Below the pieces are notes generated by a model. That model ran no database searches and had not been told where the DNA came from. It was given only the letters and a program-made list of their open reading frames with translations. DNA of 64,000 bases. Origin: an uncultured Vicinamibacterales bacterium. GTDB lineage: Bacteria > Acidobacteriota > Vicinamibacteria > Vicinamibacterales > UBA8438. Location of the stretch: NCBI GenBank assembly GCA_958295905.1, contig OY282382.1, positions 3,682,001 through 3,746,000 of the forward strand, in the 5' to 3' direction. Numbering within the stretch: position 1 is the first letter of the stretch; the number at the start of each line of letters is the position of its first letter. Both the position numbers and the translations under genes were made by a program. Shown one piece after another: positions 1-64,000 of this stretch.

Positions 1-468
1 GAGAAGAACGTCGAGCGCCTGTCGCGCAAGTTCGAGACCGCCCGGAACTGGATGCCCGCGCCGATGGTCGAGATCAACCGGCGCGCGGGCATCGGCATCA
101 TCGCCTACGGCACGAGCCACTGGGCGGTGGTCGAGGGCCGCGACCAGCTCCTCGATGAAGCCGACCTGCAGACCTCGTACTACCGGCTCCGCGCCTATCC
201 GTTTCGCTCGGGGCTGGCGTCGTTCATCGAGCGGCACGACCGCGTCTACGTGGTCGAGCAGAACCGGGACGCGCAAATGGCGTCCCTGATGCGGCTCGAG
301 CTCAAGGCGGAGCTGGCGGGGCGCCTGCGGAGCGTCCTGCACTACGCAGGCGTGCCCATCGACGCCCGCACCATCACCGACGACATCCTGATTCAGGAAG
401 GGTATCGGGCGGAATACTCGGTGGCCGATGGGCCGATTCCGCATGAGGCCGGCGTCGGCGGAGAGTGA
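1..468 (+). CDS. korA: 2-oxoacid:ferredoxin oxidoreductase alpha subunit, C-terminal part
   Basis: The frame is open from the first base, so only the last 155 codons are present. The visible part fits the C-terminal region of KorA/PorA-type alpha subunits: a pair of Rossmann-like segments (GIGIIAYGTSHWAVVEG; then RVYVVEQNRDAQM) and an end of the form used by 2-oxoglutarate:ferredoxin oxidoreductases. With KorB it would decarboxylate 2-oxoglutarate (or another 2-oxoacid) to an acyl-CoA while reducing ferredoxin in the cytoplasm. The beta subunit follows on the same strand after a short gap. The family is clear; substrate specificity is inferred from the neighbour and cannot be proved here. Confidence 0.85.
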   Translation, partial: EKNVERLSRKFETARNWMPAPMVEINRRAGIGIIAYGTSHWAVVEGRDQLLDEADLQTSYYRLRAYPFRSGLASFIERHDRVYVVEQNRDAQMASLMRLELKAELAGRLRSVLHYAGVPIDARTITDDILIQEGYRAEYSVADGPIPHEAGVGGE

Positions 469-530
469 TCGGGCCGGCCGGCGACGGGACCGGCGGGTCC
501 CCCCGTCCGGCATTCGCGCGAGGACAGACC

Positions 531-1574
531 GTGGCGACAGTGACTGCCCCTGTGAAGAAGAAGACCAACCGGCTCGGCTTGGAGCTGCCCGCGTACCGGG
601 GAGGCAAGACCACCCTGTGCGCCGGATGCGGGCACAACGCCATCTCGGAACGGATTATCGACGCCTGCTTCGCGATGGGGATCGAGCCGGACCGGGTGGT
701 CAAACTGTCCGGCATCGGCTGCTCGAGCAAGAGCCCGGCCTACTTCCTCGGGTCGTCGCACGGCTTCAACGCCGTGCACGGTCGGATGCCCTCGGTCGGC
801 ACCGGCGCCCTGCTCGCCAATCACAAGCTGGTGGCGGTCGGCGTGAGCGGCGACGGGGACACCGGCGCCATCGGGATCGGGCAGTTCGTGCATCTCATGC
901 GCCGGAATCTGCCGATCATCTACATCGTCGAGGACAATGGTTGCTACGGCCTCACGAAGGGACAGTTCTCGCCCACCGCGGACGTGGGGTCGACGCTGAA
1001 GACCGGCGTCGTCAACGACCTGCCGCCCATCGATACCTGCGCCCTCGCCGTTCAACTGGGCGCGACTTTCGTGGCGCGTTCCTTTTCCGGCGACAAGAAG
1101 CAGTTGACGGCGATTCTCAAGGCGGCGCTCGGTCACCGCGGCACCGCGATGATCGATGTCCTGTCGCCCTGCGTGACGTTCAACGACCACGAGGGCTCCA
1201 CGAAGAGCTATGCCTACGTGAAGAGCCATGACGACCCCCTCGAGGAGCTGGACTTCGTGCCGTTCTTCGAGGACATCTCGATCGACTACGAGCCGGGGAC
1301 CATGCGGGAAGTGACCTTGCACGACGGGTCGCGGCTCTATCTGCGGAAGCTCGACCACATGTACGACCCGACCGACAAGATGCAGGCGCTGCGGGTGCTG
1401 CACGAGACCCACGGCCGGGGCGAGTTCGCCACCGGGCTCATCTACGTGGAACCGGCCGCCGACGATTTCCTGACCACGCTGAACCTGGTCGACGAGCCGC
1501 TGGCGTCGCTGCCGGAGTCGCGGGTGCGCCCGCCGAAGGCCGTTCTTGAAGAGATCATGGCCGGCCTCGGCTAG
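531..1574 (+). CDS. korB: 2-oxoacid:ferredoxin oxidoreductase beta subunit
   Basis: This is the TPP-binding subunit, about 347 aa. Near residue 30 it has CAGCGH, typical of the beta-subunit N-terminus, then GIGCSSKSP and the TPP/Mg site GVSGDGD...VEDNGCYGLTKGQ. I chose the GTG at 531 because a GAGGACAG ribosome-binding site lies just upstream and the protein then begins shortly before the conserved domain. An in-frame GTG at 465 overlaps the korA stop and would add 22 unconserved residues. It pairs with korA as a two-subunit KorAB enzyme feeding reduced ferredoxin. The family is certain; 2-oxoglutarate as substrate is the usual case for this architecture. Confidence 0.9.
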   Translation: MATVTAPVKKKTNRLGLELPAYRGGKTTLCAGCGHNAISERIIDACFAMGIEPDRVVKLSGIGCSSKSPAYFLGSSHGFNAVHGRMPSVGTGALLANHKLVAVGVSGDGDTGAIGIGQFVHLMRRNLPIIYIVEDNGCYGLTKGQFSPTADVGSTLKTGVVNDLPPIDTCALAVQLGATFVARSFSGDKKQLTAILKAALGHRGTAMIDVLSPCVTFNDHEGSTKSYAYVKSHDDPLEELDFVPFFEDISIDYEPGTMREVTLHDGSRLYLRKLDHMYDPTDKMQALRVLHETHGRGEFATGLIYVEPAADDFLTTLNLVDEPLASLPESRVRPPKAVLEEIMAGLG

Positions 1575-1610
1575 TGGATTCCTGGCTGGAATGAGTGACG
1601 AGCGCGACCG

Positions 1611-2045
1611 ATGGAGCAGACATTCGCGATTATCAAGCCGGACGCGGTCTCGTCCGGTCATACCGGGGCGATCCTCCAGCGCATCGAGGAGGCCGGCTTT
1701 CGGGTGGCGGCGATGCGCATGGTGCGCATGACCAAGGCGGAAGCAGAGGGCTTCTATGCCGTGCATCGGGCGCGTCCATTCTTCGACAGCCTGACGACCT
1801 TCATGTCGTCGGGACCGGCGGTGGTGCTCGCCCTGGAAGCCGCGGACGCGATCGCGCGCTGGCGGACGTTGATGGGGGCGACGGACCCGGGACAGGCGGG
1901 GGAGGGGACCCTGCGGCGTCGATTCGGGAGCTCGATCGAGCGCAACGCGACGCACGGTTCCGACGCCCCGGAGACCGCCGCGTTCGAGCTCGGGTACTTC
2001 TTTCGCGGCTTGGAGCGGGTCGGTGAGCCGGTGCCGGCACCGTAG
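1611..2045 (+). CDS. ndk: nucleoside diphosphate kinase
   Basis: 144 aa, the usual length for Ndk. It has the N-terminal TFAIIKPDAV strand with the ATP-binding Lys and the catalytic-loop signature NATHGSD, in which His115 is the phosphorylated residue. It transfers the gamma-phosphate of ATP to NDPs in the cytoplasm. It starts 36 nt after korB and may be co-transcribed. The residues after about 135 (GLERVGEPVPAP) are an unconserved tail. Confidence 0.97.
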   Translation: MEQTFAIIKPDAVSSGHTGAILQRIEEAGFRVAAMRMVRMTKAEAEGFYAVHRARPFFDSLTTFMSSGPAVVLALEAADAIARWRTLMGATDPGQAGEGTLRRRFGSSIERNATHGSDAPETAAFELGYFFRGLERVGEPVPAP

Positions 2046-2072
2046 AGCGGCGACGGACCTTGGTGAACCGGT

Positions 2073-2246
2073 CAGGACCATCCCACGCTCCGCCACCGCC
2101 GTGCGCAGGCGGCATCGTGGCGGGTCCCGGGGCTCCGGACGTGCGGCATCGTGGGTCTCACGCGGCGCCGGGCGTCCGGCAAGACGGGGCGCCCCCTCGA
2201 ATCGGGGGCGAAGCCGTCACGCGCAGCCAAGCGTGGGATGCCCCTG
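2073..2246 (+). mobile_element. MITE-like 172-bp repeat, copy A
   Basis: A near-complete 174-bp member of the interspersed family described under Findings. It begins CAGGACCATCCCACGCT and ends with the inverted counterpart AGCGTGGGATGCCCCTG. Internal hairpins include CCGCCAC/GTGGCGG and CCCCTCGAATCGGGGG. No target duplication is visible around this copy. It lies between ndk and the HEAT-repeat gene, just upstream of that gene's candidate promoter. Confidence 0.8.
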
Positions 2247-2264
2247 CTGCTGCGGTTCCTGTTC

Positions 2265-2294
2265 TTGACCCCGACGGGTGATGCGTAGTACTAT
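2265..2294 (+). promoter_or_regulatory. candidate sigma-70 promoter for the HEAT-repeat gene
   Basis: TTGACC at 2265 and TACTAT at 2289 are spaced by 18 nt, about 100 nt upstream of the start codon. A similar TTGACC...TAGTAC arrangement follows MITE copy C upstream of gcvT. This rests on pattern matching only. Confidence 0.4.
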
Positions 2295-2392
2295 CCACCC
2301 ACGCTTTGGTCCCGACTTTGCGTGCGGTCGCCAAGGCTTGTGATTGAAGACACAAGCCCGCGGTTGCGGTTTCCGGTCTTCCAGACGTCCCG

Positions 2393-3322
2393 ATGGAAAA
2401 GCTTCGCGAGCGTGAGCCTGAAAGCCCCGCCGGCCCGCTTGCCGCCGCACCCTCACTCGCCGTTCAGTTCTTTCTGATTCCCCTTTCGGTGGTCGCGGTG
2501 GTCGTCGCCATCTACGGCGGATTCCGCATGATGGTGACCGACGAGCGCACGCCTGAGGAGTATCTGCTCGAAGTGCGGGCGGGCGGACGTGACCGGCGCT
2601 GGCCGGCCGCCTACGAGCTGTCCCGGCTGATGGGTGATCCGGGTATCGAGGAACGGCACCCCGGGCTGGGGAAGGCGCTCGTGGACGCGTTCATCGAATC
2701 GGGGCGGGACGACCCGCGGATTCGCCGCTATCTCGCCCTGGCGATCGGGCGTCTCGGCGCGCCCCCGCCCGGCACGATGGCCGCGCTCACCGACGCGCTC
2801 GACGATGCGGACAGCGAGACCGTGATCAGCGTCGTGTGGGCGCTGGCCTCCCTCGGCGACGAAACGGTCGTGCCGCGCATCGTCTCGATGTATCAGTCGG
2901 CCGACTCCGGGGTGCGGAAGATGGCGGTGTACGCCCTCGGAGTATTGCCGGACGACGGCGCGCACACGACCCTGCGGGCGGCGCTCGGCGATCCGACGCC
3001 GGACGTGCGGTGGAACGCCGCCGTCGCCTTGGCGCGTCACGGCGACCCCCGGTCCGCGGGGGTGCTGGCCCGCATGCTCGATCGCGATCACGTCACCGGG
3101 CTCGTCACGGCGTCGGAGACCCGCATCGATCCGGCCGGCGACGTGATGATCAGCGGGTTGCGGGCGGCGGCGGGGTTGGGTTCGGGCGGCGTCGGCGAGG
3201 CTCTGCGTGCCGCCGTGGCGGCTCTCGCGGAATCCGACCCCAGCGTGAAGGTGCAGAGCGCCGCGCTGGAGACGCTCGATGCGCTCGATGGGGCGCCGAT
3301 CGGCGTGGCCGAACGCAGGTAG
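2393..3322 (+). CDS. membrane-anchored HEAT-repeat protein
   Basis: 309 aa. After a charged, proline-rich N-terminus comes one hydrophobic segment at about residues 23-44 (LAVQFFLIPLSVVAVVVAIYG). The rest is made of alpha-helical HEAT/PBS-lyase-like repeats, for example DPRIRRYLALAIGRLG, DSETVISVVWALASLGD, DSGVRKMAVYALGVLPDDG and TPDVRWNAAVALARHGD. Such repeats mediate protein-protein contacts; no catalytic motif is seen. It lies about 90 nt before the Rieske/cytochrome b operon on the same strand, so an accessory or assembly role for that complex is possible but inferred from position only. Confidence 0.8.
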   Translation: MEKLREREPESPAGPLAAAPSLAVQFFLIPLSVVAVVVAIYGGFRMMVTDERTPEEYLLEVRAGGRDRRWPAAYELSRLMGDPGIEERHPGLGKALVDAFIESGRDDPRIRRYLALAIGRLGAPPPGTMAALTDALDDADSETVISVVWALASLGDETVVPRIVSMYQSADSGVRKMAVYALGVLPDDGAHTTLRAALGDPTPDVRWNAAVALARHGDPRSAGVLARMLDRDHVTGLVTASETRIDPAGDVMISGLRAAAGLGSGGVGEALRAAVAALAESDPSVKVQSAALETLDALDGAPIGVAERR

Positions 3323-3410
3323 CGGCGCGCAGGTGGCGCGTCCACCACGTTACAGGTAGGATCGCGCGCGTCATCGGCCGTCGGCGCCGATGACGATGGG
3401 ACGGAAGGTT

Positions 3411-4232
3411 ATGGCTGACGACACCAACACTCCAACGTCTGCGGACGCTCCCGCAGAGAAACCGGCTTCGGCGGCCGAGCCGGCCGCCGCCAAGGCGGCG
3501 CCGGCCGCGAAAGCGCCCGCCGAGGGGGCAGCGGCGGCCAGCGCGGGCGTGACGCCTCCCCCGAAGGCTCCGGTAGCCGCCGCCGCCAAGCCGGCGGCGG
3601 CGAAGAAGCCGGTTGCGGCCAAGCCGGCGGCGGCGAAGACGGCGGCCGGCAACGATGCGAAGCTCGCGGGCCGCACCACCACGGCCGCGGCGGGGGCCAG
3701 GAAGAAGAAGGCGGCGGTGCCCGACGACACGTCGCCGCTCATGGGGCGCCGCGGATGGATGGGGCTGGCGTGGGGGGCGTTCACCGCAGCGTCGGCCGGT
3801 TGTCTCGCCGCCACCGGCCGTTTCATGTTTCCGAACGTGCTCAACGAGCCGCCGCAGCAGTTCGCCATCGGATTCCCCGAGGAATATGGTGAAGGGGTGG
3901 ACGAGCGCTTCAAGGACCGGTTCGGCGTCTGGGTCGTGCGGACCGAGAACGACTATTCGCATGAGGCGTCCGGGTTCTACGCGCTGTTCTCCGTGTGCAC
4001 CCATCTCGGATGCACGCCGAACTGGCTGTCGGCCGAGAACAAGTTCAAGTGTCCCTGCCACGGCAGCGGCTTCCGGCCCACCGGCATCAATTTCGAGGGC
4101 CCGGCGCCGCGGCCGCTCGAGCGCACGCGGATCGTGCGGGCCGAGGACGGCCAGATCCTGGTCGACAAGAGCCGGAAGTTTCAGGAAGAGCTTGGTCAGT
4201 GGACGGACCCCGAGTCGTTCCTTCCGATTTAA
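3411..4232 (+). CDS. Rieske [2Fe-2S] subunit of a quinol:cytochrome c oxidoreductase
   Basis: The first ~105 residues are a low-complexity Ala/Pro/Lys linker rich in PAAAKA-type repeats, an unusual extension. A single membrane span follows ([20 protein letters not shown]), then the Rieske fold with both cluster-binding loops: C196-T-H198-L-G-C201 and C214-P-C-H217-GSGF. The disulfide cysteines are kept, as in high-potential Rieske proteins. ATG 3411 was chosen because GGAAGG lies just upstream, although spacing is short; in-frame ATGs at 3396 and 3390 are alternatives. It is the first gene of a four-gene complex operon, with cytochrome b six nt downstream. Confidence 0.93.
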
Positions 4233-4237
4233 CCGAC

Positions 4238-5059
4238 ATGCCTGATACGAAGACGAAGACCATCGAACCGAAGACGCCGGCGCTTGTGCAGGCGTGGGAC
4301 TGGATTACCGAGACGCAGATCTGGACGTCCATCTTCCGGCACGCGGCCCCGATCAACGATCGGAACCGCGTGCTCGTCATGCTCTCGAACGTGTTTCTGC
4401 ACATGCACCCGGTGCGCCTGCGCAAGTCGGGCGTGCGGTTGCGGTACACGTGGTGCATGGGCGGCATCAGCTTCTTCCTGTTCCTGGTGTTGACGTTCAC
4501 CGGGCTGCTGCTGATGTTCTACTACCGTCCGACCCTCGAGTACGCGTACTCGGACATCGTGGGGCTTCGCGAGCACGTGCCGCTCGGCATCATGCGGGAG
4601 ATGCATCGCTGGGGCGCCCACGCGATGGTGATCACGGTCTGGCTGCACATGTTCCGGGTGTTCATGACCGGTTCGTACAAGCCCCCCCGGGAGTTCAACT
4701 GGAACGTCGGGGTCATCATGCTGGTGCTGACCCTGTTGCTGTCGTTCACCGGCTATCTGTTGCCGTGGGACCAGTTGGCGATCTGGGCGATCACCGTCGG
4801 ATCGAACATGGCGCGCGCCACGCCGTTCCTGGGACACGAGGGCCCCGGGGCCTCGCTCATGGCGATCGGCGACGTGCAGTTGGTGCATGCGGCGGACGAC
4901 GCCCGGTTCGCGCTGCTCGGCGGCACGTTCGTCGGCGAAGGGGCGCTGCTCCGGTTCTATGTGCTGCACTGCGTCGCCCTGCCGCTCGTGATCGGCTTCC
5001 TGATGGCGGTGCATTTCTGGCGCGTCCGGAAGGACGGCGGCATTTCCGGTCCGCTCTGA
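4238..5059 (+). CDS. cytochrome b (b6-like N-terminal half)
   Basis: 273 aa with four transmembrane helices, the haem-binding half of cytochrome b. Helix B carries His-13-His (MHRWGAH...WLHMF). Helix D carries His-14-His ([20 protein letters not shown]); the 14-residue spacing is the cytochrome b6 pattern. The Qo/Qi-region motif [22 protein letters not shown] is also present (split here as [11 protein letters not shown] and [11 protein letters not shown]). It would bind two b haems and oxidise quinol with the Rieske protein. It starts six nt after the Rieske stop. The C-terminal half of cytochrome b is the next gene, so this is a split b-type arrangement. Confidence 0.93.
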
Positions 5060-5107
5060 GGAGCCTGCGAATTTCCGGTCTGAGACACTGGACGACGGAC
5101 ACGAACC

Positions 5108-6184
5108 ATGGACGCGTTGAAGAGCTTCATCGACCTGTTTGCGGATCCCCGGCTGTTCTTCCTGATCACGCTCGCCGCGCTGGTGCTGATCGTGTGGAAA
5201 CGCGAGGCGTTCGTCTCCAACCGCTGGGGTTGGGGGTTGATGGCCTTTCTGACGGTGTTCTTCGGTTTCGGTCTGACCGACGAAAACTTCAACCTGATCA
5301 TCACCAAGCCCGACAACGTGCCGATCGTGGGGCTGATCTTCCTGCTGGTGTTCTTCACCTGGTTCTCGATGCGCCAGGCGGTGGACAACGACCGGCGCGC
5401 CGCCGCCGGCCGGCCGTCGATCGAGAAGGACGAAGAAGACCGCGTCTGGACGTGGCCGGACCTCGTCTATACCGAGCTGATCTCGATGGTGGTGTGCACG
5501 GTCATCCTGATCGTGTGGTCGATCGGGCTGGAGGCCCCTCTCGAGCAGCCCGCCAACAACGCCAACACCCCCAACCCGTCGAAGGCGCCCTGGTACTTCC
5601 TCGGGCTGCAGGAGATGCTGGTCTACTTCGATCCGTGGCTGGCCGGGGTGGTGCTGCCGTCGCTGATCATCGTCGGGCTGATGGCGATTCCCTACATCGA
5701 CAAGAACCCCAAGGGAAACGGCTACTACACGTTCAACGAACGCCGGGTCGAGATCACCCTCTTCCTGTTCGGGTTCGTGGTGCTCTGGTCGTCGCTGATC
5801 GTCCTGGGGACCTTCCTGCGGGGGCCGAACTGGAACTTCTTCGGCCCCTTCGAGTACTGGGACATCCACAAGCTGGAAGCGCTGACCAACGTGCAGTTGT
5901 CCGAGTACATCTGGGTGCGCGGGTTCGGCATGGCCCTGCCGGAGAACTGGTTCGTGCGGGAGATTTTCGGCATTCTGCTGACGATCGGGTACATCGCGGT
6001 GCTGCCGGTCGCGCTGGCGAAGAAGGGGCTGACCCGGTACTACGAGAAGCTGGGGCCGGCGCGCTATTACGTCACCGTGCTCCTCTTCCTGTCGATGCTT
6101 TCGTTGCCGGTGAAGATGTTGACCCGGTGGGTGTTCGACCTGAAATACGTGGTGTCGATTCCTGAGTTCTTCTTCAACATCTAG
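5108..6184 (+). CDS. cytochrome b C-terminal-half / subunit IV-like membrane protein
   Basis: 358 aa, much longer than plant subunit IV (about 160 aa). Two hydrophobic spans precede the core (residues about 15-32 and 40-57) and a third near 78-93. The core has the diagnostic PWYFLGLQEMLVYFDPW, followed by helices such as VVLPSLIIVGLMAIPYID and ITLFLFGFVVLWSSLIVLG. This completes the quinol-oxidising half of cytochrome b. It starts 48 nt after the b6-like gene. The N-terminal extra helices and a C-terminal pair of spans go beyond the standard fold and could dock the octahaem cytochrome encoded next. Confidence 0.88.
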   Translation: MDALKSFIDLFADPRLFFLITLAALVLIVWKREAFVSNRWGWGLMAFLTVFFGFGLTDENFNLIITKPDNVPIVGLIFLLVFFTWFSMRQAVDNDRRAAAGRPSIEKDEEDRVWTWPDLVYTELISMVVCTVILIVWSIGLEAPLEQPANNANTPNPSKAPWYFLGLQEMLVYFDPWLAGVVLPSLIIVGLMAIPYIDKNPKGNGYYTFNERRVEITLFLFGFVVLWSSLIVLGTFLRGPNWNFFGPFEYWDIHKLEALTNVQLSEYIWVRGFGMALPENWFVREIFGILLTIGYIAVLPVALAKKGLTRYYEKLGPARYYVTVLLFLSMLSLPVKMLTRWVFDLKYVVSIPEFFFNI

Positions 6185-6220
6185 TGCAGCCTCGATCACT
6201 TTCAATCTACAGCTAGCGCC

Positions 6221-9079
6221 ATGGCAGACAAACGGGCAGTCGGACACGCCTACAACATCGATTTCCTGAACGTGGTCTTCGCCGCGTCGAGCCTGTTCGT
6301 GCTTTTCTCGACGATGTGGATGGTCTGGGACGACTACGACCGGGAATGGAAGAACCACCAGCGGGATTTCAGCCTCCTCCAGCTTGAGGTGACGCGCGCG
6401 GGTTTGGCGCAGGCCGAGCGGGACGTCGACCGGGCGAGGGTCGCGGAGCTCGAGGCGCAGCGCGCCGCGGCCGAGCAGCAGCTGGCGGCCAATGCCGCGC
6501 AGGTGACCGAGCTGGAAGATCAGTTGGCCGACGTGAACCGGCAACTGTTCGTCGCGACCCAGAACTTCAACTTCACGAAAGCGGTCTACGACGTGGATCG
6601 GTATTCGTTCGAAGTTCGCCGTGACGAAGCCCACGCCGGCGACCATGGAGAGGGAGAGGCCGAGGTCGAAATCGCCGGCCGGGACGAGGTCACCGCGCTC
6701 TACGATCGGTGGTTGGCCGAAGGGCTGGAGGTCGAGCGGCTGACGGCGGAACGGGACGCCATCCGCGGCCGGATCGCCGAGTTCACGGCGGAGGTCGACG
6801 CCGTCACCGACGAGCTCGCGGCGCTGACCGGGGAGGCGGATCGGCTGCGGGGGCTCGTCACCGATTTGGCCCCCAGCTTGATCGACGACTACCTGCTGAA
6901 CGCGCCGCTGCTCGACTTCATGGCGCCGACCCTGACCGTGCGCCAGACGATCACGCCGAACATCGTGGATGACGTGAACTTCATCCGGGTGCCGAAGATG
7001 GACCGGTGCCAGACGTGCCATCTCGCCATCGACTTGGCCGGCTACGAGGACTATCCGCAGCCGTTCCGCACCCACCCCAATCTCGAAACCTACGTGGGCA
7101 GCGCCTCGCCGCATCCGGTCGAGACCACCGGGTGCACGGTGTGCCACGAAGGGATGGGGCAGTCGATCTCGTTCGTCGACGCCGCCCACAGCCCTTCGAC
7201 CCCGGAGCAGATGGCGGAGTGGGAAGAGCGGTACGACTGGGAGGAGTCCCATCTCTGGGACTACCCGATGCTGCCGACGGGAATGGCCGAAGCCTCGTGC
7301 GCCAAGTGCCACCGGGAAGAGGTGTTCATTCCCGAAGCCGACAATCTGAACCTGGGCTACGGCATGTACGAGCGCGCCGGCTGCTATGCGTGCCACAAGA
7401 CCGTCGGGTTCGAGGACCTGCGGAAGCCCGGTCCGAACCTGACGCGGGTCGGCTCGAAGCTCGACGAAGAGTGGGTGGCCCGGTGGATCCGGGACCCGCG
7501 CGCCGTCAAGGCCAGCACCTGGATGCCCAAGGTCTGGTACAACTCGAACACCAGCACCCCCGAGGACGCGGTGCGCAGCGAAGTCGAGATCGACGCGGTG
7601 GTGGCGTACCTCTTCGCCAACTCGGAGGAGCACGAGCCCGCGATCGGATTTCCGGGTCGCGGCAACGCCGAGAACGGGCAGCGAATCTTCGAGTCGGTCG
7701 GCTGTCTCGGCTGCCACATCGCCGGCGGCGAGAGCCGGGAGGCGGCCGGGCCGCGCCGCACCTTCGGACAACCCCTGCAGGCCATCGGCGACAAGACCAG
7801 CTACGTGTGGCTGTTCGACTGGATCCGGAATCCGCGCCACTACAGTCCGGAGACGTTCATGCCGGATCTGAGGCTGAACGATTTCGAGGTGGCCGACGTC
7901 GCGACCTATCTCATGGGACTGACCGGCGGGGGCGGAACGGAGGCGGGCGCGACCTACGAGCCGGCCGACGTCGACGAGGCTCTTCTGAGCTACCTGCGGG
8001 CGATCGTGCCGTTCGAGGAAGCGCAGGCGACCATCGCCGCGATGAGCCCCGAAGAGCGCCAGCTCGATCTCGGGCGCCGGGCGATTGGACGCTACGGCTG
8101 TTACAGTTGCCACGAGATCGCGGGGTTCGAGGACGTCCAGCCCATCGGGACCGAGCTCTCCCAGGAAGGCAGCAAGCTCCTTCCGCAGTTCGACTTCGCG
8201 TTCATACACGCGGAGGAGGTGCCCCACACCAAGCGGGACTGGATCAACCAGAAGCTGCTCGATCCCCGCATCTACGACCGCGGGCGCATCCTGCAGCCGC
8301 TCGAGAAGCTCCGCATGCCCGACTTCGGCTTCTCCGCGGCGGAGGCGCGCCTGCTGACCACGGCGGTGCTGAGCTTCCAGCGGGAAGTGCAGCCGAGGGT
8401 GTCCCAGGTGCAGCGCTCGGCCCGCAAGGACGCCATCATCGACGGGCGCAACCTCGTGCGGCGCCGGAACTGCATCGCCTGCCACGAGATCGAGGGCGAC
8501 GGCGGAGACTACCGCGAACTCGTGGAGGATTCCTCCCTGGCCCCGCCCCTGCTGACCCCGGAGGGGGCGAAGGTCAAGCCCGACTGGCTGTACGCGTTCC
8601 TGCGGGGGCCGATCACGATCCGGCCGTGGCTGGAAGTGCGCATGCCGACCTTCGGACTCGACGACGCGCACTGGAACGGCGTGCTCGACTACTTCGCGGC
8701 GCTCTCCGACACGGTGGGGCCGTTCCGCACCCACGAGCGGGTGGCGGACGCCGGAACCCTCGAGACCGGCGAGGAGCTGTTCGATCTCCTGCGGTGCCAG
8801 CAGTGCCACGTGCTGGACACCATTCCCGAGGATCAGGACGTGGCCAACCTCGCGCCGGACCTGCGGATGACGGCGGAACGGCTGCAGCCCGACTGGATCC
8901 TCGACTGGTTGATCCGGCCCCTGGACATCCAACCGGGCACCCGCATGCCGACGTTCTGGACCGAGTACCCCGGTTCGTTCTATCCACAGTTCGATCAGGA
9001 CGCCGACGCGCAGATCCAGTCGATTCGCGACTATCTGTTGACGTTCAGCGGGGGGCCGAGTCCCCTGCAGGGTAACTGA
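6221..9079 (+). CDS. membrane-anchored coiled-coil octahaem cytochrome c
   Basis: 952 aa. A single N-terminal membrane span (FLNVVFAASSLFVLFSTMWMV) is followed by a long heptad-rich coiled coil (about 45-115 and 165-215). Then come eight CXXCH haem c sites at about residues 263, 305, 360, 388, 494, 626, 750 and 859 (CQTCH, CTVCH, CAKCH, CYACH, CLGCH, CYSCH, CIACH, CQQCH). Several are in monohaem cytochrome c-like modules with a later PGTRMP or WMPKVW methionine loop, so it looks like serial fusion of small cytochromes. It is the last gene of the Rieske/cytochrome b operon and likely replaces cytochrome c1/f as the electron exit. The coiled coil between membrane and haems is unusual. Confidence 0.9.
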   Translation: MADKRAVGHAYNIDFLNVVFAASSLFVLFSTMWMVWDDYDREWKNHQRDFSLLQLEVTRAGLAQAERDVDRARVAELEAQRAAAEQQLAANAAQVTELEDQLADVNRQLFVATQNFNFTKAVYDVDRYSFEVRRDEAHAGDHGEGEAEVEIAGRDEVTALYDRWLAEGLEVERLTAERDAIRGRIAEFTAEVDAVTDELAALTGEADRLRGLVTDLAPSLIDDYLLNAPLLDFMAPTLTVRQTITPNIVDDVNFIRVPKMDRCQTCHLAIDLAGYEDYPQPFRTHPNLETYVGSASPHPVETTGCTVCHEGMGQSISFVDAAHSPSTPEQMAEWEERYDWEESHLWDYPMLPTGMAEASCAKCHREEVFIPEADNLNLGYGMYERAGCYACHKTVGFEDLRKPGPNLTRVGSKLDEEWVARWIRDPRAVKASTWMPKVWYNSNTSTPEDAVRSEVEIDAVVAYLFANSEEHEPAIGFPGRGNAENGQRIFESVGCLGCHIAGGESREAAGPRRTFGQPLQAIGDKTSYVWLFDWIRNPRHYSPETFMPDLRLNDFEVADVATYLMGLTGGGGTEAGATYEPADVDEALLSYLRAIVPFEEAQATIAAMSPEERQLDLGRRAIGRYGCYSCHEIAGFEDVQPIGTELSQEGSKLLPQFDFAFIHAEEVPHTKRDWINQKLLDPRIYDRGRILQPLEKLRMPDFGFSAAEARLLTTAVLSFQREVQPRVSQVQRSARKDAIIDGRNLVRRRNCIACHEIEGDGGDYRELVEDSSLAPPLLTPEGAKVKPDWLYAFLRGPITIRPWLEVRMPTFGLDDAHWNGVLDYFAALSDTVGPFRTHERVADAGTLETGEELFDLLRCQQCHVLDTIPEDQDVANLAPDLRMTAERLQPDWILDWLIRPLDIQPGTRMPTFWTEYPGSFYPQFDQDADAQIQSIRDYLLTFSGGPSPLQGN

Positions 9080-9229
9080 CGCGGCGAGGAGCCTGTGGCG
9101 GGACCGCGGGCTTCCGCCGGCTCTTGGGTCCGCTCCCGGCCGCCTGACCGGCAGCGCGTGGATCTCTTCACCCGCGCCGGCGTCACGACGCCCCGGAGCG
9201 GTGTTCGAGGCGCGCGGGATCGGGCTCGA

Positions 9230-9853
9230 TCAGGACCACCGCAGATCCGCCCACGCCTGCAGCACCGCGCCCGCCGCCTGCATTTCCCGGAGGGCGCGGG
9301 GGCCGTCGCCGGGTTCGAGGTCGACGGCGGCGATGGCGTCGGTCAGCAGCGTCACCTGCCAGCCCTTTCTCAACGCATCGAGGACGGTGTGCCGGACGCA
9401 GTAGTCGGTGGCGAGGCCGCCGGCGAGCAGGCGGGTGATTCCCGACGCCCGCAGGCTCTGCTCCAGCGTGGCGCCGTCGTCGAGGCGCCCTTCGAAGGCG
9501 GAGAACCCGTCTTCGTCCGGTGTGACGCCCTTGCTGACGACCGCGGCGCCGGCGGGCAGTTCCAGATCGGGGTGAAACCGGGCGCCGTCGCTGCCGGCCA
9601 CGCAGTGCACGGGCCAGATGCCGCCCCCGGTGACGAAGTGCCGCGACGCCGCCGGATGCCAGTCGCGGCTCGCGTAGACCGGCATGCGCCGGTCTGCGGC
9701 GCCGCGGATCACCCGGTTGAGGACCGGGACCACGGCGTCGCCGGCGGGAACCGCGAGGGCTCCGCCGGAGCAGAAGTCTCGTTGGACGTCGATCACTATT
9801 ACCGCCGTAGCGGGTTCGTCGCGGGGGGAACGCGGTTCCGCAGTCACAGTCAC
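9230..9853 (-). CDS. pncA: nicotinamidase
   Basis: About 207 aa, isochorismatase-like fold. Catalytic triad candidates are Asp22 in VIDVQRDF, the Lys in VVSKGV, and the Cys in LATDYCVRHT. The metal-binding DWHP...H segment (SRDWHPAASRH) is present. It hydrolyses nicotinamide to nicotinate for NAD salvage. I chose the GTG at 9853, which places the conserved first strand at residue 17; GTG 9847 is a near-equal alternative. It is divergent from pncB, whose product uses nicotinate, with 26 nt between starts. Confidence 0.92.
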   Translation of the reverse strand: MTVTAEPRSPRDEPATAVIVIDVQRDFCSGGALAVPAGDAVVPVLNRVIRGAADRRMPVYASRDWHPAASRHFVTGGGIWPVHCVAGSDGARFHPDLELPAGAAVVSKGVTPDEDGFSAFEGRLDDGATLEQSLRASGITRLLAGGLATDYCVRHTVLDALRKGWQVTLLTDAIAAVDLEPGDGPRALREMQAAGAVLQAWADLRWS

Positions 9854-9857
9854 CGTG

Positions 9858-9874
9858 AGTGATACATTATCACT
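9858..9874. promoter_or_regulatory. perfect 17-bp palindrome between pncA and pncB, candidate operator
   Basis: AGTGATACATTATCACT is a 7+3+7 perfect inverted repeat, AT-rich in a GC-rich context. It fills almost all of the 26-nt gap between the two divergent start codons and lies 6 nt before the pncB ATG. A repressor here could block both NAD-salvage genes. The regulator is not identifiable from the window. Confidence 0.55.
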
Positions 9875-9879
9875 TCGCC

Positions 9880-11229
9880 ATGGCGGGAGGGCTCTCGACC
9901 GATCTCTACGAACTGACGATGGCGGCGGGCTATCATGCCGCCGGGGAGATGCCCCGGGCGTCGTTCGAGCTCTTCGTACGTGCGCTGCCGGCGTCGCGCG
10001 GGTTTCTCGTGGCGGCCGGCATCGAGCAGGCGGTCGAGTACCTAGAGTCGTGGCGCTACACCCCGGAAGATGTCGCCTACCTCCGTTCCCTGCCGGCGCT
10101 GGCCGGCGCCGCACCCGGGTTCTTCGACGACTACCTCTCCCGGCTGCGGTTCAGCGGCGACGTCTGGGCGGTGGGCGAGGGGGTGCCGGTCTTCGCCGGC
10201 GAGCCGCTCGTGCGGATCACGGCGCCGGTGGCGGAAGGGCAGCTCGTGGAGACCGCGCTGTTGTCGACGGTCCTCTTCCAGACCATGATCGCGAGCAAGG
10301 CGGTGCGCGTCGTCGAAGCGGCGCGGGGCCGCGCGGTGGTCGAGTTCGGCGGCCGGCGCGCGCACGGCACCGAGGCCGCGATGTACGCGGCCCGCGCGGC
10401 GTGCCTCGGGGGGTTCCGGGCCACCTCGAATCTGGATGCGGGCTGTCGTTTCGACCTGCCGGTGTCCGGGACGATGGCCCATTCATGGGTCATGGCGCAG
10501 CCCGACGAGCTGACGGCGTTCAGACGCTACCTGGACGTGCACGGCCGGCGTGCGGTCCTCCTGATCGATACCTACGATCCGCTCGCGGCGGCGCGTTCCA
10601 TCGTCGAGGCGGGTCTGCGTCCGGGAGGGGTCAGACTGGACAGCGGCGCTCTCGGCCCCCTCAGCCGGTCCGTGCGGGCGATTCTGGATGCCGGCGGGTG
10701 CGCAGAGACCCAGATTCTCGCGAGCGGCGATCTCGACGAGTACCGCATCGCCGAGCTCCTCGGGTCGGGCGCGCCGATAGACGGGTTCGGCGTCGGCACC
10801 GCCCTGAGCACCTCGTGGGATGCGCCCGCCCTCAGCGGGGTCTACAAGCTGGTCGAGATCGAACGGAACGGGGTGGTCGCGCCGTTGATGAAGCGCAGCC
10901 CCGGCAAGCAGAGCCTGCCCGGCGCCAAGCAGGTGTGGCGCGCCGGCGCGCCGGACGCGGCGGCCGGCGACGTGATCGGGCTGCCGGGCGAGCCCGCGGC
11001 CGGACGCCCGCTGCTGAAGCCGGTCGTGCGAAACGGCGAGCGGATCGCGGCGGGTCCGCCCGTCGCCGAGCTGCAGGCGGTTTGTCACGCCGCCGTGTGC
11101 GGGCTGCCCGCCGCGGTTCGCGCCCTCCGGGACCCAGCCGCGTATCCGGTGGCCGTCAGTCCGGGTCTGCAGCAACTCGTCTCCCGCATGACCGCGACGT
11201 CGCCCCGCTTCGACCCGGCGCTCCCTTGA
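9880..11229 (+). CDS. pncB: nicotinate phosphoribosyltransferase
   Basis: 449 aa. It starts with the typical STDLYELTMAAGY segment. Family motifs follow: VVEFGGRRAHG, TSNLDAGCRFDLPVSGTMAHSWV (split: TSNLDAGCRF, GTMAHSWV), the phosphate-binding GGVRLDSGAL, and a late GFGVGTALS. It condenses nicotinate with PRPP (ATP-stimulated) to nicotinate mononucleotide in the cytoplasm. An in-frame GTG at 9859 lies inside the palindrome and would add seven residues, so ATG 9880 is preferred. With divergent pncA it makes a complete nicotinamide-to-NaMN salvage module. Confidence 0.95.
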   Translation: MAGGLSTDLYELTMAAGYHAAGEMPRASFELFVRALPASRGFLVAAGIEQAVEYLESWRYTPEDVAYLRSLPALAGAAPGFFDDYLSRLRFSGDVWAVGEGVPVFAGEPLVRITAPVAEGQLVETALLSTVLFQTMIASKAVRVVEAARGRAVVEFGGRRAHGTEAAMYAARAACLGGFRATSNLDAGCRFDLPVSGTMAHSWVMAQPDELTAFRRYLDVHGRRAVLLIDTYDPLAAARSIVEAGLRPGGVRLDSGALGPLSRSVRAILDAGGCAETQILASGDLDEYRIAELLGSGAPIDGFGVGTALSTSWDAPALSGVYKLVEIERNGVVAPLMKRSPGKQSLPGAKQVWRAGAPDAAAGDVIGLPGEPAAGRPLLKPVVRNGERIAAGPPVAELQAVCHAAVCGLPAAVRALRDPAAYPVAVSPGLQQLVSRMTATSPRFDPALP

Positions 11230-11394
11230 CCGGTCGACCCCGCCCGCACGCCGGTCCGGTGACGCGGCGCGCGATCCGCGTGGAGGCCGGGGGGCGGTTC
11301 CCTCACGCCGGCTTCACGGGGCCGGCGGGCGGGAGCGGGACCAGCCCCTGAACTGTCAACAGCCGCCGAAAGTGCGTCAATCTGGACAGATCGT

Positions 11395-11440
11395 CGAATC
11401 GATCGCTATTCACGCGTTCGGCAACACTGAACCGTCACGA
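11395..11440. repeat. direct repeat, first copy, next to the IS target
   Basis: About 45 bp starting TCGAATCGATCGCTATTCAC. A second copy begins at 11483, is split by the IS at 11498, and resumes at 14116-14148 through GAACCGTCAC. The period without the IS is 88 bp, so the IS pair sits inside the second unit of an older tandem duplication. Confidence 0.7.
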
Positions 11441-11517
11441 CGATGCCCCGGCCACCACAACATCTTGGGTTTGGCGTCGGGCTCGAATCGATCGCTTAGG
11501 AATCTCGCCAAAATAAA

Positions 11518-12017
11518 TAAACCGTTAACGTCAGTTCGAGGTAGCAAGCTGTAGTTCCACTCGCCATGAAATGCGTCCCGTTTGATGGACAGCCTCCCCA
11601 TCTGTTCGTCGGTGACTTCACGACCGGTTGGATAGTTGGCTTCGTCCAGCGCCGACCGGATGGCCAAGCCGCCTTGCGTAGTCGTGCCGCCGATCAGGTT
11701 CACCACCACCTCGTGACTCACCAGCGGACGGCCCCGCCAATTCTCCGTAATGTGACAGAACATCCGGTGCTCGATCTTGTTCCACTTGCTCGTGCCCGGC
11801 GGGAAGTGGCACACCGAAATCCGCAACCCGAGCGCGTCGGCCAGCTTCTGCAACTCGAACTTCCAGAGCCGACTGCGGCTGCTGTTGGAACCGCCGCCGT
11901 CGGCCGTGAGCAGCAACCGCGTGGCCGCCGGATAGGCGTGACGCCCCATTTGCAGCCACCAGCGCCGAACCGTCTCCACCGCGAACTCCGACGTGTCGTG
12001 GTCAACGCCGACGCTTA
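11518..12017 (-). pseudogene. outer IS transposase, C-terminal fragment
   Basis: On the minus strand this reads from SVGVDHDTSEFAVE through the TADGGGSN and WNKIEHRMF motifs to RTDVNG. It matches the intact inner copy over its whole length. The stop codon of the inner copy (TGA) is TTA here, so the frame would run on through the terminal repeat into flanking DNA. It has no start of its own; it is the 3' half of a gene disrupted by the inner IS. Confidence 0.85.
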
Positions 12018-13324
12018 GGAATCCCGCCAAAATAATTTGTTCTTTTTGGCGGCCAGTCTGCTATGCTCCGGTGTCATGAACGCCGTGACACAAGCGGTGC
12101 AAGGAAAGTACAACGTGTTGGCGCCGCTGTTGGACGAGCGCACTCGACGCTTGTGGGCGGCGGCGGAAGCCCGCGCCATGGGACGCGGGGGAATCACACG
12201 GGTCGCAGAGGCGACCGGGATGTCGCGCGGCACGGTCCGGGCAGGCGTGAGGGAACTGGATTCGGCCACGCCGCCGGCGCCGCAGGCGGGCGTTGCGCGG
12301 GTGCGCGCCCCGGGCGGGGGTCGCAAGGCGCTGGCGGATCGCGATCCGGGTCTCGTGAAGGCGTTGGAGTATCTGCTCGACCCGTTCACCCGGGGCGACC
12401 CCCAGGGGCCGCTGCGCTGGACATGCAGCAGCGCGGCGCGCTTGGCGGAGCAATTGGGGGCTGAAGGACATCGGGTCAGCGAGCGCACGGTGAACCGGCT
12501 GCTGCACGAGTTGGGCTATAGCCTGCAGGCCAACCGCAAGACGCTCGAAGGCCGGCAACATCCGGACCGGGACGCGCAATTCCGGCGCATCGCGCGGCGC
12601 GTGCGGGCGTTTCAACGCCTGGGCCAGCCGGTGGCTTCGATCGACACGAAGAAGAAGGAGTTGGTCGGCCGATACCGCAACGGCGGCCGGGAATGGCGCC
12701 CGAAGGGTCAGCCGGCGGAGGTGAAGGTCCATGACTTCATCGATCGGGAGCTCGGCAAGGCGATCCCCTACGGGGTCTACGACCTGACGTCCAACACGGG
12801 CTGGGTAAGCGTCGGCGTTGACCACGACACGTCGGAGTTCGCGGTGGAGACGGTTCGGCGCTGGTGGCTGCAAATGGGGCGTCACGCCTATCCGGCGGCC
12901 ACGCGGTTGCTGCTCACGGCCGACGGCGGCGGTTCCAACAGCAGCCGCAGTCGGCTCTGGAAGTTCGAGTTGCAGAAGCTGGCCGACGCGCTCGGGTTGC
13001 GGATTTCGGTGTGCCACTTCCCGCCGGGCACGAGCAAGTGGAACAAGATCGAGCACCGGATGTTCTGTCACATTACGGAGAATTGGCGGGGCCGTCCGCT
13101 GGTGAGTCACGAGGTGGTGGTGAACCTGATCGGCGGCACGACTACGCAAGGCGGCTTGGCCATCCGGTCGGCGCTGGACGAAGCCAACTATCCAACCGGT
13201 CGTGAAGTCACCGACGAACAGATGGGGAGGCTGTCCATCAAACGGGACGCATTTCATGGCGAGTGGAACTACAGCTTGCTACCTCGAACTGACGTTAACG
13301 GTTGATTTATTTTGGCGAGATTCC
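12018..13324 (+). mobile_element. inner ISAzo13-like insertion sequence, intact
   Basis: 1307 bp with imperfect 18-bp terminal inverted repeats (GGAATCCCGCCAAAATAA and GGAATCTCGCCAAAATAA) and 3-bp TTA target duplications at 12015-12017 and 13325-13327. It is inserted in the opposite orientation into the transposase gene of the outer copy. It encodes one full-length transposase. Confidence 0.88.
12076..13305 (+). CDS. ISAzo13-family transposase
   Basis: 409 aa. The N-terminal part has a helix-turn-helix (ITRVAEATGMSRGTVRAGVREL, shown here in full only as positions about 42-63). The catalytic part carries the probable DDE residues: Asp in SIDTKKKE, Asp in LLTADGGGSN and Glu in WNKIEHRMF, the layout of the ISAzo13/rhodopirellula-type transposases. 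I chose ATG 12076; a TTG at 12037 would add 13 residues. It is undisrupted and probably active, and may act on both sets of ends here. Confidence 0.9.
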   Translation: MNAVTQAVQGKYNVLAPLLDERTRRLWAAAEARAMGRGGITRVAEATGMSRGTVRAGVRELDSATPPAPQAGVARVRAPGGGRKALADRDPGLVKALEYLLDPFTRGDPQGPLRWTCSSAARLAEQLGAEGHRVSERTVNRLLHELGYSLQANRKTLEGRQHPDRDAQFRRIARRVRAFQRLGQPVASIDTKKKELVGRYRNGGREWRPKGQPAEVKVHDFIDRELGKAIPYGVYDLTSNTGWVSVGVDHDTSEFAVETVRRWWLQMGRHAYPAATRLLLTADGGGSNSSRSRLWKFELQKLADALGLRISVCHFPPGTSKWNKIEHRMFCHITENWRGRPLVSHEVVVNLIGGTTTQGGLAIRSALDEANYPTGREVTDEQMGRLSIKRDAFHGEWNYSLLPRTDVNG

Positions 13325-14057
13325 TTACCCAGCCCGTGTTGGACGTCAGGTCGTAGACCCCGTAGGGGATCGCCTTGCCGAGCTCCCGATCGATGAAGTC
13401 ATGGACCTTCACCTCCGCCGGCTGACCCTTCGGGCGCCATTCCCGGCCGCCGTTGCGGTATCGGCCGACCAACTCCTTCTTCTTCGTGTCGATCGAAGCC
13501 ACCGGCTGGCCCAGGCGTTGAAACGCCCGCACGCGCCGCGCGATGCGCCGGAATTGCGCGTCCCGGTCCGGATGTTGCCGGCCTTCGAGCGTCTTGCGGT
13601 TGGCCTGCAGGCTATAGCCCAACTCGTGCAGCAGCCGGTTCACCGTGCGCTCGCTGACCCGATGTCCTTCAGCCCCCAATTGCTCCGCCAAGCGCGCCGC
13701 GCTGCTGCATGTCCAGCGCAGCGGCCCCTGGGGGTCGCCCCGGGTGAACGGGTCGAGCAGATACTCCAACGCCTTCACGAGACCCGGATCGCGATCCGCC
13801 AGCGCCTTGCGACCCCCGCCCGGGGCGCGCACCCGCGCAACGCCCGCCTGCGGCGCCGGCGGCGTGGCCGAATCCAGTTCCCTCACGCCTGCCCGGACCG
13901 TGCCGCGCGACATCCCGGTCGCCTCTGCGACCCGTGTGATTCCCCCGCGTCCCATGGCGCGGGCTTCCGCCGCCGCCCACAAGCGTCGAGTGCGCTCGTC
14001 CAACAGCGGCGCCAACACGTTGTACTTTCCTTGCACCGCTTGTGTCACGGCGTTCAT
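13325..14057 (-). pseudogene. outer IS transposase, N-terminal fragment
   Basis: The minus-strand reading frame begins MNAVTQAVQGKYNVLAPLL and runs to TSNTGWV, where the inner IS right end interrupts it. Over its length it matches the intact transposase. It retains the HTH and the first catalytic Asp (SIDTKKKE) but lacks the second and third, so it should be inactive. Confidence 0.85.
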
Positions 14058-14200
14058 GACACCGGAGCATAGCAGACTGGCCGCCAAAAAGAACAAATTA
14101 TTTTGGCGGGATTCCTTATTCACGCGTTCGGCAACACTGAACCGTCACTTCGCAGCTCCGCTCTCCGACCGACCAGCCCCCGGGGAATCAGCGCCTCCTG

Positions 14201-14306
14201 GCGGGAGGAGGCGCCGTGCTGCCGCGCAGACTTCCTACCACCCGTGTGCCGCGGTAGCATCATCCACATCAATGGGCGGGAGGAGGCGCCGTGCTGCCGC
14301 GCAGAC
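14201..14306. repeat. 31-bp direct repeats at the 3' side of the DUF1552 gene
   Basis: A 31-bp unit beginning GCGGGAGGAGGCGCCGTGCT occurs at 14201-14231 and 14276-14306, period 75. Each ends in GCGCAGACT, the core of the TCTGCGC repeat family seen also at 19777, 44738-44945 and 45012. The DUF1552 stop codon follows nine nt after the second unit. Confidence 0.75.
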
Positions 14307-14314
14307 TCCTATGT

Positions 14315-15715
14315 CTATGCGAGGCGGGGCAGCGGGCCGCTGACGTCGATGAAGTCGCCGCGCTGCCCGCGCGCGTGCTTCAGGCCGACGTGGTCGACGT
14401 CGAGCCCCATCGCGCCGGCCACGCTCACCAGCAGGTGCTGGTGGGGGATGCCGGAGAACCGCGTCGCGCCGCCCGCCAGGACCTGCGACGGCACCCGCAT
14501 CTCCGCCGGGGTCTCGTGCGGCCAGTACAGGTAGCGCCCCGTCCTGAACGCCCAGTCCCCGCCGATGAGCACCGGGCAGTAGTGGCGGTAGCCGTGCCAC
14601 CCGTCGCCGAGCTCCGAGCCCCAGACGATGAGGGTGTTGTCCATCACCGACCCGCCGCCGGCGTCGGGAATCGCCTCGAGGGTGCCCACGAGGCGCGCGA
14701 CCTGCCCGGCGTGATGGCGGACGTAGTCGGTCATCGCGCCGTACTTGGCGGGGTCCTCGTGGATGTAGTGGGCGATGCCCTTGTGCACCTTGTCGCTGAT
14801 GTGGTCGGCCCCGAACTCGGCCGTGGGCATCTCGCCGAGCGACAGCGAGACGGTCCGGGTGATGTCGCAACTGAACGCGGCCGCGATGACGTCCGTGAAG
14901 GCGTCGAACCGCAGGTCGTAGCGCTCGAACGCCGCCGCGGGCTGCGCCGGGGCTTCGCACGCCAGGGTCGCGAGGCTCTCGAGCCGGTGGCCGAGCCGCT
15001 CGACGAGCCCGAAATGGGTCTCGAGCCGGGCCCGTTCGCCGGCGGTGAAGTGGGGCGCCAGCTCGCGGTACTCGCGATAGGCGAAGTCCAGGGTGGTGCG
15101 GCGCCGCCGGCCCACCGCGTCGCCGGACGAGGCCGGCCCGAAGACGCGGTTCCAGGCCCCCGCGGGCGACCGCTCGGCCGGCAGGCGCATGCCCCCCTGG
15201 TTGTAGCTGATGGGGCGGCCCGCCTCGAGGGCGGCGTCGAGCGACAGCTCGAGCGAGGGCAGCCGGTCGGGTCTCGCGGTGCGGGCGGCGACGAGCTGGT
15301 CGAGCGACGGCGAGACGGAGCGCGTGTCCCGCGCCGCGAAGTCGGCGTTGCCGCCGGTCCACGCGTGAATCCATCCCCGGTCGTGGCGGTTCCCGCCGGT
15401 GTCGAGCTCGGCGGTGGCGAGGGAAAGCCCGTCGAGCGCCAGCACGCGCCGCCGGTGCGGATGCAGCGGGGCCAGCGGCCGGCTGAGGCCGCCCGCCGCG
15501 AGCGGCGTCAGGTCGAGGGTCCAAGGCTCGTCTGCGGGCCGGCCGGGGTGGCGCATCCGCCAGCCCTCGTAGGGCCAGCCGTGACAGTGGCTGATGACGA
15601 CGAGGCGCCGGACCGGCGGCGCGGCGGGGGCGAACGCCCGCAGCGCGGCATCGGGAATCGCGGCGCCGAGGGCGGTCAGCCCGCCCATCCGCAGCACGTG
15701 CCGTCGCGGGATCAT
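14315..15715 (-). CDS. DUF1552 secreted protein
   Basis: 466 aa. The N-terminus MIPRRHVLRMGGLTALGAAI resembles a Tat signal peptide (RR followed by a short hydrophobic stretch). The body matches the DUF1552 family: LVVISHCHG, the SPSLDQLVA segment, the SYNQGGMRLPAE type segment, and late motifs GELGDGWHG-like ELGDGWHGYRHY, ending with GLKHARGQRGDFIDV. The biochemical role of DUF1552 is not established. It overlaps the upstream DUF1592-type gene by four bases (ATGA), and this pairing is typical of Acidobacteria and Planctomycetes. Confidence 0.85.
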   Translation of the reverse strand: MIPRRHVLRMGGLTALGAAIPDAALRAFAPAAPPVRRLVVISHCHGWPYEGWRMRHPGRPADEPWTLDLTPLAAGGLSRPLAPLHPHRRRVLALDGLSLATAELDTGGNRHDRGWIHAWTGGNADFAARDTRSVSPSLDQLVAARTARPDRLPSLELSLDAALEAGRPISYNQGGMRLPAERSPAGAWNRVFGPASSGDAVGRRRRTTLDFAYREYRELAPHFTAGERARLETHFGLVERLGHRLESLATLACEAPAQPAAAFERYDLRFDAFTDVIAAAFSCDITRTVSLSLGEMPTAEFGADHISDKVHKGIAHYIHEDPAKYGAMTDYVRHHAGQVARLVGTLEAIPDAGGGSVMDNTLIVWGSELGDGWHGYRHYCPVLIGGDWAFRTGRYLYWPHETPAEMRVPSQVLAGGATRFSGIPHQHLLVSVAGAMGLDVDHVGLKHARGQRGDFIDVSGPLPRLA

Positions 15716-17568
15716 TCGTGGTCTCCAGCCGGGCCGGCAGACGGCCGCCGGCGGAACAGGTCGCTGCCGGCAATCGACACCAGCAGCGTTTTGATGGAGT
15801 CGTCGGCGCGGAACCCGGACCGCAGCGCGTCGAGCCCCGGCGCGGCCGCGTCGAGCCGCTCGCCGAGGGCGTAGCGCGCCCAGTGCAGCACGTAGCAGTC
15901 GCGCACCCGGTCGCTGGCCGCGAGCTGCCGCGCGAAGTCGACGCCGTCGGTGAACGTGATCCGTTCCCCGCCGGCCAGCGCCAGCGAGCCGCTGGCATCG
16001 ACCGGCTGCCCATTGTCGTGCGACCGCCACCGGCCGATGGCGTCGTAGTGCTCGAAGGCGAACCCGGGGGGGTTGATCATCCGGTGGCAGGTATTGCACG
16101 TCCCGGGACGGGTGGCTGCGGCGGTGCGCCCGCGGTTGGTGCTCTCCGCGGTGAGGGTGTCGGGGGGCAGGGCCGTCTCCGCGCCCTGGACCGGCGCGCC
16201 CAGGCGCATGCAGGCGAGCCGTTCCAGCACCCGCACGCCCCGCAGGATGGGCCCCGGCTGCACCGCGTAGGCGCCGAGGGCGAGGACCGACGGCAGGGTC
16301 AGCACCCCCGCCCGCTCCTCGGGGGGGAAGCGGGCCGGATAGAGGGTCAGGGGCTTGCGGCGCCCGATCGAGGCCACGACGAGCTCGATCGAGCGGGTGA
16401 CCTCGGGGCCGTCGATGCGCTCCGCGCCCTCGCCGTAGATGGGCGCGGTGGCGTTCGACAGGTAGCCGCGGTGGTCGGTCATCAGCGCCGTGAACGTGCC
16501 CGCCCCGTCGAAGACGGCCCGCTCGACGAACAGCTCGGTCTCGATCTTCAGCGAATGGCGCACCGGCCCCAGGATGGCCGGCCACTCCACGTCGTCGTCG
16601 CGCGCGGTGGCGAGCCGGGCCTCGATGCCGAACAGCGGGCCGAAGGCCCGGCGGGCGGGCGCGACCCGCAGGACGTCGCCGGTGCCGAGCCACTGGTGGT
16701 GGAAGCGCACGAGGGCGGGCCGGGCCTTCGGGTCGTCGAGCATCCGCCGGGCCTGGGCCTCGATGCCGGTCCGGGTGTCGAGCTCGCCCGCCTCGGCTGC
16801 CGCGAACAGCGCCTCGTCGGGCATCGAGTCCCACAAGAAGTAGGAGAGGCGCGACGCCAGCTCCCAACGGCTCAGGAGCGTGGAGGCATCGTCGTCCGCC
16901 CCCCGGTCCGGCGCGATCCGGAAATGGAACGTGGGCGTCTGCAGAATGCCCGCCACCGTCAGGGCAACCGCCTCGCCGAGCGGGCCGGCCGCCGCGTTGG
17001 CCTGCCAGAACCGTTCGAGCCGCCGGCTCTCCCCGGCGTCGAGGGGCCGGCGGTAGGCCCGCCGGGCGAAGCGCGCGAGGCTCGTCCACCCGCAAGCTTC
17101 CTGCTCGGCCGCGGGCCGCGACGTCCACCCGTCGCAGGCGAAGAACGTCGGCGACACGAGGGCGAACGACGCGAAGTGCATCGCCGCCAAGTGCAGCTCC
17201 TCGACCTGGTAGGACGACGGCGCCTGTCCCTCGGCGATGCCCTCGAACCCGTCCGAGCCCGCCTCAGACGGGAACCGCCACGGCCACACCGGCGGGGGCG
17301 GCGGCGGTGTGAAGACCCCCTTGCTGGGCTCGCGCCGGGGACTGATGCGGTCGGCGAGGGCCGGCCGCGCCGGCCACCGGCCGCTGTCTCTGGGGAAGCC
17401 GAGCAGGTCGGCGATGGTGTTGTTGTACTCGGCCGGGGTCAGGGCCAGGGGGGCGGCGTCGGCCGCGGAAACGTCCCCGGGGCCGCGCGCCTGACCGCCC
17501 GCCGCCCCCGGGGCCGCGGCACTGGAGAAGAACACGACCAGCAACGCCCGCGCGATACGATGTCTCAT
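15712..17568 (-). CDS. DUF1587/1592/1588/1585 multidomain secreted protein
   Basis: 618 aa with a signal peptide (MRHRIARALLVVFFSSAAA). Domains in order: DUF1587 near residues 40-60 (LTPAEYNNTIADLL), DUF1592 (ELASRLSYFLWDSMPDEALF and the LIRFHHQWLG-like LVRFHHQWLG), DUF1588 with a c-type-haem-like CNTCH (GTCNTCHRMINPPGFAFEHY), and DUF1585 at the end (DDSIKTLLVSIAGSDLFRRR). A cytochrome-like redox role is suggested for the family by CXXCH, but no function is proved. The usual N-terminal PSD1 cytochrome module is absent, so it is a short form. ATG 17568 was preferred for the signal peptide; the frame stays open to 17715. Confidence 0.85.
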   Translation of the reverse strand: MRHRIARALLVVFFSSAAAPGAAGGQARGPGDVSAADAAPLALTPAEYNNTIADLLGFPRDSGRWPARPALADRISPRREPSKGVFTPPPPPPVWPWRFPSEAGSDGFEGIAEGQAPSSYQVEELHLAAMHFASFALVSPTFFACDGWTSRPAAEQEACGWTSLARFARRAYRRPLDAGESRRLERFWQANAAAGPLGEAVALTVAGILQTPTFHFRIAPDRGADDDASTLLSRWELASRLSYFLWDSMPDEALFAAAEAGELDTRTGIEAQARRMLDDPKARPALVRFHHQWLGTGDVLRVAPARRAFGPLFGIEARLATARDDDVEWPAILGPVRHSLKIETELFVERAVFDGAGTFTALMTDHRGYLSNATAPIYGEGAERIDGPEVTRSIELVVASIGRRKPLTLYPARFPPEERAGVLTLPSVLALGAYAVQPGPILRGVRVLERLACMRLGAPVQGAETALPPDTLTAESTNRGRTAAATRPGTCNTCHRMINPPGFAFEHYDAIGRWRSHDNGQPVDASGSLALAGGERITFTDGVDFARQLAASDRVRDCYVLHWARYALGERLDAAAPGLDALRSGFRADDSIKTLLVSIAGSDLFRRRPSAGPAGDHE

Positions 17569-17803
17569 GCGCTCGGTCCCGCGTACCCGCGCGCGGGCGG
17601 CGCCGTGCCGAGCTGGCCGGCCGGCAATGCCGACCGGCCCTGCCGCCCCCGGGGCCGCACCGCAGTCGAACCGGCTACCACGCTCCGGTGCCATCTTGAT
17701 CTCCAGCGACGACACGGAGCGCTCTCAGCGGCGCCGAGTATGCTCTCGACGTCGAAGTCCCTTGTCCCCCCCGGTCGGCCGTTGAAACACCATCGGCATG
17801 AGG

Positions 17804-17879
17804 TGGCGTCCCCAACGGGATTCGAACCCGTGTCTCAGCCTTGAAAGGGCTGAATCCTAGGCCTCTGGACGATGGGGAC
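17804..17879 (-). tRNA. tRNA-Glu (TTC anticodon)
   Basis: On the minus strand the acceptor stem GTCCCCA pairs with TGGGGAC. The anticodon stem CAGCC/GGCTG closes the loop CTTTCAA, giving anticodon TTC. The T arm is CGGGTTCGAATCCCG. A discriminator G and an encoded CCA follow. A TATACT box lies about 75 nt upstream at 17953-17958 and may be its promoter. Confidence 0.95.
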
Positions 17880-18440
17880 GCGAAGGGGATGCGCCGGGAC
17901 GCCTGCCTGATGGGACCGTGCTTTCAGGCCCTCCGAGTATCAGTAACGCTTTAGTATACGCCATTTTGGGGTTTCTTGCGCGAAATGCCTCCCGGTGATG
18001 CAGGAGCATCCCACGCTGACCGCGCGTGACGGCCCGCCCGTGCCGACTGCCACGCGCTTCTGGTGCAATCTGGTGCGGCCGGGCACGTCAACCCCTTGGC
18101 CGGCCCCGGATCCGCAGTTGACGGCGCAGAAACGCGCTCCGGCCAAGCCGGGGTAGACCCGGGTTGCTTCCCCGATGCCCGGGACGCTCCCACCTCTTGC
18201 GTCCGAGTGCTTGCGTCCGGCTGCAAGTTGCTGAAAAAAAGTGACTTGAAGCGTCCTCGCTGCGGCGGCGGGGCGGTGGCGGGTTTCTTGCCCTCTTCCC
18301 GTTCGGCCCCGCCGCCACGCGGCGGCTGCGTGCCCGACCTGGCCTTTGGGCTGCCGCACCGACGGCGGGGCCGCGAAGCCGGTCGCCGTGTCCAAGACGG
18401 GCCGGTGACCATCGAGTCCTTGCAACGAGGGGAGAAGACG
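17880..18440. other. gene-free spacer between tRNA-Glu and the ComEA-like gene
   Basis: This 561-bp stretch holds the possible tRNA promoter (TATACT on the minus strand at 17953-17958), a truncated MITE end at 18001, and an A7 run at 18234. A purine-rich GAGGGGAG lies directly before the 18441 start. I see no convincing gene in it; frames crossing it are open but without recognisable content. Confidence 0.6.
18001..18041 (-). mobile_element. MITE-like repeat, fragment H
   Basis: CAGGAGCATCCCACGCTGAC followed by CGCGCGTGACGGCCCGCCCG matches, in reverse, the right-hand ~40 bp of the 172-bp element. The rest is missing. Confidence 0.65.
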
Positions 18441-18776
18441 ATGCGACGAACTCTGTGGGGTGTGGTGATGGTGATGGCGTTGTGCGCCGGGCAGGCGGGC
18501 GCGGCCGCGGTTCAGGAAACGACGCAGCTCGACCCGCAGCGCATGCGGTCGGCGCTGATCGATCTGAACGCGGCGACGTCCCTCGAGCTCGAGACGCTGC
18601 CGGGCGTGGGGCCGCGCACGGCCGAGCGGATCATCGAGTACCGCCGCGAGCACGGCGGCTTCGAGCGAATCGAAGATCTGATGGATGTGCGCGGCATCGG
18701 CGAGCGCACTTTCCTCAGACTGCGGCCGCTGGTGACGGTCGCGGCCCCCGAGCCCGATGCCGGCCAACGTCCGTAG
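18441..18776 (+). CDS. exported helix-hairpin-helix (ComEA-like) protein
   Basis: 111 aa. A signal peptide (RRTLWGVVMVMALCAGQAGAA) precedes a tandem HhH DNA-binding motif: LIDLNAATSLELETLPGVG, PRTAERIIEYRREHGGFERI and EDLMDVRGIGERTFLRLRPL. ComEA proteins bind incoming DNA at the cell surface during transformation; smaller homologues without a membrane anchor are common and less understood. Start ATG 18441 has GAGGGGAG upstream. It overlaps the following pseudopilin gene by 20 bp, and the run with a pseudopilin and a PilZ protein fits a DNA-uptake or pilus context. Confidence 0.85.
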   Translation: MRRTLWGVVMVMALCAGQAGAAAVQETTQLDPQRMRSALIDLNAATSLELETLPGVGPRTAERIIEYRREHGGFERIEDLMDVRGIGERTFLRLRPLVTVAAPEPDAGQRP

Positions 18777-19452
18777 CGCCCGCGTCGGTTGCGTCCCGGA
18801 GACCCGCCTCCGGGGCGCAACCGACCCGCTCGATCATCGGTCCGGACGGGCCTGCGCCGATCGGTCTGTTCGCGCCGCCGGCTTCTCGCTGGTCGAGGCC
18901 AGCGTCGTGCTGTTGTTGGTCGGGACGACGGCCGCGCTCGCGCTTCCGGCGATGCGGACCGGATTGGACCGTCTGCAGGGCGTCGCCGCCGCACGCCATC
19001 TCGCCGCCCTGGTCCAGTCGGCCCGGGTGCGGGCGGTGATGCAGTCCGTTCACGTCGGACTGCGGTTTGAGCGGGAGGGCGACCGCTATCGGTACGCGCT
19101 GTATGCAGACGGAAACGGCAACGGCGTGCGGGCGCGGGACGTCCGAAGCGGGGTAGACGCTCCGCTGGCGCCGTTCGAGCGCATCGGCGATCGTTTTCCG
19201 GGTGTCGCCATCGGCATCACGGCGGGGGTGCCGGGGATATCGAGCCGCGGTTTCCTGCCGGCCGGTGCGGATGCGGTCCGCTTCGGCGCCTCGGATACGT
19301 TGACCTTCACGCCGCTGGGGACGGCGACGAGCGGCACGCTTTATCTGCGCCATCGGTCCGGCCGACAGCTTGCGGTCCGGGTGCTGGGCGCCACCGGGCG
19401 GACTCGTATCCTCGAGTTCAGAAGGGCCACCGGTTCGTGGGCGCCCCCATGA
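18757..19452 (+). CDS. GspH/FimT-type pseudopilin
   Basis: 231 aa. A 40-residue basic leader ends before the prepilin site: G-FSLVEASVVLLLVGTTAALALP, with the Glu at +5 of the mature protein as in type IV pilins and pseudopilins. The globular part (QSARVRAVMQSVHVGLRFER, then beta strands ending TLYLRHRSGRQLAVRVLGATGR) resembles GspH/FimT minor pseudopilins. The leader is unusually long, and a later start is possible (no good ATG is seen). It lies between a ComEA-like gene and a PilZ gene with overlapping ends, so all three are probably one transcript. Confidence 0.82.
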   Translation: MPANVRSARVGCVPETRLRGATDPLDHRSGRACADRSVRAAGFSLVEASVVLLLVGTTAALALPAMRTGLDRLQGVAAARHLAALVQSARVRAVMQSVHVGLRFEREGDRYRYALYADGNGNGVRARDVRSGVDAPLAPFERIGDRFPGVAIGITAGVPGISSRGFLPAGADAVRFGASDTLTFTPLGTATSGTLYLRHRSGRQLAVRVLGATGRTRILEFRRATGSWAPP

Positions 19453-19793
19453 CGAGCGGGCGCGCCGTCGAGCGCCGCCGGCACGTTCGTCGGCCGGCGG
19501 CGGATCTGGGGTGGTTGGAGGCGGCGCGGCTGCGGCCCGGTCTCGGGGTGGTGCTGGTCGATCTCTCACCCGGCGGCGCGCTGGTGGAAACGGCTACCCG
19601 TCTGCGGCCTGGAACGAAGACGGCGCTGCAGTTGACGGTGAGCGACGGCGACCTGCGGGTGTCCGGCGAGGTGGTGCGCGCCTGGGTGTCGGCCATCGGG
19701 CGCGAACGGGGAATCCTCTATCGGGGAGCGTTGCGGTTCGACCGGCCGATGGACCTGCCGGCAAGCCGGCCGGGCCCGGCGTCTGCGCGGTAG
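19449..19793 (+). CDS. PilZ-domain protein (putative c-di-GMP effector)
   Basis: 114 aa, a single PilZ domain. The N-terminal RRRHVRR matches the RxxxR c-di-GMP-binding motif, and VDLSPGGALVE matches (D/N)xSxxG. The start ATG overlaps the previous stop (ATGA). PilZ proteins bind c-di-GMP and control motility, secretion or exopolysaccharide. The gene ends in a TCTGCGCGGTAG, a member of the short repeat family noted elsewhere. Confidence 0.87.
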   Translation: MTSGRAVERRRHVRRPAADLGWLEAARLRPGLGVVLVDLSPGGALVETATRLRPGTKTALQLTVSDGDLRVSGEVVRAWVSAIGRERGILYRGALRFDRPMDLPASRPGPASAR

Positions 19794-20143
19794 GTCGGGG
19801 CGGACCGGGGAGACTTGCATGGGCGGCCGGCGGCGCCCCCGGCAACGGTCTCCGGACCAGGAGTCTGCGGTGCCTCCGGACCAGAGGTCTGCGCGGCGGA
19901 ACGGCGCGGCCTCCTGCGGGTCAGTTGGGCCGGCGGAGCCGCAGGACGACGGGCGCAACGCCGCCATCCCAGGCTCCGGACGCGTCTCTGGCGGTCGATA
20001 CGGGGACCCGATTACTTGACCACGTGCAATCACGCGGCTAATTTGCATATGATACGTGCGTTTGCTGCCAGCGGAGCCCCGTTTGCTTCCGTTCGATATG
20101 CATCTCAGAGCCCTTGTGGCGCCGGCGCAGTGCGGATTTCACC
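19794..20143. other. gene-free spacer upstream of the AAA+ activator
   Basis: 350 bp. It contains degenerate TCTGCGGTG / TCTGCGCGG repeats (19870-19918) and, close to the next gene, an AT-richer patch with CATATGATACGTG at about 20046. I see no sigma-54 -24/-12 element and no gene. Confidence 0.5.
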
Positions 20144-21532
20144 ATGGCTGAACTGTCGATGTCGTGTCCCAGCCCCGTCGATCACCGCGGTGATTGCATC
20201 GAGCGGCGCCAGCGGTTCTCGGAGTTTCTCGCCGTTCTCGAGTCCCGGACCCTCGGAGGCACGAAGAGCGGCGTCCTGGAAGCCGCGGTGTCGGCGGCCG
20301 TAGAGCGGCTGGTTCCCATTCGCGGCGCCCGACTGACGGTGGGGCCCGCGCCGCCGCTGGCCGCGCGCGAGGGACCGGCACTGTCGGCGCTGCGGTTTCC
20401 GGTGCCGGTTCCCGCACGCGCGGATCTGGCCCTCGAGGTGAAAATCGACGCCAGTTGCGCGCTTGATGCGTGGGACCGGCAAGCGCTGCGCCAGGCGGCC
20501 CGAGTGGTCGGACTGCTGATAGCGTCGCGGAATCACGCGGCGGCGCCGCTGCCCGGTCAGCCGCCCGATCCGGCAGCGCCGCTGATCGGATCGAGCCGTA
20601 CGATGCGCCAGTTGCGACAACAGATCGAGCGGGTGGCGGGGACCGATTTCACGGTCCTGATCGAGGGGGAGTGCGGTTCCGGCAAGGAGCTGGTGGCGCG
20701 TCAGGTGCACGACCTGAGCCGGCGGTGCCGGGGCCCCTTCGTCGCCGTGAACTGCGCGGCCCTGGTCGAGACACTGCTCGAAGCCGAGCTGTTCGGCATC
20801 GAGGATCGAGTCGCGACCGGCGTGCGGGCCCGCCGCGGCAAGTTCGAGCTGGCCGACCAGGGAACGTTGTTCCTCGACGAGGTCGCCGACCTGTCGCCGG
20901 CCGCGCAGGCGAAGCTGCTGCGGGCGATTCAGGAACTGTCGGTCGAACGGGTCGGGGGACAGGGGGCGCGCGCGGTGGACATCCGCATCGTCGTCGCGAC
21001 GAACCAGCGCCTCCGGGATTTGGTGGAAGCGGGACGGTTTCGCACCGATCTCTATTACCGCCTCGCCGGTGTCGAGCTGAATGTGCCGCCGCTGCGGCAA
21101 CGCCGGGAGGATGTCGTTGAGCTGGCCGAGTATTTTCTCGACGGGCATCGCGGATTGCGCCGGCTGACCCTGTCGGAGAGCGCCGCGGACGCGCTGCGAA
21201 ACCATCAGTGGCCGGGCAACGTGCGGGAGCTGCAACGCGTCGTCGAGCGGGCCCTCGCCCTGACGACCGACGACGTGGTCGGCCTGCCGGATCTGCCGGC
21301 CGAGCTGACCCGGGACTATGCCGAGGTGCTGCAGCCCTCGGCGGCTCGCGCCGAGTCGATGCGCGCGTGGGGGAGCCGCTACGCGCGGCTGATGCTGGAG
21401 CGTTGCGGCCACAACAAGCGGCGCACGTGCGAGGTGCTGGGCATCAGCTATCACACGCTGCAGTCGTACCTGCGCGAGTCGGCCGGCGACACCGGCGAGC
21501 TGCCGGCCGGGCCGGCCGCCCCGGCTCGATGA
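20144..21532 (+). CDS. sigma-54-activator-like AAA+ transcriptional regulator with altered GAFTGA
   Basis: 462 aa. A GAF-like or unassigned N-terminal region (1-150) is followed by the AAA+ domain: Walker [13 protein letters not shown], Walker B GTLFLDEV, sensor [19 protein letters not shown], and the [10 protein letters not shown] segment. A C-terminal FIS-type HTH follows ([19 protein letters not shown]). In sigma-54 activators the segment after ELFG contains GAFTGA, which touches sigma-54; here it reads [17 protein letters not shown], so the loop is RVATGV. Either this subfamily contacts sigma-54 in another way or it acts on a different sigma factor. No receiver domain is present. The start ATG 20144 is preferred over GTG 20114. 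Confidence 0.9.
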
Positions 21533-21863
21533 CGGGGGGGCGCGGAGAGGAACGGCGGGACGACGAGGTGCGCGTCAAGGGCGGGACGACGGAGTGCACG
21601 TGCACCCGCGAGCGCGTTAGCGCGTCAGGACCATCCCACGCTCCGCCACCGCCGTGCGCAGGCGGCATCGTGGCGGGTCCTTGGCTCCGGACGGGCGGCA
21701 TCGTGGGTCTCACGCGGTGCCGGCCGGTCGGCAAGACGGTGGCGACCCCTCGAATCGGGGGCGAGCCGTCACGCGCAGTCAGCGTGGGATGCCCCTGGTT
21801 AGCGCGTTCATGAGTGTTGACGGCCGGTCATTGGCGGTACCATCATGAAGGAGTTTTAACGAC
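21533..21863. other. spacer holding MITE copy B
   Basis: 331 bp with MITE copy B (21626-21797) and, after it, AAGGAG at 21848 as ribosome-binding site for the next gene. No other gene is seen. Confidence 0.6.
21626..21797 (+). mobile_element. MITE-like 172-bp repeat, copy B, with target duplication
   Basis: A full 172-bp copy from CAGGACCATCCCACGCT to AGCGTGGGATGCCCCTG. The 10-bp sequence GTTAGCGCGT stands immediately on both sides, which is best explained as a target-site duplication. Confidence 0.85.
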
Positions 21864-22514
21864 TTGACGACCGGAACTCACATGCCTGAAACGCCATCCA
21901 GCGCGCAGTGGTTCCGAGACAATGCGGCAGCCCTCGCAGTACTACTCTCGGTGATTGCCGGTACTTGGAGCCTCTCGCGTGATATGGCGACGTTGAGGGG
22001 CGCCATGGCCACGAAAGAGGACATGGCGGTGTTGAGGGGCACCATGGCCACGAAAGAGGACATGGCCGGCTTCGCCAAGGCTGAGGATATTGACGGCTTG
22101 GCGTCGCAGGACAGTGTTAATGACTTGTCGTCGAAGCTTGATGACTTCAACCGGACGGTCGACGAGATCGATCACGAGGCTGACCGTCTGGCCATCGTGG
22201 CGGCGGGTTTGGAAGCAACCGTGAGCGGGCTGAGGCGTGATGTCGACAGACTGGGGCGTGATGTCGACGGACTGGACGCGACAGCCGAGAGGCTGACGAC
22301 GACCGCGAACAGCATCGATGCGAACAGCGACTTTATGGTGGCGTGCATGGTCGAGATTCACCGTTCTTGGAGCCAAGCGGTGGAGTCGTTCGGGTTCGGT
22401 CAGGAGACGTGGGCAGGCGACCCCGATCCGGCAATTCTTCTTCCAGTGACTTGCGATACGCTTCGCCGTCGCGTCAGCGATGTCCCAGCCGCGGGTGACT
22501 CGCCGCCGGAGTGA
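21864..22514 (+). CDS. small membrane-anchored coiled-coil protein, unknown function
   Basis: 216 aa. A TTG start at 21864 is favoured because AAGGAGT lies ten nt upstream; ATG 21882 is the alternative. One hydrophobic segment (residues about 23-37, AAALAVLLSVIAGTW) is followed by a tandem repeat of the form MATLRGAMATKEDMA / VLRGTMATKEDMA and then a long coiled coil to about residue 160 (VSGLRRDVDRLGRDVDGLDA). The C-terminus has two Cys (MVACMVEIHRSW; PVTCDTL). The architecture resembles the paralogue array at 51305-52169. I do not recognise the family. Confidence 0.7.
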   Translation: MTTGTHMPETPSSAQWFRDNAAALAVLLSVIAGTWSLSRDMATLRGAMATKEDMAVLRGTMATKEDMAGFAKAEDIDGLASQDSVNDLSSKLDDFNRTVDEIDHEADRLAIVAAGLEATVSGLRRDVDRLGRDVDGLDATAERLTTTANSIDANSDFMVACMVEIHRSWSQAVESFGFGQETWAGDPDPAILLPVTCDTLRRRVSDVPAAGDSPPE

Positions 22515-22798
22515 CTGTCTGTTCGTTCGCTTTCGTACGCCCCCCTCGACCTCCGAGACGGCGTCTGCTCTTCGATCAGTGTCGTATCCACTGCGGTTCG
22601 AGGGTGGTAGCCCTCGCCAGAGTAGTTGCGCACGAATGGTGGATGACACGGTTGCGCGGGTCGAGAGCCGTCCTCGTCTCGGGGCGGCGCTGATCCCCGC
22701 TGCGGCGCCTCCCAAACCGAGCGGCGCTGGGTCGCAGGTCCAGTGGTTCGCCACGACATAATCTTTGGATAGACGGCCTTGAGTCGAGAGATTAGGTG
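22515..22798. other. spacer without a recognised gene
   Basis: About 284 bp, open in several frames but with no recognisable protein. Composition is less GC-biased than the neighbouring genes. It ends at the structured RNA-like fragment beginning at 22799. Confidence 0.4.
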
Positions 22799-22948
22799 GT
22801 GCGCCGTGCGAAGGCGCCATTCCTCAGCGGGTGCGAATCCCGCCCGGCAACTGTCGCTCCAGCCGGTAGCAGTCGGAGCGGACAATGGAGGCAACGACAT
22901 CGGCTGAAGCACGCCGACGACAACGGGCCGCCATTGGGCGGCTCAGCG
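22799..22948 (+). ncRNA. structured RNA-like segment, probable group II intron 5' fragment
   Basis: It begins GTGCGCC, the usual GUGYG-type 5' end of group II introns. A hairpin GCGCC-GTGCGAA-GGCGC is next, then GCGGG-TGCGAAT-CCCGC, then CGGCAACTGTCGC, then GTCGCTCC pairing with GGAGCGGAC. Intron domain I of high-GC bacterial introns has this look, and an intron RT remnant occurs at 52805-53056. The alternative is a degenerate cobalamin riboswitch (GGTGCGAATCC and CAACTGT are similar to its core). The downstream part is cut off by MITE copy C. Confidence 0.42.
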
Positions 22949-22949
22949 G

Positions 22950-23066
22950 CCGGGGCTCCGGACATGCGGAATCGTGGGTTCCCGCGGCGCCGGCCGGGCG
23001 GCAAGACGGTGGCGACCCTCGAATCGGCGGCGGGCCGTCACGCGCCGTCAGCGTGGGATGGCCCTG
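22950..23066 (+). mobile_element. MITE-like repeat, copy C, 5'-truncated
   Basis: The right-hand two thirds of the element, from CGGGGCTCCGGACATGCGG to AGCGTGGGATGGCCCTG. The left terminal repeat is missing and the left edge abuts the RNA-like segment. Confidence 0.8.
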
Positions 23067-23084
23067 CCGGGACGACGACACGTC

Positions 23085-23113
23085 TTGACCCCCCGCAGGT
23101 CCCATAGTACGTT
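23085..23113 (+). promoter_or_regulatory. candidate promoter for gcvTHP
   Basis: TTGACC at 23085 and TACGTT at 23108, spacing 17, lie about 115 nt before gcvT. The TTGACC...TAGTAC layout is shared with the promoter at 2265, and both follow a MITE copy by about 20 nt. No glycine riboswitch is seen in the leader. Confidence 0.4.
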
Positions 23114-23229
23114 ACACCGTTCCGGCGGCCTTGCTGGTAGATGTCGGTCGCGGCTGCCCGTCGTCGGACCGCTCTCCGCGGGCCGGCATTCCCGGCCGGA
23201 TCGCCCACCACGCCCGGCCTGATCGTGTC

Positions 23230-24339
23230 ATGACTGACGCTTCCGCCCGGTTCAAGACCCCCCTGCACGGAAGGCACGTCGCCCTGGGCGCGAAGATGGC
23301 GCCGTTCGCGGGGTGGGAGATGCCCGTGCAGTACGCCGGCATCACCGAGGAGCATCTTGCGGTGCGGCAGGCGGCCGGGCTCTTCGACGTCAGCCACATG
23401 GGGGAGATCGAGGTGGCGGGGACCGACGCCCTCGCCGCCGTCCAGCGCCTATCGACGAACGACGCGGGCCGTCTCGAGATCGGTCAGGCGCAATACTCGG
23501 CCCTGGCCACGCCCGAGGGGACGTTCGTCGACGATCTGCTGGTGTATCGACTGGCGGACGATCATTTCCTGCTCGTGGTCAACGCCGCCAACACCGCCGC
23601 CGGCTACCGGTGGATTCAGGACGGCATCGCGGACATCGGCGATGCCGTCGCCGTCAACACCAGCTCGCGCTACGCTTTGCTCGCGGTGCAGGGGCCGCGG
23701 GCCCTGGACGTCGCGCAATCGCTGACCGACATGGATCTCGCGGCCATCCGGCACTACCGGTTCGCGACCGGCGAGGTGGCGGGCCTCCGGGCCACGGTGT
23801 CGCGCACCGGGTACACTGGTGAGGACGGGTTCGAGATCTTCGTGGCCCCGCAGGTGGCGGAACGACTCTGGACGGCCCTGTTGTCGGCCGGTCGGCCGCA
23901 CGGGCTGCAGCCGGCGGGACTGGGCGCGCGCGACACGTTGCGCCTCGAGGCCGCGATGCGGCTGAGCGGCCGGGACATCGACCGGACCACGACGGTGCTG
24001 GAGGCCGGCCTCGGCTGGATCGTCGGCTGGCGGAAGCCCGCCTTCATCGGACGCGATGCGTTGTTGCGGCAGCGGGAGGCCGGGGTCGACCGCAAGCTCG
24101 TCGGGTTCGAGCTGGCCGGACCGGGCATCGCACGGCACGGCTACGCGGTCCACGCCGGCGGCGGGCGGGTCGGCGTGGTGACCAGCGGGACGCGGACCCC
24201 GTCCGTCGGGAAGGCCATCGGTCTGGCCTACGTGCCCGCGGCGGGGGCCGCGCCGGGGACCGAGTACGAGGTTGACGTCCGCGGGCGCAGGGTTCCCGCC
24301 CGGGTCGTGCCGTTACCGTTCTACAAGCGTCCGGAATGA
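23230..24339 (+). CDS. gcvT: aminomethyltransferase, glycine cleavage T protein
   Basis: 369 aa, normal length. Conserved segments: TPLHGRHVALGAKMAPFAGWEMPVQY (seen at residues about 10-35), FDVSHMGEIEV, NAANTAAGYRW, SRTGYTGEDGFEI and the GLGARDTLRLEAAMRL region that binds folate. GcvT transfers the aminomethyl carbon from GcvH to tetrahydrofolate, releasing ammonia. It is first in a gcvT-gcvH-gcvP cluster, with gcvH seven nt downstream. The C-terminal barrel domain (VTSGTRTPSVGKAIGLAYVP) is intact. Confidence 0.96.
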   Translation: MTDASARFKTPLHGRHVALGAKMAPFAGWEMPVQYAGITEEHLAVRQAAGLFDVSHMGEIEVAGTDALAAVQRLSTNDAGRLEIGQAQYSALATPEGTFVDDLLVYRLADDHFLLVVNAANTAAGYRWIQDGIADIGDAVAVNTSSRYALLAVQGPRALDVAQSLTDMDLAAIRHYRFATGEVAGLRATVSRTGYTGEDGFEIFVAPQVAERLWTALLSAGRPHGLQPAGLGARDTLRLEAAMRLSGRDIDRTTTVLEAGLGWIVGWRKPAFIGRDALLRQREAGVDRKLVGFELAGPGIARHGYAVHAGGGRVGVVTSGTRTPSVGKAIGLAYVPAAGAAPGTEYEVDVRGRRVPARVVPLPFYKRPE

Positions 24340-24345
24340 GCAGCC

Positions 24346-24717
24346 ATGTATCCGACCGACCGGCTCTACACGAAGGAACACGAGTGGATCATGATCTCCG
24401 GGTCGGCCGCCCGGGTCGGCATCACCGACTACGCGCAGGGCCAACTCGGTGATGTGGTGTACGTCGAGCTGCCCGAGGTGGGGCAGCAGTTCGAGCCGGG
24501 AGCCCGGTTCGGATCGATCGAGTCGGTCAAGGCGGTGTCGGATCTGTACTGTCCCCTGGCGGGCCGGGTGACCGAGGTGAACACGGCGCTCTCGACGGCC
24601 CCCGAGACGGTGAACGGCGATCCGCACGGAAGCTGGATCATGGTCATCGAGTTGGCGGACCCCGCCGGAACCAGCGAACTTCTCGACTCGGCCGCCTATG
24701 CCGAGCTGGTGAAGTAG
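24346..24717 (+). CDS. gcvH: glycine cleavage H protein
   Basis: 123 aa. The lipoyl-attachment sequence is GSIESVKAVSDLY, with the modified Lys at about residue 63, and the typical YTKEHEWI start and GDVVYVELPEVG strand are present. It shuttles the aminomethyl group between GcvP, GcvT and the dihydrolipoyl dehydrogenase. It sits six nt after gcvT and 12 nt before gcvP. Confidence 0.97.
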   Translation: MYPTDRLYTKEHEWIMISGSAARVGITDYAQGQLGDVVYVELPEVGQQFEPGARFGSIESVKAVSDLYCPLAGRVTEVNTALSTAPETVNGDPHGSWIMVIELADPAGTSELLDSAAYAELVK

Positions 24718-24729
24718 GCGGACCGCCGC

Positions 24730-27600
24730 GTGTCCCACCCGCGAGCCGATCTGTTTGCCGACCGCCACGTCGGGCCCCGCGCCGAGGATGTCGAGACGAT
24801 GCTGGCGGCGGTCGGCGCCGCCTCGCTGGACGTCTTGCTCGACGAGGCGGTGCCCCCGGACATCCGGCTCGACGCGCCTCTCCGAACCCCGGGACCCGAC
24901 ACCGAAGCGGAGTATTTGGCCCGCCTGCGGGACATCGGCGGCCGGAACCGGCCGGGACGGGCGTACATCGGCCTGGGGTACTACGGCTGCATCACCCCCA
25001 GCGTCATCCTGCGCAACGTGTTCGAGAACCCCGGCTGGTACACCCCCTACACGCCGTATCAGGCGGAGGTAGCGCAGGGACGTCTCGAAGCGCTGTTGAA
25101 CTACCAGACCCTGGTCGGCGACCTGACCGGCATGCCGGTGGCGAACGCCTCGCTGCTCGACGAGGCGACGGCGGCGGCCGAAGCGATGGCGATGATGCAC
25201 CGGGTGCGGTCGCGCAAGGGCCCCGGCGCCGACCGGCTGCTCGTGTCGCGGCGCTGCTTTCCCCAGACCATCGAGGTCGTGCGCGGCCGGGCCGAGCCGC
25301 TGGGCATCGCGGTCGAGGTGGGCGATCCGGCGGCGATGCCGGTCGACGGGCGGGTCTTCGGGGTTCTGCTCCAGTCCCCGGCCGAGGACGGCGCGGTCGT
25401 CCCCATCGGCGACGCGGTGGCCCGGGCCCACGACGCGGGGGCCCTCGCCGCCGTGTGCACCGACCTGCTGGCCCTGACGTTGCTGGCCCCGCCCGGCGAA
25501 TGCGGGGCGGACGTCGTGGTCGGCAACTCGCAGCGGTTCGGGGTCCCGATGGGCTGCGGCGGACCGCACGCGGCGTTCTTCGCCACCCGGGAGGCGTTCG
25601 TCCGGCAGATGCCCGGGCGCATCATCGGGCTGTCGGTCGACCGGCACGGCGAACCCGCCTGTCGGATGGCGTTGCAGACCCGCGAGCAGCACATTCGGCG
25701 CGACCGGGCGACGTCGAACATCTGCACCGCCCAGGCCCTGCTCGCCAATCTCGCCGGTTTCTACGCGGTCTACCACGGTCCGGACGGGCTCCGCGCCATC
25801 GCCGCCCGCGTGCACGGGCTGGCCCGGCAACTGGCGGAAGGGGTGCGGGGGCTGGGTCTCGCGCCGGCGCACGCGCATTTCTTCGACACCGTCACGGTGC
25901 CGCTGCCGCCGTCCGCGCTCGAGGGGCTGCGGGCCCGCACCGCCGCCGCCGGCGTGCATCTGCGCTTCCGGGGGGACGGCGGGGTGGGCATCGCCCTCGA
26001 CGAGACCACGACCCCGGACGACGTGGCGCGCATCGTGTCGCTCTTCGCCGCCGCCCTCGACCGCCCGGCCCCGCCGCCGGCCGCGGTCCCGGATACCGCC
26101 CGGGACTGGCCGGAAGCGCTCGTGCGCACGTCGGCCTACCTGACCCATCCCGTCTTCCACCGGCACCGATCCGAGACGCAGATGATGCGCTATCTGAAGC
26201 GGCTCGAGCGGCGCGACCTCGGTCTCGACACGTCGATGATCCCGCTCGGATCGTGCACGATGAAGCTGACCGCGGCGTCGGCGATCCGCGCCGTGAGCTG
26301 GCCGGCGTTCGCCGGGGTCCATCCGTTCGCGCCGGTGGAGGCGACGGCGGGCTACCAGGCCCTGTTCCGCGAGCTCGAGGCGTCGCTGGCCGCGATTACC
26401 GGACTGCCGGCGGTGTCGCTGCAGCCGAACTCGGGAGCGCAGGGCGAGTTCGCGGGGCTCATGGTTATTCGCGCCTACCAGCGCGACCGGGGGTGCGGCG
26501 ACCGGGACGTCGTCCTTATCCCGGCATCCGCCCACGGCACCAATCCGGCCAGCGCCGCCATGGCGGGAATGCGGGTGGTGGTCGTGGCCTGCGACGATCG
26601 CGGCGACGTCGATCTCGACGACCTCCGCGCCAAGGCCGCGGCGCATCGCGACGCCCTGTGCGCGTTGATGATCACGTATCCGTCCACCCACGGGGTGTTC
26701 GAGGACGCCATCCGCGGGATCTGCGGCATCGTCCACGCCGCCGGCGGGCAGGTGTACATGGACGGGGCGAACATGAACGCGCAGGTCGGGGTGACCAGCC
26801 CCGCCGCGATCGGCGCCGACGTCTGCCACATCAATCTGCACAAGACCTTCGCCATTCCCCACGGCGGCGGAGGACCCGGCATGGGGCCGATCTCGTGCGG
26901 CGCGCACCTGGCGCCGTATCTGCCGGGACATCCGGTGGTGCGGGTCGGCGGCGAGCGGGCGATCCCCGCCGTCGCGGCGGCGCCGTGGGGCAGCGCCAGC
27001 ATCCTCCTCATCTCCCACGGCTACATGCGGATGCTCGGGGCGGAGGGCATGCGGCTGGCGACGGCGGCGGCGATACTCGGCGCCAACTACATCAAGGCGC
27101 GTCTCGCCCCGCACTACGAGGTGTTGTACACCCGCGCCAACGGACGGGTCGCGCACGAGCTCATCCTCGACCTGCGGGCCCTCCGGCCGCACGGCATCAA
27201 CGAGCTCGACGTCGCCAAGCGGCTCATGGACTACGGGTTCCACGCCCCGACGGTCTCGTTTCCGGTGCCGGGCACGATGATGGTCGAGCCGACGGAGAGC
27301 GAACCCCGCGAGGAGCTCGACCGGTTCTGCGATGCGCTGATCGCCATCCGCGGAGAGATCCAGGCGATCGTGGACGGCGCCGCCGACCCCGTCGACAACG
27401 TGCTGAAGAACGCCCCGCACACCGCCGCCGAGGCGGCGGCCGACGTCTGGCCGCACCCCTATACGCGGGAGCAGGCGGTCTATCCGAGACCCTTCGTGCG
27501 CGCCAACAAGTTCTGGCCGGCGGTGGGACGGATCGACGACGCCCACGGGGACCGGAACCTGATCTGCGCCTGTCCGCCGATCGAGGCGTATCAGGACTGA
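24730..27600 (+). CDS. gcvP: glycine dehydrogenase (decarboxylating), P protein
   Basis: 956 aa, the single-chain form (fused P1+P2). GTG start after the gcvH stop. The N-terminal half has FADRHVGP, YIGLGYYGCITPSVILRN and MGCGGPHAAFFATR. The catalytic half has the PLP lysine in HINLHKTFAIPHGGGGPGMGP (positions about 700-720) and QPNSGAQGEFAGL. It decarboxylates glycine and loads the aminomethyl group on GcvH. The C-terminal half is the active one in other single-chain GcvP proteins. The L protein gene is not in the window. Confidence 0.97.
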   Translation: MSHPRADLFADRHVGPRAEDVETMLAAVGAASLDVLLDEAVPPDIRLDAPLRTPGPDTEAEYLARLRDIGGRNRPGRAYIGLGYYGCITPSVILRNVFENPGWYTPYTPYQAEVAQGRLEALLNYQTLVGDLTGMPVANASLLDEATAAAEAMAMMHRVRSRKGPGADRLLVSRRCFPQTIEVVRGRAEPLGIAVEVGDPAAMPVDGRVFGVLLQSPAEDGAVVPIGDAVARAHDAGALAAVCTDLLALTLLAPPGECGADVVVGNSQRFGVPMGCGGPHAAFFATREAFVRQMPGRIIGLSVDRHGEPACRMALQTREQHIRRDRATSNICTAQALLANLAGFYAVYHGPDGLRAIAARVHGLARQLAEGVRGLGLAPAHAHFFDTVTVPLPPSALEGLRARTAAAGVHLRFRGDGGVGIALDETTTPDDVARIVSLFAAALDRPAPPPAAVPDTARDWPEALVRTSAYLTHPVFHRHRSETQMMRYLKRLERRDLGLDTSMIPLGSCTMKLTAASAIRAVSWPAFAGVHPFAPVEATAGYQALFRELEASLAAITGLPAVSLQPNSGAQGEFAGLMVIRAYQRDRGCGDRDVVLIPASAHGTNPASAAMAGMRVVVVACDDRGDVDLDDLRAKAAAHRDALCALMITYPSTHGVFEDAIRGICGIVHAAGGQVYMDGANMNAQVGVTSPAAIGADVCHINLHKTFAIPHGGGGPGMGPISCGAHLAPYLPGHPVVRVGGERAIPAVAAAPWGSASILLISHGYMRMLGAEGMRLATAAAILGANYIKARLAPHYEVLYTRANGRVAHELILDLRALRPHGINELDVAKRLMDYGFHAPTVSFPVPGTMMVEPTESEPREELDRFCDALIAIRGEIQAIVDGAADPVDNVLKNAPHTAAEAAADVWPHPYTREQAVYPRPFVRANKFWPAVGRIDDAHGDRNLICACPPIEAYQD

Positions 27601-27629
27601 GCCGCGGTCGCCCCGCGGCGCAGGAAAGA

Positions 27630-27655
27630 CGCGGCGGGGCGGTCGGCCCGCCGCG
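27630..27655. terminator. hairpin between convergent gcvP and the aminotransferase gene
   Basis: CGCGGCGGG and CCCGCCGCG form a perfect 9-bp stem around an 8-nt loop in the 105-bp gap between two converging genes. There is no T-tract, so it may be a bidirectional Rho-assisted or composition-driven hairpin. Confidence 0.45.
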
Positions 27656-27705
27656 CCGGCGCTTCGGCCGGCCGGCGGCCAATCTGGAACGGCCGGCGCC
27701 GCCGA

Positions 27706-28629
27706 TCAGTCCGCCCCGCAGGTCAAGGCGTGGGCCCGTTCGCGCAGCCGCGCCAGCAGGCGTGCGGTCACCCGCCCCGGCCCGCCGGACCCGATTACCT
27801 GCCCGCCGACCAGGACCACCGGGACCACCTCGCGGGTGGTGCTGGTGATGAACATCTCGTCGACGGCCGGCAGGTCCGACTGGCGGAGCACCGCGTCCCG
27901 GACCGGCACCCCGATGTCGGCACCCACCTCGAACAGCAGGTTCCGCGTCACCCCCTCGAGCAGCCCGGCATCGAGGGGCGGGGTCAGGACGACGCCGTCC
28001 CGCACCACGAACACGTTGGACTGCGAGCATTCCGCCAGCTCGCCCCGGTGGTTGAGAAGCAGGGCCTCGTAGGCGCCGTCGCGCACCGCCTCCTGCATCG
28101 CCAGCACGTTGTTCAGCAGGTTGTTGGACTTGATGACGGGGTCGACACTGCGGGGGTGGTTGCGCAGGACGCTCGCGACGACGAGCCGCACCCCGTCGCG
28201 GTCCACCCATTCCGGCGACGCCCGATGCGGGCGCGCGATGATGACGACCGTCGGGGTCCGGCAGACGGCCGGATCGTAGCCGAGGTCGCCGACCCCGCGG
28301 GTGACGAGTATCCGGAGGACGACCTCGCCGTGGGGGTGGACGCCGCGCATGGTGTCGCGCAGGCGGGACTCCAGCTCCCCGTCCGTCGGCGGAACCTCCA
28401 GCGACAGGCGGGCGGCCGAGGCGCGGAGCCGGGCGAGATGCCGGTCCGTCAGAAAGGGCCGGCGGTTGTAGGTGCGGAGGGTTTCGTACACGCCGTCGCC
28501 GTAGAGAAAGCCGTGGTCGAAGACCGAAACCACCGCCTGGTCGCCGGACGTCACGACCCCGTTCACGTTCACGCTGGCCTCGCCGATGCCGTCGGGCGCG
28601 CCGGCCGTGTTCGTCTTCACGCTGTCCAC
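27706..28629 (-). CDS. class IV PLP aminotransferase (branched-chain, D-amino acid or aminodeoxychorismate lyase type)
   Basis: 307 aa. Fold type IV features: the FDHGFLYGDGVYETLRTYN start (residues about 38-56), Arg in VVLRILVTRG, the PLP Lys in DPVIKSNNLLNNVLAMQEA, and the E-CSQSNVFVV and EGVTRN phosphate-binding segments. Members include IlvE, Dat and PabC; short sequence motifs alone do not settle the substrate, although the compact GDGVYETLRTY end is common in all three. It converges on gcvP. The upstream side (28630-29087) is rich in direct repeats. Confidence 0.85.
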   Translation of the reverse strand: MDSVKTNTAGAPDGIGEASVNVNGVVTSGDQAVVSVFDHGFLYGDGVYETLRTYNRRPFLTDRHLARLRASAARLSLEVPPTDGELESRLRDTMRGVHPHGEVVLRILVTRGVGDLGYDPAVCRTPTVVIIARPHRASPEWVDRDGVRLVVASVLRNHPRSVDPVIKSNNLLNNVLAMQEAVRDGAYEALLLNHRGELAECSQSNVFVVRDGVVLTPPLDAGLLEGVTRNLLFEVGADIGVPVRDAVLRQSDLPAVDEMFITSTTREVVPVVLVGGQVIGSGGPGRVTARLLARLRERAHALTCGAD

Positions 28630-29087
28630 GGTACCATACGCACAGGACCTGCGTGTCCGTCAATCGCGGGTCGGGGGGAACCTTGGCGCAGGTCGAGACC
28701 GGCCGTCCATCGCGCGGGGAAGGAGCCGGCGGCCTGCGGGCCCGTGCCCGACCGTCCATCGCGCGCGGGCAGGGGCGCTGACGGAAATCGCCTTGCCGCG
28801 CGCCAAAGCGCGGGAAACCGTGGACAACGGGCGGCGGCCGGGTGCGGTCGGCAACTTCGTATCGATCACACCGGCTCCGTGACCGTCACCGGCGGCGTCC
28901 CGGCGGCGGCCGGGGCAGTCGGGCGACTCGTATCGATCACTGTCCTGAGGAGCGGACCTCGGCGTTGCAGGGGAGAGCGGCCCGAACCGAGTCGAACGGT
29001 CCGCGCGCACCGCGGAGGCGATCGTCGACAACGGCCGTTGCAGGGGAGAGCGGCCCGAACCGGGTCGAACGGAGCGGCGGAAACAGG
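28630..29087. repeat. short direct-repeat cluster upstream of nnr
   Basis: 458 bp without a gene but with three nested repeat pairs. CCGTCCATCGCGCG is at 28703 and 28752 (period 49). CGTATCGATCAC is at 28858 and 28929 (period 71). A 37-bp unit starting CGTTGCAGGGGAGAGCGGCC is at 28963-28999 and 29036-29072 (period 73, one mismatch). This indicates stepwise tandem duplication with divergence of the spacers. Confidence 0.75.
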
Positions 29088-30683
29088 ATGCGGGTGCTGA
29101 ACACGGCCCAGATGCGTGAGGCGGACCGGCGTGCGATCGCCGATCTCGGGGTGCCGTCGCTGGTCATGTTGGAGCACGCCGGCCGGCAGGTCGTCTCCGC
29201 CATCGACTCGCGCTGGCCGCCGCGGCCGGACCGCCGCATCGCGGTGGTGTGCGGGAAGGGGAACAACGGCGGAGACGGTTTCGCCGCGGCGCGAATCCTG
29301 GCCGCCCGCGGCGCCGCGGTGCGGGTGTACCTGGCCGCGGCGGAGGCGGACGTCGGGGGAGACGCCGCGATCAATCTGTCGGCGCTCCGGCGTTCCGGAG
29401 TTCCGGCGGTCGACGTCTCCAGCCCCTCCGCCTGGGCGGCGGCGCGGGCGGACCTCGGCGGATGCGACGTGGTGGTCGATGCCCTGTTCGGCACCGGCCT
29501 GACGCGGCCCGTCGCGGGGCACTGGCAGTCGATCGTCGGCGGCCTCGACGCCTCGGCCCCCCCGGTGGTGTCGATCGACCTGCCGTCGGGACTGTCGGCG
29601 GACACCCCGCAACTGATCGGAGAGGCGGTCGCGGCCGAGCTCACGGTCACCCTCGGCGCGCCGAAGCTGCCCCTGCTGCTCGACCCCGCGGCGACCCGGG
29701 CCGGCGCTGTCGCCGTCGCCGACATCGGCGTTCCCGCCGCCGTCGTGGACGCCCTCGCGGGGCCGCGGGTAACCGTCATCACCCGGGCCTGGGCCCGGCG
29801 GCAGGCCCCGCGCCGGCGCCGGCAGAGCCACAAGGGCGACTATGGACGGGTGCTCGTCGCGGCCGGGTCGACGGGCAAGACCGGCGCCGCCGGGCTCGCC
29901 GCCCTCGGCACCCTGCGCTCGGGGGCGGGACTGGTGACGGTGGCGACCCCGCGTGTCTGCCAGCCGGTGGTGGCCGCCCTGGCGCCGGAGTACATGACCT
30001 TGGGGCTCGACCACGACGGCGGGGGCCTCGTCGGGGCCGGGGCGGCCGGCGCGGTACTCGCCGAACGCTGCGACGTGCTCGCGGTCGGACCCGGTCTCGG
30101 CCGGAGCGCCGGCGTCAGCCGCTTCGTGCGCGAACTGGTGGACCGCGCGCCGGTCCCGATGGTGCTCGACGCGGACGCCCTGAACGCGTTCGCCGGCGGT
30201 CCCGCGGGGCTCCGGGGGCGTCCGGACCGCGCGCTGGTCATCACCCCGCACGCCGGCGAGATGGGGCGCATCATCGGCAGGCCGGCCGAGTATGTGGAGG
30301 CCCACCGCCTCGACCTGGCCCGCGACCTGGCGGTGGAGCAGGGCATCTTCGTGGTCCTGAAGGGCGCGCGGACCCTGGTGGCGACGCCGGCGGGGGCGGT
30401 GCGGATCAACGTGACCGGCAATCCGGGCATGGCCACGGGGGGCGCCGGCGACGTGCTCACCGGGGTCCTGTCGGGCTGGATGGCCCAGCTCCGGGACGTC
30501 GAGAGTGCCTGCGGGTTGGGGGTCTGCCTGCACGGGCTCGCCGGCGACCTCGCCGCGGTCCGGCACGGCCATGCGGGGCTCACGGCCGGCGACTTGGCCC
30601 TCCAGCTCGGGCCCGCCCTGCTCGCCCTGGAACGCGGCGAGCCGGACCGTCACGCTCAGGAGCCGGAGCGCCGTCCGCTCTGA
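29088..30683 (+). CDS. nnr: bifunctional NAD(P)H-hydrate epimerase / dehydratase
   Basis: 531 aa. The N-terminal YjeF_N epimerase domain (about 1-215) carries VVCGKGNNGGDGFAAARIL and DALFGTGL. The C-terminal YjeF_C ribokinase-like dehydratase domain carries KGDYGRVLVAAGS, TPHAGEMGRI and the catalytic loop GNPGMATGGAGDVLTGVL. It repairs NADHX/NADPHX formed by side-reactions of NAD(P)H. I chose ATG 29088 because it starts the conserved MRVLNTAQMREADR; the frame is open upstream through the repeat cluster. tsaE follows after 26 nt, the usual neighbour of nnr in many bacteria. Confidence 0.95.
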   Translation: MRVLNTAQMREADRRAIADLGVPSLVMLEHAGRQVVSAIDSRWPPRPDRRIAVVCGKGNNGGDGFAAARILAARGAAVRVYLAAAEADVGGDAAINLSALRRSGVPAVDVSSPSAWAAARADLGGCDVVVDALFGTGLTRPVAGHWQSIVGGLDASAPPVVSIDLPSGLSADTPQLIGEAVAAELTVTLGAPKLPLLLDPAATRAGAVAVADIGVPAAVVDALAGPRVTVITRAWARRQAPRRRRQSHKGDYGRVLVAAGSTGKTGAAGLAALGTLRSGAGLVTVATPRVCQPVVAALAPEYMTLGLDHDGGGLVGAGAAGAVLAERCDVLAVGPGLGRSAGVSRFVRELVDRAPVPMVLDADALNAFAGGPAGLRGRPDRALVITPHAGEMGRIIGRPAEYVEAHRLDLARDLAVEQGIFVVLKGARTLVATPAGAVRINVTGNPGMATGGAGDVLTGVLSGWMAQLRDVESACGLGVCLHGLAGDLAAVRHGHAGLTAGDLALQLGPALLALERGEPDRHAQEPERRPL

Positions 30684-30709
30684 GCCCGCATTCCCGGGGA
30701 GACCGCACC

Positions 30710-31207
30710 GTGGACACGACGCGCTACGAGAGCCGCTCCGAACGGCAGACCGCCGACATCGCCGCCGATCTGGCCCGGAAGCTGCCGGGCGGCGCCGTGG
30801 TTCTGCTGTTCGGCGACCTCGGCGCGGGCAAGACCGCGTTCGTGCGGGGGTTCGTCGAGGGCGCGGGGATCGACCCCGACGAAGTCAGCAGCCCCACGTT
30901 CACGATCGTCCAGGCGTACGGCGGGGGGCGGGTCCAGCACGTCGATCTGTACCGGCTCGGACCGGTCGAGACCGACGACCTGGGGCTCGAAGAGCTGCCG
31001 GAAAGGGGTGCCCTGGTCTGCATCGAGTGGGCCGACCGGCTGCCGCGTCCGGTGCCGGGGGCGGTCTCGGTCCGGATTGTCGATCGGGGGGGCGACTTGC
31101 GGGAGCTCGTCATCGAGCTGCCGGACGAACTCAACCCGCTCCCGCGCCGAGAAACCCGTGTCACGACCTCGATGATCCCGCAGGCCCGCGATGCGGACCG
31201 CGGGTGA
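30710..31207 (+). CDS. tsaE: tRNA threonylcarbamoyladenosine biosynthesis ATPase
   Basis: 165 aa. P-loop GDLGAGKTAFVRG, the SSPTFTIVQAY motif, HVDLYRL and LVCIEWADRLP are all diagnostic of TsaE. It powers t6A37 modification of ANN-decoding tRNAs with TsaB and TsaD. GTG start with GGGGAGA eight nt upstream. A late tail (NPLPRRETRVTTSMIPQARDADRG) is not conserved. Confidence 0.95.
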   Translation: MDTTRYESRSERQTADIAADLARKLPGGAVVLLFGDLGAGKTAFVRGFVEGAGIDPDEVSSPTFTIVQAYGGGRVQHVDLYRLGPVETDDLGLEELPERGALVCIEWADRLPRPVPGAVSVRIVDRGGDLRELVIELPDELNPLPRRETRVTTSMIPQARDADRG

Positions 31208-31265
31208 CGGCTGACAGCCCGACGCCGCGCGATCCGCGCGCATCGAATACGCGGCGGACGCCGCG

Positions 31266-35886
<4,621 letters not shown>

Positions 35887-36013
35887 CAGTCGAGTCCAAT
35901 GGGCCGCATCAACGGCAACCTGCCCGAAATTCGGGCCGGGCTCGGCCCTCGGTGCCGTTGCGCTGTCGATGATGGTCCAAGGCGGGTGTCGATCCGGGAC
36001 ACGGATATGATCG

Positions 36014-36042
36014 ATTGTAGGGAAGCGATCCAGACGCGTCAA
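36014..36042 (-). promoter_or_regulatory. strong sigma-70 promoter of secA-guaB
   Basis: On the minus strand TTGACG (36042-36037) and TACAAT (36019-36014) are spaced by exactly 17 nt, about 120 nt upstream of the secA start. It is the best match to a housekeeping promoter that I found in the window. Confidence 0.75.
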
Positions 36043-36057
36043 GGCGCCCGGGAGGCA

Positions 36058-36086
36058 GGTAGCGGTCTAGTCACTAGACCACTACC
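36058..36086 (-). terminator. hairpin downstream of the M23 peptidase gene
   Basis: GGTAGCGGTCTA and TAGACCACTACC pair in a 12-bp stem (one wobble or mismatch) around a 5-nt loop. It is about 90 nt after the M23 gene stop and just upstream of the secA promoter on the same strand, so it would insulate secA. There is no T-run. Confidence 0.6.
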
Positions 36087-36176
36087 GGGAGGCAAGCCGA
36101 AGCGTCCCGCGCAGGGCATTCGGCGGAGAACGGAACGGGCCGGCCCGGATTGCGCCCGGCGGCCCGCGGCCGCGGA

Positions 36177-37115
36177 TCAGTCGGCCGAGACGGCGCCCGA
36201 GGCGATGACCAGCCGCAGGGGGTTCATCCGCTGGCTGCCGACCAGGACCTCGTAGTGGACGTGGGATCCGGTGGCGCGGCCGGTGGCGCCGGCGTAGCCG
36301 ATGACCTGGCCTCGTTCGACGTCCTCTCCGACGGCGATGGCGAACTCCGACAGATGGCCGTATCGGGTGCGCCGGCCGAAGCCGTGATCGATCTCGATCA
36401 TCTTGCCGAAATTGCCGTTCCGCCCCGCTTCCGTGACCTTGCCGGCGGCCGTCGCCCAGACCGGCTGTCCGTACCCGGTCGAGATGTCGAGAGCCGGGTG
36501 AAAGGTCCGCTCGTCGGTGAACGGGTCGCTCCGATACCCGTATCGGGCGCTGATGCGGCCGGCGGCGGGCAGGTCGAACGGCGTCGCCCCGGCCAGATCC
36601 TGTCGCAGGCGGATGCCTTCTCGGAAGACCCCGAGCTCGACCTCCAGCACGTCGAGCAGATCATGCAGCAGGTAGAGGGTCTCGGCCGGCGCGGCCTGGG
36701 CCACGGCCCGGAGGGCCGACGCGCTGCCGGAGCGGTCCAGTTCCGCCAGCCGCACCATGGCCTGTCGAATGCCGGGGTCGACGATGGACTGATCGCGCAG
36801 GGTCTCGACGACGAGTTGGAGGGCGGCGGCGCGGCGGGACAAATCGACGGCGGTGGATCTGTATCGCTGAACCTCGGACTGGAGCAGCGCATTGAACGAG
36901 CGCAAGCGGTCGTTCATCGTCCAGCGCGGAGAGGAGAGCCATTTCTCGGGCTCGAACCGCATCCCGTCGAGCCAAGCGGCGGGCAGCAGCCATCCAAGAG
37001 GCAGTGCGACCAGCAGGAGGGCGGCCACCACGCTCGGACGCACGCTCAAGGCGAAACGGTGAACGACGCCGGTCGAACGGTCGGCCACGATGAAGGAGTA
37101 GCGTTTGACCAGCAT
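36177..37115 (-). CDS. membrane-anchored M23 family metallopeptidase
   Basis: 312 aa. One N-terminal membrane span (about 29-47, SVVAALLLVALPLGWLLPAA) is followed by a helical, probably coiled-coil, region (about 65-120) and a C-terminal LytM/M23 domain. The zinc/active-site motifs are present: HPALDIS (HxxxD) and GSHVHYEV (HxH), with the usual GNFGKMIEIDHGFGRRTRYGHL (positions about 237-258). It would cleave peptidoglycan peptide crosslinks. Start chosen at MLVKRYSFIVADRS with GAGGTGG upstream; the MLVKRYSFIVADRSTG start is typical for this subfamily. Confidence 0.93.
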   Translation of the reverse strand: MLVKRYSFIVADRSTGVVHRFALSVRPSVVAALLLVALPLGWLLPAAWLDGMRFEPEKWLSSPRWTMNDRLRSFNALLQSEVQRYRSTAVDLSRRAAALQLVVETLRDQSIVDPGIRQAMVRLAELDRSGSASALRAVAQAAPAETLYLLHDLLDVLEVELGVFREGIRLRQDLAGATPFDLPAAGRISARYGYRSDPFTDERTFHPALDISTGYGQPVWATAAGKVTEAGRNGNFGKMIEIDHGFGRRTRYGHLSEFAIAVGEDVERGQVIGYAGATGRATGSHVHYEVLVGSQRMNPLRLVIASGAVSAD

Positions 37116-37180
37116 CCACCTCGCAAACCGTGATCCTACCACGGCGGGGGGAGATTCCGAAAGGGGGCGCCGGCCGCGCG

Positions 37181-37342
37181 CAGGGGCATCCCACGCTGAC
37201 GGCGCGTGGCGGGTTCGCCGGGCCGCCACCGTCTTGCGACCGGCCGGCGCCGCGTGAGACCCACGATTCCGCACGTCCGGAGCCCCAGGACCCCGCCACA
37301 TGCTGCCTGCGCGCGGCGGTGGCGGCGTGTGGGATGGTCCGG
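37181..37342 (-). mobile_element. MITE-like 172-bp repeat, copy D
   Basis: A reverse-orientation copy of about 162 bp, from CAGGGGCATCCCACGCT to the diverged end GTGTGGGATGGTCCGG. Flanking 9-mers GGCCGCGCG and GACCGCGGG match at 7 of 9 positions, possibly a decayed target duplication. The CCCC/GGGG inner hairpin seen in other copies is replaced by GTGGCGG/CCCGCCAC, which also pairs. Confidence 0.75.
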
Positions 37343-37366
37343 GACCGCGGGGCGCACGTCGCATGC

Positions 37367-37422
37367 GCTGTGAAACATGTCCCCGACGTTTCGTGGCGTT
37401 GGGGTGATCGGCGTCCCCGATC
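37367..37422 (-). repeat. 56-bp repeat, copy 1
   Basis: Starts GCTGTGAAACATGTCCCCGA and ends GGCGTCCCCGATC. It is nearly identical, as the reverse complement, to 40761-40816. In both, one frame (minus strand here) encodes a peptide of the form GDADHP-ATKRR. Confidence 0.8.
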
Positions 37423-37590
37423 ATGACGGTTCGTGGGACCACTGCTCCTGGAACGGTCAGAGTCGGCGATTTCGGTCTCGTTCTCGGCCTCGAGGCCTTC
37501 CGAACGGGGGCCTTCCGGGCCTGGGCGCCGAACGGGCGCCTCGGGGCCGGCCGAGCCGGACACCTCCGGCGGCGGCGTCTCACTTTCCTG

Positions 37591-37772
37591 ACGTGCCCCC
37601 CCGGCCGCGGCGGCAGTAACGTTGTACCGCCTCGGCAGCGTCATCCCGCTGTGGCTTGGGCGGAAGCTGGGGGCGTACCCGGGTGCAGTAACGTTGTACC
37701 GCCTCGGCAGCGTCATCCCGACCCCCGGTGTGAAGACGTGCCCCCCCGGCCGCGGCGGCAGTAACGTTGTAC
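37591..37772 (+). repeat. interlocked direct repeats carrying GTAACGTTGTAC
   Basis: A 37-bp unit (starting ACGTGCCCCCCCGGCCGCGG) is at 37591-37627 and 37736-37772. A 36-bp unit (starting GCAGTAACGTTGTACCGCCT) is at 37613-37648 and 37685-37720. GCAGTAACGTTGTAC therefore occurs three times, the last followed by TACTATTCCC 17-28 nt before the CHAD start codon, so it may be a duplicated promoter or operator. Confidence 0.75.
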
Positions 37773-37788
37773 TATTCCCGCACAGCAC

Positions 37789-39366
37789 ATGTCGCGCCAT
37801 ACGTACCTGCTCGACCCGTCGCACTCGGCGGCCGGCATCGTGTCCCGGCTCGCGCAGCGTTTCACGATTCGGCGCACGGGGACGGGGACCGCCGTCCGCA
37901 CCTATCTCGACACGTTCGATTGGCGCCTCTACCGCGATTCGGGTTTGCTCCTGTCCGATGCCCGGGACGGCAGCTGCCTCGTGCGCTGGGACCGCTTCGA
38001 CGGCCGGTGCCGTCAACGCGCCTCGCTCCCGGCGCCTCCCGACTTCGCCCGGGATCTGCCCCCGGGAGGTTTCCGGGAAGCGCTGCAGGCGGTGTGCGGC
38101 ATCCGGCGGCTCCTGCCGGTCGTCCGCATCGAGCGCCGCAGCGAACGGCTCCCGGTGGTCGACCACCGGGACAAGGTGGTCGCGCGCCTGTCCCTCGATC
38201 GCGGGACCGCCACCGGTCCGACGCGCCGCCGCCGTCGGCTGCGCCCGGCCCTGCGCCTCGTCCCGATGACCGGGTACGAGCGCGCCGGCGCCGGCGTGCG
38301 CCGCTTCTTGGAGCGGGACCTCGGCCTGGCGCCGGGCGCGGAGGGCGAGCTCGATCTGGCCCTGGCCGCGGTCGGCCGCCAACCGTGCGACTACGCCGGC
38401 AAGATCGAGTTGAGCCTCGACCCGGCGGATCGCACCGATCGCACGATGAAGCGCATCCTGGCCGCCCTGTGGGAGACCATGCAGGTCAACGAAGACGGTC
38501 TGCGCCGGGATCTCGATCCGGAGTTCCTGCACGATTTCCGCGTGGCGGTACGGCGGACCCGCTCCTGCCTCGGTCAGGTCCGGGAGGTGTTCGACGACAC
38601 GGTGACGCGCTACTTCGCCGGCGAGTTCGCTTGGCTGGGGGGATTGACCGGTCCGCCCCGGGACCTCGACGTGCATCTGCTCAACCTGCGCGGCTACGAG
38701 GCCGATCTGCCGGCGTCGGCGCGCGGCGATCTGGTGCCGCTGGCCGACCACCTGCGGGGCCGGAAACAGGCCGCGCACCGGGAGCAGCTCGCGGGGCTCG
38801 ACTCGGTCCGCTACCGGCGGCTCAAGCGGGAATGGCGCCGCTTTCTCGAGGCCGACGCCGGCGGGCCGGGGGCGAACGCCTCCCGCCCGGTCGGGGAGGT
38901 GGCGGCCGAGCGCATCGACCGCGCCTATGCGCGGGTGCGCAAGCGGGGCCGGTCCCTCTCGGCGGAGACCCCGGCCGAGACCCTCCACGAACTGCGCATC
39001 GCCTGCAAGAAGCTGCGGTATCTGATCGAGTTCTTCCGGAGCCTGTTCGCGGGCGGTCCCGTGAGCGCCGTCATCAGTGCGCTGAAGCGGTTGCAGGACG
39101 ACCTCGGCGACTACAACGACCTGCAGGTGCAGCAGCGTGAACTGCGGGACACCGCGCAAGAGCTGTTCTCGGCGGGCGGCGCGAACGCGCCGGTTATGCT
39201 GACGATGGGACGGTTGGTCGACCGGCTGGAGTCTCGGGAGAGCGCCGCGCGCCGGCGGGTCGTCGAGCAGGTCGGCCGGTTCGTGAGCGCGCGGACGAGG
39301 GCGGAGCTCGGACGGCTTCTCGCGGCACGCGCGGAGACCTCTGTCTCGGGCCGCGGCTCATCGTGA
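37789..39366 (+). CDS. CYTH-like/CHAD-domain protein (putative polyphosphate-binding)
   Basis: 525 aa. The N-terminal ~200 residues retain the CYTH signature VRTYLDTFDWRLYRDSGLLL but not the ExExK start, so triphosphatase activity is doubtful. From about 220 the CHAD domain begins, with the histidine- and lysine/arginine-rich helices expected for polyanion binding: DPEFLHDFRVAVRRTRS, RDLDVHLLNL, LHELRIACKKLRYLIEFF and LGDYNDLQVQ. CHAD domains bind polyphosphate and target polyphosphate granules. It heads a run with a ParA-like ATPase and SixA next to ppx and ppk. Confidence 0.9.
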   Translation: MSRHTYLLDPSHSAAGIVSRLAQRFTIRRTGTGTAVRTYLDTFDWRLYRDSGLLLSDARDGSCLVRWDRFDGRCRQRASLPAPPDFARDLPPGGFREALQAVCGIRRLLPVVRIERRSERLPVVDHRDKVVARLSLDRGTATGPTRRRRRLRPALRLVPMTGYERAGAGVRRFLERDLGLAPGAEGELDLALAAVGRQPCDYAGKIELSLDPADRTDRTMKRILAALWETMQVNEDGLRRDLDPEFLHDFRVAVRRTRSCLGQVREVFDDTVTRYFAGEFAWLGGLTGPPRDLDVHLLNLRGYEADLPASARGDLVPLADHLRGRKQAAHREQLAGLDSVRYRRLKREWRRFLEADAGGPGANASRPVGEVAAERIDRAYARVRKRGRSLSAETPAETLHELRIACKKLRYLIEFFRSLFAGGPVSAVISALKRLQDDLGDYNDLQVQQRELRDTAQELFSAGGANAPVMLTMGRLVDRLESRESAARRRVVEQVGRFVSARTRAELGRLLAARAETSVSGRGSS

Positions 39367-39408
39367 CGGCGGGTCCCGCGCGGCGGCGGCGGCGGAGGTA
39401 ATGTCCCG

Positions 39409-40167
39409 ATGAGGGTGCTGGCCACCTACAACATCAAGGGGGGGGTGGGGAAGACCGCGGCCGCCGTCAACCTCGCCTATCTCGCCGCCGCCGCGGGATC
39501 GCGCACCCTGGTCTGCGATCTGGATCCGCAGGGCGCCGCCACCTATTCCTTCCGGATCAAGATGAAGGTCCGCGGCGGCGGGAAGAAGCTGATTCACGGC
39601 AAGCGGCCGCTCGGCCGATACGTCCGCGAGACGGACTACGAAGGGCTCGACCTGCTGCCGGCGGACTTCTCGTACCGCCACTTGGACCTGCTGCTCGACA
39701 GCCCGAAGTACGTCCGCCGGCTGACGAGCCGTATCCGCGTGCTCGGCCGCGACTACGACTACGTCTTTCTGGACTGCGCGCCGAGCCTGTCGCTCGTCTC
39801 GGAGGCCGTCTTCGCGGTCGCCGACGCCCTGATCGTGCCGACCATTCCGACGACGCTGTCGCGGCGGACGCTCCGCCAGCTCGTCCGCCACCTGCGGCAG
39901 CATCGGGTGACGGTTCGGCTGCTGCCGTTCTATTCCATGGTCGACCGCCGCCGCACGCTGCATCGCCGGATCTGCGACGCCCCGGACGAGATGCCGTGCC
40001 CCGTGCTCGCGACCGAGATTCCGTACGCCAGCGCGGTGGAGCAGATGAGCGCGCGGCGGGCGCCGCTGTGCGGGTTCGCGAGAACGAACCCGGCCGCCCG
40101 CGCCTATGCCGGCCTGTGGGACGAACTGGTCCGGAGGCTCCAGGATCCTCCGCCGGACCCGTCATGA
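39409..40167 (+). CDS. ParA/MinD-family ATPase
   Basis: 252 aa. The deviant Walker A KGGVGKTAAAVNLAYLAA (residues 10-), switch I/Walker B region VCDLDPQGA and VFLDCAPSLS, and the ParA PTIPTTLSRRTL motif are all present. There is no N-terminal HTH and no ParB gene nearby, so it is of the orphan, cargo-positioning kind rather than a plasmid partition ParA. It is 42 nt after the CHAD gene and overlaps sixA by four bases (ATGA). A role in positioning polyphosphate granules on the nucleoid is inferred from its neighbours. Confidence 0.9.
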   Translation: MRVLATYNIKGGVGKTAAAVNLAYLAAAAGSRTLVCDLDPQGAATYSFRIKMKVRGGGKKLIHGKRPLGRYVRETDYEGLDLLPADFSYRHLDLLLDSPKYVRRLTSRIRVLGRDYDYVFLDCAPSLSLVSEAVFAVADALIVPTIPTTLSRRTLRQLVRHLRQHRVTVRLLPFYSMVDRRRTLHRRICDAPDEMPCPVLATEIPYASAVEQMSARRAPLCGFARTNPAARAYAGLWDELVRRLQDPPPDPS

Positions 40168-40667
40168 AGACGATTCTCCTGCTGCGCCACGGCAAGTCGA
40201 GCTGGGAGGTCGGATCCCTTCCGGATCGCGAACGCCCCCTGGCCTCCCGGGGCGCGGGGGCGGCACGGCGGATGGGTGGGTTCCTCGGCCGGGTGGGGCC
40301 GGCGCCCGACCGCGTGCTGTGCTCGCCGGCGGTGCGCGCGGCCGAGACGCTGCGGCGCGCGGCCGACGCCGGGGGGTGGAGCGCCTCCGCGGCCGTGGTC
40401 CCCGCGTTGTACGGAGCCTCGCCCGGCGACGTGCTGGCCTGCCTCGCCACCGTCCCCGGCGACGTGGAGACGCTGCTGGTGGTGGGACACGAACCGGCCT
40501 GCTCGCAGACCGCGGCCATGCTGATCGGCGGCGCGGCGGTGCGGTTCCCCACCGCCGCGCTCGCGTGTATCGGGTTGGACGTGACGCGGTGGGACGAGGT
40601 CGGGCCCGGCCGCGGGGAGCTGCTCTGGTTCGTCACCCCGCGCATGCTGGCCAAGTTCGACGACTAG
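40164..40667 (+). CDS. sixA: SixA-type phosphohistidine phosphatase
   Basis: 167 aa histidine-phosphatase fold. LRHGKSSWE carries the catalytic RHG, the second Arg is in SPAVRAAET, and the second His is in VVGHEPACS. SixA dephosphorylates phosphohistidine proteins such as ArcB or PtsN. The ATGA overlap with the ParA gene suggests translational coupling. A ppx gene is convergent 276 bp away. Confidence 0.92.
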   Translation: MKTILLLRHGKSSWEVGSLPDRERPLASRGAGAARRMGGFLGRVGPAPDRVLCSPAVRAAETLRRAADAGGWSASAAVVPALYGASPGDVLACLATVPGDVETLLVVGHEPACSQTAAMLIGGAAVRFPTAALACIGLDVTRWDEVGPGRGELLWFVTPRMLAKFDD

Positions 40668-40760
40668 CCGGCGGCCCGGGCGAAGTCCCCGCTGCATTCG
40701 AGCGGCGATGCATCCCGCCGGACGGCGTTGTTCGTCGGTCACCTATGCTCAAACCGCGAT

Positions 40761-40816
40761 GAACGGGGACGCCGATCACCCCGACGCCACCAAACGTCGG
40801 GACCTGTTTTCACAGC
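40761..40816 (+). repeat. 56-bp repeat, copy 2
   Basis: Reverse-complement match of 37367-37422, beginning GAACGGGGACGCCGATCACC and ending with CTGTTTTCACAGC. Together with copy 1 it flanks the CHAD-ParA-SixA genes in inverted orientation, 3.3 kb apart. Confidence 0.8.
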
Positions 40817-40844
40817 ACCAAGCGCTCTCCTCACGCTTGGTCAG

Positions 40845-40934
40845 GCACGGGCGTTCTTCGCCCGCGGGCGCTCTTCAGCCCGCTGGCGCCCCCGCCGCTC
40901 CCGGGGCGACGCGGGGCTTTCACCACGGGCGGTT
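40845..40934 (+). repeat. ~88-bp repeat, copy 1
   Basis: GC-rich sequence beginning GCACGGGCGTTCTTCGCCCG and ending CGGGCGGTT. It matches, as the reverse complement, 61502-61589 with about 10 differences. Confidence 0.75.
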
Positions 40935-40943
40935 GAGGGCTGG

Positions 40944-42446
40944 CTAGCCGAACGACATCCGGTAGCCGGCCTGCCGGAGATAGGCCTCCTCGGTCTCCAG
41001 ATCGGCGCGGGTCAACGGGTGCTGGTCGAGCCACCCCGGGGGGAACCGCAGATCGAGCGCATTCTTTGCGGCGGAGAGCTCGATCGGAGGCAGGGGCAGG
41101 GGGCTGCGGCTCCGGTGCAGGACCACCGACAGGCGGAGGGACATTGCGAGCCGCTCCGTCCACGCCGACCAGCTTCGGGGAAGCGCGGCGATGGCCTCGG
41201 TCGGAAACTTGCGCCGGTGGGAACGCACGAGCGTCGCCAGCACCTGCTGCTCGGGGAGCGAGAACCCCTGCAGGTCCGCGTGCGCGACGATGTACTCGCC
41301 GTGGCGGTGGTAGTGGTTGTGCGCGATGTCCAGACCGATCTCGTGCAGGTTCGCGGCCCAGGACAGGAACTGCCGGGCATTGCGGGCGTCGAGGCCCCAG
41401 CTCGCCGCCACCTGCGCCAGCAGCGCCAGGCCCGTCTGCTCCACCCGCGCCGCCTGTTGCCGATCGATGTGGGCGCGATCGGCCAGGGCCTCGACGCCCC
41501 GCGCCCGGACGTCCTGATCGCGGATACGACCGAGAAAGTCGTAGAGGAGGCCTTCCCGCAGGGCGCCTTCCGAACGGCGCATCACGTCGATCCGGAGCGC
41601 CTCGAACAGGGCGGACAGGATCGCGGTCCCGCCGGCGATCGTCGTCTTGCGTCTGGGGTTCAGCCCCTCCAGCCTCAACCGGCCGATGCGCCCGGCCTTC
41701 AGCAGCGTATCCCGCAGCCGGCCGAGGGCCTCGGCGGTGATGCCTTTCCGGCTCCAGCCGTAGGTGCGGACGAGGCCGTCGATGGCCCGGATGGTCCCCG
41801 ACGCGCCGACCGCCTCATCCCAGTCGAAGGCGCGGAAGCGCTCGGCGACCGGCTCCAGCTCCTGCATGGCGGCTAGTTCCGCCCGCTGCCAATTCTCGGC
41901 GGTGAGCCGCCCGTCGCCGAAATAGGCCCGGCTGAACGTGATGCAGCCCATGTACAGGCTCTCCATGTCCCGGGGCGCCTCGTCACCCGCGATCAGCTCG
42001 GTGCTCCCGCCGCCGATGTCGATCACCAGTTTCCGGCGCTGCGGTTCCGGCAGGGTCCGCGCCACCCCGAGAAAGATCAATCGGGCTTCCTCGATCCCGG
42101 AGATGGTCTCGATGGAGTGTCCCAGCGCCCGCTCCGCATCCATGAGGAATTCGCCGGCATCCGCCGCCACCCGTAGCGTGTTGGTCCCGACCGCCCGCAC
42201 CTCGCTCGGCGCCATGTGGCGGAGCCTCTGGCCGAAACGCCGCAGACACTCGATCGCCCGATCCCGCGACTCGGGACTGAGGCGGTCGTGGGCGTCGAGT
42301 CCGGAGGCGAGCTGCACCATCTCGCGCAGGCGATCGACGAGGACCGGCTCGCCACCCTTGGTCCGGGCGACCAGCATGTGGAAACTGTTGGAGCCGAGGT
42401 CGACGGCGGCGATGTTGTCGGGAAGGGTGTCAATCGGGTTCGGCAC
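40944..42446 (-). CDS. ppx: exopolyphosphatase / guanosine-pentaphosphate phosphohydrolase family
   Basis: 500 aa. The actin-like Ppx/GppA core has VDLGSNSFHMLVAR, EVRAVGTNTLR, SGIEEARLIFLGV and the phosphate-binding VIDIGGGSTELI. A C-terminal HD-like helical domain has ANLHEIGLDIAHNHYHRHGEY and ends near residue 490, as in long E. coli-type Ppx. It would hydrolyse polyphosphate from the ends or pppGpp. It is divergent from ppk with an 86-bp gap and converges on sixA. Confidence 0.94.
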   Translation of the reverse strand: MPNPIDTLPDNIAAVDLGSNSFHMLVARTKGGEPVLVDRLREMVQLASGLDAHDRLSPESRDRAIECLRRFGQRLRHMAPSEVRAVGTNTLRVAADAGEFLMDAERALGHSIETISGIEEARLIFLGVARTLPEPQRRKLVIDIGGGSTELIAGDEAPRDMESLYMGCITFSRAYFGDGRLTAENWQRAELAAMQELEPVAERFRAFDWDEAVGASGTIRAIDGLVRTYGWSRKGITAEALGRLRDTLLKAGRIGRLRLEGLNPRRKTTIAGGTAILSALFEALRIDVMRRSEGALREGLLYDFLGRIRDQDVRARGVEALADRAHIDRQQAARVEQTGLALLAQVAASWGLDARNARQFLSWAANLHEIGLDIAHNHYHRHGEYIVAHADLQGFSLPEQQVLATLVRSHRRKFPTEAIAALPRSWSAWTERLAMSLRLSVVLHRSRSPLPLPPIELSAAKNALDLRFPPGWLDQHPLTRADLETEEAYLRQAGYRMSFG

Positions 42447-42532
42447 GACCCATGTCCTATAATTGAGGGCTTCCGTAAGCAGAGAATCCCCGCGGGATAT
42501 TATCAGCGCGCACCGAATCGAGAAGGGAAGCG
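42447..42532. promoter_or_regulatory. ppx-ppk divergent promoter region
   Basis: The 86-bp gap between the divergent start codons is the AT-richest spot locally: TATAAT at 42458-42463 and ATATTAT at 42497-42503. AGAAGGGAAG immediately precedes the ppk GTG. The strand of each -10-like element is not certain. Confidence 0.45.
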
Positions 42533-44653
42533 GTGTCCACCAGAACCCGTCTCGCCGCCCTCGGACCGGCCCGGGCGTTCGTCAGCCGCGAACTGAGCTG
42601 GTTGGGATTCGCCCGCCGGGTGCTGCATCTCGTCGGCCGGACCGACCTGCCCCTCCTTGAACGGGTCAAGTTCGCGGGCATCATCGGCATGCTCCACGAC
42701 GAGTTCTTCATGAAGCGCATGAGCGGTCTGAAACGCGAGGTCGCCGGTCGCGCCAAGAAGCTCTCCATCGACGGCCGGACCCCGGCCGACGAGCTGGCGG
42801 CGTGCCGCGCCCAGTTGCTGGCCCAGGTTGCGGAGCTCAGCCGTCTGTGGCGCGGGGAGCTGGTGCCGGAGCTGGCCCGGGCGGGGCTGCCGATCCTGCG
42901 TCACGACGATCTGAATCGGGACGAGCGCGCGGCCCTGCGCGCCTACTTCGCCCGCAACGTCCAACCCATCCTGACCCCCCTCGCCGTCGATTCCGAGCAT
43001 CCGTTCCCGTTCATCAGCAACCACGGGCTCAATCTCGCGGTGTTCATGCCGCAGCGCGGCGACACCCGATTCGTGCGCATCAAGGTGCCCGGCAACCGCC
43101 CGCGGTGGATTCCCCTGGAGGATCGTCCGGCCGTCGTGCCGATCGAGCAGGTCATCGCCGCCAACCTCGATCTGATCTACCCCGGATCGGCGCCCGCGGC
43201 GGTCCACGTGTTCCGGGTCACGCGCGGGGCGGAGGGGGACATCGATCAGGCGGACGGCGACGCCGACGCGCCGCTGATGGAGCCGGGCAGCATCATCCGC
43301 CAAGTGAGCTCGGAGTTGAAGGCCCGGCGGTTCGCCGGGGTGGTGCGGCTGCAGGTGGACAGCGCGATGCCGGAGAGCCAGGTGGCGTGGCTGAGCCGCC
43401 AGCTCGGGATCGGTCCCGACGACGTCTATCCGACCCGGGCCCTGCTCGGCATGAGCGACCTCCAGCATTTCGACGGGCGGGGCCGCGACGACCTCCGCCA
43501 CCCGCCGCATCGGCCGGCGGACCACCCCCGCCTGCGCCGGTTGTCCGCCAGCGCCTCCGCGATCTTCGACGCGATTGCGCGCGGCGACATTCTGCTGCAC
43601 CACCCCTACCAGAGCTTCGACAGCTCGGTGCTGCGGTTCCTGAACTCGGCCGCGGCGGACCCGGCGGTGCTCGCCATCAAGCTGACCATCTACCGCACCA
43701 GCCGCGATTCGCCCCTGCTGCGGGCGTTGGCGGAAGCCGCGAGACAGGGCAAGCAGGTGGCGGTGCTGGTCGAGATCACCGCGCGGTTCGACGAGGCGCC
43801 GAACATCGCCTGGGGCAACTTCCTGGAGAACGAGGGGGTGCACGTCTCGTACGGCGTGGAGCGGCTCAAGACCCACGTCAAGCTCGCCCTGGTGGTGCGC
43901 GAGGAGCCGGACGGGGTACGGCGCTACGCGCACGTGGGCACCGGGAACTACCACTCGGGGACGGCCAAGATCTACGAGGACCTCGGAATCCTGACCTGCG
44001 ACGAGTCGATCTGCAACGACGTCGCCAGCGTCTTCAACTCGCTCACCGGCGTGATTCCCTACCCCGAGAACAGCAAGCTGCTGGTGGCCCCGGTATCGAT
44101 GCGGCGCCGCTTCATCAAGCTCATCCGCCGCGAGGCGGAGCATGCCCGCGCGGGGCGGCCCGCCGGCATCGACGCGAAGATGAACCAGCTTCAGGATGCC
44201 GAGATCATCCACGAGCTCTACGACGCCAGCGGGGCCGGGGTGCCCATCCGCCTCAACGTGCGCGGGCTGTGCTGCCTGCGCCCGGGGGTGGAGGGGCTGT
44301 CGGAGACGGTGCGCGTGTTCAGCGTCGTGGGACGCTTCCTCGAGCACAGCCGGATCTTCCGGTTCGTCAACGGGGGGCATGCCGAGCACTTCATCGGGTC
44401 CGCGGACTGGATGAAGCGCAACCTGAACGGCCGGGTCGAGACCGTTATTCCGGTCGAGGACCCCGGGCTGAAGCGGCAGCTCGACGACATTCTGGCCGCC
44501 TACGAGCAGGACAACTGCTCGGTGTGGGACTGCCGTTCGGACGGCGAGTACGTCCTCAGAACCCCGGCCGCGGGCGAGCCGCGGCGCGAGGTGCAGGACG
44601 AGTTCATCCGGCGCGGCCGGGGCGTCGCGGAACCCGCCGGCGCAGGGTCGTGA
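42533..44653 (+). CDS. ppk: polyphosphate kinase 1
   Basis: 706 aa. PPK1 domains are in order: N domain FVSRELSWLGFARRVLHL, head domain FPFISNHGLNLAVFMP, then two phospholipase-D-like C domains. The latter carry KLTIYRTSRDSPLLRAL, VLVEITARFDEAPNIAW, and RYAHVGTGNYHSGTAKIYED, where the His is the phosphorylated residue. A last FVNGGHAEHFIGSADWMKRN contains the second conserved His. It makes polyphosphate from ATP reversibly at the membrane or cytoplasm. GTG start with AGAAGGGAAG upstream. Confidence 0.96.
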   Translation: MSTRTRLAALGPARAFVSRELSWLGFARRVLHLVGRTDLPLLERVKFAGIIGMLHDEFFMKRMSGLKREVAGRAKKLSIDGRTPADELAACRAQLLAQVAELSRLWRGELVPELARAGLPILRHDDLNRDERAALRAYFARNVQPILTPLAVDSEHPFPFISNHGLNLAVFMPQRGDTRFVRIKVPGNRPRWIPLEDRPAVVPIEQVIAANLDLIYPGSAPAAVHVFRVTRGAEGDIDQADGDADAPLMEPGSIIRQVSSELKARRFAGVVRLQVDSAMPESQVAWLSRQLGIGPDDVYPTRALLGMSDLQHFDGRGRDDLRHPPHRPADHPRLRRLSASASAIFDAIARGDILLHHPYQSFDSSVLRFLNSAAADPAVLAIKLTIYRTSRDSPLLRALAEAARQGKQVAVLVEITARFDEAPNIAWGNFLENEGVHVSYGVERLKTHVKLALVVREEPDGVRRYAHVGTGNYHSGTAKIYEDLGILTCDESICNDVASVFNSLTGVIPYPENSKLLVAPVSMRRRFIKLIRREAEHARAGRPAGIDAKMNQLQDAEIIHELYDASGAGVPIRLNVRGLCCLRPGVEGLSETVRVFSVVGRFLEHSRIFRFVNGGHAEHFIGSADWMKRNLNGRVETVIPVEDPGLKRQLDDILAAYEQDNCSVWDCRSDGEYVLRTPAAGEPRREVQDEFIRRGRGVAEPAGAGS

Positions 44654-44734
44654 GGCGCCGGGAATCTGCGCCCGGAAACGGTACGGACGCGCAAGAGCCG
44701 GTGGGCGGCAAGGGGAGCCGCCGGCGACGACCGG

Positions 44735-44790
44735 CCGGGCGTCTGCGCGGTAAGAACGGCGCCGCCTCCCGCGGAGGCGCCGACGCCCGG
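44735..44790 (+). terminator. long hairpin downstream of ppk
   Basis: CCGGGCGTC at 44735 and GACGCCCGG at 44782 form a 9-bp outer stem. GGCGCC within pairs again with GGCGCC. The left arm contains TCTGCGCGG, so this hairpin is built on the short repeat family. Confidence 0.5.
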
Positions 44791-44843
44791 TAGGGTCGGT
44801 TGGGCGGCCGGCGGACCGTAGGCGGCGATGGCCGGCCGGGAGG

Positions 44844-44966
44844 GCCGGGAATCTGCGCCGTGGAACGACTTCGAGCACGATCAGACCTTTATTTGCCCGT
44901 GGCAAAGCGCTGGACTAGCCGGGAGTCTGCGCCGTGGAACGATTTTGGGCCCGATTAGACCCTGTA
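44844..44966 (+). repeat. tandem copies of a TCTGCGCCGTGGAACG repeat
   Basis: Two ~48-bp units at 44844-44892 and 44918-44966, period 74: GCCGGGAATCTGCGCCGTGG and GCCGGGAGTCTGCGCCGTGG, each followed by a similar AACGA-T/C-TT...GA-AGACC stretch. The surrounding 376 bp (44654-45029) hold no gene but end in CGGCGCAGACTCCTAG, whose CTA is the stop of the next minus-strand gene. Confidence 0.7.
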
Positions 44967-45029
44967 TAAAGTAGTCATAGACCTTCAACTCCACTATATA
45001 TGGGGGCTGGTTTCCTCCGGCGCAGACTC

Positions 45030-45545
45030 CTAGCGATAGTAAATGTGCCGCCCGATCTGGGTCGTGCGTTCGCGCGGCACCTTCCACGGTACCGCCCCGA
45101 GCGTCTCGGCGTGGAAGAAGAGCGCCCTGCCGGTGGGATCGGTGGTGCGGCCGTCCAGCGACTCCGCCGCGACGGCCAGCGCCTGGGCCCAGAGGTCTGC
45201 GTGGCGCGGCGTCTCGCTCTTTCCGTCGCACCAGAACTTGAACTGGCAGCCGGGTTGCTCTCCGCCTTCCCGGACAACTTCGCACACGGTCGCGGGAAAG
45301 TCGGGATGCGCCCTGCGGTTGAGCACGACCCAGGCCAACGCTTCCATGCCCTCGCGTCCCTCGCCGCCCGCCTCCCAGTAGATGGCCTGCGCGAGGCACT
45401 CCTGCGGTTCGTCACCGGGCTCGGCCGCGGCGACGCCGCCCGAGCCGGCGTGGGCGGCCAGGACCAGCCCCAGCGCAGGACCTGTCATCCAACCGAGCCA
45501 TCGCCATCTCACCGAAGCGGCCGTGCCCTCCGCAGACCATTTCAT
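45030..45545 (-). CDS. SleB/CwlJ-type cell wall hydrolase
   Basis: 171 aa. A signal-anchor-like hydrophobic stretch (about 18-33, WMTGPALGLVLAAHAG) precedes the Hydrolase_2 domain (PF07486): CLAQAIYWEAGGEGREGMEAL, VVLNRRAHPDFPATVCEVV and CQFKFWCDGK, with the late HIYY end. It would cut peptidoglycan. ATG 45545 was chosen because the upstream frame (to 45671) overlaps comM's 3' end and lacks conservation. Its stop codon sits in a TCTGCGCC repeat. Confidence 0.88.
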   Translation of the reverse strand: MKWSAEGTAASVRWRWLGWMTGPALGLVLAAHAGSGGVAAAEPGDEPQECLAQAIYWEAGGEGREGMEALAWVVLNRRAHPDFPATVCEVVREGGEQPGCQFKFWCDGKSETPRHADLWAQALAVAAESLDGRTTDPTGRALFFHAETLGAVPWKVPRERTTQIGRHIYYR

Positions 45546-45594
45546 ATGGGTTGGTATCGGCACACGGCGGCGATCCGGACATCCCGGCCCGCCG

Positions 45595-47109
45595 TCACTC
45601 CTCCAGCCGGAACTGTACCGCTTCGGCGAGATGCTCGGCGCCGATCCGCTCTCCGCCGGCGAGGTCGGCAATCGTCCGCGCCACCTTCATCAGCCGGTGG
45701 CAGCTCCGGGCGCTGAGATGGAACCGCCGGCTCGCCGCGTCGAGAATCCCGAGCCCCGAGGGGTCGAGGGCGCAGTGGCGGGAGAGGGCGCGTCCCTGCA
45801 GGCGCGCGTTCACCGGCGCACCCGCCGGGGACCGGTTGCGTTCCTGCTGGGTCCCGCGCGCCGCCGCGACCCGCCGGCGCACCGCCGACGAAGCCTCTCC
45901 GAGCGCGGTCTCGGTCATCGCCTTGAAGGGCACCGCAGGGACCCGGACGCTCAGGTCGATTCGGTCGAGCAGCGGTCCCGACAGGCGGCTCCGGTAGCGT
46001 GCGACTTGGTGGGGGGAGCAGCGGCACGGGCGGGTCGATTCTCCGAGGTAGCCGCAGATGCAGGGGTTCATGGTGGCCACGAGCAGGAAGCGGGCGGGGA
46101 AGACCACGGTGCGGGCGGCGCGGGCCACCTGCACCTCGCCCTCCTCGAGGGGTTGGCGCAGCACGTCGAGCACGTGGCGCGCGAACTCCGCCGCTTCGTC
46201 GAGGAGCAGGACCCCGTTGTGGGCGAGGCTGATCTCGCCGGGCCGGGGCATCGCCCCGCCGCCGGCCAGCGCGACGTCCGACGCGGTGTGGTGGGGCGCG
46301 CGGAACGGCGGCGTGGTGACGAGCCCGCCGCCCGGCGGCAGCAGTCCCGCCACCGAGTAGATGGTCGTCACCTCGAGGGCTTCTTCCGTGGTCAGTGCGG
46401 GGAGGATGCCCGGCAGCCGCCGCGCCAGCATGCTCTTGCCCGCTCCCGGCGGCCCGATGAAGAGCAGGTTGTGGCCCCCGGCGGCGGCTATCTCCAGGGC
46501 GCGGCGGGCCAGCGCCTGTCCCCGCACATCGGCCAGGTCGGGCGCCGCCGCGGGCGCCGGCACCGCCCGCGGAACCTGCGCGACCCTTCGCGGGGCCCGT
46601 CCGGTCAGCACCGCGACGGCCTCGTCGAGCGTAGTTACCGGCAGGACGGTGAGGCCGGTGACGATCGCCGCCTCACCCGCGTTGGCGTCCGGCAGCATCA
46701 CGCCGTCGACGCCGTCCCGGCGCGCCTGCGCCGCGATGGGGAGGATGCCGCGCACGGGCCGCACCGCGCCGTCGAGCGCGAGCTCGCCGACGGTGACCAT
46801 CCGGTCGAGCCCCTGGCGCGGAACGAGACCGGCCGCGGCGAGCATGCCGAGGGCGATCGGCAGGTCGAACGCCGACCCCACCTTGCGCATGTCCGCCGGG
46901 GACAGGTTGACGGTCACCCGCCGCGACGGAAACTCGAAACCCGAGTTGCGGATGGCGCTCTGGATACGGTCACGGCTCTCGCGGACGCTGGCGTCGGGCA
47001 GGCCGACGAGGGTGATCGCCGGCAGCCCGCCGTCCGACACGTCGACCTCGACCCGGACGGGATGCGCCTCGACGCCGAACAGGGCCGCGGTCCGCACGAT
47101 GGCCAGCAC
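45595..47109 (-). CDS. comM: ComM/YifB Mg-chelatase-like AAA+ ATPase
   Basis: 504 aa. A Lon-protease-like N domain (GVEAHPVRVEVDVSDGGLP, ITLVGLPDASVRESRDRI) precedes the AAA+ domain with Walker A GPPGAGKSMLARRLPGIL, Walker B LLLDEAAEFARHVLDVLRQP, and the zinc-finger-like insertion NPCICGYLGESTRPCRCSP. ComM helps branch migration during natural transformation. GTG start. Its presence next to pseudopilins and a ComEA-like protein elsewhere in the window supports a DNA-uptake capability. Confidence 0.95.
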   Translation of the reverse strand: MLAIVRTAALFGVEAHPVRVEVDVSDGGLPAITLVGLPDASVRESRDRIQSAIRNSGFEFPSRRVTVNLSPADMRKVGSAFDLPIALGMLAAAGLVPRQGLDRMVTVGELALDGAVRPVRGILPIAAQARRDGVDGVMLPDANAGEAAIVTGLTVLPVTTLDEAVAVLTGRAPRRVAQVPRAVPAPAAAPDLADVRGQALARRALEIAAAGGHNLLFIGPPGAGKSMLARRLPGILPALTTEEALEVTTIYSVAGLLPPGGGLVTTPPFRAPHHTASDVALAGGGAMPRPGEISLAHNGVLLLDEAAEFARHVLDVLRQPLEEGEVQVARAARTVVFPARFLLVATMNPCICGYLGESTRPCRCSPHQVARYRSRLSGPLLDRIDLSVRVPAVPFKAMTETALGEASSAVRRRVAAARGTQQERNRSPAGAPVNARLQGRALSRHCALDPSGLGILDAASRRFHLSARSCHRLMKVARTIADLAGGERIGAEHLAEAVQFRLEE

Positions 47110-47319
47110 GACGAGATGTCTTGCAAAACCGTTGCCGGCGACACGAACGCTCCCCGCCCGTAGCCGGCGGGGCTGGCTTGGCAGAAATCGAGCCGCAGGA
47201 CGAGGTGCCGGCGCGCAGAAAGCGCCACGCCGCGGTGGTCACCGTCCGCCGACCGCGGCGCAAGCCATCCCCCGCGGGGAGCGGGCGCGGCCGTCGGGCC
47301 GCGCAGGAGCTTGCGCCGT

Positions 47320-47346
47320 GGAAGTTTCGTGGCCGGCGAAACTTCC
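47320..47346 (-). terminator. perfect hairpin after the aldehyde dehydrogenase gene
   Basis: GGAAGTTTCG and CGAAACTTCC form a perfect 10-bp stem with loop TGGCCGG. It is about 30 nt beyond the stop of the minus-strand aldehyde dehydrogenase gene. The flank (GGAGCTTGCGCCGTGGAAG) resembles the TCTGCGCCGTGGAA repeat. Confidence 0.6.
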
Positions 47347-47374
47347 GACGCGGCCGTCAGGTCGCGCATGAGCA

Positions 47375-49171
47375 TCAGCTCCGCACGAAGATGCGGCGCC
47401 GTTCTGCGAGATCGCGGGCGGCCGGGGTGATGATGGTGCGGTCGTTGACGACAATGCGCCGGCCGGCCTCGACGGCCTGGCGCACATCGTCTTCGCAGAC
47501 GAAGTCGACCGGTTTGTGGCTGTCGACCGGCTCGGCGGTCTCGGCCGACGCGGCCGAAGCCGGTGGGGGAGCCGAGGGTGCGGCCGGCGCGGGGTCCGGA
47601 GAGGGAGCGCCGGCGCGCGCGAGTCGGGCGGGGGCGGTCGGGGCGCCGCCGGCAGGGGGTGAAGCCGCGCTCACGCCCCGCCGGGCCAGAAACGTGTCGA
47701 TCCGGCGGGCGAGCAGTTCGGGGTCCAGCCCGCCGCCCCCCGGGCGCGTGGCGGTCGGCCGCGGCGGCGGTGCGGCGGCGGCCCGACGGCGGTCGGGGCG
47801 GTCGGCCGGACGCACTTCCCAGGCCAGGCGCTTGACGTTCAGCAGGTGTCGCGGCGTGATGTTGTCCGAGGTGATGTTGCCGCCGTGCCCGCCGCAGCCG
47901 AGGGTCATCGAGGGGTCGAGCCCCGTCGTCATGCCGATCGAGCCGAGAGTCGTCGGGGTGTTGACGACGATGCGGAACGCGGGCTTGCGCAGGCCGAACT
48001 CCAGGATGATCTGCTCGTCCTGCGAGTGAATCGCCATGGTGTGTCCCATGCCGCCGTAGCGCAGGATCTCCATGCACCGCTCGCAACCCGCCCGCCAGTC
48101 GGCGACCACGTAGAACGACAGGACCGGACAGAGCTTCTCGATCGACAGGGGATGGTCCGGTCCCACCCCCTCGAGGGGGGCGATGAGGACGCGGGTGCCG
48201 GACGGCGCATCGATGGCCGCCCGCGCCGCGATCTCCGCCGCAGTCCGGCCGACGAGCTCGGGACTGGGCAGCCGATCCGCGGTGACCAGCGCCGCGGCCA
48301 GACGGTCCGCTTCGCCCGCGTTCAGAAAACAGGCCCCCTGCCGCTCGAACTCGCGGCGCGCCTCGCCGGCCACCGCCTCGTCGACGACGACGGCGTTTTC
48401 GGACGAGCAGAGCAGGCCGTTGTCGAAGGTCTTTCCGGTGATGATGTCCGCGACCGCCTTCGGCAGGTCTGCCGTGCGTTCGATGTAGGCGGGGGCGTTG
48501 CCCGGTCCCACTCCGTAGGCCGGTTTCCCCGCGCTGTAGGCGGCCCGGACGAGACCGAGGCCCCCGGTGGCGAGGATGAGGGCGACCTCGCGGCGCCGCA
48601 TCAGCTCCTGGGTGCCCTCGAGGGTCACCGTGGTCATGCAGGTGACGGCGCCCTCCGGCGCCCCCGCTTCGACGGCGGCCGCGGCCATCACCTCGGCGAC
48701 GCGGCGCACCGAGCGGACCGCGGCGGGATGCGGGCTCAGCACGACGGCGCACCGGGCCTTCAGGCAGACGAGAATCTTGTAGATTGCGGTGGAGGTGGGG
48801 TTGGTCGACGGCACGACCGCGGCGACGACGCCGAACGGTTCCGCGATCTCGACGACGCGCCGGGCCTCGATCCGCCCGATGATCCCGACGGTGCGCATCG
48901 GCTGTATGAACCGATGAATCGTCTCGGCCGCGAACAGGTTCTTGCGGATCTTGTCGGCCTCGTTGCCGTAGCCGGTCTCCTCGACCGCCATCCGGGCGAA
49001 CGGCCCGGCCTGGGCGGCGGCGGCGTCGGCCGCCGCCGCGACGATCCGGTCGACCTGCTCCTGGGTCAGCGCGGCGAGGCGGGCCTGGGCGGCGCGGGCG
49101 CGGCGGGCCAGCGTCCGCGCGTCCCGTATCGAGTCGAGATCCGTGTCCTTCCGGGGAGCCCGATCAGCCAT
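47375..49171 (-). CDS. microcompartment-type CoA-acylating aldehyde dehydrogenase with a C-terminal extension
   Basis: 598 aa. Residues 1 to about 455 match EutE/PduP-type aldehyde dehydrogenases: VVPSTNPTSTAIYKIL, LATGGLGLVRAAYSAGKPAYGVG, the nucleophile in NGLLCSSENAVVVD, and TLGCGGHGGNITSDNITPRHLL. A Pro/Ala-rich linker then carries a short amphipathic helix DPELLARRIDTFLARRG, like an encapsulation peptide. The last 45 residues (DFVCEDDVRQAVEAGRRIVV, DRTIITPAARDLA) resemble a segment of BMC enzymes such as PduL or EutQ-like proteins. It would convert an aldehyde to acyl-CoA. The BMC-H gene follows upstream on the same strand 33 nt away. Confidence 0.85.
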   Translation of the reverse strand: MADRAPRKDTDLDSIRDARTLARRARAAQARLAALTQEQVDRIVAAAADAAAAQAGPFARMAVEETGYGNEADKIRKNLFAAETIHRFIQPMRTVGIIGRIEARRVVEIAEPFGVVAAVVPSTNPTSTAIYKILVCLKARCAVVLSPHPAAVRSVRRVAEVMAAAAVEAGAPEGAVTCMTTVTLEGTQELMRRREVALILATGGLGLVRAAYSAGKPAYGVGPGNAPAYIERTADLPKAVADIITGKTFDNGLLCSSENAVVVDEAVAGEARREFERQGACFLNAGEADRLAAALVTADRLPSPELVGRTAAEIAARAAIDAPSGTRVLIAPLEGVGPDHPLSIEKLCPVLSFYVVADWRAGCERCMEILRYGGMGHTMAIHSQDEQIILEFGLRKPAFRIVVNTPTTLGSIGMTTGLDPSMTLGCGGHGGNITSDNITPRHLLNVKRLAWEVRPADRPDRRRAAAAPPPRPTATRPGGGGLDPELLARRIDTFLARRGVSAASPPAGGAPTAPARLARAGAPSPDPAPAAPSAPPPASAASAETAEPVDSHKPVDFVCEDDVRQAVEAGRRIVVNDRTIITPAARDLAERRRIFVRS

Positions 49172-49204
49172 CGCCGGATCCACGACGCGGTCAGCGCAAG
49201 GTGG

Positions 49205-49495
49205 TTACCCGGCGTCGTCGGGGGATTGCGGCAGGATCTTCTCGACTTCGCCGTGGGGGCGCGGGATGACGTGGACGGCCACGAGCTCGCCCACGCGGCG
49301 GGCAGCGGCCGCCCCGGCGTCGGTAGCGGCCTTGACGGCGCCGACGTCACCGCGCACGAAGACGGTCACGAAGCCGGCGCCGATGTACTCCTTGCCGACG
49401 AGCAGTACGTTGGCGGCCTTGACCATGGCGTCGGCTGCCTCTATCGAGCCGACCAGCCCCTTGGTCTCCACCATTCCGAGCGCTTCGAGAGACAT
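49205..49495 (-). CDS. bacterial microcompartment hexameric shell protein (BMC-H)
   Basis: 96 aa, one BMC domain. It has the family start [28 protein letters not shown] (positions about 3-30), with the lysine-rich edge K-A-A-NV, and the pore-loop region [32 protein letters not shown]. The end [11 protein letters not shown] is typical of PduA/CcmK-type hexamers. It is upstream of, and probably co-transcribed with, the aldehyde dehydrogenase. Pentamer (BMC-P), trimer and signature-enzyme genes are not in the window. Confidence 0.93.
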
Positions 49496-49609
49496 CACCG
49501 TTCTCCGCCGGACTTGCCGTCTCCGTGACATCCCGGACCGGCCGGGCGCCGAATCGCCGCAACTGTAACATGTTGCAGAACATGCGGCAACCGCGCGCAG
49601 GGCGCCGGG

Positions 49610-49681
49610 CAGAACCATCCCACGACGATACCGGGACCAATCGCAAGCGTCATCTAGCGTGGGAAGCGTGGGATGGCCCTG
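49610..49681 (+). mobile_element. 72-bp mini-derivative of the MITE family, copy I
   Basis: CAGAACCATCCCACG at the left and GCGTGGGATGGCCCTG at the right keep both terminal repeats, but only 45 bp lies between and it is unrelated to the usual interior (ACGATACCGGGACCAATCGC). Confidence 0.6.
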
Positions 49682-49690
49682 TCTCTGTTG

Positions 49691-49863
49691 CAGGGGCATC
49701 CCACGTTGACGGCGCGTGACGGCCCGCCCCCGATTCGCGGGGCCGCCACCGTCTTGCCGACCGGCCGGCACCGCGTGAGACCCACGATTCCGCACATCCG
49801 GAGCCTCAGAAACCGCCACGATGCTGCCTGCCCACGGCGGTGGCGGAGCGTGGGATGGCCCTG
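49691..49863 (-). mobile_element. MITE-like 172-bp repeat, copy E
   Basis: A full 173-bp reverse copy, from CAGGGGCATCCCACGTTG to GCGTGGGATGGCCCTG. It is flanked by TCTCTGTTG and TCTCTGTGC, a near-perfect direct repeat consistent with a 9-bp target duplication. Confidence 0.8.
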
Positions 49864-50092
49864 TCTCTGTGCCGGCCCGCCCCGCGGCCTGCGGGGCGGG
49901 CCAGTATCCGCCGTCTGCGTGCTGATCGGGCGGTTTGCGGGCCTGTGGAGCGGTCTGGAGCGGCTCTTGACGCGATTTTCGGCCCCATTCGGTGTGGGTC
50001 GCCGCGCTATCGAGCCACCGGCCCCTTCAGCCAGCCGTTTGAACACCGGGGAACGCGTCCGCAGCAGGCCATATCTTGGGAGGAGATAACGA

Positions 50093-51060
50093 ATGTCCTA
50101 TCAACCAAGGTTCAACGTGTTCGCGTGGGTGGTGTCGGCAACAGTGGTGGTCGTCGGTTCCGGGGCGGCGCCCGCCGGGCAGGAAGGCGCGAGCACCGAT
50201 CGGGCGGCGCTGGTGGCGCTCTACGAAGCCACCGACGGTCCGAACTGGTCCGACAACACCAACTGGAACAGCGACGCTCCTCTCGATACGTGGCGTGGCG
50301 TCGGAACCGACAGCAACGGACGGGTGACGGGTCTGCGGCTCGCTAACAACGGGTTGACGGGTCCGATCCCGGTCGAACTGGGAAATCTCGCCAACCTGGA
50401 GAGCCTGAATCTCGATAACAACGGTTTGACGGGTCTGATCCCCGCGTGGCTGGCGGACATGGCCAACTTGACAAGCTTGTTTCTCCGTTACAGCGGCTTG
50501 GACGGGCCGATCCCGATGTGGCTGGGGAGACTCAACCTGAATAGTCTGGGTCTGAGCGGCATCCCCTCCGGCGGCGGGCCGATCCCCGCGTGGGTCGGCG
50601 GCATGACGAACGCTTCCGGCATGGCTTCTGAATCTGGACCGGCTGCAGTCTCTGGATCTGAGCGGCAATCCGTTCAACGGGGGTTCACTGCCCCTGTGGC
50701 TGGGGGACATGGCGCCCTCCGGCGGTTGTCGCTCTCCGGCAATGGATGGACCGGACCGATCCCGTACTGGGGGAGGCTGATCTGGACCTGAATCTCTTCG
50801 GCAATGCTCTGATCGGTCCGGTGCCCGCGTGGTTCGGGGACGTAGCGGGCCTGCGGTCTCTGAACGTCAGCGGCAATCCGTTGACGGGCTGGCTGCCGCA
50901 GGCTCTGACGCAGTTGGAGCGCCTCGAAGCGCTCGATTTCAGTGAGACGGCGTCGGTCTGCGCGCCGGGGGATGCGGCGTTCGAGACGTGGCTGACGTCG
51001 CTGGACCGCTGGGAAGGCGAGTGGTGCGACGGCCGACGCCGGTGGCCGCGCGTGCGCTGA
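50093..51060 (+). pseudogene. secreted leucine-rich repeat protein gene with frameshifts
   Basis: A signal peptide (FAWVVSATVVVVGSGAAPAG), then the TDRAALVALYEATDGPNWSDN cap of LRR proteins of this type, then plant-type LRRs ([20 protein letters not shown]). The frame changes near 50620 (to LDRLQSLDLSGNPFNGGS), back near 50705 (ALRRLSLSGNGWTGPIP), and again near 50780 (LDLNLFGNALIGPVPAW). It ends with [15 protein letters not shown]. Three frame changes mean it is a pseudogene or contains sequence errors. The ligand and function are unknown. Confidence 0.75.
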
Positions 51061-51061
51061 A

Positions 51062-51110
51062 GGTTCCATCAGCGGCTTCATGACCGGCTGGCAGAGGCGC
51101 GACGCGGATG
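51062..51110 (+). pseudogene. C-terminal remnant of a membrane/coiled-coil paralogue
   Basis: Directly after the LRR stop this encodes GSISGFMTGWQRRDAD, which resembles the C-terminus GSLDGFMAGWRGRDRDAA of the gene at 51649. It implies that a fourth copy of this family was lost by a deletion fusing its end to the LRR gene. Confidence 0.6.
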
Positions 51111-51304
51111 ACCGCCTCATGCTGGCGGGCGAGACGTGCCCGACATCGCGCCCGTCCCGGCGGCGGCCGATGCGCTGGGGGCAGGTGGCGCGCCGGCTGG
51201 CCGCGGTCCTCGATGCCGACCCGGGCCGGGTCCGCGCCGCCCTCGACGAGGCGGGAGCGGCGGAGCGTGAACCGGCCGGCCGCGCCGTGATACCGTGCCG
51301 GGAT

Positions 51305-51649
51305 ATGGACGCCTTCATGCAGTGGCTCACGCCGGGCCTCATCATCGCCGTGTTCGCTTGGCTGCGGGCGGACATCCGCAACCTCAAGACCGACATCGGC
51401 AAGCGGATCGACGGCGTCGACAAGCGGATCGACGGCATCGACAAGCGCCTCGACGGCGTGAACGCGCGGATCGACGGCTTGAACACTTCCATCAACGCGC
51501 GCCTCGACGGCTTGAACGCATCCGTGAACGCGCGGATCGACAACGCGGTCCGGGAGCTGCGGGGCGACATCGCCGGCGTGAACGCCCGCATCGACGCCGT
51601 GTTGCTGGCCGACCGCGACCGCGGTCGGCAGGACCGGGGAGCCGCCTGA
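51305..51649 (+). CDS. small membrane-anchored coiled-coil protein, array member 1
   Basis: 114 aa. Start ATG 51305 (MDAFMQWLTPGLIIAVFAWL), a single N-terminal membrane span, then RADIRNLKTDIGKRIDG and a heptad coiled coil with repeats DGVDKRIDGIDKRLDGVNAR and DGLNTSINARLDGLNASVNA. Such architecture suits a trimeric or dimeric stalk. The frame is open upstream to 51080. The next gene's ATG overlaps its stop. Function unknown. Confidence 0.7.
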   Translation: MDAFMQWLTPGLIIAVFAWLRADIRNLKTDIGKRIDGVDKRIDGIDKRLDGVNARIDGLNTSINARLDGLNASVNARIDNAVRELRGDIAGVNARIDAVLLADRDRGRQDRGAA

Positions 51650-51930
51650 TGGACGCCTTCCTGCCGTGGGTCACGCCCGCTGTCGTCCTCGCCGTGTTCG
51701 CGTGGCTCCGCGCCGACATCCGCAGCTTCAAGACCGACCTCAAGGCCGATCTGGGCGGTCGGATGGACCGGATGGAGAAGCGGCTGAACGCCCGCATCGA
51801 CGTCATCGACAAGCGGCTCGACGGGCTCGCGGCGCAGGTCGGCGATCTCCGCGAACGGATGGCCAAGCTGGAAGGGTCGCTCGATGGCTTCATGGCCGGC
51901 TGGCGCGGCCGGGACCGGGACGCGGCTTGA
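51649..51930 (+). CDS. small membrane-anchored coiled-coil protein, array member 2
   Basis: 93 aa, starting MDAFLPWVTPAVVLAVFAWL, parallel to member 1. The coiled coil (MDRMEKRLNARIDVIDKRLD, DLRERMAKLEGSLDGFMAGW) is shorter. The ATG overlaps the stop of member 1 (TGATG), so the two are translationally coupled. Confidence 0.7.
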   Translation: MDAFLPWVTPAVVLAVFAWLRADIRSFKTDLKADLGGRMDRMEKRLNARIDVIDKRLDGLAAQVGDLRERMAKLEGSLDGFMAGWRGRDRDAA

Positions 51931-52010
51931 GCCCCCGGCGCCGACCTCGATGCGGGGCGGTCGCGGGCGAGCGGAAGCGCGCCGCCGCGCCGTGATACCG
52001 TGGCGGCCTG

Positions 52011-52169
52011 ATGGACACCTTCGTGCAGTGGCTCACGCTGGCCGTCGTCATCGCCGTGTTCGCGTGGCTCCGCGCCGACATCAACAGCTTCAAGACCGAC
52101 ATCAAGGCCGATCTGGGCGGTTGGCGCCGAGACCGGGGAGCAGGTTCAAGGGCCGGGAGAAAAGGGTGA
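52011..52169 (+). CDS. small membrane-anchored coiled-coil protein, array member 3 (short)
   Basis: 52 aa: MDTFVQWLTLAVVIAVFAWL, RADINSFKTDIKADLGG, then a basic tail ending RAGRKG. It keeps the membrane span and the first coiled-coil turn only, probably truncated. The upstream CGCGCCGTGATACCGTG is nearly identical to that before member 1. Its stop overlaps the next ATG at 52169. Confidence 0.6.
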   Translation: MDTFVQWLTLAVVIAVFAWLRADINSFKTDIKADLGGWRRDRGAGSRAGRKG

Positions 52170-52790
52170 TGCCTCATCAACAGATGCTGCGGATGCTGAA
52201 CGTGCTCGTGGTCGTGGTGATCGTCGGTTCCGGGGCGGCGCACGCCGGGCAGGAAGGCGCGGACACCGATCGGGCGGCGCTGGTGGCGCTCTACGAAGCG
52301 ACCGACGGTCCGAACTAGTGCATCGCCACGACTAAAAACAGGGTCGCCGGGGCACTCACCTCGAACCGCAAGAGTCCTATGCAGAAGAAATACGTTGTTC
52401 GACCCAAGTCTGTTTATCCGAAACTTATGACGTGACGAACCACTAGTCCGACAACACCAACTGGAACAGCGACGCTCCTCTCGGGACGTGGTTCGGCGTC
52501 AGAACCGACGGCAACGGACGGGTGACGCACCTGTCTCTCCGGAGCAACGGGTTGACGGGTCCGATCCCGGTCGAACTGGGTAATCTCGCCAACCTGACGG
52601 ACCTGCGGCTCGGTTACAACGGGTTGACGGGTCCGATCCCGGTCGAACTGGGCAATCTCGCCAACCTGACGTGGCTGGATCTCGCAAACAGCGGGTTGAC
52701 GGGTCCGATCCCGGTCGAACTGGTCGCTGGACCGCTGGGAGGGCGAGTGGTGCGACGGCCGCCGCCGGTGGCCGCGCGTGCTGACGCGAC
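52169..52790 (+). pseudogene. second secreted LRR protein gene, interrupted
   Basis: It starts MPHQQMLRMLNVLVVVVIVG with a signal peptide, the GQEGADTDRAALVALYEATD cap, and is then cut after DGPN by the insertion at 52319-52442. Beyond it the LRRs continue ([20 protein letters not shown], three repeats), and then a frameshifted, deletion-joined end overlapping the EGEW-CDGRR sequence of the first gene. It is a paralogue of the 50093 gene. Confidence 0.75.
52319..52442 (+). mobile_element. 124-bp insertion with CTAG target duplication
   Basis: It interrupts the second LRR gene between DGPN and SDNTN codons. CTAG stands at 52315-52318 and 52443-52446. The ends are imperfect inverted repeats (TGCATCGCCACGAC and TGGTTCGTCACGTC, 10 of 14). 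It is AT-richer than its surroundings and encodes nothing recognisable. Confidence 0.7.
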
Positions 52791-52804
52791 GAGTGCGCGC
52801 TTCG

Positions 52805-53056
52805 CCGTCATCGGTTCCTCCGGCACTCGGCAGCTTCGGGTCTTCTCGGCGTTCATCGGCAGCTTCAGACGCTTCATCAGCCCTTCGACCGCCGTCAGCA
52901 TCACCGCTGCCGGCGCGCGTTCGAGTACCGCGAAGTCGTCCGCGTCGTTGACGATTTCCGCCTTGCAGCGCCGGGCGTAGCCCAGCACCTTCCAGCCGAG
53001 GATGAAGCGACGCCCGTAGATGTTGCTGAACAGCGGCGAAATCGGCGGGGTCCCCT
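52805..53056 (-). pseudogene. group II intron reverse transcriptase/maturase remnant
   Basis: On the minus strand it reads [39 protein letters not shown] and [19 protein letters not shown], then [20 protein letters not shown]. These match the RT core: GTPQGG/ISPLLANIY, the YADD box (here NDADD, lacking the Tyr), and the LKLTVNEEKTRICKVPE-like segment. The left side and the rest of the RT are missing and it is joined to the end of the LRR sequence. Confidence 0.75.
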
Positions 53057-53228
53057 TCCGCTCCCGGCGCGCCCGGTTCGTGCGGCGGCGACCGACGCGC
53101 CCGTCGTCCTCTGCGCGCCGGGCGCCGGGCGGGCCGATGATGCGGGTGGAGGCCGTAGCGCGGCCGGGCGCGGATTGCTAGAATCGCGTCCGGCAGACTG
53201 CGCAGCGGTAGGGGGGCGGTCCCGACGG

Positions 53229-54437
53229 ATGGAGTTCCACTGCAGACTCGGCACCGAGACCGGCGAGGTGATCGAGGGCGTGCACGTCGCCGAGAGCGAA
53301 GCAGCCCTGCGGCAGGATCTGGAGGCCCGCGGACTCTGCGTCCTCGCCCTCAGCCGCCGCGGCTCGTTCGGCTGGTCCGGCTTCCCGCTGCCGCAGCGCC
53401 GGCGCATCCGGACCCGCGAGTTCATCATCTTCAACCAGGAGCTCGCCACGTTGCTGCGGGCCGGGCTGCCGCTGGTGCAGTCGCTCGACATCCTGCGCCA
53501 GCGGATGGACGACCCTGCGTTCAGGACCCTCCTCAACGACGTGCACGACCGGGTCCACGCGGGGGCGGCGCTGTCGGAGGCGTTCGACGCGCAGGGGGAC
53601 GCCGTTCCGGGCATGTACACCGCCTCGCTGCTGGCGGGGGAGAAGAGCGGAGGCATGGAAGAGGTCATCCGCCGGTACGTCGCTTACGTGAAGGTGGTCA
53701 CCGCCCTGCGACGCAAGACGCTCTCGGCCTTGATCTATCCGGCCGTCCTGCTGGGGCTGTCGATGGTGGTGGTCTCCATCATCGTCCTGAACGTCGTGCC
53801 CGAGTTCGAAGCGTTCTACGGCGGGTTCGGGGCCGAGCTGCCCTGGATGACCCAGGTGGTCGTGGCGGTTTCGAACACCGTCCGGAATCACTTTCCGCTC
53901 ATCGTCCTCGGCGCCGGCGCGGCCGTCGCGGCGGGCTGGCGCTGGCTGCGGCGGCCGGGCCGGGCGGCGTTGCTGGACCGGGTCGTCCTGCGCATTCCGG
54001 GCATCGGCTCTATCGCGGGACAGTTCGCCACGTCGCAACTGTCGCGCACGCTGGCCACCCTGCTCGGCGGGGGGATACCCTTGGTCGACGCCATCGACGT
54101 CGCGTCGCGCGCCATCGGCAACCGGTTCTATGCGGAGCAGCTCGCGGTGGTCGGACAACGGCTGCGCGAAGGCGAGGCGTTGGCCGCGGCCTTGGAGGCG
54201 CGCGGGATCTTCCCGTCGGTGGTCATCAGGATGGTCGAGGTCGGCGAGGCGACGGGGGCGCTGCGCGAGATGCTGACGAGCGTCGCGGACTTCTTCGACG
54301 AGCAGATCGAGACCCGGCTCGGACGGTTCGTGACCGTCATCGAGCCGGTGCTGCTGATCGTGATGGGACTGGTCATCGCGGCCCTTCTGATCGCGCTGTA
54401 TCTGCCGCTTCTCCAGCTGGGAACGGTCCTGTCATGA
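53229..54437 (+). CDS. gspF: type II secretion / type IV pilus inner membrane platform protein
   Basis: 402 aa. The GspF/PilC-type N-terminal region (GLCVLALSRRG, FIIFNQELATLLRAGLPLVQ) and three membrane spans (TLSALIYPAVLLGLSMVVVS, FPLIVLGAGAAVAAGWRWL, VIEPVLLIVMGLVIAALLIA). The two copies of the T2SF domain (about 70-190 and 265-390) are visible, with the VRMVEVGEATGALREMLTSV type segment. It is the platform at the base of the pseudopilus. ATG 53229 was preferred over the upstream frame. It overlaps gspE by four bases. Confidence 0.92.
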   Translation: MEFHCRLGTETGEVIEGVHVAESEAALRQDLEARGLCVLALSRRGSFGWSGFPLPQRRRIRTREFIIFNQELATLLRAGLPLVQSLDILRQRMDDPAFRTLLNDVHDRVHAGAALSEAFDAQGDAVPGMYTASLLAGEKSGGMEEVIRRYVAYVKVVTALRRKTLSALIYPAVLLGLSMVVVSIIVLNVVPEFEAFYGGFGAELPWMTQVVVAVSNTVRNHFPLIVLGAGAAVAAGWRWLRRPGRAALLDRVVLRIPGIGSIAGQFATSQLSRTLATLLGGGIPLVDAIDVASRAIGNRFYAEQLAVVGQRLREGEALAAALEARGIFPSVVIRMVEVGEATGALREMLTSVADFFDEQIETRLGRFVTVIEPVLLIVMGLVIAALLIALYLPLLQLGTVLS

Positions 54438-56119
54438 GCGATCCCGACTCCGCGGCGACGGCCGGCGGCGGGCGCGCCGCGGAGACGCGCCCGGGCGATC
54501 CGGGCGGCCCGCGGGCCGCGGGCGGGGCGCCGGTCGACCACGCCGGGGAGGTCGCGCGGGCCCGCCGGCTCGCCGAACGCTACCGGGTGGCGTTCGCGGA
54601 CATGGACCGGTTCAGCATGGACGCGGACCTGTTCCGGTCGATTCCCGCCGACCTCATGCTGCGGTACGGCTTCGTCCCCCACCGCAAGGTCGGGGACACC
54701 CTGGTCATCGTGGTGTCGGACCCGATCGACCTTCCGAAGATCGACGAACTGGCCCTGCTGCTGAACACCCCGATCCGGGTCACCGTCGGGACCTCGTCGG
54801 CCATCGAGTCCATTCTCAAGAAAAGCGAGGGGTCGCAGCGGGTCCTCGACGATGCGACGGAGAGCTTCGAGCTGCAGATCCTCCACGAGGACCAGCGGGG
54901 CGAAGACAACCTGACCGTCGAGCGCCTCACGAGCGGCATCAGCCCGGTCATCCGGCTCGTCGACTCGACCATCTACACCGCCCTGCAGCGCCGCGCGAGC
55001 GACATCCACGTCGAGACCCTGGACGATGCGCTGCACGTGAAGTACCGCATCGACGGCACGCTGCAACCCGCGATGCGCCCGGTGGACAAGCAGTTCCACG
55101 GCGCCATCCTCTCCCGCATCAAGGTCATGGCGGAGCTCGACATCGCCGAGAAGCGGATTCCGCAGGACGGCCGGTTCAAGGTGCGGGTGCCCGGGAAGAC
55201 GATCGATTTCCGAGTCTCGATCATGCCCACCGTGCATGGCGAGGACGCGGTGATCCGTATTCTCGACAAGGAGACGATCAGCGAGCAGTTCCGCGAGCTT
55301 CGGCTGGACGTCCTGGGGTTCGCGGGCGGCGAGCTCCGGCGGTTCCGCCGGGCGATCAAGGAGCCGTACGGCATGGTTCTGGTCACCGGACCCACCGGCA
55401 GCGGCAAGACCACGACCCTCTACGCGGCGCTGTCGGAGATCCATTCGCCCGAGGACAAGATCGTCACCATCGAGGATCCGGTCGAGTATCAGCTTCGCGG
55501 CGTGACCCAGATCCCGATCAACGAACGGAAGGGACTGACCTTCGCCCGGGGGCTGCGCTCGATCCTCCGGCACGACCCGGACAAGATCATGGTCGGTGAA
55601 ATCCGCGACGCCGAGACCGCCCAGATCGCCATCCAGTCGGCGCTGACCGGGCATCTGGTCTTCACGACGGTGCACGCCAACAACGTGCTCGACGTGCTCG
55701 GACGGTTCCTGAACATGGGGGTCGAGGCCTATCAGTTCATCTCGTCGCTGAACTGCGTCATGGCCCAGCGCCTCGTCCGCATGACGTGCGCCGAATGCCG
55801 CCGGCCGATCCGGTTGAGCGGCGGGGTCCTGGAAGAGGCCGGCATCGACCCCGCCCTGGCGCGGGACCACGAGTTCTTCGAGGGCGCCGGCTGCATCGAG
55901 TGCAACGGGACCGGCTATCGCGGGCGCACCGCGCTCTGCGAGCTGCTCGACCTGACCGACCATCTCCGGGAGCTGATTCTCGCGCGGGCCCCGACCTCGG
56001 AGATCAAGCGGGCGATGCACGCCGAGGGCATGCGGTTTCTGCGGGAGTCCGCGGTCGAGAAGGTGCTGGCCGGCCTGACCACCCTGCAGGAGATCAACAA
56101 GGTGACGTTCGTCAAATGA
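54434..56119 (+). CDS. gspE: GspE/PilB-type secretion ATPase
   Basis: 561 aa. Walker A GPTGSGKTTTLYAAL, Asp box IVTIEDPVEYQ, Walker B IMVGEIRDAETA, His box LTGHLVFTTVHANN. The N-terminal region is short of the usual N1E. A zinc-binding pair is present, CAECRRP... and CIECNGTGYRG. It powers pilus/pseudopilus assembly. It overlaps gspF and the next gene by four bases each, a tight operon. Confidence 0.95.
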   Translation: MSDPDSAATAGGGRAAETRPGDPGGPRAAGGAPVDHAGEVARARRLAERYRVAFADMDRFSMDADLFRSIPADLMLRYGFVPHRKVGDTLVIVVSDPIDLPKIDELALLLNTPIRVTVGTSSAIESILKKSEGSQRVLDDATESFELQILHEDQRGEDNLTVERLTSGISPVIRLVDSTIYTALQRRASDIHVETLDDALHVKYRIDGTLQPAMRPVDKQFHGAILSRIKVMAELDIAEKRIPQDGRFKVRVPGKTIDFRVSIMPTVHGEDAVIRILDKETISEQFRELRLDVLGFAGGELRRFRRAIKEPYGMVLVTGPTGSGKTTTLYAALSEIHSPEDKIVTIEDPVEYQLRGVTQIPINERKGLTFARGLRSILRHDPDKIMVGEIRDAETAQIAIQSALTGHLVFTTVHANNVLDVLGRFLNMGVEAYQFISSLNCVMAQRLVRMTCAECRRPIRLSGGVLEEAGIDPALARDHEFFEGAGCIECNGTGYRGRTALCELLDLTDHLRELILARAPTSEIKRAMHAEGMRFLRESAVEKVLAGLTTLQEINKVTFVK

Positions 56120-57087
56120 GCGCCCTCGCACGGCTGACCCGACTGTTCGCCGCCCCCGCGCCGTCGGCGGGGATCGAGATCGCGGCCGACCGCGTCACCG
56201 GCGTCGTTCTCGATCGGGGACGGCGGGTGGCGGCCGCCGTCTCCCGGCCGCTTCCCCCGGGGGCGCTGAGCCCGGCCGCGAACGCCGCGAACCTCGTCGA
56301 GCCGGACACCGTGGGCGGCGTCGTTCGAGAGGTGCGCGAGGCGTTGCCCGGGGCGCCGCGCCGCGTGGCCCTGGTCGTGCCCGACAGCGCCGCCAAGGTG
56401 TCGCTGCTGCGGTTCGAGAAGGCGCCGTCCCGCCCCGCGGAGCTCGAGCAGCTCGTGCGGTGGCGGGTGCGCAAGACGACGCCGTTCCGGATCGAGGACG
56501 CCCAGGTGGCCTGCGCGCCCGGAGCCCGCGTCGACGGCGGAGGGCGGGAGTTCGTCGTGAGCCTGATGCGGCGGGACATCGTGGAGGAGTACGAGGGCGC
56601 CTGCGCGCGGGGCGGGGGACACGCGGGGGTGGTCGACCTCGCCAGCTTCAGCCTGATCAACGCGGCGCTCGCGGGCGGTCCGCCCGCCGACGCCGACTGG
56701 CTGCTCGTGCATGCGGCCGGAGGGTACTGGTCGATCGCCGTCGTTCGCCGCGGACACCTGATCCTGTTTCGGCACCGGCCGGCCGGCGGCGGCGACGACG
56801 ATCTCGTGGATCTGGTGCACCAGACCACGATGTACTACGAGGACCGCCTGGGGGGCGGCGGGTACGACCGCGTGTTGCTGGCCGTCAGCCGGGAGGGAGC
56901 CACCGCCGGGGACGCCGCGCACGTGCGCCGTCTGATCGCGGCGCATCTCGACGCTGCCGTGACCCCCATCGCGGTGAACCGATCCGGCGGGCCGTCTCCC
57001 GCCGACGGCCTGCTCCCCGGCGTGGTCGCGGCGCCCGCCGGTCTGCTGGCGCGCGAGCAGACGCCGAACCGCGGCTCCCACGCCTGA
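56116..57087 (+). CDS. pilM: PilM/GspL-like actin-fold assembly protein
   Basis: 323 aa. Actin-like fold: AGIEIAADRVTGVVLDRGRR, the LLRFEKAPSRPAELEQLVRW, RKTTPFRIEDAQVACAPG and ADWLLVHAAGGYWSIAV regions match PilM-like proteins of acidobacterial operons (single-chain, without the short N-terminal PilN-binding tail). It recruits PilN/PilO at the cytoplasmic face. Starts inside the gspE stop (ATGA). MITE copy F separates it from pilN. Confidence 0.8.
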   Translation: MSALARLTRLFAAPAPSAGIEIAADRVTGVVLDRGRRVAAAVSRPLPPGALSPAANAANLVEPDTVGGVVREVREALPGAPRRVALVVPDSAAKVSLLRFEKAPSRPAELEQLVRWRVRKTTPFRIEDAQVACAPGARVDGGGREFVVSLMRRDIVEEYEGACARGGGHAGVVDLASFSLINAALAGGPPADADWLLVHAAGGYWSIAVVRRGHLILFRHRPAGGGDDDLVDLVHQTTMYYEDRLGGGGYDRVLLAVSREGATAGDAAHVRRLIAAHLDAAVTPIAVNRSGGPSPADGLLPGVVAAPAGLLAREQTPNRGSHA

Positions 57088-57103
57088 AGGCCCGGGCCGG
57101 CGC

Positions 57104-57396
57104 CGGGACCATCCCACGCTCCGCCACCGCCGTGCGCAGGCGGAATCGTGGCGGGTCCCGGGGCTCCGGACGGGCGGCGTCGTGGGTCTCACGCGGCACC
57201 GGCCGGTCGGCAAAGACCCGCGCCGAGGGGGGGATGAAGGGAAGAGGCTTCCCGCGGGCGCGGCTGACCCGATTGCGGCCAGGGGCGTACGGGCGCTCGA
57301 ATTCCCTTGCCCGGGAAGCCGTGAGTAATCTACCACGGTGGCGACCCCTCGAATCGGGGCGGGCCGTCACGCGCCGTCAGCGTGGGCGGTGGCCGT
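57104..57396 (+). mobile_element. MITE-like repeat, copy F, with a 120-bp internal insertion
   Basis: The left half, CGGGACCATCCCACGCTCC onward, and the right half, GGTGGCGACCCCTCGAATCG onward, are separated by 120 bp (57217-57336). The inserted part has its own inverted repeat GGCTTCCCG/CGGGAAGCC. The right terminus is diverged (AGCGTGGGCGGTGGCCGTG). It lies between pilM and pilN inside the operon. Confidence 0.75.
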
Positions 57397-57426
57397 GCGC
57401 GGCCCGTGGTATGTTGCTGGCAGGTG

Positions 57427-58092
57427 ATGTTGCGGACCAATCTCGCGACCCGGCCGTTCTACAACGAGCGGATCGCCCGGGCCGCGCTCGGCGTGGCCGC
57501 GGTCCTGGCGTCGGCGATGCTCGCGGGCGGTGTCGTGCGGCTTGTCGACCTCGCGGGACGCAACGGCGACCTGAACGCGCGCATGGACCAGGCGGCCCGG
57601 ACCGCCGCCGATCTCGCGGCCCGCGCGACCGAGGCGCAGCGCGCCGTCACTCCGCAGGAACTCGCGGCGCTGGCCGACGCGACCCGCGAGGCCAACACCC
57701 TGATCACCCAGCGGACGTTCTCGTGGACCGACTTCTTCAACCGTATCGAAACCACCCTGCCGCCTGACGTGATGGTGACCGAGGTGCGTCCGGACATCGA
57801 GCCGGGCATGGTCGAGGTGGCGATGGGGGTGCTGGGCCGGCGCCTCGAATCCATCAACCGCTTCGTGACGGCGCTCGAGACCTCCGGCGCGTTCATCGAC
57901 GTGCTGAATCGGCAGGTGGAGCTGACCGAGGACGGGATGTACCGCGCCGTTCTCCGGGGCCGGTATCTCGAGTCGGCGCCGCCCGACGCCGTCGACGGCA
58001 GGCGGGGGGGAGATCGACCGGCGGACGCGGAGGAGGAGGCGTCATCGGCCCGCCCAACGGCGGATGCCGAACCCGGGGGCGGCCGACCGTGA
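57427..58092 (+). CDS. pilN: PilN-like assembly protein
   Basis: 221 aa. MLRTNLATRPFYNERIARAA is the typical PilN N-terminal motif (N-L-A-TRPFYNE), followed by one membrane span (about 18-36) and a coiled-coil/ferredoxin-like part (TWTDFFNRIETTLPPDVMVTEV-type segment FSWTDFFNRIETTLPPDVM). An acidic, low-complexity tail ends it. It bridges PilM to PilO across the inner membrane. Confidence 0.85.
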   Translation: MLRTNLATRPFYNERIARAALGVAAVLASAMLAGGVVRLVDLAGRNGDLNARMDQAARTAADLAARATEAQRAVTPQELAALADATREANTLITQRTFSWTDFFNRIETTLPPDVMVTEVRPDIEPGMVEVAMGVLGRRLESINRFVTALETSGAFIDVLNRQVELTEDGMYRAVLRGRYLESAPPDAVDGRRGGDRPADAEEEASSARPTADAEPGGGRP

Positions 58093-58123
58093 CCCGCCGG
58101 CCGGGCGGAGACTCGAGACCGGA

Positions 58124-58720
58124 ATGTCGATGACCCTGCTGCGGCGCATCGTCTCGGACCACCGGCGGCTGGTGACCGCCGTCATCCTGCTGCTGGTGGT
58201 GGACTGTCTCCTCTACGCGGTCGCCCTGTATCCCTGGTCGCGGAAGGCCGCCGAGGCCGAAGCGGGCGCCGCGGCGGCGGAAACCCGGCTCGCTCAGGTC
58301 CGCGCCGCCTACGAGACGGCGGTCGAGACCAACGCCGGCACGTCGCGCGCCCAAGACCGGCTGGAGCAGTTCTACACGGAGGTGCTCCCCGGGGACTTCG
58401 CCGACGCGCGGGCGCTCCTCGCGCCGTACCTCGATCGACTGGCCGCCGACGCCGCCCTCGTGCTCGAACGGCAGAGCAGCGTACCGGACCGGGAACGCGA
58501 CAGTCGCCTGGCCAGACTGCGGACGACGATGGTGCTCGCGGGGGAGTACGAGGACGTGCGCCGGTTCATCCATGCGCTCGAGACGGCGCCGGAGTTCATC
58601 CTCGTCGAGGAGGTCGTCCTGAGCCAGGGCAACGAAACGGAAGAGGGGCTCGTGCTCACGCTCGGGGTGTCGACGTACTATCGGGACGCGAAGGGGGCGG
58701 AGGCGGAATCCGGGTCATGA
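58124..58720 (+). CDS. pilO: PilO-like assembly protein
   Basis: 198 aa. One membrane span (TAVILLLVVDCLLYAVALYP) after a short cytoplasmic part, a helical segment (AAETRLAQVRAAYETAVETN), then a ferredoxin-like fold with RTTMVLAGEYEDVRRFIHAL, which matches PilO. It forms the periplasmic PilN-PilO part. ATG 58124 is used; ATG 58130 is a near alternative. Confidence 0.8.
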   Translation: MSMTLLRRIVSDHRRLVTAVILLLVVDCLLYAVALYPWSRKAAEAEAGAAAAETRLAQVRAAYETAVETNAGTSRAQDRLEQFYTEVLPGDFADARALLAPYLDRLAADAALVLERQSSVPDRERDSRLARLRTTMVLAGEYEDVRRFIHALETAPEFILVEEVVLSQGNETEEGLVLTLGVSTYYRDAKGAEAESGS

Positions 58721-58808
58721 GGAAGCGTCCGGGAGTGATGCGCTCCGCCGCCAGCGCGGCGGGCCGGTACCGGTGCGGGATATGAGGAAGCGTCCGGGAG
58801 TGATGCGC
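58718..58808 (+). repeat. 27-bp direct repeat duplicating a gene start
   Basis: ATGAGGAAGCGTCCGGGAGT plus GATGCGC occurs at 58718-58744 (overlapping the pilO stop) and at 58782-58808 (start of the next gene), period 64. The upstream copy gives a decoy start that runs 22 codons to a stop. Confidence 0.8.
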
Positions 58809-59291
58809 CCGCTTCGCGCCCGCGTCCGGAGCGGGTCCGGCTACAGCTTCGTCGAGCTGCTCGTCGTCACCGCCATCGTGCTCGTCCTGGCCTCGGCGGT
58901 CATGCCCCTGACCCGGGTCACGATGCAGCGCCAGCGCGAGGCCGAACTGCGCCGGGGGCTGCGGGAGATGCGCACCGCGATCGACCGCTACAAGGACGCC
59001 GTCGACTTCGGCGTGATCGGCGGATTCGACGTGGAGGCGGGCAACGAAGGGTACCCCCCGAGCCTGGAGGTCCTCGTGGAGGGCGTGGAGGTCTTGAACG
59101 ATGCGTCGGGCCGGAGGATGCGCTTTCTGAGACGCATTCCCTTCGATCCGATGACGCAGAGCCGGGAGTGGGGGCTGCGTTCGTATGAGGACGATCCCGA
59201 TTCGCGGCGCTGGAGCGGAGACAACGTATACGACGTGTACACGCGGTCGAGGGCCACGGCGCTCGACGGCACGGCCTACGACGAATGGTGA
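58782..59291 (+). CDS. GspG-type pseudopilin
   Basis: 169 aa. MRKRPGVMRPLRARVRSGSG-YSFVELLVVTAIVLVLASAVMP, a class III-type leader with the prepilin site before YSFVE (Glu at +5 from the Y). The globular part has TRVTMQRQREAELRRGLREM, RTAIDRYKD, and the LRRIPFDPMTQSREWGLRSY and GTAYDEW ends of the acidobacterial GspG family. Start ATG 58782. It overlaps the next gene by seven bases. Confidence 0.85.
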   Translation: MRKRPGVMRPLRARVRSGSGYSFVELLVVTAIVLVLASAVMPLTRVTMQRQREAELRRGLREMRTAIDRYKDAVDFGVIGGFDVEAGNEGYPPSLEVLVEGVEVLNDASGRRMRFLRRIPFDPMTQSREWGLRSYEDDPDSRRWSGDNVYDVYTRSRATALDGTAYDEW

Positions 59292-59728
59292 CGATGGGGG
59301 CGTTGCGGCCCTGGCGCACGGATTCCCGGCCGGCGGTTCGTCCGCGTGCGGCGGCGGGCTGGACGCTCATCGAGCTGGTGGTGGTGATCTCCCTGATGTC
59401 GACCCTCGTGGCCGTCGCCATGATCGGCTACGGGACGGCGGTGACGCGGACCCGGGAAGCGGTGCTGAAAGAGGACCTCTTCCGCATGCGCGACGCCATC
59501 GACCAGTATCACGCGGATCGGAACCAGTATCCGCCGGCCCTGGAGAATCTGGTCAGCGAGGGGTACCTGCGGGCGATTCCCGAGGATCCGTTCACGCAAT
59601 CGACAGCCACGTGGCAGGCGATCCCCGCCGACTACGACCCGGCCGATCCCTTGGCCCAGGGCGTCTTCGACGTGAGGAGCGGTGCGAACGGAACCGGCCT
59701 CGACGGGACGCCCTACGCGGAGTGGTGA
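59285..59728 (+). CDS. GspG-type pseudopilin
   Basis: 147 aa. Mature part G-WTLIELVVVISLMSTLVAVAM with Glu at the usual place; RTREAVLKEDLFRMRDAIDQ, QYPPALENLVSEGYLRAIPE, DPFTQSTATWQAIPADY, ending GTPYAEW, matching the major pseudopilin pattern. It is the last forward gene of the operon. Confidence 0.87.
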   Translation: MVTMGALRPWRTDSRPAVRPRAAAGWTLIELVVVISLMSTLVAVAMIGYGTAVTRTREAVLKEDLFRMRDAIDQYHADRNQYPPALENLVSEGYLRAIPEDPFTQSTATWQAIPADYDPADPLAQGVFDVRSGANGTGLDGTPYAEW

Positions 59729-60324
59729 GCGGCGGGGCGGCGGGCCGGTCCGCGCCGATGATTCGCACAGCCGACCTCCGCCGGCTGCGCCGGGCCGGCA
59801 ACGAGACGCCTGCGGGGTGGTCGGGCTGACGGGCGACATGGCCGACCTTCGCCGGCCGGTGCCGGGCCGGCAGCGCGACCGGGCCGATGGCCGGATTCGG
59901 GTGTCCCCGATGATCTCGATGCTGCCGGTCCGGTGTCGGGCCACGTGTCGGCCCCGCGCCGGGTGCGGTTGCCGTTCGAGGCGTTCGATGCGCCGCGCGC
60001 CCCGTCCCGCTGATGCCCGGGGACTCTTCGAACCGACGCGGCGACCTCCGACGGGGCCGTCAACGCGACCACATCGCCGACCTCTTCCGCGCGCCCGACT
60101 TCGAACCGACGCGACGGCCTCCGACGGGGCCGGCGGCCTGCGGTGTCGGCGGCTGCCTCCGCGCCTACGCCACCGAAGTCGGCGGCCCGGCACCGACGGG
60201 GCCGGCGGCCTGCGGTGTCGGCGGCTGCCCCTGCGGCGGCGCCCGATGTCCGGCAATGCTCGATATCCTGCTCCTGTCGGCCTGCGGTGTCGGCGGCCGC
60301 CCCTGCGGCGGGGAGCGTTTTCCG
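59729..60324. repeat. GC-rich repeat-dense spacer between convergent pseudopilin genes
   Basis: 596 bp without a gene. Units such as GCCTGCGGTGTCGGCGGC occur at about 60138, 60207 and 60276 with the neighbour GACGGGGCCGG, and CCCCTGCGGCGG is at 60228 and 60300. Earlier parts repeat CCTCCGCCGGCTGCGCCGGG-like and CTTCGAACCGACGCG motifs. The minus-strand pseudopilin ends at 60325 in this repeat field. Confidence 0.55.
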
Positions 60325-61086
60325 CTATCGGCCGCGCATCCGGCTGCGTCCCCGGCCGGCTCCGTCTCCGAAGCCGTCGCCGGGTCGTGGTGAGAGGCCG
60401 TCGGCATCGAGCCGTCCCGCCGCGGCGCCGAGGCCCCCCGGCCCGCCGCCGATTCCGCCCGCCTCCCCCGCAACCGCCGTCTGCGGCGCGTGGACGAAGA
60501 GCCACTGGTCGTAGCGCGTGGCGCCGTTGTAATCGCGGAGAGACGCTTCGGAAGATCGGCTGACCACCCCCACGATGCCGCCCAGCCCGTCGTCGGGCCG
60601 GTCGGACGCCCGCGGGAACGAACTGCCGAAGGTGCGGTCGGATCGGCGCCCGCGGCCCCGGCCGGTCGAGCCGAACGAGGTGCGGCCGACGCGGTCCGAG
60701 AGCCGCTCCCGCCGCCCCTCGTCGGCCGTCTCGTCCTCGGTGGACGTTTCGCCGAGGGCGGCTGCGGCCGAGCCCTGCGTCAGGACCCGGAACGGCTCTC
60801 CGGTCATGGGGTCCAGGTACAGGCGGCGGAGGAAGCGCCCGTCGACGAGCATTTCGAGGTCGGTCGGGTAGCCGCCGGGGAAGCGCCGCTGATACAGGTC
60901 GATGGCCCGCACGTACTGCCGGCCCCGGAACAGCAGCTCCGCCTCCTGCCCGCGCTTGACGACGGTGCGCCACGACGGCATCGCCACGGACATCAGGATG
61001 CCCATGACCCCGATCGCGACCAGCAGCCCGGCCATGGCGTAGCCGGGCTCGGAGCGCAGGTCTCGCGCGCGGCTGCTCGGGCGCAT
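60325..61086 (-). CDS. minus-strand pseudopilin-like protein
   Basis: 253 aa. Leader MRPSSRARDLRSEPG before YAMAGLLVAIGVMGILMSVA; the residue at the +5 position is not Glu, which is unusual for a pilin. It continues TVVKRGQEAELLFRGRQYVR, AIDLYQRRFPGGYPTDLEML and the LYLDPMTGEPFRVL segment of GspG-like proteins. The C-terminal ~130 residues are low-complexity (Gly/Arg/Ser-rich). It converges with the secretion operon and has no T2SS partner on its strand. Confidence 0.8.
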   Translation of the reverse strand: MRPSSRARDLRSEPGYAMAGLLVAIGVMGILMSVAMPSWRTVVKRGQEAELLFRGRQYVRAIDLYQRRFPGGYPTDLEMLVDGRFLRRLYLDPMTGEPFRVLTQGSAAAALGETSTEDETADEGRRERLSDRVGRTSFGSTGRGRGRRSDRTFGSSFPRASDRPDDGLGGIVGVVSRSSEASLRDYNGATRYDQWLFVHAPQTAVAGEAGGIGGGPGGLGAAAGRLDADGLSPRPGDGFGDGAGRGRSRMRGR

Positions 61087-61155
61087 GTCGATAGGTTAGC
61101 CCAAGTTTACCCAGCCATAAACATAAAAGATTGTAAACAAGCAGCTTACGCCGAC

Positions 61156-61329
61156 CAGGACCATCCCACGCTCCGCCACCGCCGGGCGCAGGCCGAATCG
61201 TGGCGGGTTCTGGGGTTCCGGACGGGCGGCAATCGTGGGTCTCACGCGGCGCCGGCCGTTCGGCAAGACGGTGGCGACCCCTCGAATCGGGGGCGGGCCG
61301 TCACGCGCCGTCAGCGTGGGATGTTCCTG
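61156..61329 (+). mobile_element. MITE-like 172-bp repeat, copy G, with 9-bp target duplication
   Basis: 174 bp from CAGGACCATCCCACGCT to AGCGTGGGATGTTCCTG. TACGCCGAC occurs immediately on both sides (61147-61155 and 61330-61338), the clearest target duplication of the family. Confidence 0.9.
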
Positions 61330-61501
61330 TACGCCGACAGAAATAATCGGAGGGGCACTACGGACGTGCCTAACCGGTGAGAGGGGTCGGTCAGATGAGC
61401 GTCTTGCGGACGCCCCCGGGACGCGGGTCGACGCCGAGTTGGCAGCGCTGCGTTGCTCGTCGGGTTCGTCGGATACCCAGGTCCGGTACCCACGCGGCCG
61501 T

Positions 61502-61589
61502 AACCGCCCGCGGCGAGACCCGCGCCGCCCCGAGAGCGGCGGGGGCCCGAGCGGGCTGAAGAGCGCCCGCGGGCCAAGACCGCCCGTGC
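61502..61589 (-). repeat. ~88-bp repeat, copy 2
   Basis: Reverse-complement match of 40845-40934, from AACCGCCCGCGGCGAGACCC to CGCCCGTGC, with about 10 differences. Confidence 0.75.
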
Positions 61590-61690
61590 AGGCGAGGAGG
61601 GGCGCATGTCGAGGGGGGGGCGCATATCCAGGGCGACAAGCGTGTCACGGTCCTGACGAGTGGCGCGCCGCCGACGGGTGGGATACGGCC

Positions 61691-61930
61691 GGCGGCGCGC
61701 GGCGGCGCCGGCGCCGATGCGATGGAGCCGACGTCCCGAAGCTCAGCGGGGCGATGAGGGCTGGCGGCGCGCGGCGGCGCCGGCGCCGATGCGACCGCGC
61801 CGCGGAGACGGTATCGGTCCTACCGCGATGGGAAGACGCCGCCGTCGATGCCGCCGACGGGTGAAGATACGGCTGGCGGCGCGCGGCGGTACCGGCGCCG
61901 ATGCGACCGCGCCGCGGAGACGGTATCGTC
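61691..61930 (-). repeat. tandem copies of the symporter gene 3' end
   Basis: GGCGGCGCGCGGCGG starts units at 61691, 61763 and 61875. The last continues into the symporter stop at 61931. In the 61763 unit the reverse frame ends GIDGGVFPSR and a stop, against RIDGGVSPSR in the gene, so the gene end including its stop has been copied downstream. Confidence 0.75.
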
Positions 61931-63667
61931 CTACCGCGAAGGGGAGACGCCGCCGTCGATGCGGCGGTAGAGGATGATCCCGCCCGCGACCGCAGTCCCC
62001 AGATACGGCCAAGCGGGGCCGCCGGCAGGGAGCACCAGCGCCCCGGTTCCGAGGAGCGCGCCGTAGATCAGCCCGAGGCTGGCGAGCCAGTCGATCAGCT
62101 GGCCCCGGATCGGCGGCGGCGGCGGCTCGCCGATTCGGGCCGCCACCCGCGCCCAACCGGGGCCACCGGGCCGCACCCGCCGGTAGAACGCGGCGAGGGT
62201 CGCATCGGGCTCCGGGGGCGTGAGCCACGTCACGGCCAGCCAGCAGGCCGTCGTCCACGCCACCAGATACAGCAGCGATTCCGGGAAGGCGACGGCGGTG
62301 AAACGGGTCAGCGCGAGATGGCCGATGAGCGGCGCGACCATCGCCGCGACCTCCGACCATGCGTTGATGCGCCACCAGTACCAGCGCAGAATGAGCACCA
62401 GCCCGACGCCCGCTCCCGCTTCCAGGATCAGCTCCCACGCCTGGCGAACGCTGTCCAGGTACAGCGTGACCGCCGCGCTCAGGACCATGATGCCGAGGGT
62501 GGCGGCGCGGGCCGCGCGGACGTAGTGGACCGTCCCCGCGTCCGGCCGCATGAAGCGGGCGTAGACATCGTGGACGAGGTAGGAGGCGCCCCAGTTGAGC
62601 TGGGTCGACATCGTCGACATGAACGCGGCCGCGAATCCGCCCAGCACCAGCCCGCGCCAGCCGGGGGGGAGATGGTCGCGGATGATCAGGGCGTACCCCG
62701 CCTCGCGGTCCGCGATGTCCGGATACAGGACCAGCGCGGCGAGGGCGGCCAGGATCCACGGCCAGGGGCGGATGCAGTAGTGCGCGAGGGCGAACCAGAA
62801 CGTCGCCAGCATCGCGTGGCGTTCATCGCGCGCCGACATCATCCGCTGCGCCAGATAGCCGCCGCCCCCCGGCTCCTGGCCGGGATACCAGCTCGCCCAC
62901 CACTGCACCCCCAGGTAGGCCGCGAACGCGGCCACCGAGAGCGTCAGCGTCGATGCGCCGCCGGGAGCGGGCTCGCCGAGGGCCGGCAACATGAGGAACG
63001 TGCCGTCGGGAAGCTGCGCGCCGAGTCCGGCGAGACCGCCGACCTCCGGCGCGCGGAGGGCGAAGAACGCCACGGCGAGGGCGCCGGCCATGGCGAAGCC
63101 GAACTGGATCAGGTCCGTGATCACGACGCCGCGCAGACCGGATACCGCCACATAGGCGCCCGTCAGCGCAAGACCCGCGAAGACCGCGGTCAGCCGTGTC
63201 CACCCGAGGGTGACCTCGAGGATCTTGGCCATCGCGAGGTTGACCCAGCCGATGATCATGCAGTTGACGGGCAGTCCCAGATAGAGGGCGCGAAATCCGC
63301 GCAGGAGGCGCGCCGCCCGTCCGTGGTAGCGGATCTCGACGAAGGCGACGTCGGTGAGGATGCCGGCCCGCCGCCACAGACGGGCGAAGAACAGCACGCT
63401 CAGCATGCCGCCCAACGCGCCGCTCCACCAGATCCAGTTGCCCGCGACGCCGTCCCGGGCGACGATGCCGGTCACCGCCAGCGGCGTGTCGGCCGCGAAC
63501 GTCGTCGCCACCATGGACGTTCCCGCGAGCCACCAGGGCAGTTCGCCGCCGGCGAGGAAGTACTGGCGCAGGCTCTCCCGGGCGCGGCCGGCGACGGAGA
63601 GGGCGACGGCGGCGGGCAGAAGCAGGAAGCCGGTGAGGATCAGCCAGTCGAGGGGGGTGAGCACCAT
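61931..63667 (-). CDS. sodium:solute symporter family transporter
   Basis: 578 aa with about 13 predicted membrane spans. SSS features: LTPLDWLILTGFLLLPAAVA, LAGGELPWWLAGTSMVATTF, the WIWWSGALGGMLSVLFFARLW and MGLDVV-like GVVITDLIQFGFAMAGALAV. The helix with GGFAAAFMSTMSTQLNWGAS is diagnostic. It imports an unknown organic substrate with Na+. ATG 63667 overlaps the serine hydrolase stop by one base (TGATG). In many genomes such a symporter sits by a serine hydrolase in cell-wall sugar recycling, but nothing here proves that. Confidence 0.88.
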   Translation of the reverse strand: MVLTPLDWLILTGFLLLPAAVALSVAGRARESLRQYFLAGGELPWWLAGTSMVATTFAADTPLAVTGIVARDGVAGNWIWWSGALGGMLSVLFFARLWRRAGILTDVAFVEIRYHGRAARLLRGFRALYLGLPVNCMIIGWVNLAMAKILEVTLGWTRLTAVFAGLALTGAYVAVSGLRGVVITDLIQFGFAMAGALAVAFFALRAPEVGGLAGLGAQLPDGTFLMLPALGEPAPGGASTLTLSVAAFAAYLGVQWWASWYPGQEPGGGGYLAQRMMSARDERHAMLATFWFALAHYCIRPWPWILAALAALVLYPDIADREAGYALIIRDHLPPGWRGLVLGGFAAAFMSTMSTQLNWGASYLVHDVYARFMRPDAGTVHYVRAARAATLGIMVLSAAVTLYLDSVRQAWELILEAGAGVGLVLILRWYWWRINAWSEVAAMVAPLIGHLALTRFTAVAFPESLLYLVAWTTACWLAVTWLTPPEPDATLAAFYRRVRPGGPGWARVAARIGEPPPPPIRGQLIDWLASLGLIYGALLGTGALVLPAGGPAWPYLGTAVAGGIILYRRIDGGVSPSR

Positions 63668-64000
63668 CACGCGACTCGGTTCCCGCGCCCCAACGCGTGG
63701 ACCACCGCGTCGTGCACCGCGGGTCGCACCCCGAGAATGGCCTCGTTGTCCCGGGTCGGATGGACCCGGTTGGTCAGCAGCACCACGTAGAGGTTCTGCA
63801 CCGGGTCGATCCACAGCGACGTGCCGGTGAACCCGGTATGCCCGAACGCGGCGGGGGAGAGCGACCGCCCGCACGACGAGGTGACGAGCATCGTATCCCA
63901 CCCCAGCGCGCGCGAGCTTCCGGGGACGCGGGTGCGTTGCGCGAACCGCGCGAACGTCTCCGGGCGGGCCAGCCGCGGCCGCCCTTCCAGCGTCTCCAGG
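63667..64000 (-). CDS. beta-lactamase-family serine hydrolase, C-terminal part
   Basis: The last ~111 codons of a protein running off the window edge. It ends with the class C/PBP4*-like segment FGHTGFTGTSLWIDP, QNLYVVLLTNRVHPTRDNEA. HTG is the KTG-equivalent box of this fold. The active Ser-x-x-Lys lies outside the window. Confidence 0.85.
   Translation of the reverse strand, partial: LETLEGRPRLARPETFARFAQRTRVPGSSRALGWDTMLVTSSCGRSLSPAAFGHTGFTGTSLWIDPVQNLYVVLLTNRVHPTRDNEAILGVRPAVHDAVVHALGRGNRVA

Follow-up and report, generated by a model that had tools for sequence, protein, structure and literature searches.

In the McdAB system, the gene of a ParA/MinD-family ATPase adjoins that of a cargo-binding protein, the cargo is organelle-like and not DNA, and there is no ParB. 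Known partners of ParA/MinD ATPases carry a positively charged disordered N-terminus (PMC10241942). The spacing of polyphosphate (polyP) granules in Pseudomonas aeruginosa depends on AlgP (PMC9239181). A 2025 review names this one DNA-binding protein, lists no ATPase for polyP granules and leaves open whether their positioning costs energy (PMC13052382). CHAD domains bind polyP and do not bind nucleic acids (PMC6537752), and no ParA partner was found described for the CHADs studied so far. In Acidithiobacillus, a folD-ppk-parA-CHAD cluster is reported as highly conserved in the genus (2024, PMC10892726); that paper gives the same CHAD/ParA adjacency as is seen here, regards its ParA solely as a protein of plasmid partition and, in the excerpted text, proposes no granule role. 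No literature proposing granule positioning by CHAD and ParA was found.

A CHAD-ParA gene pair lies beside polyP genes in the window, the 64,000-nucleotide stretch of an uncultured Vicinamibacterales genome analysed here (Table 1). Profile matches confirm the whole gene set given in an earlier note, with its strands. The ppx gene is convergent to sixA and divergent to ppk, parA and sixA overlap by an ATGA at 40164 as read from the sequence, and the CHAD gene is the only one in the genome. The description of ParA as lacking a ParB also holds: there are no ParB_N matches above cut-off in the window, and in the rest of the genome they occur beside other ParAs, at 711 kb and at 3765 kb, forming two ParA-ParB pairs. 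No parS-like 16-mer was found in the window with up to 3 mismatches allowed. Near the window ParA, no McdB-type adaptor or carboxysome genes were found; its partner is CHAD, and its neighbours are ppx, ppk and sixA. The exact 16-mer of the repeats 5' of CHAD occurs at no other position in the genome. The repeats were not found at the loci of sister species, and were therefore rejected as a conserved operator or centromere.

Table 1. Features of the CHAD-ParA locus, in window positions.
Feature	Positions	Strand	Details
Three copies of GGCAGTAACGTTGTAC, one with 1 mismatch	37612-37772	+	Spacing 72-73 bp; directly 5' of the CHAD start
CHAD gene	37789-39366	+	525 aa; PF05235 E 1.6e-62, residues 223-453
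ParA-type ATPase gene	39409-40167	+	252 aa; AAA_31 E 6.1e-31; CHAD-associated ParA subfamily
SixA-type histidine phosphatase gene	40164-40667	+	TIGR00249 66 bits, slightly below the cut-off of 74.5; His_Phos_1 E 2.2e-07
Ppx/GppA exopolyphosphatase family gene	40944-42446	-	PF02541 E 2.9e-72; PF21447
Ppk1 polyphosphate kinase gene	42533-44653	+	TIGR03705 718 bits (cut-off 465.85); four PP_kinase domains

The window ParA carries a deviant Walker A motif, KGGVGKT, in which K10, G11, G12, G14, K15 and T16 are invariant among 34 relatives. The signature lysine is kept here, whereas McdA is given as SGGQGKT (PMC9178275). With Foldseek, the closest structures are Soj/ParA 8ray (TM 0.87) and 2bek (TM 0.89 by target), and the profile match to 8ray has an E value of 7.7e-37; the ATPase is closer to Soj/ParA than to McdA. 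Its nearest solved structures are shared with the ParABS (Soj-Spo0J) system, from which it differs in having neither ParB nor parS and in being separate from the two ParA-ParB pairs of the genome. In the tree, its clade is distinct from the other ParAs of the genome. No relative was found on viral contigs.

The window CHAD protein has an N-terminal TTM/CYTH-fold domain (residues ~1-200), followed by a long CHAD domain (~205-517), and is modelled with confidence by AF2 when alone (pLDDT 94, pTM 0.91). Its best Foldseek match is the CtCHAD-polyP complex 6qva (TM 0.92 by target). CHAD phosins and CtCHAD (PMC6537752) share with it the CHAD fold and the polyP-contact residues, window H248, R251, R255 and R291 being equivalent to CtCHAD H253, R256, R260 and R296; these are kept in 96-99% of 81 ParA-partnered CHADs. 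The ExExK catalytic motif was not found at the start of the TTM domain in the window CHAD, with two matches elsewhere among 83 partnered CHADs, and from its sequence this domain is predicted to be catalytically dead. In the CHAD tree, ParA-partnered CHADs are apart from ParA-less CHADs; in the domain tree, CtCHAD clusters with the ParA-adjacent CHADs of Dadabacteria and Paracoccus (99% support). A C-terminal [FY]x.LF with a mostly basic tail is present in 36 of 81 partnered CHADs versus 0 of 14 others, and is degenerate in the window protein. A basic disordered N-terminal partner peptide was not found in CHAD: the AF2 model is ordered from about residue 4, and 81 relatives have a median net charge of -1 over their first 20 residues. 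An AF2 readthrough CHAD-ParA chain, modelled from an alignment with four readthrough chains, a small number of ParA rows and no plasmid-record proteins, gave a pTM of 0.70 versus 0.91 for CHAD alone, thus no confident interface between the two. The lack of such an interface and of a basic disordered N-terminus were counted against granule positioning.

A ParA of this subfamily is found directly 3' of CHAD at 59 of 80 homologous loci, in seven phyla. Spacing is 20 nt or less in 57 of 60 measured pairs, and exactly a 4-nt (ATGA) overlap in 36. Genomes sampled without regard to CHAD-ParA adjacency are in accord with this, and the association exceeds chance. Among 247 Acidobacteriota genomes, the ParA clade is present in 10, every one with CHAD, adjacent in 8. 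In 184 gammaproteobacterial genomes, the long CHAD subfamily is found in 18, ParA in 24 and both in 16 (Fisher p 2.4e-15); of the 25 ParA genes there, 16 lie directly 3' of a long CHAD, 3 of a short CHAD and 1 of Ppk1, so that 19 of 25 follow a CHAD. In Actinomycetota (246 genomes), ParA is present in 6 and CHAD adjacent in 4. CHAD and ParA distances are correlated (Mantel r 0.60; null maximum 0.24). The pair is split in 10 Methylococcales and in 2 Acidobacteriota (Mor1 and L049), and a CHAD of the same subfamily is still present in each genome; in Mor1 and L049 it adjoins Ppx and Ppk. These cases were rejected as counterexamples, as genome searches located the partner CHAD elsewhere. Some genes of the ParA clade have neither CHAD nor Ppk adjacent (L161, L164, L165, L167, L177, L086, L091 and L101). 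Such genes, the sporadic occurrence of the module and the role of AlgP in P. aeruginosa were also counted against granule positioning.

Ppk1 is present in 5 of the 80 loci, versus roughly 0.3-0.5 expected by our own estimate, and lies near CHAD-ParA in the genus of the window and in G011, L033, L039, L090 and L146. The commonest outer neighbour of the pairs is His_Phos_1 (11 of 107 proteins). The ppk, ppx and sixA genes are frequent yet optional neighbours, and the conserved unit is the CHAD-ParA pair, not the whole polyphosphate island. The module is sporadic, in at least seven phyla, and is not general in acidobacteria. Of the CHAD-ParA-ppk neighbourhood whose conservation across acidobacteria the earlier note wished to see checked, the CHAD-ParA part is strongly supported, with these corrections as to its distribution and to the place of ppk; ParA being unlinked in all relatives, which that note had named as refuting, is excluded.

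It is very probable that CHAD and ParA are functionally coupled. The analysis supports pairing of the two genes, their translational coupling and their co-inheritance, as well as intact motifs in the ATPase and conserved polyP-contact residues in CHAD. As the pair is kept, often overlapping, in at least seven phyla, it is a strong candidate for an unrecognised system for placing or sharing polyP granules, and positioning or segregation of these granules is the function we infer (probability about 0.65). CHAD and ParA would form a two-protein cargo-positioning module, in which CHAD, the proposed adaptor, would coat the granule via its basic polyP-binding surface and the ATP dimer of ParA would bind the nucleoid. 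Granule-bound CHAD would then contact and capture ParA and stimulate its ATPase, and granules made by Ppk1 and degraded by Ppx would be spaced or shared between daughter cells, as McdA/McdB do for carboxysomes. Here, however, the proposed cargo is polyP, and the adaptor is a globular TTM-CHAD and not McdB-like. Granule spacing on the nucleoid would also be the outcome in the case of AlgP, although this is a histone H1-like DNA-binding protein, not an ATPase, and has no kinship with CHAD-ParA. The odds seem even for a broader proposal: a widespread, laterally moving, ATP-driven granule positioner or segregator in at least seven phyla, where the dead TTM domain may have been co-opted into the adaptor for a structural role or to bind ParA, and Ppk1 may replace CHAD in some lineages.

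ParA could instead be a regulatory ATPase of polyP metabolism that binds CHAD (or Ppk1), like BcsQ in the cellulose synthase complex; whether granules assemble, polyP is bound or the kinase is active would then be switched by its ATP/ADP state. Consistent with this, ParA adjoins ppk1 with no CHAD there in L098 and in L166 (11 nt 3' of ppk1), other neighbours of the pairs include PhoR, PPK2, SixA, NUDIX and CYTH, no canonical basic disordered adaptor peptide was found in CHAD, and the window ParA also matches BcsQ, though less well, in profile and fold. However, the nearest solved structures are DNA-partitioning ParA/Soj, and the signature lysine of the deviant Walker A is invariant, with BcsQ given as RGGVGTT (PMC9178275), making a regulatory role unlikely. 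ParA positioning another cargo (a chromosome region, or a PHA or glycogen granule), with CHAD merely its polyP sensor, would fit relatives beyond the CHAD-linked core that adjoin phbB/pyruvate kinase (L023) or a glycogen-phosphorylase-like gene (L035, L042, L057 and L061). As such neighbours are restricted to certain lineages, and the Methylococcales cases retain a CHAD partner elsewhere, we give this very little credence.

Lateral transfer of the two genes as a pair without joint function would account for the sporadic spread (10 of 247 Acidobacteriota species) and for the plasmid-borne copies in Paracoccus, but appears improbable given that the ATGA overlap is kept across phyla, split pairs still retain both partners, CHADs with and without ParA are of different subfamilies, and short CHADs are also associated with ParA. 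The existence of plasmid copies, the ParA fold and the three genome-unique 16-nt repeats would suit a ParABS-like DNA partition system, with CHAD or an unseen protein in the place of ParB and the repeats as centromere. This is highly improbable: two ParA-ParB pairs are already present in the genome, parS was not found in the window, sister species lack the repeats, the ligand of CHAD domains is polyP rather than nucleic acid (PMC6537752), and the window pair sits on a 6.1 Mb contig.

The CHAD-ParA pair supplies a named ATPase and a named adaptor for deletion, with cultured relatives in Methylomonas, Nitrosomonas, Thalassobaculum and Paracoccus. If the positioning role is true, the ParA/MinD family would have polyP as a further cargo, and many orphan ParAs would gain a suggested function.

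The five-gene arrangement of CHAD, ParA, SixA, Ppx/GppA and Ppk1 described in the earlier note is borne out by positions and strands in the window, which covers 3,682,001-3,746,000 of a 6.3 Mb acidobacterial genome. The ParA and SixA genes overlap by ATGA, as read from the sequence, and the island is flanked by an M23 peptidase gene (with SecA further out) on one side and a cell-wall hydrolase gene on the other. A 65-nt inverted repeat, 85% complementary, brackets the CHAD-ParA-sixA operon and could be a trace of past mobility or a dispersed repeat. Directly 5' of the CHAD start, GGCAGTAACGTTGTAC occurs three times (one copy with a mismatch), 72-73 bp apart and embedded in longer repeats of 38-41 nt; the exact 16-mer has no further match outside this array in a genome-wide search, and was not found in the sister species.

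Genes and repeats of the polyphosphate island (window coordinates)
Feature	Position	Strand
CHAD	37789-39366	+
ParA	39409-40167	+
SixA	40164-40667	+
Ppx/GppA	40944-42446	-
Ppk1	42533-44653	+
Inverted repeat, arms	37367-37431 and 40752-40816	
GGCAGTAACGTTGTAC array	37590-37772	

The window ParA is, as claimed before, an orphan without ParB: the best two of the other ParA/MinD relatives in the genome are ParA-ParB pairs located elsewhere (711-713 kb and 3765-3766 kb), and no parS-like 16-mer was found within the window. In a quick tree with many weakly supported inner branches, 93 CHAD-linked and related ParAs form one group (99% support), apart from the paralogues of the window genome. The deviant Walker A residues of the window ParA are invariant in 34 relatives, and its fold is nearest to Soj/ParA, with McdA and MinD ranking behind.

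Scanning GTDB genomes with eight ParA relatives gave 80 loci with 47-60% identity to the window ParA. CHAD is directly upstream of ParA on the same strand in 59 of these, and three others begin at a contig edge. The pairs are found in Pseudomonadota (alpha, beta and gamma), Acidobacteriota, Actinomycetota, Planctomycetota, Gemmatimonadota, Thermodesulfobacteriota (including Dadabacteria per NCBI naming) and Dormiibacterota, with an overlap of exactly 4 nt in 36/60 measured pairs and a spacing of at most 20 nt in 57/60. As the 80 loci were picked as nearest relatives, further samples were taken without selection for adjacency. Among 247 Acidobacteriota genomes, including the locus of Acidobacteria bacterium Mor1 (G129, same coordinates as L029), ParA at ≥250 bits is present in 10; CHAD is present in all 10, versus 141 of the 237 others (Fisher p 0.006), and is adjacent in 8. 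In 184 gammaproteobacterial genomes, ParA is found in 24, the full-length CHAD subfamily in 18 and both in 16 (p 2.4e-15); of the 25 ParA genes, 16 immediately follow a long CHAD, 3 a short CHAD and 1 Ppk1. One gammaproteobacterium (G473) has the CHAD-ParA pair twice, each on its own contig. In Actinomycetota, 6/246 genomes have ParA, four of them with a subfamily CHAD, adjacent in 4/4; of the remaining two ParAs, one borders a contig end and the other (L177) lacks an upstream CHAD. In the sample of the window genome's family, close ParAs are limited to two same-genus genomes and one of another genus (G011, 65% identical, without sixA between parA and ppx), and ParA is therefore sporadic there; in these three, CHAD-ParA adjoins ppx and ppk where the contig permits.

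The conserved unit is the CHAD-ParA pair. In the CHAD-ParA-ppk neighbourhood whose conservation the earlier note had raised, Ppk1 is an optional member, present in 5/80 loci (L033, L039, L049, L090, L098), more than the 0.3-0.5 expected by our estimate from 12.4 kb per locus. Where the pair is split, both partners are kept: ten Methylococcales encode a CHAD from the subfamily that partners ParA at another place in the genome, in Mor1 it sits in a Ppk-Ppx-SixA-CHAD cluster apart from ParA, and in L049 ppk and ppx separate the two. In four Methylococcales loci (L035, L042, L057, L061), with CHAD elsewhere in the genome, ParA is directly upstream of a gene resembling glycogen phosphorylase, judged from its translation. 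In the CHAD tree, a branch with only 70% support divides 68 adjacent and 13 split CHADs from 23 ParA-less ones; one split and one adjacent CHAD are exceptions. Across 65 dereplicated pairs, the distances between CHADs track those between ParAs (r 0.60; permutations reach at most 0.24), which is evidence of co-inheritance but not of contact.

The common theme of the neighbouring genes is polyP and phosphate. Among 107 outer neighbours, His_Phos_1 (SixA family) is the commonest Pfam (11), followed by NUDIX (5), PhoR-type sensor kinases (3), PPK2 (2) and CYTH (2), and ParA adjoins ppk1 without CHAD in L166 and in Marinobacter L098. Two Paracoccus plasmids (L024, L025) carry a run of small ORF, CHAD, ParA, separate CYTH protein and NUDIX. 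Speaking against the polyP-granule role suggested in the earlier note are several clade ParAs beside which no polyP gene was recognised (L161, L164, L165, L167, L177, L086, L091, L101). On Marinobacter nauticus plasmid pMAQU02 (L023), a more distant ParA of the group has pyruvate kinase, acetyl-CoA hydrolase and phbB genes as neighbours, which hints at a relative serving PHB. On a Sphingomonas plasmid (L026, 5481-6705), a deep-branching clade relative overlaps aat and follows a 128-aa hypothetical protein without a Pfam match, possibly a different adaptor. In L109 (1-2731), a CHAD of the ParA-less type adjoins a different ParA-like gene that is transcribed divergently from it, which may be a pairing that arose independently.

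The AF2 model of the window CHAD (61 sequences; pLDDT 94, pTM 0.91) has as its best Foldseek match the Chlorobium tepidum (Ct) CHAD-polyP complex 6qva (TM 0.92 by target), while TTM/CYTH folds come up as matches for its N-terminal part. CtCHAD falls into one group with CHADs from Dadabacteria and Paracoccus that adjoin ParA (99% support). The polyP-binding residues Ct His253, Arg256, Arg260 and Arg296, whose SsCHAD equivalents were mutated (PMC6537752), align with window H248, R251, R255 and R291 and are conserved in both ParA-partnered and other CHADs. ParA-partnered CHADs are probably not polyphosphatases, because ExExK, a motif that active TTM enzymes carry, was not found at their domain start. 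K129, T287, Y163, F43, W349, K433 and Q448, fixed or nearly so only in this subfamily, mark it and are unproven candidates for ParA contacts. Known ParA/MinD partners have a positively charged disordered N-terminus (PMC10241942), which was not found in CHAD by model and sequence check; this also speaks against the granule role. At the C-terminus, an [FY]x.LF motif plus mostly basic tail is present in 36/81 partnered versus 0/14 other CHADs; degenerate in the window CHAD, it is a weak lead. When CHAD and ParA were joined by reading the TGA at 39364-39366 as W, a purely computational tether, the model (pLDDT 91, pTM 0.70) was consistent with two good domains whose relative orientation it does not fix, a further point against that role.

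A 2024 report on Acidithiobacillus (PMC10892726) describes folD, ppk, parA and CHAD as conserved together and names the ParA a plasmid-partition protein. By feature tests, CHAD-ParA belongs to neither ParABS (DNA partition) nor McdAB (carboxysome positioning), although a mode of action like that of McdAB is proposed. A 2025 review of organelle positioning has AlgP as its sole entry for polyP granules and leaves the ATP dependence of their positioning open (PMC13052382); no paper proposing a polyP-granule role for CHAD-ParA was found in the largely open-access journal literature that was searched. Of the polyP-granule system suggested in the earlier note, the existence of a CHAD-ParA module tied to polyP, real, widespread and mobile, stands as well supported; its most likely function, with a probability of about 0.65, is the positioning or segregation of polyP granules.

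What the first reader, a model, noticed from the sequence alone, without database searches (positions are those of the whole stretch)
61156..61329. Interspersed ~172-bp element with 17-bp inverted termini and 9-10-bp target duplications
Copies A (2073), B (21626), C (22950, truncated), D (37181), E (49691), F (57104, interrupted), G (61156), with fragments H (18001) and I (49610), all lie between genes. Ends are CAGGACCATCCCACGCT and its inverse. Copy G is bracketed by TACGCCGAC, copy B by GTTAGCGCGT, copy E by TCTCTGTTG/TCTCTGTGC. The interior can fold into several hairpins. This is seen directly. The interpretation as a non-autonomous transposable element mobilised by an unseen transposase is inference. 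No IS in the window has these ends (its IS ends are GGAATC), and the density is about one per 8 kb.
Basis: partly seen in the sequence, partly recalled or inferred. Interest (0 to 1): 0.82.

Follow-up and report, generated by a model that had tools for sequence, protein, structure and literature searches.

The report
Jumping DNA peppered with CRISPR spacers
A small, non-coding jumping element present in hundreds of copies in one bacterial genome contains a spot where CRISPR-sized pieces of other DNA were inserted again and again, and the same kind of scar lies scattered elsewhere in that genome, as if its CRISPR memory-writing machinery often misses its proper target.

Summary
The window has five near-complete copies, two damaged ones and two fragments; genome-wide there are about 590 terminal motifs against 14 in the control, so roughly 300 copies. 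Of 100 full-length copies, 76 have a 9-10-bp target duplication with at most one mismatch, against 1% by chance. It is a non-autonomous, MITE-like element; its transposase was not found.

The unexpected part is inside. A 36-bp stretch (61243-61278 in copy G) is duplicated around a different 35-40-bp insert in 10 other copies. The same architecture (36-37-bp duplication, about 36-bp insert, period 73±2) occurs at unrelated sites across the chromosome: 55 events in 1.69 Mb, six in this window. A control genome of the order showed none in 400 kb. Two events have empty sites in relatives. The dimensions match the resident type I-G CRISPR arrays, and one insert shares 25 of 26 bp with an array spacer. 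I read this as off-target spacer integration by Cas1-Cas2, with the element as a hot spot; the agent is inferred, and no protospacer was found.

The parts
61156..61329 (+). copy G of the MITE-like element (174 bp)
61147..61155 (+). target duplication of copy G, left (TACGCCGAC)
   Evidence: exact 9 of 9
61330..61338 (+). target duplication of copy G, right
61243..61278 (+). 36-bp internal stretch R, unoccupied in copy G; in 10 other copies it is duplicated around a unique 35-40-bp insert
2073..2246 (+). copy A, full length, no target duplication seen
21626..21797 (+). copy B, with exact 10-bp target duplication GTTAGCGCGT (21616-21625 / 21798-21807)
22952..23066 (+). copy C, truncated (element positions 57-174)
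37181..37340 (-). copy D, 7 of 9 target duplication; inside a called gene
49691..49863 (-). copy E, 7 of 9 target duplication
57106..57386 (+). copy F, interrupted by about 120 bp
18001..18039 (-). fragment H, one end only
49610..49681 (-). fragment I: separate 72-bp mini-element with the same ends; its interior aligns with the IS-like end found in MAG CO36386bin_12 (score 17, none of 1000 shuffles as high)
14200..14307 (.). isolated duplication-insertion event (repeat 33, period 75)
28963..29072 (.). isolated duplication-insertion event (repeat 37, insert 36), inside a called gene
37613..37720 (.). isolated duplication-insertion event (repeat 36, insert 36)
60026..60132 (.). duplication-insertion event, first of three overlapping ones (34/73)
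60121..60229 (.). duplication-insertion event, second of three (37/72)
60206..60311 (.). duplication-insertion event, third of three (34/72)
61691..61794 (.). possible event (32/72) beside a larger tandem duplication; left out of the 55

Best explanation
Two processes are layered here. (1) A non-autonomous element of about 174 bp with 17-bp inverted ends was spread to about 300 copies by a transposase acting in trans. Most insertions duplicated 9-10 bp of target (shown); the transposase is inferred and now absent or unrecognised. (2) The cell's CRISPR adaptation machinery, most likely Cas1-Cas2 (with Cas4) of a resident type I-G system, has repeatedly integrated prespacers outside its arrays. 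Each integration leaves 36-37 bp of the target on both sides of a piece of mostly 34-40 bp whose source was not found in the quarter of the genome that I held. It happens at many unrelated chromosomal sites, and the 36-bp stretch R of the element is a preferred landing site hit again and again at the same two boundaries. The architecture, boundaries, dimensions and two empty sites are shown. Cas1-Cas2 as the agent is inferred from the match in size to arrays A1/A2, from two type I-G adaptation modules, and from an insert that shares its target with an array spacer.
For: MITE side; filled/empty pair. Spacer side: 10 elements carry R - insert - R with the same 36-bp boundaries and 10 different inserts of 35-40 bp. 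In three (36197, 940466 and, with one further difference, 1862636) both copies of R share that element's private variants, so R was duplicated in place. Genome-wide, of 34 isolated direct repeats of 34-39 bp, 29 have period 70-77 (binomial p 4e-26 for a uniform period). The 55 events have mean period 73.0, sd 1.8. In the 31 with repeat length 36-38, insert lengths fit array A1 (KS p 0.31) better than A2 (0.002) or A3 (0.05). A1 repeats are 37 bp and A2 repeats 36 bp. Type I-G cas genes lie beside A1, and a Cas4g/Cas1g fusion lies on one side of A2, beyond an inserted multi-copy segment. The insert at 940465 matches an A3 spacer at 25 of 26 bp (score 23.8; best of 240 null scores 17.0). The A1-linked cas3 gene of this genome carries a 24-codon R-S-R, and the G018 homologue lacks exactly 24 residues there; joined flanks align across the junction in G018 and G012. 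A second event (4747599) is a 72-bp gap in same-genus G002. Controls: 0 events in 400 kb of G027; 1 in 210 kb of G001+G002.
Against: No sequence motif at 36 sites outside R (information 5.5 bits, null 6.3±0.7) and no hairpin excess (p 0.53). R does not resemble the array repeats (A1: 15 matches, null mean 15.6; A2: 16 against 14.7, 27% of shuffles as good), and the leader-like sequence beside R is not significant (A1: score 12, 95% of null 14). Only one insert clearly matches an array spacer; two more (1150990 at 18.6, 4016207 at 18.4) barely pass the best null of 17.0, and the second looks low-complexity. A BLAST hit of the 940465 insert to an A1 spacer too has E 0.002, no better than chance hits in that search, and four of its 25 bases lie in the array repeat. 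The Cas1 beside A1 scores best with the type I-C model, below its cut-off. Four exact-pattern scans of viral contigs found no protospacer. G002 shows one event and a possible shorter second although no Cas4g/Cas1g was found in it; that MAG is in 440 contigs and other Cas1 types were not sought in it.
Confidence: 0.82

Rival explanations
1. The 36-bp stretch R is a relic or domesticated CRISPR repeat: the element captured a repeat, perhaps with a leader, of a lost CRISPR system, so integration at R is on-target for another integrase.
For: Exact recurrent boundaries in 10 copies and far more hits at R than at any other site seen.
Against: R has no significant similarity to the A1 or A2 repeat, no R-like unit was seen outside the element in the DNA held, and the same architecture occurs at unrelated sites.
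Confidence: 0.15
2. The duplication-insertion units come from an unknown repair or template-switching process, or from an unknown small integrating element with a 36-bp target duplication, and have nothing to do with CRISPR.
For: No motif, no leader, no protospacer found; one unit in G002, where no Cas4g/Cas1g was found.
Against: Constant duplication and insert size equal to the resident arrays; inserts with no full-length source in 1.69 Mb of the genome, apart from one event in a dispersed-repeat family; one insert shared with an array spacer.
Confidence: 0.1
3. The 242-249-bp copies are only internal recombinants of an ordinary MITE.
For: Other internal rearrangements exist, such as a 441-bp copy made of repeated element segments.
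Against: The inserts in the R-S-R copies are not element sequence and differ in every copy; the same units occur in DNA without the element.
Confidence: 0.03

Closest known systems
Bacterial MITEs (miniature inverted-repeat transposable elements)
   Same: Short, non-coding, inverted ends, fixed target duplication, hundreds of copies, a filled and an empty site.
   Different: Carries a recurrent spacer-integration site; partner IS not identified.
Non-canonical spacer integration / neo-CRISPR loci (Nivala, Shipman and Church 2018, Nat Microbiol 3:310; not held; known here from passages of citing papers)
   Same: Spacer integration outside arrays (citing passages); the repeat-length target duplication is my recollection of that work.
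   Different: The citing passages speak of Cas1-Cas2 overexpression and of IHF-like motifs. Here many events are fixed in a natural genome, in a type I-G context, with a transposable element as hot spot.
Type I-G CRISPR adaptation (Cas4/1; PMC10274657, passages read)
   Same: Same subtype; in vitro 80-90% of leader-side and 60-70% of spacer-side integrations were at the correct site, so some mis-siting is known.
   Different: That assay used a plasmid with leader and one repeat; the text holds no 'off-target', and I read passages only.

Membership tests
MITE | terminal inverted repeats | tested here: met
   17-bp ends; 590 end matches against 14 control
MITE | fixed-size target duplication | tested here: met
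   76 of 100 copies at up to 1 mismatch, 9 or 10 bp
MITE | small, non-coding | tested here: met
   106 full-length copies of 151-176 bp, too short for a transposase; coding capacity not tested otherwise
MITE | empty sites | tested here: met
   one: 5729112, near the end of an ISKra4-like transposase gene, against G023
MITE | autonomous partner with the same ends | tested here: inconclusive
   IS-like end at four contig ends of MAG CO36386bin_12, interior not assembled
ISAs1 family derivative | ISAs1-type transposase in this genome or its family | tested here: not met
   PF13808: 0 of 28 family genomes, own included; the resemblance of ends and duplication length is recalled
neo-CRISPR / off-target spacer integration | duplication of repeat length around the insert | tested here: met
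   mode 37, then 36 bp; range 32-41, ends partly worn
neo-CRISPR / off-target spacer integration | insert of spacer length | tested here: met
   KS against A1 spacers p 0.31
neo-CRISPR / off-target spacer integration | inserts from the same invaders as array spacers | tested here: inconclusive
   1 of 60 clear, 2 borderline; 0 of 4 patterns in viral contigs
neo-CRISPR / off-target spacer integration | integrase genes in the genome | tested here: met
   three Cas1, one in a type I-G operon and one Cas4g/Cas1g fusion
neo-CRISPR / off-target spacer integration | integration by the named Cas1-Cas2 | not testable with these tools
   needs an assay
functional CRISPR array | leader beside the repeat | tested here: not met
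   no significant A1-leader-like sequence beside R
functional CRISPR array | processed crRNA | not testable with these tools
   needs RNA data

The most novel reading that the evidence does not exclude
The element is a mobile CRISPR seed: transposition scatters a preferred Cas1-Cas2 landing site over the chromosome, and the cell holds a distributed spacer memory of roughly 190 off-array spacers (26 in 864 kb, extrapolated) beside 385 counted in its arrays, some of which might be expressed and functional.
Probability: 0.12. Interest if true: 0.95.

Novelty: new variant of a known kind. Interest (0 to 1): 0.78.

Why it matters
How CRISPR arrays arise anew, and what keeps Cas1-Cas2 on target, are open questions for which I know mainly laboratory overexpression work (recalled, and citing passage). 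A natural genome with dozens of fixed events of graded age (0-5 mismatches between repeat copies), including an in-frame one in its own cas3 gene, and a transposable element with a repeatedly hit site in about 130 similar copies, is a ready-made natural experiment on target choice. It also warns that single repeat-spacer-repeat units in a genome may be scars, not arrays.

Tried and rejected
ISAs1 partner: PF13808 negative. The element in other genomes: among 161 other genomes of the order, exact end matches occur four times in G012 (IS-like ends, not this element) and once each in G023, G146 and G148 (the one in G023 lies in an unrelated gene; the other two were not examined). The 40-genome blastn (own genome included) gave two weak matches elsewhere, in unrelated sequence. 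End motif in viral contigs: five hits in one homologous stretch; the record I read (L145) looks like ordinary phage genes by eye. Plasmids: one weak partial match for the element, none for the IS end. The phage collection was not searched. The multi-copy segment of about 5 kb that carries two tandem copies is not the autonomous element; it holds an ISKra4 transposase and passenger genes. Leader mimicry beside R, sequence motif and hairpin preference: not significant; a slight in-register resemblance of off-target sites to array repeats (p about 0.02) is not pressed. Self origin of inserts: no full-length match in the held 1.69 Mb, except for event 3887092 (86% over 36 bp, a dispersed-repeat family). 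Event 162176 was dropped because no element ends were found round it. Eight candidates in tandem or repeated families were dropped before the count of 55, window 61691 and 52620 among them. R-S-R copies 862763, 1862636 and 3336771 came from a targeted pattern search; without them 7 of 132 R sites in the held DNA are occupied (extra copies of the multi-copy segment counted). Six of 106 full-length copies were left out of the target-duplication count (extra copies of the multi-copy segment, or no flank). My notes give fragment I as 49609-49681, 73 bp, and A3 as type III-B; the recount is 49610-49681, 72 bp, and the type of A3 was not tested.

Full report
Observation. The element is real. Copy G lies at 61156-61329, and the other listed copies and fragments were found where stated, except that fragment I is a separate 72-bp mini-element. 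The end motif occurs 291+299 times in the 6.3-Mb genome at up to two mismatches, against 8+6 for the reversed motif. In 864 contiguous kb an HMM finds 45 stretches, 33 of them full length. Of 100 full-length copies with usable flanks (six of 106 dropped), 76 have a 9- or 10-bp target duplication with at most one mismatch, against 208 of 20,000 random pairings. One copy, near the 3' end of an ISKra4-like transposase gene, has an empty counterpart in G023.

Origin and partner. Among 162 genomes of the order searched for exact ends, only this one has the element. G012 has four end matches and three others one each. G012 is the MAG Acidobacteria bacterium CO36386bin_12 (I recall the project as sponge-derived but did not confirm it). 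There, four contigs end 51-55 bases into a common sequence that starts with the same ends, as an IS longer than the assembly k-mer would cause. No other contig of the bin holds it. Fragment I in the window aligns with that sequence inside its ends too (score 17; mean of 1000 shuffles 7, none as high). PF13808, the ISAs1-associated domain, was found in none of 28 family genomes, this one included, so the partner family is unknown. Nine pairs of full-length copies lie in tandem, eight of them 8-12 bp apart; in those eight the same 8-10 bp lies before, between and after the two copies, exactly or nearly so. Tandem partners are 0.90-0.99 identical, random pairs 0.91±0.03.

The inside. About one copy in twenty is 242-249 bp long instead of 174. 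The extra length is a second copy of a 36-bp stretch, R, plus 35-40 bp that differ in each element (10 elements, 10 inserts; three came from a targeted search, and without them 7 of 132 R sites are occupied). The boundaries of R are the same each time. In 36197 and 940466 both R copies carry the private variants of that element, so the second R was made in place.

Genome-wide. A search for direct repeats 40-130 bp apart in 1.69 Mb shows the same units away from the element: of 34 isolated repeats of 34-39 bp, 29 have period 70-77. Counting clustered ones and leaving out the arrays and eight repeat families gives 55 events, 8 with R-like repeats and 47 with other repeats, two of those at the ends of element copies. 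In the contiguous 864 kb there are 26, about 190 if extrapolated to the whole genome; parts of the other held DNA were chosen for density of the element. Six of the 55 lie in this window, three of them overlapping at 60026-60311, and a weaker seventh (61691) was left out. By a crude gene caller 32 of 55 are clear of genes against 21% expected, and 19 are inside against 70%. Controls with the same thresholds: none in 400 kb of G027 (its length fits Luteitalea pratensis as I recall it); none in 108 kb of G001; one in 102 kb of G002, plus a shorter unit of the same period.

Empty sites. The A1-linked cas3 gene contains a unit of period 72 (24 codons) and stays open. The G018 homologue lacks exactly 24 residues there, and the joined flanks align across the junction in G018 and G012. 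A second unit, at 4747599, corresponds to a 72-bp gap in same-genus G002. Joined-flank queries crossed the junction for only these two events and one element copy, because few orthologous stretches were held.

Link to CRISPR. The genome has three Cas1 genes. Array A1 has 199 repeats of 37 bp beside a type I-G operon (cas2, cas1, cas4, cas3, csb2, csb1); its Cas1 itself scores best with the type I-C model, below the cut-off. Array A2 has 88 repeats of 36 bp, with a Cas4g/Cas1g fusion (over its cut-off) on one side. A3 has a repeat of about 28 bp and about 100 spacers, and its type was not tested. Event dimensions fit A1 best. Among 60 inserts compared with 385 array spacers, one (940465, inside the element) matches an A3 spacer at 25 of 26 bp, far above 240 null comparisons; two others only just exceed the null. 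No protospacer was found in viral contigs with four patterns.

What I conclude. The element is a MITE-like transposable element. Independently, spacer-sized DNA has been integrated many times outside the arrays with repeat-sized duplications, and the element's R is a hot spot. Cas1-Cas2 of a type I-G system is the best-supported agent. Why R is preferred is unexplained: it resembles neither I-G array repeat, and the sequence beside it is not significantly leader-like. Integration outside arrays is known from overexpression of Cas1-Cas2 (Nivala et al. 2018, through citing passages), and mis-sited integration is reported for a type I-G Cas4/1 in vitro (PMC10274657, passages). In the listings I saw no report of a natural genome with many such events or of a MITE as a spacer landing site; the library lacks most subscription journals, and I read passages of few of the listed papers.

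Noticed in passing
L017-L021 and L150 (G000 C1 near 3455000, 3486000, 5605000, 1273000, 40000, 5246000): A segment of about 5 kb with an ISKra4 transposase and other genes (one citrate-synthase-like by eye) is present in five near-identical places, with at least part of it also beside array A2; in the five it carries two tandem copies of the element.
   Followed up: partly
L150, G000 C1 5237338-5237877: Three duplication-insertion units lie within about 600 bp just outside the end of array A2 that is farther from its Cas4g/Cas1g gene.
   Followed up: partly
L110 about 16402-16511 (G000 C1 4002403): The type I-G cas3 gene itself carries an in-frame 72-bp duplication-insertion and stays open.
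   Followed up: yes
L050 10946-11386: A 441-bp element copy made of repeated internal segments with one 9-bp target duplication.
   Followed up: no
L174 (G000 C1 about 1862600): One element copy has two duplication-insertions at different places: one at R and one with a repeat of about 23 bp at period about 74 (by eye).
   Followed up: partly
G000 C2 41448-42179: A partial Cas4g/Cas1g match with an internal stop on another contig of the genome.
   Followed up: no
G000 C1, for example 3106696, 3192501, 4064117, 4301542: A second dispersed family of about 83-bp tandem units; similar sequence appears to occur in same-genus contigs.
   Followed up: no
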